Source of the DNA: a virus
Virus record (IMG/VR): IMGVR_UViG_3300006790_000010
Span: 1-32,217 of that record
Length of the DNA: 32,217 bases
Reading direction: 5' to 3' (one strand)
Shown: positions 1-32,217 of the stretch, one piece after another
Layout of the letters: every line of letters starts with the position of its first letter
Numbering within the stretch: the first letter of the stretch is position 1
Position numbers and translations under genes: made by a program
Notes under the pieces: generated by a model
The model's input: only the letters and a program-made list of their open reading frames with translations
Databases searched by the model: none
Told to the model about the DNA's origin: nothing

Positions 1-123
1 TTGCAAGTAAATACTTCATGCCCGTTTGCTGAGGTGTTACTATGTCCGTTTGAGTGTACGCTAATTAAGACGCTTTCTTTCTCTTTAGCTAGTTGGTTAA
101 TTCTTTGAACTCTATCTTTTAAA
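1..123. repeat. Left copy of 123-bp terminal direct repeat
   Basis: Bases 1-123 are identical to bases 32095-32217 at the other end. The repeat lies inside the amidase gene, and joining the ends restores one continuous reading frame. The simplest reading is an assembly overlap of a circular or circularly permuted genome of 32,094 bp. A physical short terminal repeat cannot be excluded from sequence alone. Confidence 0.95.
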
Positions 124-332
124 GATATGTCTGTAGGGTCTGTAGGGTCTACTGTAAATTTTACTTCGTAGTCATTAATACGTAAGCAGGCTGCTATTTC
201 GTTAACTATTCTCCTATTACCTACCCCCTCATAGTACCAACTTCCATCTATTTCAGTTAGAGAACGCTTTCCAGCTGTTTGATAAACTCCGTCTAAAAGT
301 CCACCATGCCCAGCGTCTAGTATAATTCTCAT
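1..332 (-). CDS. N-acetylmuramoyl-L-alanine amidase (endolysin), N-terminal part
   Basis: This is the first 110 codons of a 198-aa Amidase_3-type zinc amidase; the rest is at the right end (31830-32217) and joins it in frame across the circular junction. The enzyme cuts the amide bond between muramic acid and the stem peptide, so it is the phage endolysin. Visible family features are DAGHGG near the start (zinc ligand H9), a YEG glutamate (E35) and SVHSNGH (zinc ligand H93); the catalytic glutamate is in the other part. There is no signal peptide and no separate cell-wall-binding domain, so release should depend on the holin. The start ATG overlaps the holin stop as ATGA, which suggests coupled translation. 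Confidence 0.92.
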   Translation of the reverse strand, partial: MRIILDAGHGGLLDGVYQTAGKRSLTEIDGSWYYEGVGNRRIVNEIAACLRINDYEVKFTVDPTDPTDISLKDRVQRINQLAKEKESVLISVHSNGHSNTSANGHEVFTC

Positions 333-766
333 AGTTTCTTTTTAATGTCCGTAAAGGTAGCCTTTCCTTTTTTTATAACGGATAGCAATTTATTAAAATA
401 GAACTCAAAGCCTCTATTCTTGTTAATTGCTCTTATATTTTCGTCAACGCTTAAAGCCTCGATAAAAACGAGTAACACTACGCCAGCCTTAGTTAATAAG
501 TGCTCTATTCCATAAATAGAACCGCCCATTATATACACGTCAATAGGATAAAGTATAATTATTAAAAGCTCATAAAAGAGGATTTTAAAAGCTACTCTAC
601 TAAGCTTATGACTAGTTATTTTATTTTTTGTTTTAAATGCCTTGTAAAGTCCTAAAAAAGTATCTATTAATATAGCTAAAGCTATTACTACCATTAAAGG
701 AGCTATAGGCGTTAAAAACACTATTATACTAGTTAAAAAATATCCTATTGCTGTGCTTGTTTTCAC
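329..766 (-). CDS. Phage holin
   Basis: A 145-aa membrane protein with a long hydrophobic N-terminal region (about residues 8-40), two more hydrophobic stretches (about 60-80 and 84-105) and a basic, lysine-rich cytoplasmic-type tail. The IDTFLGLYKAF segment followed by a KKxTS-like loop resembles the Phage_holin_4 / toxin-secretion holin family. It would form the inner-membrane lesion that lets the amidase reach peptidoglycan. It sits directly before the amidase with an ATGA overlap and starts two bases after the stop of the upstream 62-aa gene. Family membership is from pattern recognition; the holin role is strongly supported by context. Confidence 0.85.
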   Translation of the reverse strand: MKTSTAIGYFLTSIIVFLTPIAPLMVVIALAILIDTFLGLYKAFKTKNKITSHKLSRVAFKILFYELLIIILYPIDVYIMGGSIYGIEHLLTKAGVVLLVFIEALSVDENIRAINKNRGFEFYFNKLLSVIKKGKATFTDIKKKL

Positions 767-768
767 TT

Positions 769-957
769 TTAGCTATTCATTAAAATTTCACATAAAACTT
801 GATAGTTATCAAATATAATTTTTTCGTCTGCAGTTAAAGAGTCATAATTTACTATTACTTGGTTTTCTACTCCGTCTTCTGTAAATTGTACTATTACTCT
901 TTTAGGTATATACTCATCTATATTATACTGAGTTACTGACTGTTTAAGCTCTTTCAT
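769..957 (-). CDS. Hypothetical 62-aa protein between tail fibre and holin
   Basis: A small acidic protein with no membrane segment and no recognised motif. It lies between the tail-fibre gene (11 bp upstream) and the holin (2 bp downstream), so it is co-transcribed with the end of the virion block and the start of lysis. The tight spacing and an AT-rich start region like that of its neighbours support it as a real gene. It could be a small virion or lysis accessory protein, but nothing in the sequence decides this. Confidence 0.65.
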   Translation of the reverse strand: MKELKQSVTQYNIDEYIPKRVIVQFTEDGVENQVIVNYDSLTADEKIIFDNYQVLCEILMNS

Positions 958-968
958 TTTTTTTATTT

Positions 969-2255
969 TTATCCTATTAATATATTATTATAAGTATCAG
1001 GCGTATTAGTCTGTAAATTAGAAGCTATGTTTAATAAAGTAGTCATTCCCTTACCTTTTAAATTTACTACGTATACATTAGCAAAAACTGCATTAATACC
1101 ATAAGATGCAGCATCTGCTACCTCCGCATAACAGTCTACAAATTCACTATTACTACTATTGTTATTAAAAGCATTTCCTGGAGTTGCTGTACTTATAGCA
1201 GAACATTTTACTACGTTGCCCCTAACAGTATAAGCATTACCAGCTGTAGAATAAGCTAAATTATTATAACCTCTACAGGCTACATTCAAAGCGTTTATTC
1301 CATTGCCCGCAGTAGAATATCCGTTACAGCTCAAAGCTCTTCCGTTTCCATGCCCTATAGCTGAACTTGCCGTAGAATACGCTGTACAGTTTGTAATAGT
1401 GCCCGTAGAGTAAATTCCATAATTAGCAATAGACTTAGCTACGCAATTAAAAATATATTTTGAACTAGAATTTAACCCTCTATCAGCAGTTGAATAAATA
1501 TTACAATTATAAACCTCTGCGTCAGTTTGTACGTTTAGCCCGTAGTCTCCATCGTTTCTAAAATAACTATCTCTAATAGTTCCTGTTTGTACTCTATTTT
1601 CTTTACTGTCTGAGTGAACATTCACGTTAATAACCTCAAATGTACCATTAAGAAAAAAGCCATAAAGACTACCAGCAACTGCGCCAATTTGTCTAAAATA
1701 ACCTCCTATTAATTTAGCATTTAAAATATAACAGGTATTACTTCCGTCTTCTGCTATTACATTCACTCCATTTAAAGTAATTTGACTAGAAGAATTAGTA
1801 GCAGTTAAACATACTCCTGTAGTACTAGTAGGAGCAGAACTACCAGTTCTTTTTAAAGTACCATTAAATATAGTTACAGTAGATGCTACTCCTCCGTCTG
1901 TTAAAGTGTTGTTAGTATCTGCTGTTGAATATTCGTAAGTATGTCCGTTTAAATTTATATTTACTCCGTCTTTTAAAGTAACTACTACAGAAGCTGTTTC
2001 TGTGTAATTAGTAAATAATACTATTACATCTCCTGAGGTAGCAGCAGTTATAGCACTGCTTAAGTCTGAATAATAAGTGTAAGTACCTGTAGCATCTGCT
2101 ATCCCAAAAATACCTCCACCGCCTCCGCCAGCTAAGTCTGCAATATCCTGAGCTGTTGTTTTAGTAGTTACTCCTCCTTGTACTATTGGTAGCTCTTCAG
2201 TCCCAGCTAAAGGTGTAGTGGCTGCTGTTAAGTCACTTATTCTCTTGTCTGCCAT
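969..2255 (-). CDS. Tail fibre / spike with parallel beta-helix repeats
   Basis: A 428-aa protein. The N-terminal about 43 residues (MADKRISDLTAAT..., with ELPIVQGG) match a short virion-attachment segment I recognise from many Bacteroidetes phage fibres. A run of six glycines (about 44-49) acts as a hinge. The rest is a repetitive, Asn/Cys/Gly-rich beta-helix of the pectate-lyase type, with a recurring C.AYSTA-like rung (YSTAD, YSTAS, YSTAG, YSTAG, ISTAT) about every 20-27 residues in the second half. This architecture fits a receptor-binding or glycan-degrading fibre. No catalytic site could be assigned. It is placed between the connector gene and the lysis genes. Confidence 0.8.
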   Translation of the reverse strand: MADKRISDLTAATTPLAGTEELPIVQGGVTTKTTAQDIADLAGGGGGGIFGIADATGTYTYYSDLSSAITAATSGDVIVLFTNYTETASVVVTLKDGVNINLNGHTYEYSTADTNNTLTDGGVASTVTIFNGTLKRTGSSAPTSTTGVCLTATNSSSQITLNGVNVIAEDGSNTCYILNAKLIGGYFRQIGAVAGSLYGFFLNGTFEVINVNVHSDSKENRVQTGTIRDSYFRNDGDYGLNVQTDAEVYNCNIYSTADRGLNSSSKYIFNCVAKSIANYGIYSTGTITNCTAYSTASSAIGHGNGRALSCNGYSTAGNGINALNVACRGYNNLAYSTAGNAYTVRGNVVKCSAISTATPGNAFNNNSSNSEFVDCYAEVADAASYGINAVFANVYVVNLKGKGMTTLLNIASNLQTNTPDTYNNILIG

Positions 2256-2322
2256 TGTTTAATTTTTTAATATACTTTCTTAGCTTAATTATGTTAGCTT
2301 TTTTTGGCTCGTATTTTCTCAT
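2233..2322 (-). CDS. Possible small basic protein, 29 aa
   Basis: A short frame beginning four bases after the stop of the connector gene and running 23 bases into the tail-fibre gene, so it fills the only sizeable gap here (2256-2326). The product is very basic (MRKYEPKKANIIKLRKYIKK...). Position and spacing resemble the coupled small genes elsewhere in the genome, but at this length it could be chance. No function is suggested. Confidence 0.4.
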   Translation of the reverse strand: MRKYEPKKANIIKLRKYIKKLNNGRQENK

Positions 2323-2326
2323 CTTA

Positions 2327-2839
2327 TTATATTACCCAGCCCCCGAAGTCGCTTTGACTACTAGGGTACATATCACCGTTAGAGTTAGAGTTATACTCAG
2401 GAAACTTAGCAGTGTTAAAACACATATAGTCTATAAACCTTCTAGTATAGTGCTGTGCTATGTTTCTTTGTTTCTCTATTAAAAAGTCTACTTCGTTCTT
2501 GCTTACTGTCTCGCTATTTTCTGAGCCATGTTTATACATTCCTTTATTAGCTATCGTATAACTAGCAAAAGGTAAATATTCTACCATACCCCAATGAATA
2601 AGCATCGGTTTTATATACGTTAATAGTAAGCTTTTATAGTCCTCGTTTCCTACATCGTCTAGCGTTCCTGTAGTAATTAACTCTTGTATCTTTTCTAGTA
2701 AGTCCGTTCCTAGATAGTTTTGAATATGTGTATCTTGCGCTATTTGTACAAACTGTATAAATAAGTCAGTATCTACGTTACCGTTAAGCGCAGTTTTTTT
2801 AACTATGTCGTTTCTTGTTATTAATAGTGCTGTTGCCAT
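2327..2839 (-). CDS. Head-tail connector (gp6-like adaptor)
   Basis: A 170-aa, mainly helical protein lying three bases after the portal gene. The pattern (start MATALLITRNDIVKKTALNGNV, then an FIQFVQIAQDTHIQNYLG helix and an LLLTYIKPMLIHWGMVEYLP helix) matches the head-tail connector / DUF6712-like proteins of Bacteroidetes phages. These form the adaptor ring under the portal. The C-terminal tail is polar, Ser/Asn rich and probably flexible. Assignment is by pattern and by position next to the portal. Confidence 0.7.
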   Translation of the reverse strand: MATALLITRNDIVKKTALNGNVDTDLFIQFVQIAQDTHIQNYLGTDLLEKIQELITTGTLDDVGNEDYKSLLLTYIKPMLIHWGMVEYLPFASYTIANKGMYKHGSENSETVSKNEVDFLIEKQRNIAQHYTRRFIDYMCFNTAKFPEYNSNSNGDMYPSSQSDFGGWVI

Positions 2840-2842
2840 TTC

Positions 2843-4591
2843 TTATCCTTTATAGTTTGGGTGGTGTCCGTTGTTTGGCATATCTTTAGGAGCTATCTTA
2901 CTCTGCGCTCTACCTCTAGGTCTTGGCATGTAACTTTGAGGAATACTAGCAACTTTCTTAGAGTCGCTTATATCTATGTCCTCTCTATACTGTCCGTTAG
3001 TTTTCTTTTTAAGTCTATATAAGTTCTCTTTCCAATAGTGGCCACAGTTAGGCCCTCCCTTAAATTTAAATAAGTCGTAAGGTTGCCCTTTATGTCCGAA
3101 AGAATCATTAACTCCTAGTCTACTAGCTTGGTCTATATCCTCTAGTCTGTATACTGTTCCTACTCTTTGCATCATTTGAGCGCAAAAGTCCCTAGACTCG
3201 CCACTTGAATACTTTTGAGCATACTCATAACGAACTTTATAAAAAGACTTATCTAATATGCTAAAGCCTGAGGGGTTACTATTAATAACGTCGCTTAACT
3301 TTTGTAAAAAGTTTTTTTTCTCTTTTATAAGCCTATTAGCCCACGTTTCTATATCTTCGTTGTCTTCTGAATATTCTCTGCTGTCTACTAACTCCCAGTC
3401 TTCGTCTATAGTCTCGCCTTTTAAAAAGTCAAGCATAGCCTCCCCCTGCTCGTCTGTTATCTTACTTAGTTTCTGTTCAGCTTCTTGCTCCTCTTCTTGT
3501 TCCTCTTGTTCTATCTCTTCTAGTAAGTTTAGTCTTCTAAAGTATAAATCTAAGCTAATATCGTTAAAAGCTAGAATTTTATCTATTCCGTCTAGCATAG
3601 TTTCCTGAAAAGGTTGTATAGTAGCATTATAAAAATAACGTGCTGCTACTTCTATCTCGTCAGCATTTGAGCTAAAGCCTTGATTATCTGTAACTACTCC
3701 TACTAACATAGGGCTTATTACTGTATGTCCAATTAATATTTTTTGCTCAGCTTCTTTACTTAAATACTCGTAGTGTGCTGGAGCGTCATTTAAAGGAATA
3801 TCGTCTACACTTGTTTTGCTTTCTGCGTTATTGTTAAAAGCTACTATTACTTTTTGCCCTCTTGAGCCTGTTAATTTGCTTAGTACTTTTCGGCTTATTT
3901 CGTCTTGCTTTTCTTGGTCAGGTACTCCGTTATTAAAGTTAACTACTTTAGTCCCTGAAAAACCATTTTGAACCTCGTTTATTAAGTACTCGCTTATTTC
4001 CTCTTCTAAGATAGTGTAAGGAATAGCAGCTAAGTAGTCTATCTCTCCGAAATATTTAACTCCTACAGCATACTCTTTAATACAAAGTATTTCTATTTTC
4101 TCTTTAGAAGTAGCAAAAGCAGGATATCTTACAGGAGTATATTTTCTTGTTTCCTCCCAGTTATCACAGTAATAATAGCCCTCTATATCGCCCTCTTCGT
4201 TACATTTCTCAGGTCTAATTAAGTTAGTAGGAATATGATAAGCTTTAATTACTTTAGTATGCTTTTCGTCATAGTGTACTTGAAAATGTCCAGCTCCTAG
4301 CATTTTTAGCTCCTTGATAACTTTTCGTAAGTCATCAGCACTAAATATAGACTTCATAGCAGCATACTGAGAAGGCTTTCTACTAGCGTCTAAAGCATGA
4401 AGCCCACGCCCATAAATTAAACGAGATACGTTGTTTATTACTGCGCTGTTAGTAGTAGAATTTCTAGAACGCTCTATTAAAAAGTCGTAATAGTTGTTAT
4501 CTTCTCCGTATTCGACCCAGCTGTATCTAGTGTCCTCTATTATCTCAGGCTTTTCATAAGCCGCGAGGTTAAGTATTTTTATATCACTCAT
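2843..4591 (-). CDS. Portal protein with C-terminal extra domain
   Basis: A 582-aa portal-type protein: an N-terminal segment with SWVEYGEDNNYYDFLI, a helix-rich wing, and an ILIGHTVISPMLVGV / QGFSSNADEIE region around residues 285-313 that is characteristic of Bacteroidetes phage portals. A glutamate-rich stretch (about 358-373) leads into a second domain of about 90 residues (about 440-530) with C470, a YRLEDI motif and a GGPNCGHYWKENLYRLK segment (C516, H518). That part resembles the MuF-like minor head domain seen fused to some portals. The portal forms the 12-fold DNA gate at the capsid vertex. The gene starts 8 bp inside the 109-aa gene before it. Confidence 0.85.
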   Translation of the reverse strand: MSDIKILNLAAYEKPEIIEDTRYSWVEYGEDNNYYDFLIERSRNSTTNSAVINNVSRLIYGRGLHALDASRKPSQYAAMKSIFSADDLRKVIKELKMLGAGHFQVHYDEKHTKVIKAYHIPTNLIRPEKCNEEGDIEGYYYCDNWEETRKYTPVRYPAFATSKEKIEILCIKEYAVGVKYFGEIDYLAAIPYTILEEEISEYLINEVQNGFSGTKVVNFNNGVPDQEKQDEISRKVLSKLTGSRGQKVIVAFNNNAESKTSVDDIPLNDAPAHYEYLSKEAEQKILIGHTVISPMLVGVVTDNQGFSSNADEIEVAARYFYNATIQPFQETMLDGIDKILAFNDISLDLYFRRLNLLEEIEQEEQEEEQEAEQKLSKITDEQGEAMLDFLKGETIDEDWELVDSREYSEDNEDIETWANRLIKEKKNFLQKLSDVINSNPSGFSILDKSFYKVRYEYAQKYSSGESRDFCAQMMQRVGTVYRLEDIDQASRLGVNDSFGHKGQPYDLFKFKGGPNCGHYWKENLYRLKKKTNGQYREDIDISDSKKVASIPQSYMPRPRGRAQSKIAPKDMPNNGHHPNYKG

Positions 4592-4913
4592 AAGTTATAT
4601 AGTCGTTGTCGCTTGAATAAGTTGTAAACTCGTTATTATTTACGCTAAAGTCTGAAACTGTTTGGTTAGTACAAAATATTTTGTCTTTGTAAACTATCTC
4701 AGCCCCGTTTTTTACTTCTATTGTATAAAAGTTATTTTCTTTTAAAGCAACTATTTCATTAATTACTAAATAATATCTATCTATAGTCGGAGTTATTACA
4801 TAAGTAACAGCTTCGCCTGTTGTCTCACTTGTTAAAGTCATGCTATCCGCTACCAACTCTCTAGGAATTACTCTAAATTCTTGAGCTATCCCTGTCTCTT
4901 GCAATATTATCAT
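4584..4913 (-). CDS. Hypothetical virion protein, 109 aa, beta-rich
   Basis: A small protein of alternating polar and hydrophobic residues, with YYLVINEIVALKENNFYTI and YKDKIFCTNQ segments, suggesting a beta-sandwich. Proteins of this look are common next to portal genes in Bacteroidetes phages, but I cannot name a function. It overlaps the portal start by 8 bp. It is the first gene after a strong terminator, and its start is preceded by the AAACGTATATAA motif. It could be a head decoration or neck protein. Confidence 0.7.
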   Translation of the reverse strand: MIILQETGIAQEFRVIPRELVADSMTLTSETTGEAVTYVITPTIDRYYLVINEIVALKENNFYTIEVKNGAEIVYKDKIFCTNQTVSDFSVNNNEFTTYSSDNDYITYE

Positions 4914-4916
4914 AAC

Positions 4917-4930
4917 TTATATACGTTTAA
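4917..4930 (-). promoter_or_regulatory. Recurrent motif TTAAACGTATATAA, 3 nt before ATG
   Basis: On the minus strand this reads TTAAACGTATATAA and ends three bases before the ATG of the 109-aa gene. The same element stands before three other virion genes (7278-7291, 9130-9143, 16806-16819). Here it lies just downstream of a strong terminator. At this distance a normal promoter would start transcription inside the gene, so a translation signal or RNA operator is at least as likely. Confidence 0.5.
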
Positions 4931-4950
4931 GTGCTAATTTGTTTTAAAAT

Positions 4951-4980
4951 AAAAAAGGGTAACTCGAAAGCTACCCTTAA
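4951..4980 (-). terminator. Rho-independent terminator with TTCG loop after the tail-tube-like gene
   Basis: On the minus strand a 10-bp stem (AAGGGTAGCT with AGTTACCCTT, one G-U pair) closes a TTCG tetraloop and is followed by a T-rich run. It sits 22 bases after the stop of the 187-aa gene and before the 109-aa/portal genes. It should reduce read-through from the abundant capsid and tail transcripts into the portal genes. Confidence 0.88.
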
Positions 4981-5002
4981 AACAATTAAACTATGAAACT
5001 AA

Positions 5003-5566
5003 TTATGGTGTTGGTGTAATTGTAGAACCGTCTCCTAATTGAATATTCATTCCTAAGTCTGCAAGAGTTTGGTCTGAAGTAGCATTAACAAACAAGTGAG
5101 GAAGTTTCTCCATAGCTTGAAAAGTTAAGTTATACCCAGCCATATCTCCGAAAGCAGCTCCTGTAACTATAGAACCCCCGTTAACGTCAGCTCCATGCTC
5201 ATATCCTACTAGGAAATAATTGTTATTATTGTCTTTTACGAAAATTTTAGGCCGTCCCCAAGAAAGTAACTTTACTTCTTTATGAGTAGCTAAGTCTTGC
5301 TTCTTTAACATGATGTTTAAAATTGCATCAAAGAAAGTAGTACCGTTCTCTCTACTAGAAGTAATAGCTGTCTCTAGGTTAGAAGTTCCTTTTAATTCGT
5401 ATTTGTACGCTGTAGGCGTTCCGCCTATTGCTGTAACTTCATCATCCACGCTAAGAGTAATTTGTGTAGAGGGTAAGTCGTCGTAATTTACAAAGTAAAT
5501 AGCGTCTAGTCCTCCTACATTATCCTTACATGGCTCAAGTCTACCAGCTGAAATATCACATGCCAT
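5003..5566 (-). CDS. Probable major tail (tube) protein
   Basis: A 187-aa protein with no recognised enzymatic motif. Its start (MACDISAGRLEPCKDNVGG) and the beta-rich body with YELKGTSNLETAITSSRENGT match a protein family that follows the capsid gene in several Bacteroidetes phages and is usually called a structural or tail-tube protein. It lies between two terminator hairpins, one before and one after it, as expected for a gene made in high amount. The exact role, tail tube or head decoration, is inferred from size, context and composition. Confidence 0.6.
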   Translation of the reverse strand: MACDISAGRLEPCKDNVGGLDAIYFVNYDDLPSTQITLSVDDEVTAIGGTPTAYKYELKGTSNLETAITSSRENGTTFFDAILNIMLKKQDLATHKEVKLLSWGRPKIFVKDNNNNYFLVGYEHGADVNGGSIVTGAAFGDMAGYNLTFQAMEKLPHLFVNATSDQTLADLGMNIQLGDGSTITPTP

Positions 5567-5579
5567 CTTTTTTAATTTT

Positions 5580-5609
5580 ATAAAAAGGGCAGCGTTAACC
5601 GCCCTTTAA
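5580..5609 (-). terminator. Terminator-like hairpin after the capsid gene
   Basis: On the minus strand a 9-bp stem (AAAGGGCGG with CTGCCCTTT, one G-U pair) with a 6-base loop is followed by a short T-run and ATAAAA. It lies in the 60-bp gap between the capsid gene and the 187-aa gene. The T-run is short, so it may be a partial terminator or a hairpin that protects the 3' end of the capsid message. Confidence 0.65.
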
Positions 5610-5626
5610 GTTAGTAATTCAGTTTA

Positions 5627-6583
5627 TTAGTTAACAGAGTTAACAATTCCGTAAGTAACTACGTCAGCAGCAAAAGCATAGTTTACACCAGCAGTAAAAC
5701 GCATAATTACTCTTACGTTTTGAGAACCGTCAAGGTCTGCCATGTCTAAAACTTTAACTTCTTGGTGGTCTGACAATAAACCAGTACCAAAATACAAGTT
5801 ATCGATAGTTGAAAGGATAGCAGTGTCAGCAGACATACCTGGACACATTACCACAGGAATACCGTCGAAGTACAAAGCACCTCCTGTAGTATACCACATG
5901 TTACCCTTACCTTCGAATCCGTTAGCTCCTACTCCAGCAGCACCAAAGCCACCTAAAGAACGTACATAAGCTTTAAAGATGTTGTTAGATACATAAAGTC
6001 TTACGTCTTCTCTTCCGTAAAGGCTATCAGGCATTGCGTCGATAATTAAACCTAACTGCGCTACTACGTTTGTAGAATCTACAGTAGTACCAGTAACTTC
6101 TTGAGCAGCTGGTAACTCAGCATCAAGTGCTAACAAAGTTTCGAATCCGTCAAACTGTCCTGTAGTAGCTGAATCTCCTTGCCATATAGACAATTCATTT
6201 CTAGCAGCAGACTTTTCAGCTACATGAGCAATTAAGAAGTCAGCAAAATTCTTAGGCAAGTTATCAAAAGCAGAGTATCCCATTTGAATAGCTTCCCAGT
6301 CGCTTCTGAAGTCAGCCTTACATAAAGATAAGTTAATTTGCAAATCCTTTGGCTCAAGAATTTTCTCAGTCAAAGTCAAAGTAGAAGTAGGGTCGAAGTC
6401 GCAAGAACCATCTTTAACGATATCGTCTAGTCCTACTCTTTTAAGTACTTCTTTGTACTTAACATTTTGCTTAACAGTAATTAAATTGTTAGCAATAGTT
6501 GGCGCTGGTAAAAGCGCAGCAGCTACATACTTCCCAGCGAACTCGCCAGCGTAAGTAGTAGTAATTGATGTTGTTGTTGCCAT
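5627..6583 (-). CDS. Major capsid protein (probable HK97 fold)
   Basis: A 318-aa protein without cysteine clusters or enzymatic motifs. The order protease, scaffold-like acidic protein, then this protein is the standard head module. The N-terminus is rich in Thr/Ala (MATTTSITTTYAGEFAGKYV); the middle has the DFLIAHVAEKSAARNELSIWQGD helix and an APAAQ-like loop; the C-terminal third has RVIMRFTAGVNYAFAADVV. These resemble HK97-fold capsid proteins of Bacteroidetes phages. It starts 21 bp after the scaffold gene and is followed by a terminator-like hairpin, which fits high expression. No fold can be proved here, but the role is well supported by context. Confidence 0.85.
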   Translation of the reverse strand: MATTTSITTTYAGEFAGKYVAAALLPAPTIANNLITVKQNVKYKEVLKRVGLDDIVKDGSCDFDPTSTLTLTEKILEPKDLQINLSLCKADFRSDWEAIQMGYSAFDNLPKNFADFLIAHVAEKSAARNELSIWQGDSATTGQFDGFETLLALDAELPAAQEVTGTTVDSTNVVAQLGLIIDAMPDSLYGREDVRLYVSNNIFKAYVRSLGGFGAAGVGANGFEGKGNMWYTTGGALYFDGIPVVMCPGMSADTAILSTIDNLYFGTGLLSDHQEVKVLDMADLDGSQNVRVIMRFTAGVNYAFAADVVTYGIVNSVN

Positions 6584-6604
6584 TTTTTATTTATTTAAAA
6601 ATTA

Positions 6605-7261
6605 TTATTTGCTTATTAAGTCATATACTTTAGAACGTAGAGAAACTTCTTTTTTGTTAAAAGATATTTGTTCTCTAGTTTGTACATTTTCAGGGTTATG
6701 TTTGATAGGCTTAGAAAGTTCTGTTTCCTCTTTTACTTCCTCTTCCATTTCTGCCTCTTCTTTCTCCTCGTCTTTTTTCATGTCTTCTAAAATAGAAGGT
6801 ATCTCTTCTAAAATTAGCTTTTTAATTTCGCCTATAATTTCGGCTTTATCCTCTTCGCTAATTTTACTAGGAGCTTCCTCTTCAGCAGCGAAGTGAGTTT
6901 CTTTAGAAACAGATTCAACTATTTTCTTAGCTACAGGAGTCTCATTAGGATTATCAGAAGCTGCTACTTCCTCTTCTACTACTTCCTCAGCTGCTGGCTC
7001 TTCTGCTTCCATTTCTTTCTTTTCGTAAGAAGCTATAATTCCCTCTTCTACTACTTTAAGAATCATGTCATCAGCCATAGCATACTCGCCTACTGGCAAA
7101 GGGATACGGTCATCCTCGTTAACAATAAATACAGGCTGTCCAGCTTCGAAAATTTCAGCCTCTAAAGCAGCTTGTCCGTCTGCTGTCATAATTTGCTCTA
7201 GTTTTACTTCTACAGCCTTTAAGCCGACTTTCTGAAGTATTGAGTTAATTTGTTCTTTCAT
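6605..7261 (-). CDS. Capsid scaffold-like protein
   Basis: A 218-aa, strongly acidic, Glu/Ala/Lys-rich protein with long predicted helices (EEPAAEEVVEEEVAA, then ISEEDKAEIIGEIKKLILEE). Low complexity, coiled-coil character and position directly before the capsid gene are typical of phage scaffolding proteins. The basic C-terminus (KKEVSLRSKVYDLISK) could bind the inside of the capsid shell. The N-terminal about 70 residues are more globular and resemble a short domain found in other Bacteroidetes phage head proteins. It was probably processed or released by the nearby XkdF-like protease during maturation. Confidence 0.7.
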   Translation of the reverse strand: MKEQINSILQKVGLKAVEVKLEQIMTADGQAALEAEIFEAGQPVFIVNEDDRIPLPVGEYAMADDMILKVVEEGIIASYEKKEMEAEEPAAEEVVEEEVAASDNPNETPVAKKIVESVSKETHFAAEEEAPSKISEEDKAEIIGEIKKLILEEIPSILEDMKKDEEKEEAEMEEEVKEETELSKPIKHNPENVQTREQISFNKKEVSLRSKVYDLISK

Positions 7262-7277
7262 TTTACTATACTTTTTT

Positions 7278-7291
7278 TTATATACGTTTAT
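7278..7291 (-). promoter_or_regulatory. Recurrent motif TAAACGTATATAA before the scaffold gene
   Basis: On the minus strand ATAAACGTATATAA occurs in the 49-bp gap before the scaffold/capsid genes, followed by a run of A. The AAACGTA core ends 21 bases before the ATG, whereas in the other three copies it ends 8 bases before. This copy alone is far enough upstream to act as a conventional promoter element. Confidence 0.45.
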
Positions 7292-7310
7292 TAAATAGTT
7301 TGTTAGAATT

Positions 7311-7574
7311 TTAACTCGAAACTCTTACTATAGTTCTAGTAGTGTCCTCGTTTGTAACGTTTGAATTATTAGTACTCGTAATAGGGCTAGAAGTCTCGCT
7401 TTCTACTCTTGTAGTGTCCTCATTTGTAACTACTGAAGTATTACCACTTACTAAGCTGCCTATTCCTTGCGCTCCTATAGTTCCGTCGCAGCATTTACGA
7501 CTATACGTCTTTCCGTCTTTACATAGACAACCTCTATTACCTCCTATTGGACTTGTTTTACTAGGTGTACTCAT
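7311..7574 (-). CDS. Small cysteine-cluster protein with a repeated C-terminal segment
   Basis: An 87-aa protein. Residues 11-37 carry a tight cysteine cluster (GNRGCLCKDGKTYSRKCCDG; C16, C18, C28, C29) followed by AQGIG, a signature I recognise from small proteins encoded beside capsid genes in Flavobacterium-type phages, with no known function. The C-terminal half contains two copies of a VTNEDTTR segment about 30 residues apart; their DNA is nearly identical. Cysteines may bind metal or form disulphides in a virion protein. It directly abuts the preceding 325-aa gene (stop followed at once by ATG). Confidence 0.75.
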   Translation of the reverse strand: MSTPSKTSPIGGNRGCLCKDGKTYSRKCCDGTIGAQGIGSLVSGNTSVVTNEDTTRVESETSSPITSTNNSNVTNEDTTRTIVRVSS

Positions 7575-8552
7575 TTAAAATAAAGTTGGTTTCTGATAGT
7601 AAGTTTGTATTAATATTCCTACGTTAGCAGCTGCTATATCTACGTCTACCCCTGAATCATTTCTTAAAGCAAAGTAAAAGCCACCAGTTACGAAAGGGTC
7701 ATCTACCCCGTTTGTATAAGAAATAAAATTAAATTGCTGTGCGCCCTCGTCTGCTGTTCTAAATACTAGTATCTCACTTCCTATAATACTATCGTCTGCA
7801 AAGCGTCTTAAAGAAAGTGCTAAAGTTTGCGTAGCTCCTCCACTTGGTACTATTGTAAAGTTAACTCTAAAATTATGATGTAACCTTTGCCCCTCGTATG
7901 CTTTGCCAGTGTAAGGTATAAGAACATGGTCTCCAGCGGCAGCATCTACTCCTGTAAAAGGGTTAATTCTAGTTCCGTTTAAGTCTCCTGTTACAGTTGT
8001 AATAGCTACTGAGTTACAATTAGCTTCATTCGCACAGAATCTAATAGTACTGCCTCCATTATATAGTACGTTAATATTTAAAGCCTTTAAAGTAGCCTCA
8101 TAAGCTGCTATCCAGTCCTGAGCTGTTTGGTCTAAGCTACTGTTAAAACTTGCTAAGTAGTCTACTCCAGCTACGTTTATATTTGCAGTTCCGCTAGTAC
8201 CTGTTAATGTTAAGTCTATTCCAAAAGCTATATTATACTCGTCGTAAGAAGTAGTACCTCCAGCTACCTTATCAGCATTCGTAAAAAAAGTGAATCCGTT
8301 AGCTACATTTCCATCTAGTAAAGTAGTAGGAGCTACGGGTGTATTACTCCATTGAGTAGAACCATGATTAACAGCGTCAGTACTAACTACGTTACCGCTG
8401 TCTAATAGTTCGCTCGCTGGGTTAGTTCCGTCAAAGTAATATACTTTGCCGTTATAGAAGTACATTGAACCCTCTTCATTCTTTAATCCTGAAGGGTCGT
8501 TAACTATGTCTAGCCTTACATTATAAGCTGTGTTTTTAATATCTCTTGCCAT
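7575..8552 (-). CDS. Hypothetical virion surface protein, 325 aa
   Basis: A beta-rich protein, Gly/Thr/Asn/Ala rich, with few charged clusters, which is the composition of structural proteins. The start (MARDIKNTAYNVRLDIVNDP) and a following GSMYFYNGKVYYFDGT segment resemble N-terminal anchoring parts of Bacteroidetes phage head or fibre proteins. The C-terminal 120 residues (from about HHNFRVNFTIVPSGG) look like a jelly-roll or decoration domain. It lies between the protease and the Cys-cluster protein, inside the head block, so a head fibre or decoration protein is the best guess. I do not recognise a named family. Confidence 0.6.
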   Translation of the reverse strand: MARDIKNTAYNVRLDIVNDPSGLKNEEGSMYFYNGKVYYFDGTNPASELLDSGNVVSTDAVNHGSTQWSNTPVAPTTLLDGNVANGFTFFTNADKVAGGTTSYDEYNIAFGIDLTLTGTSGTANINVAGVDYLASFNSSLDQTAQDWIAAYEATLKALNINVLYNGGSTIRFCANEANCNSVAITTVTGDLNGTRINPFTGVDAAAGDHVLIPYTGKAYEGQRLHHNFRVNFTIVPSGGATQTLALSLRRFADDSIIGSEILVFRTADEGAQQFNFISYTNGVDDPFVTGGFYFALRNDSGVDVDIAAANVGILIQTYYQKPTLF

Positions 8553-8553
8553 T

Positions 8554-9126
8554 TTATTTTATTATATTTTTTAGTTGTTTAATAATGTCCTCTTTTACGT
8601 CGCTCATTTCTAAGGCTTCTAGTCCTTGGTAAATTCCTTCTATTGAAAAGCCTTTATAGTCTCCAGCTTTTATCTTTTGCCACTCCTCCTCATTGTAAAC
8701 TTTCATAGTGATAGCCCAACTTCCTACAGGAGCTTCTAATTTATAAAGTGCTGTTTTATCTTTGTCTGTATCTTCTACTATCCAGCTCTCTATTACACTT
8801 ACTCCTTTAACTGGTCTTTCGTGCTCGCTTGTTACGTTGTTTAAGTTTAGTTTTTTCATAAACAGCTCAGCAGTTTTGTATATCGTTTCTTTAGAGAAAT
8901 AAATATTAAATTCTTTCTCTTTTATTTTGCGATAAATACGCTTTTCAGGAACTAAAGCAAGTCCTGTAACTATTCGCTTTTCGTCGTCTACTACTTTAAG
9001 CTCCATTTTATAACCTGATAAGGCTATAAAGTTCTCTTCTATTGCTGGATTCTCGACAAGTGAAACAGCAAAAACTCCGTCCTCTGTTTCGTCTTCTATA
9101 AATAATTCTACTTCCTGTAATTTCAT
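8554..9126 (-). CDS. Prohead protease, XkdF-like serine protease
   Basis: A 190-aa protein with the XkdF opening pattern (GVFAVSLVENPAIEENFIAL, about residues 17-36) and conserved elements of phage prohead serine proteases: H102 in TSEHERPVKGVSV and a candidate nucleophile S161 in YKGFSIEG, with PVGSWAITMKV between them. It would trim scaffold and capsid proteins during head maturation. It lies one base from the next gene of the head block and 13 bp after the tape-measure gene; its ATG is preceded by the recurrent AAACGTA motif. Catalytic residue choice is inferred from family knowledge. Confidence 0.82.
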   Translation of the reverse strand: MKLQEVELFIEDETEDGVFAVSLVENPAIEENFIALSGYKMELKVVDDEKRIVTGLALVPEKRIYRKIKEKEFNIYFSKETIYKTAELFMKKLNLNNVTSEHERPVKGVSVIESWIVEDTDKDKTALYKLEAPVGSWAITMKVYNEEEWQKIKAGDYKGFSIEGIYQGLEALEMSDVKEDIIKQLKNIIK

Positions 9127-9129
9127 AAC

Positions 9130-9143
9130 TTATTTACGTTTAA
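9130..9143 (-). promoter_or_regulatory. Recurrent motif TTAAACGTAAATAA before the protease gene
   Basis: On the minus strand TTAAACGTAAATAA overlaps the stop codon of the tape-measure gene and ends three bases before the ATG of the protease gene. It differs by one base from the copies at 4917-4930 and 16806-16819 and keeps the same distance to the ATG. Confidence 0.5.
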
Positions 9144-11548
9144 AGTGTACTTTGTTGTATTTTGTTTCTTTCAAGTGACTGAGCAGTAGTAACGTCTCCA
9201 GCTACTACATAAGCTTGTAAAGGTTGCTGTCCTAACGTCTCTGCTAGTTGGTTAGTCCCTGTATTTCCTACTACGTTAAAAGTAGCTGGTGTACTTACAG
9301 CAGTAGGTGGACTTGGAGCAGTAGGAGAAGAAGCACCACCTCCTCCACTACCACTAGCTTGAAACTGTGTAGCAGAAATAGTAGCAATTTGAGCCGCACC
9401 TGTAGCAGCAACTATTCCAGCCTTAATAAAGTTAGCTCCAGTTAACGCATCTTGTGGCACTGCTAACTGAGTTATAATACCTTGTGCTGTACTTATTATT
9501 GCTTGTCCTATACTTATTGCCTTATTAATATTAAAAGCTCTTCTTTGTGCCTCTTCACTTTCGCCAGCAAAAGCTTTTACTAAATCTGAAATAGCTGTTA
9601 AACTTTGTTGTGCTAGTTCTATTTTAGCATTTCTTAAAGCTATCTCTCTTTGTATTTCTGCTTCGGCTAGTTCTTTTTTTACTTTATCTGTCTCTATAGC
9701 TGCGTCTCTTATAGTCTCCTCTTTTGCAAGTTCAGCGTCTAAATAAGATTCTATCTCGTCTATCGTTTCTTTTGCTCTTTGTTTCTCCGCTTCTCTTTCT
9801 GCTTTCTCTTCAGCCGCCCATTCTTTTTCCCTTTGTGCAAAGTCTTCGTCTATTTTTCTTAAACGCTTATACTCTTCCATTCGAGCTAAGAACTCAGCTA
9901 GTGCTTTATCTCTAGCTTCCTTAATAGCAGCTTGTTTGTCTTTCTCGTCTTTTACTTCAAAATCGTTAGCGTCCTCTATTGCTTCAGCCTGAGCAGTTAA
10001 ACTCTGTATTAATTCAGCGTATCTATTTTGATTCTCTTCTCTTTCTTGTTCTGTTCTTACTTTTGCGTTTTTTGCTACTTCGTTATTTATTTCCTTAGCA
10101 GACTCTGAAAAGTCAAGTAAACCAGCTGTAAAGTAATCTCCTACAGCTCCAGCAGAACGAAGTAAGAAGGCATTTGTTTTCTCTAATACGTCTCTTTGGT
10201 CTTTGTCTTGTTGTAATAAGGCTTCGCTTGCTTCTTTAGCAGCTAAAGAAATTATCTCTTGCGCTTGTGCTCTAAGCATAGCAGACTTAACATAAGCGTC
10301 TGACTTATCTATAAAAGTTTGTTCTGCCTCTTCTAGTGTCTCAGCTTCTCCAATAGTTTTGCCTATAGTTTCGTTGTATTCTTTTAAAGCTTCCTCTTTA
10401 CTTATTACTCCATCTTTAGCTAAAGCAAAAGTATTTTTCATTTTAGTAACAGTCTCTATAGCTCCTTTGGCTGCTTCCTTAGCCTTGTCTATAGTGCTAT
10501 TAAGTATTTCTTGCTCTTTACTAACTCCTGTTATCATTCGCTTGAGCTTGTCGAAGTTAGCTATTAAAGCACCTATACCTATAATAATAGCACCTAGTCC
10601 TAAAGTAACTAAAGCAGCTTTTAATATCCTAACTGCGTTAGTCATTACACTAGTACCAGTCGCTGCTGTTGTGTTAGCCTTTCCGAAAGATTCAGTTTCA
10701 GCAGTTGCCTTAATACTAGCTTCTCCTACTCCAGCTACTCCTGAGGCTTGTCTTTCGGCAGCTACAGCCGACACAGTACTAGTTTCTGCTGTTTCTATAT
10801 TGCTTTCTGAAAATACCTCGCTTTCTGCTGTACTTATTATTGCTTTCTCTCCTACTCCTGAAATAGCTGCTGCTTGTCTCTCTGCTGCTATTGCGCTTAC
10901 TGTCGCTGTATCTCCGAAGAATTTATTAGCTAAAGCAGCAAGCTTAGTCTTAGCCTCAGTTATAACTAGCATAGCTGCGCTCTCTTTTTGAAAAGCTACT
11001 TGTAACTGAGTAATACCACTAAGAGCAGCTTGAGCAGCCTGAAGCTTAACCATAGTTTCTCTTAACTCCTCGCTCTTAACTCCAGCCATACCCATAACTC
11101 CATTAAAAGCAGTAAAGCCAGCTATTACCCCTGTACCTATACCTATAGCACCTTGTAGCCTAAAATTATCGTCAGCTAGTCGCTTAGTTTCGTTTTGTAA
11201 GTCAACCATTTGGTCCTTAAGCTGCGCTGCTCTTTGTAAAGCTTGTCTACCTACTGCGCTTTCTCTACCAGCTTGTAAGGCTATAGTTTGATAAGCTTGT
11301 ATCTGTTTGTTTAAGTCTCTAAAGTTCTTAGGGCTCTTAGCTACTGTAGCATCTAGGTCTTTTAGTTTCTTGTTTACATTGTCCGAACTATTTAATATTT
11401 CATCCATAGCTTGAGCTGGCTTCTTAAGTTGCTTTGCGCTCTCATCTGCAGCTTGCCCTACTTCTCTAAGTTCTTTCTCTGTTTCGTTTAAACTAGCGTT
11501 AGCCTGTGTGCTATCTACGTTTAACTTTATTGTCTTTTCTATTGCCAT
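9140..11548 (-). CDS. Tail tape measure protein
   Basis: An 802-aa protein with the usual tape-measure layout: a helical, Gln/Lys-rich N-terminal coiled coil (about 1-130), a glycine/alanine-rich hydrophobic zone (about 132-155), another hydrophobic segment (about 308-332, ILKAALVTLGLGAIIIGIG), then a very long charged helix (about 520-650) and an Ala/Gly/Pro/Ser-rich C-terminus. It sets tail length and is ejected with the DNA. At roughly 1.5 angstrom per residue, 802 residues would give a tail of about 120 nm, so a siphovirus. It follows the 47-aa gene by coupled overlap. A 42-residue tandem duplication is noted separately. Confidence 0.9.
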   Translation of the reverse strand: MAIEKTIKLNVDSTQANASLNETEKELREVGQAADESAKQLKKPAQAMDEILNSSDNVNKKLKDLDATVAKSPKNFRDLNKQIQAYQTIALQAGRESAVGRQALQRAAQLKDQMVDLQNETKRLADDNFRLQGAIGIGTGVIAGFTAFNGVMGMAGVKSEELRETMVKLQAAQAALSGITQLQVAFQKESAAMLVITEAKTKLAALANKFFGDTATVSAIAAERQAAAISGVGEKAIISTAESEVFSESNIETAETSTVSAVAAERQASGVAGVGEASIKATAETESFGKANTTAATGTSVMTNAVRILKAALVTLGLGAIIIGIGALIANFDKLKRMITGVSKEQEILNSTIDKAKEAAKGAIETVTKMKNTFALAKDGVISKEEALKEYNETIGKTIGEAETLEEAEQTFIDKSDAYVKSAMLRAQAQEIISLAAKEASEALLQQDKDQRDVLEKTNAFLLRSAGAVGDYFTAGLLDFSESAKEINNEVAKNAKVRTEQEREENQNRYAELIQSLTAQAEAIEDANDFEVKDEKDKQAAIKEARDKALAEFLARMEEYKRLRKIDEDFAQREKEWAAEEKAEREAEKQRAKETIDEIESYLDAELAKEETIRDAAIETDKVKKELAEAEIQREIALRNAKIELAQQSLTAISDLVKAFAGESEEAQRRAFNINKAISIGQAIISTAQGIITQLAVPQDALTGANFIKAGIVAATGAAQIATISATQFQASGSGGGGASSPTAPSPPTAVSTPATFNVVGNTGTNQLAETLGQQPLQAYVVAGDVTTAQSLERNKIQQSTL
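10652..10903 (-). repeat. 42-codon tandem duplication in the tape measure gene
   Basis: Residues 216-257 and 258-299 of the tape measure are two diverged copies of one unit. Both begin TVSA[IV]AAERQA and continue with G[VA]GE and TAE.E.F. The DNA copies have diverged at many silent positions, so the duplication is not recent. Such units can change tail length in steps. Confidence 0.8.
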
Positions 11549-11682
11549 GCTTTAAGTCTTAGCTGTTGTTTCTGTTTCTCTTTTATAGTGCTTTCTAGTT
11601 TGTACTTTCCTTTAGCTATTTCTATATTTTCGCTAACTCCGTACCACTCATCCATTTGTAGTAAATCAATTATTAGTCTCAT
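11539..11682 (-). CDS. Small 47-aa protein coupled to the tape measure gene
   Basis: A 47-aa frame (MRLIIDLLQMDEWYGVSENI...) that starts in an ATGA overlap with the stop of the 797-aa tail gene and ends 10 bases inside the tape measure gene. It fills the only gap between these two genes exactly, which strongly favours a real coupled gene. The product is half hydrophobic/acidic and half basic (KEKQKQQLRLKAW). No family is recognised. Given its place just before the tape measure it may act in tail assembly. Confidence 0.7.
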   Translation of the reverse strand: MRLIIDLLQMDEWYGVSENIEIAKGKYKLESTIKEKQKQQLRLKAWQ

Positions 11683-14072
11683 AGGTTTATCTTATCTAAG
11701 TTCTGTTGTAATAAATATCCTAAGCTCTCAGTTAATAAAAAGCCTTCGCTCCCTGACTGAGTTATTATATAAGGCTCGCTTTTTTGTATATTTCCATCAG
11801 CGTCTTTATATTGAATTTCATACTCCGCTGTCCTAGTGTTTCCTGTAGCATTTGGAGCTATTGTAAACTCTACTACTGTCTCTGTATTTTCGTCTGTTAT
11901 GTCTACAGGGTTAGTAGTTATCCAAGGATAAGGAGCTGCTGGCACTATATTCCATACATCGCCCTTAAAAGGTTTAATAGGTTTAATAGGAACGCTTATA
12001 AGTCCTCCGTCTATAGGGATAACAATAGGTAAAACAGGAATAGTTCTAGGCTCTGTCACTATGTCAGTAATCAACTCTAGCGTAACTTTGCCAGTAGTTA
12101 ACTGAGACTTCATTAAGTTAATTCTGTACTTCTTATCTCTTATAATTAAAGCATCGTTTAATTGAATATCATTTAACAGCCTTAAAGGTAAGTTAGTTTC
12201 TACTGTAACTAGTCTAGTCTTATCTGCAAATAAGTTTTGTAAATATGCTCTATAATAAGTATTATATAAAGAGTTATAAACAGGCTCTAAAGTTAGCGAG
12301 CTTATTTCCTCGTTAAAGTTAATTGAATAGTCCGAAGCATTATAAAATATTTCTTGTCCAAAGGGCGCATAAGTTGTTATCTCTTCAGGTGTTACTCCGT
12401 CAGTCAAATAAAAGCTTACTGTTTTACTATCATATAAATACAGCATAACAGGAGCTGGAATATAAGGCTTATAGTCAGGCTGTGTCTCTAGTGAATAGCT
12501 TACTTGTAAGTCTACGTTATCAAATTTCTGAAATAGTAAAGTCTCAAAAGGTAAGTCTATTTTAAAGTCTCCTCCGTCATATCCAAAATAGTTTCTTAGC
12601 GTTCCATACTGTCTATTATTAATTTCCTTATACGCTTCATTTAAGAAAGCTTTACTTTCTACCCAGTTAAACTCTATGTTATCGTATAGCTTAGGTCTAT
12701 CTATTTTTATTTTAGTAACGTCTGTATATTGCGTTATGTCTATCTCTTCCCCGTAAGCGTACCAGCTTTCTAAGGGCTCTATTTGAAAAGTTAACTCATC
12801 TGTAGGATAACAAGTTAAGTTAAACATTCTTAGCACTCCTGAAAAGTACTCGCTTACTAACATATCAGGAGCAGACAAAGCAAAGTTTAAGTTACTACTC
12901 ATTACATTACCTAGTGTTTCAAACTGGCACTCGTACTCTGCTACCTCAGGAACTCCAGCTCCTCCATCGTCAAATAAATAACCAGCACTAAACTTATAGT
13001 TAATAAAGAAGTCAAAATTAACAGGAGTACCCTCTGCTCTTACTTGAAAAGTATATATATCGTTAAGCCCTGGCACGTTAGCAACAGAGTTAACAGCATT
13101 AAACAAAGTATCTCCTGAAGCTTGTATACTGTTTATTACTACTCCGTTTCTTATTATATCTAAGTAATAAGTATCGCTTGTACTAGTGTTACCTATATAA
13201 ATATTGATGCTGTGAAAAGCATCTCCTAACCAGTTTATCCAGTTAGGAGGAGTAGTTACATTATTTAAGTTAACATAGTTAAACCTTACTTCGTTTGTAA
13301 ATATACCAGCGTTCTGTCCGTTAAACTCACTTATACAAGTAACAGCGGTAGGATTAAACTCTAAAGCTAAAGCTTCTGTATTATAAGTAGGGTCTTCTGC
13401 ATTTTTCCACCATGTATAAAGTTTCTTGAATTTGTTGTCCTCTAAAAAGTTGCCTGTAAAAGTAACTCCGTAAGTGTCCTCTATTGCTTCGATAACTTTA
13501 GCCACTCTTACCGCTGGCTGTAGCTCTGTATAATTAATAGCGTATGCTGACAAGTCTATCCCTGAGCCGTCGTTATAAGTCCAAACTCTCTCACTAGATA
13601 TTAAAGGGAAGCGAACGTCTTCTAAAGCTGTTGACGTTATACTGTCTCTTACATTTGCATAGCTATATTCAAAGCTTATATTATAGTCTAAGTCTCTTAG
13701 TTTGTCATCTCCGAATAAGTCCTTAAGTGTTACTATATCGCCATAAAAAGTTATTACATAGTGCTGTACTTGTCCGTCGTTTAATTCAGCTCCCTCTAGT
13801 TGTATCTTACCTCTTCTAAAAGGTGTATAGTTTATTTCTATTCTCGCTGGCTGTCTAGTCTTAGCTATAAAGCCGTCCTCTAAGTCATTTTGATAGTAGT
13901 ACTTAAATACTTCGTTATTTCTAGGAGAAGCTGGTACTGTGAACTGCTGAGAAAAGTCAGTAAATACTTTAGCAATGTCGTTTATGTTTTGAACGCTAGA
14001 ACTTACCTCTATATTCTCATCGTCGAATAAGTCTATTATCTCATCGTTAATATATATCTGTACTTGTCTCAT
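11679..14072 (-). CDS. Large tail protein with C-terminal BACON-like domain
   Basis: A 797-aa beta-rich protein. The start (MRQVQIYINDEIIDLFDDEN... then DFSQQFTVPASPRNNEVF) matches the N-terminal part of tail proteins in Bacteroidetes phages that sit at the tail tip or baseplate. Near the C-terminus (about residues 695-775) is a BACON-like module: WITTNPVDI, then TVVEFTIAPNATGNTRTA and YIITQSGS, the typical W..., N.TG.xR and ITQ pattern. The last 20 residues (GFLLTESLGYLLQQ) are a recurrent end motif. BACON domains are thought to bind glycans or mucin, which would suit surface attachment. Start and stop overlap both neighbours. Confidence 0.75.
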   Translation of the reverse strand: MRQVQIYINDEIIDLFDDENIEVSSSVQNINDIAKVFTDFSQQFTVPASPRNNEVFKYYYQNDLEDGFIAKTRQPARIEINYTPFRRGKIQLEGAELNDGQVQHYVITFYGDIVTLKDLFGDDKLRDLDYNISFEYSYANVRDSITSTALEDVRFPLISSERVWTYNDGSGIDLSAYAINYTELQPAVRVAKVIEAIEDTYGVTFTGNFLEDNKFKKLYTWWKNAEDPTYNTEALALEFNPTAVTCISEFNGQNAGIFTNEVRFNYVNLNNVTTPPNWINWLGDAFHSINIYIGNTSTSDTYYLDIIRNGVVINSIQASGDTLFNAVNSVANVPGLNDIYTFQVRAEGTPVNFDFFINYKFSAGYLFDDGGAGVPEVAEYECQFETLGNVMSSNLNFALSAPDMLVSEYFSGVLRMFNLTCYPTDELTFQIEPLESWYAYGEEIDITQYTDVTKIKIDRPKLYDNIEFNWVESKAFLNEAYKEINNRQYGTLRNYFGYDGGDFKIDLPFETLLFQKFDNVDLQVSYSLETQPDYKPYIPAPVMLYLYDSKTVSFYLTDGVTPEEITTYAPFGQEIFYNASDYSINFNEEISSLTLEPVYNSLYNTYYRAYLQNLFADKTRLVTVETNLPLRLLNDIQLNDALIIRDKKYRINLMKSQLTTGKVTLELITDIVTEPRTIPVLPIVIPIDGGLISVPIKPIKPFKGDVWNIVPAAPYPWITTNPVDITDENTETVVEFTIAPNATGNTRTAEYEIQYKDADGNIQKSEPYIITQSGSEGFLLTESLGYLLQQNLDKINL

Positions 14073-15106
14073 TAAATAACATAGTTAAGCTGGTTATGAC
14101 TGTACTCAAACTCTACTCTGTAGTTTATTAGTTTCTCGTTTATATGCTCTTGTAATAATACGCTTTGAGTTCTTAATTTAACAGGCTCATCGTTTAACAT
14201 TATCTTCTCACTAAGTAACATTGCTTTCATTACGTCTTTATAGCTCTCAGGTACAAAGCCAGTATTACAAGTAATAGACTTAATAGCGTTCCTATTAAAT
14301 ACTTGTCTTCTGTTCTCGTAAATATCGTAGTTAATATTCTCACTCATGAAATGATACTCAGTTCCTGTAGCTTCAAAGTTACTTTGGCTAGCCTTAAAGA
14401 ATATTATCTGTTGCCATACTCCGTATTGATTAATAAAGTCGCATACTATAGGCGTATATTTAGGCTCACAAATAGGCTCAAAGTAATAAGTCCTAACAGG
14501 AGCTCCAGCTTCGTATATATCTACTTGGTTAGTTACTCCTATATGGCTAGGATGTATATAAGGGACAAAGTTAACTCCATTATTTAAGCTTATACTATCC
14601 GTATTATTGTAAACAGCTAAAGTTAAACTACCTGAAACATTATGATAGTAAATTCCTCCTCCGTTTCCTGTTTCCTGTACATAATAAGTAGCTTCGTCTA
14701 AAAATATATGGCTGTCTGTTATTCCGCTTGTATCTCCTAAACTTGGGTTATATCCTTGCTCGTAATATCCGAAGCCGTCAAAAGCTACATAGTCAGTACT
14801 AGTGTCTTGTACCTCGTTTACATAAATAATAACTCTCAAGTTAACATACTCACTATTACCAGCTGCTGTCTCTACTGAAGCACTAGTAAACTTTTGAAAA
14901 GAAATGTACTCTCTACAATAAGGGCTAACATCAAAGTAAGCAGTATCAGCTATTGAACTAGGTATTACTTTACTTAGTGTATAAGTAGGAGTACTAGGTA
15001 CTGAGTCGGGGTTATTGTATAAATATAGTTCCGCTTTTACTACGTCTGAAACTGTAGCTGTTTTACTTACTATGTAAGGACTTCTTACAAATATACTAGT
15101 TGCCAT
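14072..15106 (-). CDS. Tail protein, 344 aa
   Basis: A beta-rich protein with many Tyr, Asn and Val residues and no enzymatic motif. It starts MATSIFVRSPYIVSKTATV and has a long all-beta body including VRTYYFEPICEPKYTPIVCDFINQYG. It lies between the gp10-like tail completion gene (11-bp overlap) and the 797-aa tail protein (stop and start share one base, TAATG). That position and the composition suggest a tail-tip or distal tail protein. I recognise the look from Bacteroidetes siphophages but cannot assign a specific role. Confidence 0.6.
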   Translation of the reverse strand: MATSIFVRSPYIVSKTATVSDVVKAELYLYNNPDSVPSTPTYTLSKVIPSSIADTAYFDVSPYCREYISFQKFTSASVETAAGNSEYVNLRVIIYVNEVQDTSTDYVAFDGFGYYEQGYNPSLGDTSGITDSHIFLDEATYYVQETGNGGGIYYHNVSGSLTLAVYNNTDSISLNNGVNFVPYIHPSHIGVTNQVDIYEAGAPVRTYYFEPICEPKYTPIVCDFINQYGVWQQIIFFKASQSNFEATGTEYHFMSENINYDIYENRRQVFNRNAIKSITCNTGFVPESYKDVMKAMLLSEKIMLNDEPVKLRTQSVLLQEHINEKLINYRVEFEYSHNQLNYVI

Positions 15107-15617
15107 TTGTTATATTCTTTGTTGTATCGTTTAAAAATTTCTCTATGTCAAAGCCAAACTTATTTAATAAGTCTTCAGGCAACCTTTTAAAAGCTGCTTC
15201 AAATGGCTTAGTAAAGAATAAGCTAGGCTTTATTCCTTTTTTAAATACGCTCCTAGCTATCATATACTGTAAGCTCTTTCTACTTACAAATTTTCCCTCT
15301 TTATCTCTTATCCCCTCAAGTCCTTTCTTAACTATCCACTTATCGAAAGCTTTAGGAGGAGGCATCTTAGTTTTATAACTGAAAGGTGTGTTATAAGTCT
15401 GTTCTACTCCGCTTACTCCTTGGTCCTGAAACTTACCGTAAGCCTCCATTAAGAACTCAAAGGATATACTGTTTTTCATTATCCTTAAGTTAAAGTCTAA
15501 GCTATTGTAAAGTTGTTTACTTGAGTTCTTTCCTTTCTTAGTTAAGTTCTGCCTACTAGCTTTAATAACAGCCTTAGCAAATTTGCTTAATTCTATTTTT
15601 ACCTCATCCCCTAACAT
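15096..15617 (-). CDS. HK97 gp10-like tail completion / neck protein
   Basis: A 173-aa basic protein (many Lys) with a helical N-terminus (LSKFAKAVIKASRQNL) and a segment YGKFQDQGVSGVEQ, then a basic C-terminal part containing SLQYMIARSVFKKGIKPS. The order of a helical start, the G.FQDQGV-type loop and a terminal KGIKPS.FF segment resembles phage gp10-like minor tail or neck proteins that connect head and tail. It overlaps the upstream 150-aa gene by 7 bp and the downstream gene by 11 bp. Assignment is moderate. Confidence 0.6.
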   Translation of the reverse strand: MLGDEVKIELSKFAKAVIKASRQNLTKKGKNSSKQLYNSLDFNLRIMKNSISFEFLMEAYGKFQDQGVSGVEQTYNTPFSYKTKMPPPKAFDKWIVKKGLEGIRDKEGKFVSRKSLQYMIARSVFKKGIKPSLFFTKPFEAAFKRLPEDLLNKFGFDIEKFLNDTTKNITNGN

Positions 15618-16063
15618 ATAGTCATATCGTTAGGAATTAATATATCAAAAGTAACAGCCCAGCCAGCTAGATAGTTTTCAAAGCGTTCAGTAAAAGGCTC
15701 TATAGTAGGGTCTCCGTCTATTCTAAAAGTTATTACATTCTCTCCTCTGTCAAATATTTCAAGCATACGTAACACTACTGCTAACTGAGTATTAAGTACG
15801 TCTTGTTCGTTATCGTTGCCTCTGAATATATTTGTAGTTTCCTCTTTTGACTTGTCTACTATATCCATGCACATAACAGTAACATTAAAACGAAGTACGC
15901 TACTTTCTCTAGTTACATTATTAACCATAATATGAGACAAAGGGAATATAGTCTGTTTGCTTAAGTCAACTTCGAATATATCTCCCTCTGTTACTGTATT
16001 AACAAAAGTATCTAGTTCTAACTGCTCCTTAATAGTTGTTAGTATGTTATAGTATCCTGTCAT
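15611..16063 (-). CDS. Probable tail terminator / minor tail protein
   Basis: A 150-aa protein starting MTGYYNILTTIKEQLELDTF and containing a beta-rich core (LRFNVTVMCMDIVD) and a WAVTFDILIPND end. Size, order of helix then beta-sheet and position next to the gp10-like gene fit a tail terminator (gpU-like) family. Its ATG overlaps, as ATGA, the stop of the -1 frame that follows the tail chaperone gene, which supports both the start choice and the reality of that hidden frame. Other minor tail roles are possible. Confidence 0.55.
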   Translation of the reverse strand: MTGYYNILTTIKEQLELDTFVNTVTEGDIFEVDLSKQTIFPLSHIMVNNVTRESSVLRFNVTVMCMDIVDKSKEETTNIFRGNDNEQDVLNTQLAVVLRMLEIFDRGENVITFRIDGDPTIEPFTERFENYLAGWAVTFDILIPNDMTIC

Positions 16064-16802
16064 CTTTTAAAGCTTTTCTTTATTTCGTTTGTTTCTATTT
16101 TATTCTTTTCAGTTTCAAAGGTTAAATAGGTAAAGGCTGTAGCAATTGGTAATCTAGTGACTTCTTCAAAGTGTCTAATGTTTCCTCCAGCGAGTTGATA
16201 AATTGAAGAGTACCATCCCCATCTTTTTCCAAACTGGGCGCGTGCTGAGTAATCTCCTTCGCCTGTTTGTGTAAATAATTCGGCAAAGCTCTCAGTAATT
16301 CGCTGCCTAAATTGTAAAAAAAAACCTGTGCACCTAGCACTGCATTCAAAGGCATGAACTTCATTACCTCACAAAACTGGTTAGTGCCCTCGTACTCTGT
16401 TATAGTGTATTCCTCTTTTATTTTGTTTGCTATAGGTCTAAATAAAACGCTCATAGCTCTATGCATTTCGTCCCAGTCTCCTATATACTTGTCTAAGTCT
16501 ACATACTCCCCAAAAGTAATAGCATCTAGTTTAGGTATAAAGCCGAATTTAACGCCCTCAAGCTCGAACTGTCTTACTAGTTCCTTGTCCTGAATAAACA
16601 AGTTATCTAAGTGAAGACATATCTCGTCTATTGACTTCTTTTGTATTAGTGCTACTTTCTCTATAGGAATAACGCAAAAGTGCTGGACCATAACAGCCTT
16701 TAGTTCGTCCTCTTCTAAGTCCTTAGCAGCGTTTAAAAAGCATTGATACTGATATAGAGTTATCTCGCTTAAGTCTTCAGGAACTTTAATTTTTACTTCC
16801 AT
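16060..16802 (-). CDS. Tail assembly chaperone, -1 frameshift product (gpGT-like)
   Basis: The chaperone frame can be extended by a -1 shift at a run of nine T on the coding strand (16316-16324, codons gTT TTT TTT Tac). Residues 1-162 are read from 16802 to 16317, then 16317 to 16060 gives 85 more codons: 247 aa in all. The -1 frame has no ATG, ends in TGA overlapping the next gene's ATG, and reads like a true protein (AQFGKRWGWYSSIYQLAGG, FEEVTRLPIATAFTYLTFE). This is the arrangement of lambda gpG/gpGT-type chaperones, where a rare long form recruits tail tube protein to the tape measure. A weak GGCA/TGCC stem begins about 8 nt after the T-run. A one-base homopolymer error would look alike. 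Confidence 0.7.
16122..16802 (-). CDS. Tail assembly chaperone, short form (gpG-like)
   Basis: The unshifted 226-aa product. Residues 1-162 are shared with the long form; the last 64 codons overlap the -1 frame. The N-terminal part has an ordered pattern (MEVKIKVPEDLSEITLYQYQ, then FGEYVDLDKYIGDWDEMHRA and MKFMPLNAVLGAQVFF) that I recognise from Bacteroidetes siphophage proteins lying two to six genes before the tape measure, where chaperones sit. It would bind the tape measure protein during tail assembly. The stop leaves a 58-bp gap to the next gene, which is exactly filled by the -1 frame. The start is preceded by the recurrent AAACGTATATAA motif. Confidence 0.75.
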   Translation of the reverse strand: MEVKIKVPEDLSEITLYQYQCFLNAAKDLEEDELKAVMVQHFCVIPIEKVALIQKKSIDEICLHLDNLFIQDKELVRQFELEGVKFGFIPKLDAITFGEYVDLDKYIGDWDEMHRAMSVLFRPIANKIKEEYTITEYEGTNQFCEVMKFMPLNAVLGAQVFFYNLGSELLRALPNYLHKQAKEITQHAPSLEKDGDGTLQFINSLEETLDTLKKSLDYQLLQPLPI

Positions 16803-16805
16803 AAT

Positions 16806-16819
16806 TTATATACGTTTAA
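16806..16819 (-). promoter_or_regulatory. Recurrent motif TTAAACGTATATAA before the tail chaperone gene
   Basis: A perfect copy of TTAAACGTATATAA on the minus strand, ending three bases before the chaperone ATG and following the structured RNA region at 16845-16920. Identical to the copy before the 109-aa gene at 4917-4930, including the distance to the ATG. Confidence 0.5.
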
Positions 16820-16844
16820 TTATTCTTTTGTATTAAGTCGGCAG

Positions 16845-16920
16845 TGAGGAGGGTAGCTAGTTAACTTAGCTTCTATGCTCTCAACATTTGCCCCTCCTCA
16901 TGTAACTGAGTTAACCTACC
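16845..16920 (-). ncRNA. Structured RNA candidate with interleaved stems (leader of tail chaperone)
   Basis: The 120-bp gap between the large terminase and the tail chaperone holds two complementary pairs in crossed order on the minus strand. Pair A: GGTAGGTTAACT (16920-16909) with AGTTAACtagCTACC (16866-16852), 12 bp with a 3-base bulge. Pair B: TGAGGAGGG (16900-16892) with CCCTCCTCA (16853-16845), 9 bp. They overlap by two bases, so either a pseudoknot forms or the two folds exclude each other. A small hairpin (AGCTA/TAGCT, 16871-16855) presents AGTTAAC as its loop. There is no T-run, so this is not a simple terminator. No frame of useful length crosses it. Confidence 0.6.
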
Positions 16921-16922
16921 TT

Positions 16923-18119
16923 TTATCTTATGTGATATTCTCCCCTATGTGCATTCTCTAACTGATAACTAACAGCATAGCGTAAAGCATCTATAGCGTG
17001 GTTAAACTTATCTATAGGAGTATTACTTTTTTTTTCTAGCCAGCTGTAGTTGTTTAGTTCCTTGATTAAGTCCGTACTTTCAGGGTCTATTATTAAGTCG
17101 AAGTCTTGTAACAAAGCTATCCCGAAAGTAACAGAGCCCTGTCCTTTAATAGTTGGCACTATGTTATTAACTGCGCTTAGTTCAGTAATTAGTCTAGGCT
17201 CTGCGCTATCTGCTACTATTAAATTCTTTTTAGCGAAGCGTATGTTTAACTCTGCTATCTGTGACGTTGTTAAGCCTTGCTTATAGTAGTGTAATTTAAT
17301 ATATATTTTCTTTCCGCTTTTATCTATGCTTGTTTCTACTAAAGTAGTAGGGTCTGCACTAAAGCCAAAGTCTTGTCCGAATACGCTAGTACTTACCTGT
17401 TTGAATTGTCCTATAGTCCAGTTATTAAATACTACTCCCTCTGCTTTGTCTAACCAGCCTCCTAATATTTGGTGCTTAAACTTCTCAGGTCTACGCTGTT
17501 TAATGTTTTCTATTTGATTAAGATAGCTTTCGCTTAAGTTGTCTATATTATCTAAGTAAGTAGTATGTATGTATGTAGTATCCTCTTTTTTATCGTTAGT
17601 GCTTTCTTGCACTCCCCTAGCTTCAAAGAACCTTTGATAGATAAAGTGCTCTTTAGTTGTTGGGTTCATTATAAGTATTACTCTATTTCGTATTCCCTTA
17701 GCTCTTACTGATAAGTCTATTTTGTCAAAAGTGTCCTCGTCTGTTAATTCCTCTGCTTCGTCTAGTACCCAAGTAGTAACCCCTTGTAAAGACTTTAAGT
17801 TAGCTGTCTGGTCTCCTGAACTTGTTTTAATACCTCTAAATAATATTCTACTGTTAGTAGCTAAGTTTATTATCTCGTCTTTTGTAACATGAAATAAGTC
17901 TTGCATATTTAGGAGCTCTATTTTCTCCAAAAATTCGGGTATAATAGATACACTAGCTGAACGCAAAGTATAACGAGTAAAAAGAATAACATGACCCTGC
18001 TGTTGAGTTAATAAACATAGTAAAGTTGAAATAGCAAATGACTTACCTGAGCCTCTTCCACCAGTTACAATATAGTAGCGAGAATCAGAATCAAAAACTA
18101 AGTATTTTTCATTTATCAC
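16923..18119 (-). CDS. terL: Terminase large subunit (ATPase and nuclease)
   Basis: A 398-aa terminase of the Terminase_3 type, which cuts and pumps DNA into the prohead. The ATPase has Walker A GGRGSGKS (20-27) and Walker B WVLDEAEE (117-124). The C-terminal RNase H-like nuclease has GQDFGFSADPTTL (D250), IVADSAEP (D304) and KFNHAIDALRYAV (D377). Length is close to that of short TerL proteins. It overlaps the small-subunit gene by 11 bp. The next gene downstream is a tail chaperone after a structured gap, not the portal, which is unusual. Confidence 0.97.
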   Translation of the reverse strand: MINEKYLVFDSDSRYYIVTGGRGSGKSFAISTLLCLLTQQQGHVILFTRYTLRSASVSIIPEFLEKIELLNMQDLFHVTKDEIINLATNSRILFRGIKTSSGDQTANLKSLQGVTTWVLDEAEELTDEDTFDKIDLSVRAKGIRNRVILIMNPTTKEHFIYQRFFEARGVQESTNDKKEDTTYIHTTYLDNIDNLSESYLNQIENIKQRRPEKFKHQILGGWLDKAEGVVFNNWTIGQFKQVSTSVFGQDFGFSADPTTLVETSIDKSGKKIYIKLHYYKQGLTTSQIAELNIRFAKKNLIVADSAEPRLITELSAVNNIVPTIKGQGSVTFGIALLQDFDLIIDPESTDLIKELNNYSWLEKKSNTPIDKFNHAIDALRYAVSYQLENAHRGEYHIR

Positions 18120-18399
18120 CCCTTAGACGTTTAATAGTCTCTTCAAAGTCAAAGTTTGTAGATAGCTCCCCTTTTACTTCTGTTTCCGTTTTCTTAGGAA
18201 CGAAGTACTGAGCATACTTAGCAAACAACTCTAAGTACTTACTAGGACTTTCCTTAAGCACTTTTGAAAAGGCGTCTTCTATGTTAGGAACTTGCCCCTC
18301 TAAAGTTTCTATAAATATTTCTCTCGCTTCTTTGCTTAATTTGTTGTCTGCTCCTTTCGGTCTACCCTTTCCTAATTTATGTCCTTTTTCAAATGGCAT
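18109..18399 (-). CDS. terS: Probable terminase small subunit
   Basis: A 96-aa basic protein overlapping the large terminase gene. The N-terminus GHKLGKGRPKGADNK is the DUF5681-type basic motif often found at the start of small terminase subunits; the middle (NIEDAFSKVLKESPSKYLELFAKYAQYF) is helical and could mediate oligomerisation, and the C-terminal DFEETIKRLRGDK is a typical end for contacting TerL. It would recognise the packaging site. Assigned by motif and position. Confidence 0.75.
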   Translation of the reverse strand: MPFEKGHKLGKGRPKGADNKLSKEAREIFIETLEGQVPNIEDAFSKVLKESPSKYLELFAKYAQYFVPKKTETEVKGELSTNFDFEETIKRLRGDK

Positions 18400-18433
18400 C
18401 CTTATATTATTTTATATTATTATAATATGTTTC

Positions 18434-18616
18434 TTACTTATTTTTATTGTCTGATATTAAATAGTAAAGAACAGCATAAATAGCGAAGAGAATAGCTGTA
18501 CTGCATTTCTCTTGAGCGTTGTATATTAAGCTCATTGTAAAGAAAGCTAGTACTACTGTTCTATTAAAAGTTTTACTATTTATTATTAAGTCTAGTTGTT
18601 TCATTACTTGTTTCAT
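18434..18616 (-). CDS. Small membrane protein with two hydrophobic segments, 60 aa
   Basis: Two hydrophobic stretches (about 19-36 and 42-57) separated by a short polar turn with a cysteine, with a basic N-terminus and KNK at the end. This is the shape of a class II holin, but the gene lies between small unknown genes and the terminase, away from the lysis cassette. It could be a second holin-like or a membrane-acting early/middle protein. It begins 6 bp after the preceding gene. The product has no recognised family. Confidence 0.6.
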   Translation of the reverse strand: MKQVMKQLDLIINSKTFNRTVVLAFFTMSLIYNAQEKCSTAILFAIYAVLYYLISDNKNK

Positions 18617-18622
18617 GTTTAT

Positions 18623-18811
18623 TTAGTTTACGTTTTTTAATATGTTGTATTTTTCCTCTTCTATTTCTATTACTTCTGCGTTTAATTCTTCATCATCTTC
18701 TATGTCATCTACAAAACTTATTATATAGTTTCCTCCTTTAACGAAGTTTAATATTTCCTCTATTAATTCGTTACTTATTCCTCTTTTGAGTTTAACGTAG
18801 TAGTATATCAC
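18623..18811 (-). CDS. Hypothetical acidic protein, 62 aa
   Basis: A small protein (MIYYYVKLKRGISNELIEEIL...) with an Asp/Glu-rich segment (DDIEDDEELNAEVIEIEEE). It overlaps the preceding 145-aa gene as ATGA and is followed after 6 bp by the 60-aa membrane protein. No family or function is recognised; the coupling shows it is a real member of the operon. Confidence 0.65.
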   Translation of the reverse strand: MIYYYVKLKRGISNELIEEILNFVKGGNYIISFVDDIEDDEELNAEVIEIEEEKYNILKNVN

Positions 18812-19245
18812 TTGTAATAAGTATAGAAGGTTTCTAATTTATTTAGCACCCCTTTAAAACATGGACCGCAGCTAGTAGGCTTAAAGTCGTAGTGTAATAC
18901 TCTATTATATATCTTAATTAGTTGCTTTTGTTCTTCAGGCTTAATCATTGTTTTAGGCTTACTAAAGAAGTATCTTAAATAGTTGTATTCGTCTTCCTCT
19001 AAGCATTCAGGCTTATTATAAGGAAATAATTTATTTAGTTTCTCTTTTCTATCGTCGCATCCGCAGTCATCCCCAGCAATAAACTTAACTAGTTTTTTTA
19101 TTCCTGTTGCTTCTGTTACTTTCTCTATAGTGTCCCCTAAGCCCTCTAAAGTTTCCTCGTTTGCCTCTTCAAAATTAGCTTTCCATTCTTTGTATTCCTT
19201 AGTTCTTTTGTCTAAATTCTCGTAATATTCTTTACTCTTCTCCAT
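18808..19245 (-). CDS. Cysteine-cluster protein of unknown function, 145 aa
   Basis: Charged helical N-terminal third (about 1-40), then a conserved-looking core: TGIKKLVKFIAGDDCGCDDRK with C61 and C63, LFPYNKPECLEEDEY with C81, and a late SCGPC pair about residues 124-127. I recognise the CGCDDRK...LFPYNKPECL pattern from Bacteroidetes phages and prophages, where it is always unannotated. The five cysteines could bind zinc. It lies in the middle block between the sigma factor and the terminase, overlapping the upstream gene by 14 bp and the downstream gene by 4 bp. Confidence 0.7.
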   Translation of the reverse strand: MEKSKEYYENLDKRTKEYKEWKANFEEANEETLEGLGDTIEKVTEATGIKKLVKFIAGDDCGCDDRKEKLNKLFPYNKPECLEEDEYNYLRYFFSKPKTMIKPEEQKQLIKIYNRVLHYDFKPTSCGPCFKGVLNKLETFYTYYK

Positions 19246-19429
19246 TGTATTCCATTTTAATTCCGTATACAGACCTTTTAGGTATAAACGGACTAGTTAT
19301 TAATTTACGTTCTCTATATTCGGTTAAACCTATTCTAGTGTATATCTCTTTACTTAACATTATCTCCTCGTATTTAGGATAAGTATCTATAAAGTTATCT
19401 AATATACTAAAAGCTTTAGTTTTTGTCAT
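19232..19429 (-). CDS. Hypothetical protein, 65 aa
   Basis: A small protein (MTKTKAFSILDNFIDTYPKY...) of mixed charge with no recognised motif. It starts in an ATGA overlap with the preceding gene and overlaps the next by 14 bp, so it is translated as part of the chain that begins at the sigma factor gene. Function unknown. Confidence 0.65.
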   Translation of the reverse strand: MTKTKAFSILDNFIDTYPKYEEIMLSKEIYTRIGLTEYRERKLITSPFIPKRSVYGIKMEYNGEE

Positions 19430-19683
19430 AGTATTTCCTTTCTTATATTGTATTGCTCTAACAAGTCAGTAATAAGCTCGTAAACTTCTGTTACTCCTTC
19501 GTACATTCCTGTAAGCCTCTCTTCTGATACTTCTAAGCTTTCTATTTTATTGTAAACCTCAGCTCTCCTGTTTATATACAAGTCCCAAAGCATTAAAGCC
19601 ATATCGTTACTCTTAATAGCTCTTTGAAAAGCTTTATAGTCGTTTTCGTCTTTTAAGTTATATGTTAATTCAGCTGTGCTCAT
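19426..19683 (-). CDS. Hypothetical helical protein, 85 aa
   Basis: A helical protein with NDMALMLWDLYINRRAEV in the middle. The ALxLWDxxxxxR pattern occurs in small phage proteins encoded near replication and terminase genes, none with a known role. The start overlaps the sigma factor stop as ATGA and the end overlaps the next gene as ATGA. Confidence 0.65.
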   Translation of the reverse strand: MSTAELTYNLKDENDYKAFQRAIKSNDMALMLWDLYINRRAEVYNKIESLEVSEERLTGMYEGVTEVYELITDLLEQYNIRKEIL

Positions 19684-20177
19684 ATTTTCTCATAGTCCTC
19701 GTTTATATAGTCTTCGTAGTCTTCGCCTACAGCTTCCTTAATACGTTCTTTACAAGTCTTAATAGTGTGAAAGATACTAGCTAAGCTTATTTTAGTTTCT
19801 TTTGCTAGTTGTCTCATTGTTCTATCTTCAGTGTATAATTGCCATAGCATTTTATCGTACCAGTGCCAGTCTTTTACTTCGTTGTCTATTCTTTTGTAAA
19901 TAGTTTCTATTTCCTCTTTTCCCTCGTCCTCTGAATACTTTAAAAAAATACAGTCTTCTAAATCTACTTTGAATATATTACTTTTCTTTCTATGTAGGTC
20001 AAAAGTCATGTTTCTTAATACATAATATACGAAAGTATCAATAGTTTGTTCTTTGAGTTCTATTTTAGATAGCTTAAGATACATTTCTTGTACTATGTCC
20101 TCTGAATAGTCGCCCCCTCCTAACTTGTTAACTATGTTAACCCATTTGCTATGCTTCTTATATAATTTAGATAACAT
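19680..20177 (-). CDS. Phage RNA polymerase sigma factor (ECF-like)
   Basis: A 165-aa protein with both main sigma regions: region 2-like DYSEDIVQEMYLKL (24-37) with the following TFVYYVLRNMTFDLHRKK stretch, and a region 4-like helix-turn-helix (about 119-142, RTMRQLAKETKISLASIFHTIK). The C-terminus is acidic and Tyr-rich. It lies after recombination genes and before terminase and virion genes, so it is well placed to switch host RNA polymerase to middle or late genes. Its target sites are unknown. A TATATTTG promoter-like box ends 5 bp before the ATG, which would give an almost leaderless message. It could also be an HTH regulator of similar shape. Confidence 0.8.
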   Translation of the reverse strand: MLSKLYKKHSKWVNIVNKLGGGDYSEDIVQEMYLKLSKIELKEQTIDTFVYYVLRNMTFDLHRKKSNIFKVDLEDCIFLKYSEDEGKEEIETIYKRIDNEVKDWHWYDKMLWQLYTEDRTMRQLAKETKISLASIFHTIKTCKERIKEAVGEDYEDYINEDYEKI

Positions 20178-20181
20178 GAGG

Positions 20182-20189
20182 CAAATATA
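20182..20189 (-). promoter_or_regulatory. Possible -7 box (TATATTTG) just before the sigma factor gene
   Basis: The minus strand reads TATATTTG, a perfect Bacteroidetes TAnnTTTG box, in the 15-bp gap before the sigma factor. There is no TTTG at the expected -33 distance, and transcription would start at about the ATG. It is therefore only a weak candidate. Confidence 0.35.
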
Positions 20190-20192
20190 AAA

Positions 20193-20393
20193 TTATTCTT
20201 TTATTATTTCTCCTAACTTCATTAAACTGCTATCTGTTAGTCCTATTTTATTACTCATATAGTTAAGCACCTGAGCGGGATGCATACCCGCCCTAGATGC
20301 TAGCTTTGAATAACTTACTTTATTCTTTACACAATAACGAACTATTAAGCGTTTAGTTTCCTCTCTTAAGTTTGCTAAGTCCTCTGCTTCCAT
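20193..20393 (-). CDS. Cro/CI-type helix-turn-helix protein, 66 aa
   Basis: A small DNA-binding protein. The HTH region is about residues 27-46 (SYSKLASRAGMHPAQVLNYM), followed by a helix LTDSSLMKLGEIIKE typical of XRE/Cro proteins. It has no dimerisation or cleavage domain, so it resembles a Cro-type regulator more than a CI repressor. With no integrase in the genome, it is more likely to time early and middle transcription than to maintain lysogeny. The palindrome at 21999-22012, over a promoter upstream of this operon, is a possible target. Confidence 0.8.
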   Translation of the reverse strand: MEAEDLANLREETKRLIVRYCVKNKVSYSKLASRAGMHPAQVLNYMSNKIGLTDSSLMKLGEIIKE

Positions 20394-20395
20394 AA

Positions 20396-20647
20396 TTAAA
20401 AAGGTAAATCATCTTCTATTAAAGGCTCTTTTTTAGTTTCCTCTTTTGGCTTAAAAGTGTCTTTAACTCCGTAAGGCTTGCCGCTTTTACCTACTAGTAA
20501 ACTTATGTTTACCCAGCCTTTGTCTTGGTGGTCTTTCATCCACTTAGTAAAGTCCTCAACTTTTATACTAACATTGCATAATACAAAGTCAGGAGCATTC
20601 TCTGCTCTTTTTACTATTAGTCCGTCTGTAAATGTTTTTTCTGTCAT
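20396..20647 (-). CDS. Small ssDNA-associated protein with SSB-like acidic tip
   Basis: An 83-aa protein that ends in EDDLPF, which closely matches the DDxPF tip of bacterial SSB proteins that recruits replication and repair partners. The body (DFVLCNVSIKVEDFTKWM, WVNISLLVGKSGKPYGVKDTF) is beta-rich and has the alternating pattern of a small OB-like fold, and is followed by a Lys/Glu linker. It is encoded between the exonuclease (10 bp) and the HTH gene (2 bp), completing an annealing protein / exonuclease / SSB-like set. It may be a minimal SSB or a decoy for host SSB partners. I do not recognise a named family. Confidence 0.65.
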   Translation of the reverse strand: MTEKTFTDGLIVKRAENAPDFVLCNVSIKVEDFTKWMKDHQDKGWVNISLLVGKSGKPYGVKDTFKPKEETKKEPLIEDDLPF

Positions 20648-20657
20648 TTTATCTATT

Positions 20658-21365
20658 TTAAATTGTTACTTTATTTAAACTTTCTTGAAGCATATTGTAA
20701 TATTCTCGACACTCCTCAACTCTTTGCTTCATTTCGTTAATAGTGTCCTCGTTGTATTCTACTTCAAATATTTTAACTCTTAAGTTCTCAGGTATTCTAT
20801 CGTATTGCATTTTGTCCCTAACTTTCTGCTCTATTTCTAAAGCTTGCTCGTCTGTTGGGTCTATAGCTTTTAGTTTCCATGTTTCCCTCCTTATTTCGTC
20901 TTGAATAGCATCTTCTGTATGATTAACTAAACAGTAAGCTACATAGCCTTTTTTAAGTCCAGTCAAGTCCATATAAGCTAGAACCTGGTAAAGATAATCT
21001 TTAGTAGGTAACTCACTTTCAAAGAAAGGGAATGTAGTAGCGTCCCAGCTAGTTTTAATATCTATAATAGCCTCATCAGTAACTATATCAGGAGTTCCTA
21101 TAAAGTGCTCGTTTTTATATTTCTTTTCGTTTTTAAATACTCCAAAATGTCCGCTAACTTTTGAAAAGAATAATATACTATCTTCCTCCTGGTTAGTACC
21201 TCTTTCAGTGTATCTATTTGAGAAGTCTTTTTTAATTCCAAACTCATTAAATAAAAGTTGCTCTTCTACTGAAGTCTTAGCTGTTTTGCTTAATAGTTCT
21301 GATTTGCTTCTAGCGTTAGTCATTATTTTACCAACGGACGAAGCATGGCAAAGATATTGTTTCAT
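20658..21365 (-). CDS. PD-(D/E)XK exonuclease, YqaJ/RecB-like
   Basis: A 235-aa nuclease of the type paired with phage annealing proteins. Visible motifs are YTERGTNQE with an early acidic residue (E54/E60), GTPDIV (D93), IDIKTSW (D102-x-K104) and YLYQVLAYMDLTG (Q127), the order of the lambda exonuclease / YqaJ fold. It would resect double-stranded ends for single-strand annealing. The start overlaps the ERF gene stop as ATGA, so the two are made together. Confidence 0.85.
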   Translation of the reverse strand: MKQYLCHASSVGKIMTNARSKSELLSKTAKTSVEEQLLFNEFGIKKDFSNRYTERGTNQEEDSILFFSKVSGHFGVFKNEKKYKNEHFIGTPDIVTDEAIIDIKTSWDATTFPFFESELPTKDYLYQVLAYMDLTGLKKGYVAYCLVNHTEDAIQDEIRRETWKLKAIDPTDEQALEIEQKVRDKMQYDRIPENLRVKIFEVEYNEDTINEMKQRVEECREYYNMLQESLNKVTI

Positions 21366-21883
21366 TGTTCTACGCTTTTAAGTTGTTCTTTAGTTAATTC
21401 AAACTTTTCTATAAGTTCCTCTTTTGTGTAAGTGCCCTCAGCAATAGCTTGAACTGCTTTATTAAACTGAGCATCTGTTAAAGTAGTTTTTTTAACTTTT
21501 TTAACTTGCTCGCCTGAAGCATCATTATCTACATCAGTAACAAGTCCCAAACTGCTACTCAAAGCGTAGCGACGAAAATAAGAACAACCAGCACCGAAGC
21601 TCTGATAGTCATTCATTCCTTTTAAAGCTACTTCAGGAATAGATACATTACTTATTAATTGTTCTCCACTTTCTACATGAAATATAACAGTCTCTAAATA
21701 AGTTACTCCCTCTTTACTTTGTAGGTTTTGCATAAAGCCTAAGCCATGCTTTTTTAATAGTGGGTTAATTTTCTCAAAGATAGTAGGCAAATCAGCGTAA
21801 GAATAGCCATAGCCTTTAGTTCCTTTGTGAATAGTCGGCACTTCTTGTTGGAAGTCCGCTATTGCTTTAAATAAATTTCTCAT
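21362..21883 (-). CDS. ERF-family single-strand annealing protein
   Basis: A 173-aa recombinase of the ERF family: KGYGYSYADLPTIFEKINPLL near the N-terminus and GAGCSYFRRYALSSSLGL (about 97-114) are clear family marks. The C-terminal part (LTDAQFNKAVQAIAEG...) is a short helical tail. It anneals complementary single strands, working with the exonuclease encoded directly after it. It is the first large gene behind the promoter at 22009-22035. Confidence 0.92.
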   Translation of the reverse strand: MRNLFKAIADFQQEVPTIHKGTKGYGYSYADLPTIFEKINPLLKKHGLGFMQNLQSKEGVTYLETVIFHVESGEQLISNVSIPEVALKGMNDYQSFGAGCSYFRRYALSSSLGLVTDVDNDASGEQVKKVKKTTLTDAQFNKAVQAIAEGTYTKEELIEKFELTKEQLKSVEQ

Positions 21884-21886
21884 AGT

Positions 21887-21988
21887 TTAATTGTTTTTGT
21901 TTTTTAAATCCTGTTTGGTTATCAATTGTACTTGTAATCCTTTTTCTTTTAATTTTTTGTAATGTTTTAAAGATGTTGTTTTTATCAT
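21887..21988 (-). CDS. Possible leader-type small protein, 33 aa
   Basis: A basic 33-aa frame (MIKTTSLKHYKKLKEKGLQV...) that begins shortly after the predicted promoter at 22009-22035 and ends three bases before the ERF gene. It is the first frame of this transcript. It could be a small regulatory peptide, a leader peptide that couples translation into the ERF gene, or chance. Position and spacing are favourable; length is too small to be sure. Confidence 0.5.
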   Translation of the reverse strand: MIKTTSLKHYKKLKEKGLQVQLITKQDLKNKNN

Positions 21989-21998
21989 GTTTATTGTT

Positions 21999-22012
21999 TT
22001 TGTATATACAAA
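21999..22012. promoter_or_regulatory. 14-bp perfect palindrome TTTGTATATACAAA (operator candidate)
   Basis: A perfect inverted repeat with no spacer that overlaps half of the -7 box and the likely transcription start of the promoter at 22009-22035. A protein dimer bound here would block the recombination operon. The 66-aa Cro-type protein, encoded in that operon, is the obvious candidate to bind, giving negative feedback. Confidence 0.6.
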
Positions 22013-22035
22013 TATATATAATAATTTAATACAAA
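22009..22035 (-). promoter_or_regulatory. Bacteroidetes-type promoter before the recombination operon
   Basis: The minus strand has TTTG (22035-22032), a 15-bp spacer and TATATTTG (22016-22009), matching the -33 TTTG / -7 TAnnTTTG promoter form of Bacteroidetes. The spacer is shorter than the usual about 17-23 bp, so the -33 match may be chance. It lies in the largest gap of this region (21884-22035), where a new transcription unit is expected. Confidence 0.55.
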
Positions 22036-22542
22036 TTACATTTTTTTATATTTTTTTATTAATTCTTTTATTTCGTCTATAGTTAGTTTAAGTGGCTCGT
22101 GGTCTTTACGCTCTAAAAATTCTACTCTCTCTATTCCTATTCTGTTTATTAATTCTATTCTATAGTTTACTAAGTTTCCACTGAAATAAGAGTTACAGCG
22201 TTCGCATTGTTTGTGTACGTTGTCTTCATTAAAACGAAGCTCAGGAGTACTGCCTACGCTCATATAGTGGCCAGCGTTCATCTTTCCATTATACGTTCCG
22301 CAGCTTATACATTTCCTATCCTGGTCTCTTCTTCTTATGTAAGAATTAAAAGTACGTTGTAATAAGTTTAAATAGTCTGTTCTAGTTAGTAGTTTCTCTT
22401 TTAGTTCTTTCTTTCTCTTTTGCCACTCTTTACGCTTTTGTAGGTTAACGTATTCGTAGCCACATTTAGCAGAGCAAACTAGCTGTAAGTTTCTAACTGG
22501 TGTAAATTTTTCTTTGCAAATCTTACATTTTTTAGCTCTCAT
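22036..22542 (-). CDS. NinG-like recombination protein
   Basis: A 168-aa protein of the lambda NinG family. The N-terminal zinc-finger-like part has C6/C9 (CKICKEKF) and C23/C27 (LVCSAKC); the central HNH-like part has C78/C81 (KCISCGT), H92 (AGHYMSVGS), H110 and C113/C116 (HKQCERCNSYFSGN), the arrangement of NinG proteins. These are structure-directed or HNH-type nucleases acting in phage recombination. It overlaps the preceding gene as ATGA and is the last gene of the replication block. Confidence 0.9.
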   Translation of the reverse strand: MRAKKCKICKEKFTPVRNLQLVCSAKCGYEYVNLQKRKEWQKRKKELKEKLLTRTDYLNLLQRTFNSYIRRRDQDRKCISCGTYNGKMNAGHYMSVGSTPELRFNEDNVHKQCERCNSYFSGNLVNYRIELINRIGIERVEFLERKDHEPLKLTIDEIKELIKKYKKM

Positions 22543-22901
22543 ATAAAAAATTCTTTTAAGGGTATTAATACAGCTTTACTTGTATTGTCATCTCCCATTT
22601 CTTTAATATTTCCTTTTTTATAATATATTCTAGCTATCTCTTTTAATTTGTTAGCTTCAATCATTAAAATATATTTGTCTTCATACTCTCCACTAAAAAT
22701 AATTGCCCACCATTCAGCTGTACTTTTTGCTATTCCTGAGGGTTTACCTCTACTTTCAAATTCAATAGCTATATTTCCGCTTTTATGTATCCAGCTATCC
22801 CTTTTTACTTCAATAGTTTTAAAGTTAAGAATATCGTTTAAAAGCTTTTCGCCTATTTGTCCTACTTCTAAATCGTGTCTAAAATCTGAGCAGAAATTCA
22901 T
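22539..22901 (-). CDS. Small PD-(D/E)XK-like nuclease
   Basis: A 120-aa protein with a pattern seen in small phage nucleases: an early glutamate (E18 in VGQIGEKL), D35 in IEVKRDSWI, then IAIEFESRGKPSG (E47/E49, K53) and WWAIIFSGE. The order E, D, E-x-E/K fits a PD-(D/E)XK fold, as in Holliday-junction resolvase-like or restriction-like phage enzymes. It is encoded directly before NinG with an ATGA overlap, in a recombination setting. Resolvase is a plausible but unproved role. Confidence 0.6.
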   Translation of the reverse strand: MNFCSDFRHDLEVGQIGEKLLNDILNFKTIEVKRDSWIHKSGNIAIEFESRGKPSGIAKSTAEWWAIIFSGEYEDKYILMIEANKLKEIARIYYKKGNIKEMGDDNTSKAVLIPLKEFFI

Positions 22902-23146
22902 AATAATTCCTTAAGCTCCTCTACTTGTTGTTTAAGTTTTTCTATTTCTACGTCCTTTTGTAAAATAGCCAGCGTTAAGTCAGAAGTACGCCCTGTTATA
23001 TGATTCATACTTAAATCTAATTCTATTAAGAATTTAGCAGTATTTATTAAGTCCTCTTTTAGTTCTTTGTTTTTTGTATCTTTTATTGCTAGTCTTATAG
23101 ACCTTTTAGCGAGTATGTAGTCTATTAAATAGTCCATATCAATCAA
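22898..23146 (-). CDS. Hypothetical coiled-coil protein, 82 aa
   Basis: Helical protein whose C-terminal 25 residues (about 58-82, ILQKDVEIEKLKQQVEELKELL) form a clear leucine-heptad coiled coil. It overlaps both the DnaB-like helicase gene (8 bp) and the next gene (4 bp). The position suggests a helicase partner or loader-type subunit, but there is no motif to support that. Confidence 0.6.
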   Translation of the reverse strand: MIDMDYLIDYILAKRSIRLAIKDTKNKELKEDLINTAKFLIELDLSMNHITGRTSDLTLAILQKDVEIEKLKQQVEELKELL

Positions 23147-24029
23147 TTTCTAAAGGTTCAACAATTTTAAAATATTCACTTCTCTTAATTACGTCTACTC
23201 CGTCAATTAAAAAGCCCTTTCCAAAATTATAATTTAAAAATAAAGGCTTCTCAAAAAACGTAGGCTTTCCTCCTGTATCAGTATCTTTTATTTTTACTAC
23301 TTCTAATAGTGTAAACATCCATAGCTGCTCATGACTAATAAGCCTATGAATTACTATAAAGTCGTCTGCTTTATTTGCAAAAGCCTTACCGCCTTCAATA
23401 TCACTTTTTAAAGGTATTCTTACTTGTCCGTTCCATTCGTGCTCTTTTGGATAAGTAGCAGAAAGCCTACCTGTAGCAGAAACTGGATGAGCATTAATAA
23501 ATATTGAATAGTTACTTTGCTTAGTTATTAACTTTAGTTCGTTTAAAACGTCGTAGTTACTAGAATAAGTTAACTGAGTTTTTAAAGCGTTAAAAGGGTC
23601 TATAAGTAAACAGTCTGCGCCACTTTTTAAGAATAAGTCTGTTACCTCTTTTATTTCGTATCTCCTAGTATTGTCAATAAAAGTAAAATAGTTCTCTAGC
23701 TTAACTTCAGCTCGTCTTATTTCTTTGTGTGTTAACTCCATAAACTTTTTAGCTGTGTACATTTGTATTAAGTCTCTCATTACTTTGCCACAACTATTTT
23801 CATCCATGAATAAACAAAATTTTAAATTATGATTTGTAGCTAGTGCCAGGAAGTACCAAAGTTGAAAGTAGCTTTTTCCTACGTTGTCATGTCCTAAAAA
23901 GATATTAAGCTGGTTATGTTTATAAACTAAGTGCTCGTCAAGTCTACAGCCTAATTTAAGTCCGAAAGTTATATTTCCGTCTCTATAGTCTTTTAAGAAT
24001 TGTGTAGAATGTCCGTTATTTAATATCAT
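23139..24029 (-). CDS. DnaB-like replicative helicase (RecA-type core only)
   Basis: A 296-aa helicase of the DnaB/SF4 group without the N-terminal primase-binding domain. Walker A is GHDNVGKS (46-53), Walker B is LLIDPFN (141-147), and FINAHP (about 178-183) followed by IEGGKAFANKADDFIVIHR is the DnaB motif 3/4 area. It should unwind DNA at the replication fork. It follows a DUF6291-like protein, overlapping it by 14 bp, which is the usual pairing of initiator/loader with helicase in small phages. No primase or polymerase is encoded. Confidence 0.85.
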   Translation of the reverse strand: MILNNGHSTQFLKDYRDGNITFGLKLGCRLDEHLVYKHNQLNIFLGHDNVGKSYFQLWYFLALATNHNLKFCLFMDENSCGKVMRDLIQMYTAKKFMELTHKEIRRAEVKLENYFTFIDNTRRYEIKEVTDLFLKSGADCLLIDPFNALKTQLTYSSNYDVLNELKLITKQSNYSIFINAHPVSATGRLSATYPKEHEWNGQVRIPLKSDIEGGKAFANKADDFIVIHRLISHEQLWMFTLLEVVKIKDTDTGGKPTFFEKPLFLNYNFGKGFLIDGVDVIKRSEYFKIVEPLEID

Positions 24030-24606
24030 AGTTATATTTTTTAGCTTCGTCTCTTAGTCTAGTTGTTATGTCCTCTTTTTTGCCTTGCTCTCCGTACTTA
24101 CGTTTTAGCCAGTTAAGAGAGGTCAAATATAAACTTTTAAAATTCTTGTTTTTCTTATAGTTTTCTATTTCGTCTAGTGTGCTGTCTATTTGTGCCGTAG
24201 TGTAATTTTCTTTTAGTTTCTCTATTTCGTCGTTTGTTATAGACAAATGAGCGAAGCTCCTATATATATTATTTATTACATTAACATTTACATTATCATT
24301 ATCATTATCAGGTTTTTTAGGTTTTAAAATAACCTGCTGGGTTTTTTGGGTTTTAGGCCTTCCACCTTTTAACCCGTTTAACCTACTCCTTTCTGCTCTA
24401 TTTTCGTAAGTTTTTAAGTCCCTTTTTAATTGCTGTTTAATAGGTTCAAATACTAAGTCTATAAGAACGTCTTTAGGCTCGGGGTCTTTGTCATTAACAT
24501 ATCTTAAAATATGCTTAAATAATTCTCCAGCTTGTTCGTTAGATAATTTTTCTATTGTGTAAATAAGGTCACAATAAAGCACAAAACTCTTTTTATCTTT
24601 TGCCAT
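24016..24606 (-). CDS. DUF6291-like replication protein (initiator or helicase loader)
   Basis: A 196-aa protein. The N-terminal about 75 residues (KKSFVLYCDLIYTIEKLSNEQAGELFKHIL..) match the DUF6291 pattern common in front of phage helicases. The middle is a low-complexity linker with a PKTQKTQQ segment and alternating Asp-Asn and Val-Asn residues (from a 6-base repeat). The C-terminal part (about 115-196, with FKSLYLTSLNWLKRKYGEQG) resembles DnaD/replisome organiser ends. It probably loads the helicase encoded next or binds the origin. The role is inferred. Confidence 0.65.
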   Translation of the reverse strand: MAKDKKSFVLYCDLIYTIEKLSNEQAGELFKHILRYVNDKDPEPKDVLIDLVFEPIKQQLKRDLKTYENRAERSRLNGLKGGRPKTQKTQQVILKPKKPDNDNDNVNVNVINNIYRSFAHLSITNDEIEKLKENYTTAQIDSTLDEIENYKKNKNFKSLYLTSLNWLKRKYGEQGKKEDITTRLRDEAKKYNYDIK

Positions 24607-24609
24607 AGT

Positions 24610-24873
24610 TTAAATTCTTAAATAGTTAATTTTAATTTTCTTTTTTAATTCGCTTTCAATATCAATTTGATAATGTTCAGCAATATTAAGACAAACTAAA
24701 ACTATATCTGCTAATTCCTCTTTAAAATTATCCATGTTATCAAACTCTAAAGATTCCTCAAATTCAGAAACCTCTTCATATAACTTATCAATAAATTCAA
24801 ATAAGGTAGTAGAGGGGGATATTAACCCCCTTTTTACTGTGCTATCGTAATTTGTTTTTATTATTTGTTTCAT
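24610..24873 (-). CDS. MazG-like nucleotide pyrophosphohydrolase
   Basis: An 87-aa all-helical protein with the MazG metal-binding pattern: LYEEVSEFEES (E33, E34, E37) and FKEELADIVLVCLNIAEHY (E53, D56), then a further helix. These enzymes hydrolyse nucleoside triphosphates to monophosphates and in phages may adjust nucleotide pools or alarmone levels. It lies three bases before the DUF6291-like gene and one base after the N4/N6 methyltransferase. Confidence 0.8.
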   Translation of the reverse strand: MKQIIKTNYDSTVKRGLISPSTTLFEFIDKLYEEVSEFEESLEFDNMDNFKEELADIVLVCLNIAEHYQIDIESELKKKIKINYLRI

Positions 24874-24874
24874 T

Positions 24875-25891
24875 TTAAAAAAGTTTTAAATCTTCATATT
24901 CAGAAAATTTTCTTTTTTTAGCAAGTTTCAAGTTTTCAATAGCTTGATTATAATAACTATCTTTTAACTCTATACCAATAGCTTTACGTCCTAAAGATAC
25001 TGGACTATAAACCTCACTACCTACACCCATAAACGGAGTTAAAACAACTTCACTCTCGTTAGTGTACATTTCTACTATTCTATCAATTACGTCTAATTGC
25101 AAGGGGTGTACGTGTTTCTCATCGTCTTCTGTTTTACTTTCTCGATATGGTAAAACATTGTCTATACGAACGTCATCCCATACAGCAGAGGCGTAACGCT
25201 GCCAAATATAATGACTTAATTTATTGCTTTTAGGGTCTTCATGGTATTTATACTTTGAGTTCAAATGCTCCCAAAGTTGCTCCTCGTTAAATCCGTCGTT
25301 AGTTGCATTATTCCACGCTTGTAAAATGTTAGGTAAAACTGGTGTAGCTCCGTGGTATCTTTTTAGCCCTTGAGGGTGTATTACTGGTACTTCGTTTTCG
25401 TCTTTCTTTGTAAATATTAGCATATAGTCAGGCATAGCTGTAAAACATTTAGTCATATCTTCAACTACAAACTTATGCATTAAACTTTGTACCATTGTAC
25501 GCATACGAACTTTTAACGGTTCTTTCCATATGGTTATACGGTTTCTATACTCAAAACCATGCTTTTCATGTAGTCTAATAATCTCGTGAGGAAAGTCCCA
25601 AAGGCGCGAAGTATTATCAAATACATCCGTACAATGTACAGCGTTTATACGCCCTTTCTTTGTTACCCTAGACATTTGCTCGATTAAAAAATCGTATTGC
25701 TCTAAAAATTCTTCCTTACTTTCGCAGTTGCTAAAATCGTTAGGACTACTTGAGTAGTTGTATAAACCCGCAAAAGGAGGAGAATAAACCGATAAATCAA
25801 TACTCTCATCTTTAAGCGTTGGTAATACGTGCATACAATCTCCGTTATAAATTGCATAATCATCTGTTAAAACTTGTTCTTTTACTTTCAT
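24875..25891 (-). CDS. N4-cytosine or N6-adenine DNA methyltransferase
   Basis: A 338-aa N6_N4_Mtase family enzyme. Motif IV is SPPF (37-40, in LSVYSPPFAGLYNY) at the N-terminus, and the SAM-binding motif I is TPFMGVGSE near residues 285-293, so the permuted order is beta-class-like. An S-P-P start is more frequent in N4-cytosine enzymes, but adenine-specific members exist. It has a short TRD-like central region. It directly follows the SNF2-type helicase gene with one base between. No partner nuclease is encoded, so it most likely protects phage DNA from host restriction. Confidence 0.85.
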   Translation of the reverse strand: MKVKEQVLTDDYAIYNGDCMHVLPTLKDESIDLSVYSPPFAGLYNYSSSPNDFSNCESKEEFLEQYDFLIEQMSRVTKKGRINAVHCTDVFDNTSRLWDFPHEIIRLHEKHGFEYRNRITIWKEPLKVRMRTMVQSLMHKFVVEDMTKCFTAMPDYMLIFTKKDENEVPVIHPQGLKRYHGATPVLPNILQAWNNATNDGFNEEQLWEHLNSKYKYHEDPKSNKLSHYIWQRYASAVWDDVRIDNVLPYRESKTEDDEKHVHPLQLDVIDRIVEMYTNESEVVLTPFMGVGSEVYSPVSLGRKAIGIELKDSYYNQAIENLKLAKKRKFSEYEDLKLF

Positions 25892-25892
25892 T

Positions 25893-27263
25893 TTATATAA
25901 ATTTTGGTGTTTCTATTTGTTTATTAAATTCTTTTGTTTTATGAGTAAAGTCTGCGTTTACATTTTCTACTAAATTTTGATATAGCTGTATTGCTTTCTC
26001 GGTCTTTTGTTGTAGTGCTTCTATTACTCTAGTTTGACCGTCAGAAATAACCATATCAATAGTTACGTCTTGTTTCTGCCCAAATCTCCAAAAACGTCTA
26101 ATTGCTTGGTAATATTGTTCGTAACTCCATGTAGGAAAAAATACAGAGTGGTTACAATGTTGCCAGTTTAACCCCATACCAGTCATTTTAGCCTTGGTTA
26201 TTAGTCGCGTTATTTCTCCTTTCGCAAATGATACTAAAATCTCTTCTTTACGGTCAACTGACATACTGCCTAATATTTCTACAGATTCACTATCTAAAGA
26301 CTTTATTAATGCGCTTTCCTCGTTTCTATTAACCCAATAAACAGAAGTATTACCTTTTGCTAGTTGAATAGCCTTTTCGCATCTTTCTTTTATTGTGCTT
26401 TTCTCTTCGTGCTTTATTTCATTAAAGTTCTTTGCGACTGGTGTAAACATTTGTATTTGACCGTCAACATCTATTAACGAATTGTTTTTAACGACGTGTT
26501 TATTTACTATGAGTTCAGGAAGTATGTACCTCGTGTCATCAAAACCTAAGTCCGACGGCTTTTTAACCATTATCGACCATTGATTAACCCATGCAAAAAA
26601 ATCTTTTTCAGCGTGTGGTTTAAGATAGTACTTTTCCCCTATGTTACGAGCGTTGCTGTCGGAGGTGTTATTATTGTTTTTAAAAAACTTACTAAGCATA
26701 TCCATATAACCCATGTAACCGAGTGCCTCGCTACTTGTGCCTAGTTCTATAAAATCGTTAGGGCTTGGAGTTGCTGTAGATAAATAACGGTATTTTACTT
26801 TTTTAATAAAGCTAGTAATTTGATTTTTAATTTTACCGTCAAAGTTTTTTAAAATACTACTTTCGTCTAAAATAACCCCCTCAAAGTCTTCAGGCTTTAA
26901 ATATTGTAATCTTTCATAATTACAAATAACTATTTTTTTAGTATGCTTTCCGTCTTTTGTCTGTTCGATATCGTCGGTAATATTCCTATCGATAGCTTCT
27001 TTTACAAACTGAAAACCAACCGCTAAAGGAGTTAATATTAATACTCTGCCATTTGTTTCATTTACAATATTTACAGCTATAGATAACTGTATTAAAGTTT
27101 TACCTAGTCCAGTATCAGCAAATACTGCCATTCTACCCTTTCTAACTGCTTTCTCTATTATTGCTTTTTGAAAGTCAAAAGCACAATCAGGAAAGTAATT
27201 AGGTTCAAAACCAAACTCTCCTATAAGGTGTTTTTTTTGGTTTAAAAATTGTTCATAGTTCAT
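25893..27263 (-). CDS. SNF2/DEAD-like superfamily 2 helicase
   Basis: A 456-aa helicase with a Q-like CAFDFQ (28-32), Walker A ADTGLGKT (49-56), motif II DESS (133-136) in place of the usual DEAH/DEAD, motif III STATPSPND (162-170) and motif VI QYYQAIRRFWRFGQ (about 385-398). The length is typical of compact phage SNF2-type helicases. It is encoded directly before the N4/N6 methyltransferase; such helicase/methyltransferase pairs recur in phages. It may remodel DNA for replication or assist the methyltransferase. It is preceded by the structured RNA at 27284-27378. Confidence 0.85.
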   Translation of the reverse strand: MNYEQFLNQKKHLIGEFGFEPNYFPDCAFDFQKAIIEKAVRKGRMAVFADTGLGKTLIQLSIAVNIVNETNGRVLILTPLAVGFQFVKEAIDRNITDDIEQTKDGKHTKKIVICNYERLQYLKPEDFEGVILDESSILKNFDGKIKNQITSFIKKVKYRYLSTATPSPNDFIELGTSSEALGYMGYMDMLSKFFKNNNNTSDSNARNIGEKYYLKPHAEKDFFAWVNQWSIMVKKPSDLGFDDTRYILPELIVNKHVVKNNSLIDVDGQIQMFTPVAKNFNEIKHEEKSTIKERCEKAIQLAKGNTSVYWVNRNEESALIKSLDSESVEILGSMSVDRKEEILVSFAKGEITRLITKAKMTGMGLNWQHCNHSVFFPTWSYEQYYQAIRRFWRFGQKQDVTIDMVISDGQTRVIEALQQKTEKAIQLYQNLVENVNADFTHKTKEFNKQIETPKFI

Positions 27264-27283
27264 AATAAAATTGTTTTTTGTGT

Positions 27284-27340
27284 AAAAAAAAACCTCCGTA
27301 AATCCTTGAGGCTCTCACTTCTCAATTCATTACAGAGGTT
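27284..27340 (-). terminator. Terminator hairpin before the helicase gene
   Basis: The 11-bp stem described for the RNA (27340-27330 with 27301-27291, one G-T pair) is followed by seven further T after the two that close the stem. It lies 20 bases before the helicase ATG. If active it either ends a short RNA or acts as an attenuator for the helicase and methyltransferase genes. Confidence 0.75.
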
Positions 27341-27378
27341 AATTAAATCTCTTTGTCGCTTATTGTGAGAGCGCAACT
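27284..27378 (-). ncRNA. Kissing-loop RNA candidate ending in a terminator
   Basis: The gap 27264-27394 holds a compact RNA signal on the minus strand, read 27378 to 27284. Hairpin 1: GTTGC (27377-27373) with GCGAC (27359-27355), loop starting GCTCTCAC. Hairpin 2: an 11-bp stem AACCTCTGTAA (27340-27330) with TTACGGAGGTT (27301-27291), with an inner TTGAG/CTCAA stem and a 10-base loop AAGTGAGAGC. The two loops are complementary over 8 bases (GCTCTCAC with GTGAGAGC), so they can kiss. Hairpin 2 is followed by a T-run and acts as a terminator. A TATATTTG box stands just upstream. It may be an independent RNA of about 95 nt or a regulatory leader of the helicase gene. Confidence 0.7.
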
Positions 27379-27382
27379 TTTA

Positions 27383-27390
27383 CAAATATA
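27383..27390 (-). promoter_or_regulatory. Predicted -7 box TATATTTG before the kissing-loop RNA
   Basis: A perfect TAnnTTTG match on the minus strand, five bases after the stop of the 66-aa gene. Transcription would start near 27378, immediately before hairpin 1. The -33 region has ATGG where TTTG is expected at 19-bp spacing, so only the -7 box is good. Confidence 0.5.
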
Positions 27391-27394
27391 ATAC

Positions 27395-27595
27395 TTAATT
27401 TTTATTTTTCCATTTTCTATAAGCTTCTGCGCTTCTTTTTATTTCTTGTTTATTTACGTCAGATAAACGAAAATATCCTTTTAATACTTGTCTAGCCCAG
27501 TATCCTACGTCTATAACGTCTAACTCAGGTAGTTTAACTCTAGCAGTATCTTTGCTTATCTCTTTTAAATAGTTTGTTAAAGTTTGTCTAGCCAT
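27395..27595 (-). CDS. Hypothetical protein, 66 aa
   Basis: A basic, helical 66-aa protein (MARQTLTNYLKEISKDTARVKLPE...) ending in RSAEAYRKWKNKN. It overlaps the cytosine-C5 methyltransferase gene by 19 bp and is the last gene before the kissing-loop RNA. The basic C-terminus may bind nucleic acid. No family is recognised. Confidence 0.6.
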   Translation of the reverse strand: MARQTLTNYLKEISKDTARVKLPELDVIDVGYWARQVLKGYFRLSDVNKQEIKRSAEAYRKWKNKN

Positions 27596-28638
27596 TGTTC
27601 ATATATTTTAGTTGCTATTTGAGCAGTCATTATAGGGGGAACGCTCATACCTATTAAGTATTTCGGTTTTAATTTTAAAAAGTTGTAGTCTAGTGGATAT
27701 GTACCTGCTTTGCAATATTCACTATCTGTTAATATTCGAGGTGTTTTATAATCATATAAATTACTTCCATTACTATTAGCTATAATTGTCGGGCATACTT
27801 TATTAGGGTGCATTTTTGAATCACCAAAATAGTGACCTTTAGGGTGGACTGTTCCAAAGTTTTTTCCCATTGAACACATACCCCAAAGCTCTAAAACATT
27901 TTTAGTTAATTTATTATTTAAACTAACATTTTCTCTAATTATTTTAAATAATATATTTTCCTCATTAAATTCTAATTCTAATTTAGGTACTTCTGTAAAC
28001 ATATCTTTTTGGTATAAAAAAGGTTCTGCAAGGTCTTTTCTTAAACAAACAAAAAACACTCTTTCACGTCTTTGAGGTACTCCCATTTTTGAAGCGTCTA
28101 ATAACCAGTGCTGACAATAGTATCCAGCTTCATCAAAAGCATTGTATATTTTTTTAACGTATTCTTTAGCAGCTCCTAAAAGCAAACCTTTTACATTCTC
28201 AGCTACTACTACTTTTGGCTGTAATTCTTTTGCAAGGTCTATGAAGTCAAAAAACAAAGTATCTAAAACTTGTTCTGCTTGTCCTTCCCTAAACTTCTTA
28301 TCTTTTCCCCAATCTTTCTCACGATTTCCCGCCATACTAAAGGATGAACAAGGTGGAGAACCATCCAAGATGTCCAAATTATAGAGTTCTTTAGGTAGGT
28401 CTTTACGATTTTTAAATGTTTGAATTGGCTCAAGGTATGAATATTTTGGATTGTGATTTACTCGATAGGCTTCTATCATTTTTGGGTCTATCTCGTTACA
28501 GCCTAACACGTCAAAACCAGCTAATTTGTACCCCATAGTAGAACCCCCACCACAAGCAAAGCAACTAAAAACAGTTCCTTTGTCTTTTGTAAAATTAGCG
28601 TCTTTTAAAGTCCATTCATAAGGAAATTTATGTTTCAT
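27577..28638 (-). CDS. DNA cytosine-C5 methyltransferase
   Basis: A 353-aa Dcm-type enzyme. Motif I is SCFACGGGSTMGYKLAGF (25-42), motif IV is GSPPCSSFS (93-101, catalytic C97), motif VI is AENVKGLL (146-153), motif VIII is QRRERVFFVC (189-198), and motif IX/X is near the end (LIGMSVPPIM, IATKIYEQWL). It transfers a methyl group to C5 of cytosine. No restriction partner is present, so protection against host restriction is the likely role. The variable target-recognition part (about 215-310) cannot be used to infer the sequence recognised. Confidence 0.93.
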   Translation of the reverse strand: MKHKFPYEWTLKDANFTKDKGTVFSCFACGGGSTMGYKLAGFDVLGCNEIDPKMIEAYRVNHNPKYSYLEPIQTFKNRKDLPKELYNLDILDGSPPCSSFSMAGNREKDWGKDKKFREGQAEQVLDTLFFDFIDLAKELQPKVVVAENVKGLLLGAAKEYVKKIYNAFDEAGYYCQHWLLDASKMGVPQRRERVFFVCLRKDLAEPFLYQKDMFTEVPKLELEFNEENILFKIIRENVSLNNKLTKNVLELWGMCSMGKNFGTVHPKGHYFGDSKMHPNKVCPTIIANSNGSNLYDYKTPRILTDSEYCKAGTYPLDYNFLKLKPKYLIGMSVPPIMTAQIATKIYEQWLDKL

Positions 28639-28925
28639 AGTTCTTTTAAATCGTTTATAATTAAATTAAATATGTACTCGTATTCCTTTTTACTTTCTTT
28701 TTTTAAGTTCTCGTATTTCTCTTTTAAATAGGCTATCCTACCTGGTAAGTAACTTTCTTTAGCGGAGCTTTCAATATCTTCAAATAAAACTTTAATTTGT
28801 TCTCCGTTCATTAATTGTACTATGTAACCTATATGAGTTTTCCAGTCGCTGTAATAGTGAGCTACTACGTTGCCGTGTCCATGCTTTGTAGTTATTGCTT
28901 CGTTTACTCTTATATACTTTCTCAT
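28635..28925 (-). CDS. Hypothetical protein, 96 aa
   Basis: Two parts: a beta-rich N-terminal half (ITTKHGHGNVVAHYYSDWKTHIGYIVQLMNGEQ) that could be a small SH3-like or barrel fold, and a charged coiled-coil half (LKEKYENLKKESKKEYEYIFN). It overlaps the DnaA-like gene and the methyltransferase gene as 4-bp overlaps. No family is recognised. Confidence 0.65.
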   Translation of the reverse strand: MRKYIRVNEAITTKHGHGNVVAHYYSDWKTHIGYIVQLMNGEQIKVLFEDIESSAKESYLPGRIAYLKEKYENLKKESKKEYEYIFNLIINDLKEL

Positions 28926-29254
28926 TGTCTTATTCTTAATTTTTTTAATTGAAACGAAACAGGCTTACAAAGTATTCTCTTATCTACGTGCACTTCTTTT
29001 GCTAACTCATAAACTCTAAGCAGTTGTTTATTATATCCAGCTATAGCATCGTCAACTTGTTTGCAGGCGTGTATTACGTCTGAGTGGTGTCTATTTAAAA
29101 AGCGTCCTATAGTTGCTATTATGTACCCTTTCTCTCTTAGTAAATACATTGCTACATATCTATAGTAAACTATTTCTCGTTTTCTATTTTTTTTCCTTAA
29201 GTCCTCTAATGTTACAGGAATAGCTTGTAAATATTCTATTATTTCTCTTTCCAT
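28922..29254 (-). CDS. Stand-alone DnaA domain IV-like DNA-binding protein
   Basis: A 110-aa protein that matches only the C-terminal DNA-binding domain of DnaA. Residues 32-67 contain RYVAMYLLREKGYIIATIG and RFLNRHHSDVIHACKQV, which follow the DnaA signature (IG, then an acidic/basic H-S/T-V-I-H-A core), with a loop one residue shorter than in bacterial DnaA. No ATPase domain is present. It may bind DnaA boxes at the phage origin or compete with host DnaA. It lies among the early genes and overlaps the next gene as ATGA. Confidence 0.75.
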   Translation of the reverse strand: MEREIIEYLQAIPVTLEDLRKKNRKREIVYYRYVAMYLLREKGYIIATIGRFLNRHHSDVIHACKQVDDAIAGYNKQLLRVYELAKEVHVDKRILCKPVSFQLKKLRIRQ

Positions 29255-29403
29255 TCTAGTTGTTTTTTTAGTTTAATTATTTCCTTGTTTTGCTCTTGAA
29301 TAACTTGCTTATTCTTTTCGTTATAATAGCAAGCCATTATCGACGTAGTTATTAAAAGTCCTACTGCCATAAATATATTAGTGTATACAAATATTTTTTT
29401 CAT
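29239..29403 (-). CDS. Small single-pass membrane protein, 54 aa
   Basis: A 54-aa frame. Its ATG overlaps the stop of the 53-aa gene (ATGA) and its end overlaps the DnaA-like gene by 16 bp, so it fits exactly into the gap. It has one hydrophobic segment (about 5-26, IFVYTNIFMAVGLLITTSIM) and then a charged coiled coil (QVIQEQNKEIIKLKKQLEWK). Coupling and structure support a real gene. Possible roles are membrane anchoring of a partner or an early anti-host function; neither can be shown. Confidence 0.7.
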   Translation of the reverse strand: MKKIFVYTNIFMAVGLLITTSIMACYYNEKNKQVIQEQNKEIIKLKKQLEWKEK

Positions 29404-29561
29404 TTTCTTTCAATTAGAATCATGTTAATTACTTCTTGTTTTTTCTTTTTTACGCTAAAGTGGTACTTAAGCGAGGAAACAGAACAGCCTACAAACTCTG
29501 CTACTTGTGTCATAGTTGAAAAGTATCTAGGCTCTGCCCCATGTTCTTTTATAATATACAT
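29400..29561 (-). CDS. Small HTH-like protein, 53 aa
   Basis: A 53-aa frame starting 13 bp inside the preceding gene and ending in an ATGA overlap with the 54-aa membrane protein. The stretch MTQVAEFVGCSVSSLKYHFS (about 16-35) looks like a helix-turn-helix of the MerR/excisionase type, followed by a very basic tail (VKKKKQEV). It may regulate early genes. The tight coupling on both sides supports it. Confidence 0.65.
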   Translation of the reverse strand: MYIIKEHGAEPRYFSTMTQVAEFVGCSVSSLKYHFSVKKKKQEVINMILIERK

Positions 29562-29782
29562 AAGCTATCTAAAATATTAGTTTTAATTCCTTCTAAGTGT
29601 AAGCTGTCTATAGACCCTGTAATATCTAAGCCGAAAAACGTATCATTAAATATTTGTACGCTTTCTATCTCGATGTCTATCCAGTCCTCCATATAACCTA
29701 CTTCAGGTTCTGCTTTGTTAAACTCGTAAGTGTAAAATACAGATACTTCTTTACTTAGTGAAAATTCTCTTGTCTCTTTCAT
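29549..29782 (-). CDS. Hypothetical early protein, 77 aa
   Basis: A small acidic protein (MKETREFSLSKEVSVFYTYEF...) with many aromatic residues and a likely beta-rich fold. It is the second gene after the early promoter, starting 2 bases after the 58-aa gene. I recognise a similar small early protein in other phages but no function is known. Confidence 0.65.
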   Translation of the reverse strand: MKETREFSLSKEVSVFYTYEFNKAEPEVGYMEDWIDIEIESVQIFNDTFFGLDITGSIDSLHLEGIKTNILDSLCIL

Positions 29783-29784
29783 GT

Positions 29785-29961
29785 TTATTTTTTTTCTATT
29801 AAAAACATCTCATTTGTATCTGTACACATAACAGTTTGAAAATTTCCACTTGCTACACCACATAAAATAAAATCCCCAGTTAATTCTCCGCTTATAGTTA
29901 AAGCTTTAAAGCGTTTATTAAAAGTAAAAAAAGCTTCGTTTTGTAATTTAATTGTTTCCAT
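29785..29961 (-). CDS. First early gene, small protein of 58 aa
   Basis: A 58-aa frame that is the first gene after the early promoter (29993-30023). It reads METIKLQNEAFFTFNKRFKA and ends TDTNEMFLIEKK, then a 2-bp gap to the next gene. Two cysteines and a beta-rich centre are present; no family is known. Position makes it a likely anti-host or take-over protein. Confidence 0.65.
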   Translation of the reverse strand: METIKLQNEAFFTFNKRFKALTISGELTGDFILCGVASGNFQTVMCTDTNEMFLIEKK

Positions 29962-29992
29962 GTTTTTAAATTTTAATTAGTTAATACTTTTA

Positions 29993-30023
29993 CAAATTTA
30001 TATAACTTTTACATATCTGCAAA
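29993..30023 (-). promoter_or_regulatory. Strong early promoter, Bacteroidetes type
   Basis: On the minus strand TTTG (30023-30020), 19 bp, then TAAATTTG (30000-29993): both elements and the spacing agree with the Bacteroidetes consensus (TTTG-N19-TAnnTTTG). The likely start is near 29987, about 25 bases before the first ATG at 29961. It stands directly behind the late terminator and leads the early operon. Confidence 0.8.
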
Positions 30024-30051
30024 CTTTTTTTAAACTTTTTTTAAACTTTTA
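30021..30051 (-). repeat. Three phased A-tract repeats (11-bp period) upstream of the early promoter
   Basis: On the minus strand the unit AAAAAAAGTTT is repeated with a period of exactly 11 bases (two full copies and a partial one), the last touching the -33 element. Eleven bases is about one helical turn, so the A-tracts lie on the same face and should bend the DNA. They may act as an UP-element-like activator or as protein-binding sites. Confidence 0.75.
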
Positions 30052-30063
30052 TTTATTTAAACT

Positions 30064-30090
30064 AAAAAAGCCCCTGAAAATCAAGGGCTT
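30064..30090 (-). terminator. Late operon terminator
   Basis: On the minus strand a 10-bp stem AAGCCCTTGA with TCAGGGGCTT (one G-T pair) and a 3-base loop is followed by a T-run. It lies 34 bases after the spanin gene and ends the late transcript. Only about 40 bases separate it from the -33 element of the early promoter. Confidence 0.9.
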
Positions 30091-30123
30091 AATCAACCTA
30101 AAAAAATTTAACTATGAAAAAAG

Positions 30124-30597
30124 TTAAACAAACTTAATTAAATTCTTTAATATACCAAAAATATATTTTCGGCAAATTCCAATAACTAAGCCGAATATTA
30201 ACCAGAATAGCCAAGAATAGCGTTTATTTTCGATTTTAGCCACTTTTATGTCTTTTTGGGCTTGTACCTTAGCTAAACTCTTTTCGTGCGCTAATTCGTC
30301 CTTAAAATAGCCTATTTGTAATTTATGCTTATTTACTACATGCTTTAAGCTATCTCTATACATTTTTCGCTCTTGTCTGCTTAGATATACTTTTTCGTAT
30401 TTAGTAGTAGTTTCTATTTCTCGTATTGTATCTACCCTTAGTACTTCGTCTGTAATAGTGTCTTTAACTTCTACTAGTTTAATAGTTTCTTTTACTATCT
30501 CTTCTTTTTTAGGCTTGTACCCCTTTTTTATAGCTTTGCCTAAATGGTGCTCCATTGAACAGCCTACTAAAACGAGGAATATTAGTAAATATCTCAT
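30124..30597 (-). CDS. Unimolecular spanin (u-spanin), lipoprotein with C-terminal membrane segment
   Basis: A 157-aa protein with a short lipoprotein signal (MRYLLIFLVLVGCS, lipobox LVGC with Cys13), a long charged coiled-coil stretch (about 30-125) and a C-terminal membrane segment (about 128-143, WLFWLIFGLVIGI) followed by positive residues (CRKYIFGILKNLIKFV). One protein thus spans from the outer membrane by lipid to the inner membrane by helix, as in phage T1 gp11, and can fuse the membranes after peptidoglycan is cut. It is the last gene of the lysis block, before the terminator. It starts in an ATGA overlap with the HExxHH gene. Confidence 0.75.
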   Translation of the reverse strand: MRYLLIFLVLVGCSMEHHLGKAIKKGYKPKKEEIVKETIKLVEVKDTITDEVLRVDTIREIETTTKYEKVYLSRQERKMYRDSLKHVVNKHKLQIGYFKDELAHEKSLAKVQAQKDIKVAKIENKRYSWLFWLIFGLVIGICRKYIFGILKNLIKFV

Positions 30598-30980
30598 AAT
30601 TTAAGTAGTTTAATTATTTCTTTAGTCTCTATTTCTGCTAGTGTTATTATAGCCTCTTCTTTATTTTCTACGTCGTACTCAAATAAATGTAAATAGTGAT
30701 GTATGCATTCATGAAAAACTAAACAAGTAGCCTCTACTAAGTCTGTACATCGCATTCTATTAATAAAAATAAACCTTCTATCGTTATATTTGTATTCTCC
30801 TTTTTTCTTTGGTACAAAGTTAGAAAGCCCAGCTATATAAGCGTTTGTTTCGTCGTTAATATGAGCTTTACAGTCTTTAGCTTTTAGCCCATGTAACTCT
30901 TCTACTTCGTAATATTCAAAAAGTTCGTTAGGGTCGTGACTTATTAGTAAGTCGTAGCTTTTTCTTTTATATACTATCAT
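30594..30980 (-). CDS. HExxHH zinc-binding protein in the lysis block
   Basis: A 128-aa protein with a clear zinc-metallopeptidase core FHECIHHYLH (H90, E91, H94, H95) and acidic residues downstream (NKEEAIITLAEIE) that could give the third ligand. No signal peptide or membrane segment. It lies between the metallophosphoesterase and the spanin, with 4-bp overlaps on both sides. It may be a peptidase helping maturation or host lysis, but the target is unknown; the chain is short for known metallopeptidases. Confidence 0.6.
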   Translation of the reverse strand: MIVYKRKSYDLLISHDPNELFEYYEVEELHGLKAKDCKAHINDETNAYIAGLSNFVPKKKGEYKYNDRRFIFINRMRCTDLVEATCLVFHECIHHYLHLFEYDVENKEEAIITLAEIETKEIIKLLKL

Positions 30981-31852
30981 ATCGGAAATTTATAGCTATC
31001 TATTGAGCTTATAGTTCTGAAAGCGTCATCTATTTTCTTTCTTTTACAATTAAACTCTACTATTCTACCGCCTAAAGTTTTAGGAGGTGCGCCTCTTTCA
31101 ACGTGCCAGCCACCTAGTCCACTATTGTACTCCTCTTTGTAAGTTCCTGTTATTGCTAAGTGTATTTCTTTAAGTTGTACTTCGTAAATTCCGTTAATTA
31201 TTTTTAAGTTCTCTATACTGTCAGTCCTGGAACTGTTTTCGTGAATGTGCCCCATTGAGAATAAGTCAAAGTCTGAATACATTGAAACTGCTCTAGTTAA
31301 ATTAATAGCTCCGCGTGTCACTGGACCTCCGCCTCCGCTACCATGAAAATATTTGTGTTTAAATACTTTTTTAGTGTTACAACCTAGTGCAAATTCATAT
31401 ATCATCCAGCCACCATAACCGCCAGTATATACATTCGCTTTGTAGGTTAAATTAAACAAGTCAACAAAACGCTGTAAAACGTCTGTTTCCTGATACTTAA
31501 TAATAGCAGTCTCATGATTTCCGTATCCAATAACAGTTAAAATGTCTTTGTAAGGCTTAAACCACTCTACAGCAGTTTCAACAATACTATCTAAATAACG
31601 TGAGTTGTTATGCTCGGGTCTTATGTCGCTTTTGTTTCCTCGTCTGTCTCCTTTGCCTTGCATAAGGCAGAACATATCTCCGTTAATATGAACAGGAATA
31701 TTATTTTCTAAGCAATAGTCTAAATTTTTTTTTAATAGTTCTCTATCGCATTTAGGGTTGTCCCAGTGTAAGTCTGAGAGTAAAGCTACTTTATTATTTT
31801 CTTTGTCTAAATATAGCTTATGAATATTTTTACCTAGTCTTTCTAGTTTCAT
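30977..31852 (-). CDS. Calcineurin-like metallophosphoesterase
   Basis: A 291-aa phosphoesterase with all five metal motifs: SDLHWD (D27, H29), NGDMF (D59), GNHET (N112, H113), YFHGSGGGG (H170) and MGHIHE (H202, H204). It hydrolyses a phosphate ester; the substrate (nucleic acid, nucleotide or other) cannot be read from the sequence. It overlaps the end of the amidase gene by 23 bp, so it is expressed with lysis genes, an odd place for a nucleic acid enzyme. A role in host DNA or nucleotide processing is possible. Confidence 0.88.
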   Translation of the reverse strand: MKLERLGKNIHKLYLDKENNKVALLSDLHWDNPKCDRELLKKNLDYCLENNIPVHINGDMFCLMQGKGDRRGNKSDIRPEHNNSRYLDSIVETAVEWFKPYKDILTVIGYGNHETAIIKYQETDVLQRFVDLFNLTYKANVYTGGYGGWMIYEFALGCNTKKVFKHKYFHGSGGGGPVTRGAINLTRAVSMYSDFDLFSMGHIHENSSRTDSIENLKIINGIYEVQLKEIHLAITGTYKEEYNSGLGGWHVERGAPPKTLGGRIVEFNCKRKKIDDAFRTISSIDSYKFPI

Positions 31853-32217
31853 ATCGTCTAATTGTATTTAATACTGCTAGTGCTACGTTTATTTTATACT
31901 CCCAGTGTCTTAGAAGTCTTACTTCATCAGGGTTAGTATGGAACGCTGTTTCTATTAGTATTGCTGGGCACGAACTACGTTTGATAACGTAAAAGTTCGC
32001 TTTTTTATGTCCTCTATTACGTTGGTCTTTAACTAGCTTAAAATACTCTTCTAACCATATATTCGCTAACAGCTCGCTATTCTTACTAGAACCGTTGCAA
32101 GTAAATACTTCATGCCCGTTTGCTGAGGTGTTACTATGTCCGTTTGAGTGTACGCTAATTAAGACGCTTTCTTTCTCTTTAGCTAGTTGGTTAATTCTTT
32201 GAACTCTATCTTTTAAA
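31830..32217 (-). CDS. N-acetylmuramoyl-L-alanine amidase, C-terminal part
   Basis: This is the end of the amidase that begins at 332 on the other side of the junction. The part left of the repeat (31830-32094) carries ILIETAFHTNPDEV with the catalytic glutamate (E159 of the joined protein) and the final helix ending in YETRKTR. The bases 32095-32217 duplicate bases 1-123. The 3' end overlaps the phosphoesterase gene by 23 bp. Confidence 0.92.
   Translation of the reverse strand, partial: LKDRVQRINQLAKEKESVLISVHSNGHSNTSANGHEVFTCNGSSKNSELLANIWLEEYFKLVKDQRNRGHKKANFYVIKRSSCPAILIETAFHTNPDEVRLLRHWEYKINVALAVLNTIRRYETRKTR
32095..32217. repeat. Right copy of 123-bp terminal direct repeat
   Basis: Identical to 1-123. 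See the left copy: the repeat is inside the amidase gene, and removing one copy closes the map at 32,094 bp with the gene intact. Confidence 0.95.

Follow-up and report, generated by a model that had tools for sequence, protein, structure and literature searches.

The 32,217-base IMG/VR virus record analyzed here (the window) carries on its minus strand a compact kissing-loop RNA element with its own promoter-like box and a terminator-like hairpin, a description that had been put forward in a first-pass annotation and is supported by our comparison with related loci. As judged from sequence comparison, the kissing-loop structure is essentially certain to be real, and we give a probability of about 0.6 to the reading that the element is a modular cis-acting leader or attenuator, whose fold would set the readthrough of transcription into the downstream genes. 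A compact, strongly covarying leader with fixed promoter spacing is found in dozens of cultured Flavobacterium phages. Little is known about gene regulation in phages of the Bacteroidota, and the element offers a handle on the timing of replication and accessory genes.

Architecture of the element in the window

The box, both hairpins, the T-run and the matching loops of 8 nt were all found where the first-pass annotation had placed them, on the minus strand, to which all element coordinates refer (Table 1). The stem of hairpin 1 is formed by GTTGC (27377-27373) and GCGAC (27359-27355) and encloses a loop consisting of GCTCTCAC followed by AATAA. Hairpin 2 is composed of an outer stem of 11 bp (AACCTCTGTAA/TTACGGAGGTT), a 4x4 internal loop (TGAA/GGAT) that is kept across copies of the window type (type A), and an inner stem of 5 bp (TTGAG/CTCAA) capped by a loop of AA plus GTGAGAGC. 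The two words GCTCTCAC and GTGAGAGC are complementary at all 8 positions. The first two T of the 9-T run close the outer stem of hairpin 2.

Table 1. Position of the element and of the neighboring genes in the window.
Feature	Position	Strand	Remarks
C5 methyltransferase gene	27577-28638	-	upstream of the element
TATATTTG box	27383..27390	-	matches the Bacteroidota sigma-A -7 box TAnnTTTG
Hairpin 1	27355..27377	-	begins at predicted +2; covariation in relatives
Loop 1 word GCTCTCAC	27365..27372	-	5' half of the kissing helix
Linker	27341..27354	-	relatives keep roughly AAAGRNRTTATTA
Hairpin 2	27291..27340	-	outer stem, internal loop, inner stem and loop
Loop 2 word GTGAGAGC	27311..27318	-	3' half of the kissing helix
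Run of 9 T	27284..27292	-	terminator-like, directly 3' of hairpin 2
Helicase gene (DEAD/SNF2-type)	25893..27263	-	downstream of the element
N4/N6 DNA methyltransferase gene	24875..25891	-	directly 3' of the helicase gene

In F. psychrophilum, the TAnnTTTG box is located at positions -12 to -5 (PMC9723704). With this spacing, the predicted +1 is nucleotide 27378, which agrees with the 5' end proposed earlier, and the predicted RNA is 95 nt long. The nested fold alone has an energy of -26.9 kcal/mol compared to a mean of -19.1 kcal/mol for shuffled sequences (z -2.5), and 3 of 200 shuffles folded as well as the element. Since the nested fold beats the shuffles only moderately, the window sequence taken by itself is suggestive without deciding the matter.

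Covariation of the two loops

Using the helicase as query, 80 related viral loci were fetched, and the same layout was recognized in the gap before the helicase gene in L002-L006, L021, L052, L059, and L060. All helices are kept in these relatives and the loops vary jointly; the loop pairs GGGCTCA/TGAGCCC (L006), CTTCTCAC/GTGAGAAG (L021), GGTCTCAC/GTGAGACC (L052), and GCTTCGAC/GTCGAAGC (L059) are all matched. A covariance model (R1) was built from four sequences with the loop-loop pairing omitted; two of the seed rows were padded with neutral N placeholders so that the register was maintained. The model identified additional members, among them the cultured Cellulophaga phage phi18:3 with an E-value of ~5.8e-10, which is rough like all E-values given here because of a shortened calibration, and the loops of this phage (CTTCTGAC/GTCAGAAG) pair at 8 of 8 positions. 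In an alignment of 13 rows (A4), 97.6% of the cells were paired and double changes were observed at 6 of the 8 pairs of the loop-loop helix, while sliding the partners by 1-3 columns left 34-42% of the cells paired. This alignment is not a blind set, since L071 and L076 had first been noticed by means of a kissing-loop descriptor.

In a held-out test, viral contigs, many of them fragments, were scanned with a DNA pattern restricted to the hairpin 2 internal loop (TAATGAA..GGATTTA..TTTT), and the matches were scored with a model (R2) that likewise contained no loop-loop pairing. Among the new members listed, each of the 25 credible ones had a perfect loop-loop complement of 7-9 nt; permuted loops mostly gave 2-4 nt. 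In their loop-loop helix, 7 of the 8 pairs were doubly changed and the paired fraction was 98.5%; 50 double-change cells were counted versus a single cell with one change. Shuffles and slides of this alignment collapsed both the fraction of paired cells and the covariation score.

After two more batches, type A comprised at least 57 credible distinct members with at least 33 different loop words, and the 57 listed all showed a perfect complement of at least 7 nt (8 nt in 44, 7 in 9, 9 in 3, and 10 in 1). As permuted loops mostly reach only 2-5 nt, chance is excluded, in line with the earlier view that such an arrangement would rarely arise by accident. The covariance search that had been suggested as a check thus revealed compensatory changes in both stems as well as in the loop-loop pair. 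The complement usually begins with the loop nucleotide next to the 5' arm of hairpin 1 and extends up to the 3' arm of the inner stem. About 6 nt of loop 1 (usually ANNATA) and 2 nt of loop 2 (AA, AC, or AG) remain unpaired, an asymmetry that would fit stacking of the kissing helix between the two stems.

Only copies supported by a model or a pattern were counted as members. Two model matches, L117 and L275 (E about 0.006-0.02), were dropped as false, their loops being unpaired. A generic kissing-loop descriptor including the promoter box and TTTT gave 55 matches in real and 44 in reversed sequences, and its weaker matches are therefore not claimed. When R2 was applied to 395 Bacteroidota genomes, no copy was found among the 10 candidates scored per genome, a depth too small to serve as evidence of absence, also with regard to prophages.

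A subtype with swapped loops in cultured phages

In a second version of the element (type B), the loops are swapped relative to type A, hairpin 1 having AA-N8 and hairpin 2 N8-A..AC. By inspection, the GGA and GAA strands of the purine-rich internal loop are exchanged as well. A search pattern for hairpin 1 alone yielded at least 61 distinct matches; among those listed, 36 were accompanied by a full 8-nt downstream complement and one by a complement of 7 nt, while nearly all others reached 3-4 nt. With permuted words, a full 8-nt complement was obtained once in 1086 cases. The loop-loop helix of the type B alignment (A8) was 100% paired and contained three doubly changed pairs. Model R3 returned no type A copies and model R2 no type B copies.

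Type B is carried by at least 46 isolate records, and the carriers of the element include cultured Flavobacterium, Cellulophaga, and Tenacibaculum phages. Two type B alleles of one locus are present in the cultured Flavobacterium phages hattifnatt9-1 (GTGAGACG/CGTCTCAC) and snusmum6-1 (GTGGAACG/CGTTCCAC); because close relatives among the isolates offer naturally compensated alleles of this kind, the loop-loop model is readily testable. In hattifnatt9-1, one copy of each type is present. According to the descriptor scan, the NUMOD4 endonuclease gene of this phage may be preceded by another, more strongly diverged copy, which would be its third. In the Tenacibaculum phage Gundel_1, a type A copy precedes an antirepressor gene.

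Units of promoter, hairpin, terminator, and ATG with matched loops of 6-7 nt were also noted in L082 (13317), L065 (5882), L053 (2775), L018 (6276), and L064 (1059). They are unlike types A and B and are possible additional variants, all from a descriptor scan in which false positives are numerous.

Position relative to promoters and genes

A promoter box was located at most 16 nt upstream of the element in 53 of 56 type A and 33 of 34 type B copies. Based on the Flavobacterium spacing (PMC9723704), hairpin 1 begins at predicted +1 to +3 in 43 of 51 type A and 22 of 33 type B copies. At the other end, at least 5 of the 8 nt counted from the start of the U-run are T in every type A copy; the run is short or interrupted in some cases (L021, L085). 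In essentially every copy a start codon on the same strand follows closely 3' of the U-run, at a median distance of 25 nt for type A and 40 nt for type B; in the window, the helicase ATG lies 29 nt past the U-run start. In none of 90 cases did a TAnnTTTG box, the sole promoter motif scanned for, lie between the U-run and the ATG. Transcription of the downstream gene must hence pass through the element, starting either at the promoter of the element or at one further upstream, which is the main argument for a role in cis.

The proteins encoded downstream comprise the helicase, DUF6291/replication-initiation proteins, a DnaD-like loader, a BT4734-type primase, an HTH protein, NUMOD4/HNH endonucleases, an antirepressor, and many small proteins. 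The element behaves as a module. Cassettes with 95-96% identity to the promoter and leader of L006 precede unrelated genes in L118, L123, and L210. L006 and the window, on the other hand, share the locus (89.6% identity over 2.5 kb spanning the element and the helicase gene), yet their loop words differ.

The gene order on the minus strand of the window is C5 DNA methyltransferase, a 66-aa ORF, the element, helicase, and N4/N6 methyltransferase, the last of which is likely to be on the same transcript as the helicase gene. The gene located downstream is that of the helicase. The earlier proposal that the loop-loop contact may control the SNF2 helicase and a methyltransferase is not supported for the C5 methyltransferase, which is located upstream and differs from the N4/N6 enzyme 3' of the helicase.

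Putative function and alternative explanations

In the proposed mechanism, transcription would be expected to start right at hairpin 1, from the TAnnTTTG box at its fixed distance. RNA polymerase would first make hairpin 1. Next would come the apical portion of hairpin 2, and it would kiss hairpin 1 through the 8-bp helix while the 3' arm of the outer stem is still to be transcribed. The kissed fold, or a phage or host factor reading its shape, would then bias the closure of the outer terminator stem; recognition by shape is proposed because the loop sequence is free to vary. The outcome would be either a terminated RNA of ~95 nt or readthrough into the helicase and the following genes. The layout is that of an attenuator, with the outer stem and the U-run forming an intrinsic-terminator-like hairpin between promoter and start codon. 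The short or interrupted U-run of some copies speaks against this reading. A candidate antiterminator, formed by pairing between the linker and hairpin 2, is weak: it scored 8.5 compared to 8.1 in permuted sequences (p 0.02, ignoring relatedness), and several members lack it. A leader peptide was considered and rejected: by eye, the AUG in the conserved UAAUGAA opens no frame common to the members (ATG AAT TGA in the window).

More tentatively, and with odds clearly against it, the element might represent a new class of modular phage attenuators, in which an intramolecular kissing complex read by its shape serves as an antitermination or timing signal for many transcription units. Each copy would have its own matching word pair, two topological versions would exist with the loop types swapped, and recognition would be by a factor of the phage or the host or, as with put, by RNA polymerase itself. 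The element is also a possible RNA control part, as the loop words may differ freely if they are matched.

The first-pass annotation had left the choice between a small RNA and an attenuator, and it is the start codon closely 3' of the U-run that favors a cis-acting leader over a free-standing RNA. A ~95-nt RNA that acts in trans as a riboregulator or protein decoy and precedes genes by coincidence could make use of the promoter box and the terminator-like end, and an attenuated ~95-nt RNA may indeed accumulate. This positional rule, with no TAnnTTTG box before the start codon, nevertheless makes such an RNA improbable, and words that pair within the RNA and vary freely are ill-suited to a conserved trans target. 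The strongest rival of the leader/attenuator reading is instead a stabilizer, given that the extreme 5' end is occupied by hairpin 1, which begins within a few nucleotides of the predicted +1 in most copies. The rigid kissing-loop fold, placed directly before start codons, would protect the mRNA from 5'-dependent decay and insulate translation, and the U-run would be a weak or incidental terminator. However, a U-run would be superfluous in a stabilizer, and the T-rich run directly after a stem of 9-11 bp is retained in every type A copy; we regard this explanation as unlikely, though less so than the trans-acting RNA.

RNAs of the put type are characterized by conserved put stems and by contact with the zinc-binding domain of the RNA polymerase beta' subunit. 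A folded leader might similarly bind the transcribing RNA polymerase and render it resistant to terminators, its own included. In its general layout the element resembles the HK022 putRNA, a lambdoid cis-acting antitermination RNA of ~70 nt, whose two stem-loops lie in a phage leader near an early promoter and whose action needs no dedicated protein (PMC9378689). In contrast to put, hairpin 2 of the element is itself terminator-like, and the text of PMC9378689 contains no mention of a kissing helix; the probability of a put-like action is small. Least credible of all is a feature acting at the DNA level, such as an inverted repeat for recombination or protein binding, with no role as RNA. The words are inverted repeats and the cassettes appear to have moved between genes, but stems 1 and 3 tolerate G-U pairs as read on the element strand, the element keeps a fixed position downstream of the promoter, and the U-run is present on one strand only.

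Relation to known RNAs

The element apparently is an RNA leader or switch undescribed so far. No Rfam 15 family reached the gathering threshold, neither for the window nor for 12 loci with type A copies, in keeping with the earlier remark that it was not recognized as a known RNA family. Subthreshold Rfam matches for single members were mutually inconsistent. One of them, the S15-Flavobacteria ribosomal leader (RF03161), matched one type B copy across the TATATTTG promoter and a hairpin with 25.3 bits compared to a gathering score of 46.5. It is a single hairpin with no kissing partner, and the copy is not located before rpsO; the match was judged to be due to the promoter box and a generic hairpin, and a relationship was rejected. 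No description of the element was found in the literature searched, the coverage of which was incomplete and included one catalogue of predicted RNAs by its main text.

Like attenuators and riboswitch-type leaders, the element combines a promoter, a folded leader, a terminator-like hairpin with U-run, and a gene start directly thereafter. Unlike in these, the folded part is a kissing-loop complex, and one design is used before many unrelated phage genes. The kissing of ColE1 RNA I and RNA II with Rop is intermolecular, and a protein can there recognize a loop-loop helix by its shape. The element shares with this pair a loop-loop helix of 7-8 bp whose sequence is variable if matched; in contrast to ColE1, the kissing occurs within one RNA and in a phage leader. 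Membership in Rfam families, in HK022 put, or in the ColE1 type is not claimed.

Additional observations at the loci

In the window, positions 28922-29254 encode a small protein of 110 aa that consists mostly of a DnaA C-terminal DNA-binding domain, and similar genes are annotated in hattifnatt9-1, snusmum6-1, tooticki6-1, and phi18:3. Small proteins of ~70 aa (MAKFELKF...LDKSTAI, MANVKL...GTEKSET) form a recurring family and are often encoded 3' of type B copies and of some of type A, for example in L350, L405, L353, L122, and L191, and some were assigned to PHROG 33177. Before ~70-aa proteins, another small hairpin, whose loop is conserved as approximately GGTATCTTAAAACC, lies between the U-run and the ATG. 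It was noted at the type B loci L350, L353, L355, L368, L373, L418, and L423 and also in L085 near 3040-3050 on the minus strand, and its stem seems to covary (CGG/CCG, AGG/CCT, CCG/CGG). In L082 (MN812207.1; region 9369-9477), the GenBank start of the helicase gp034 (9441) falls within the 3' arm of hairpin 2. As relatives and layout point to the ATG at 9477 (MTDYEKFL...), this start is probably annotated too far upstream.
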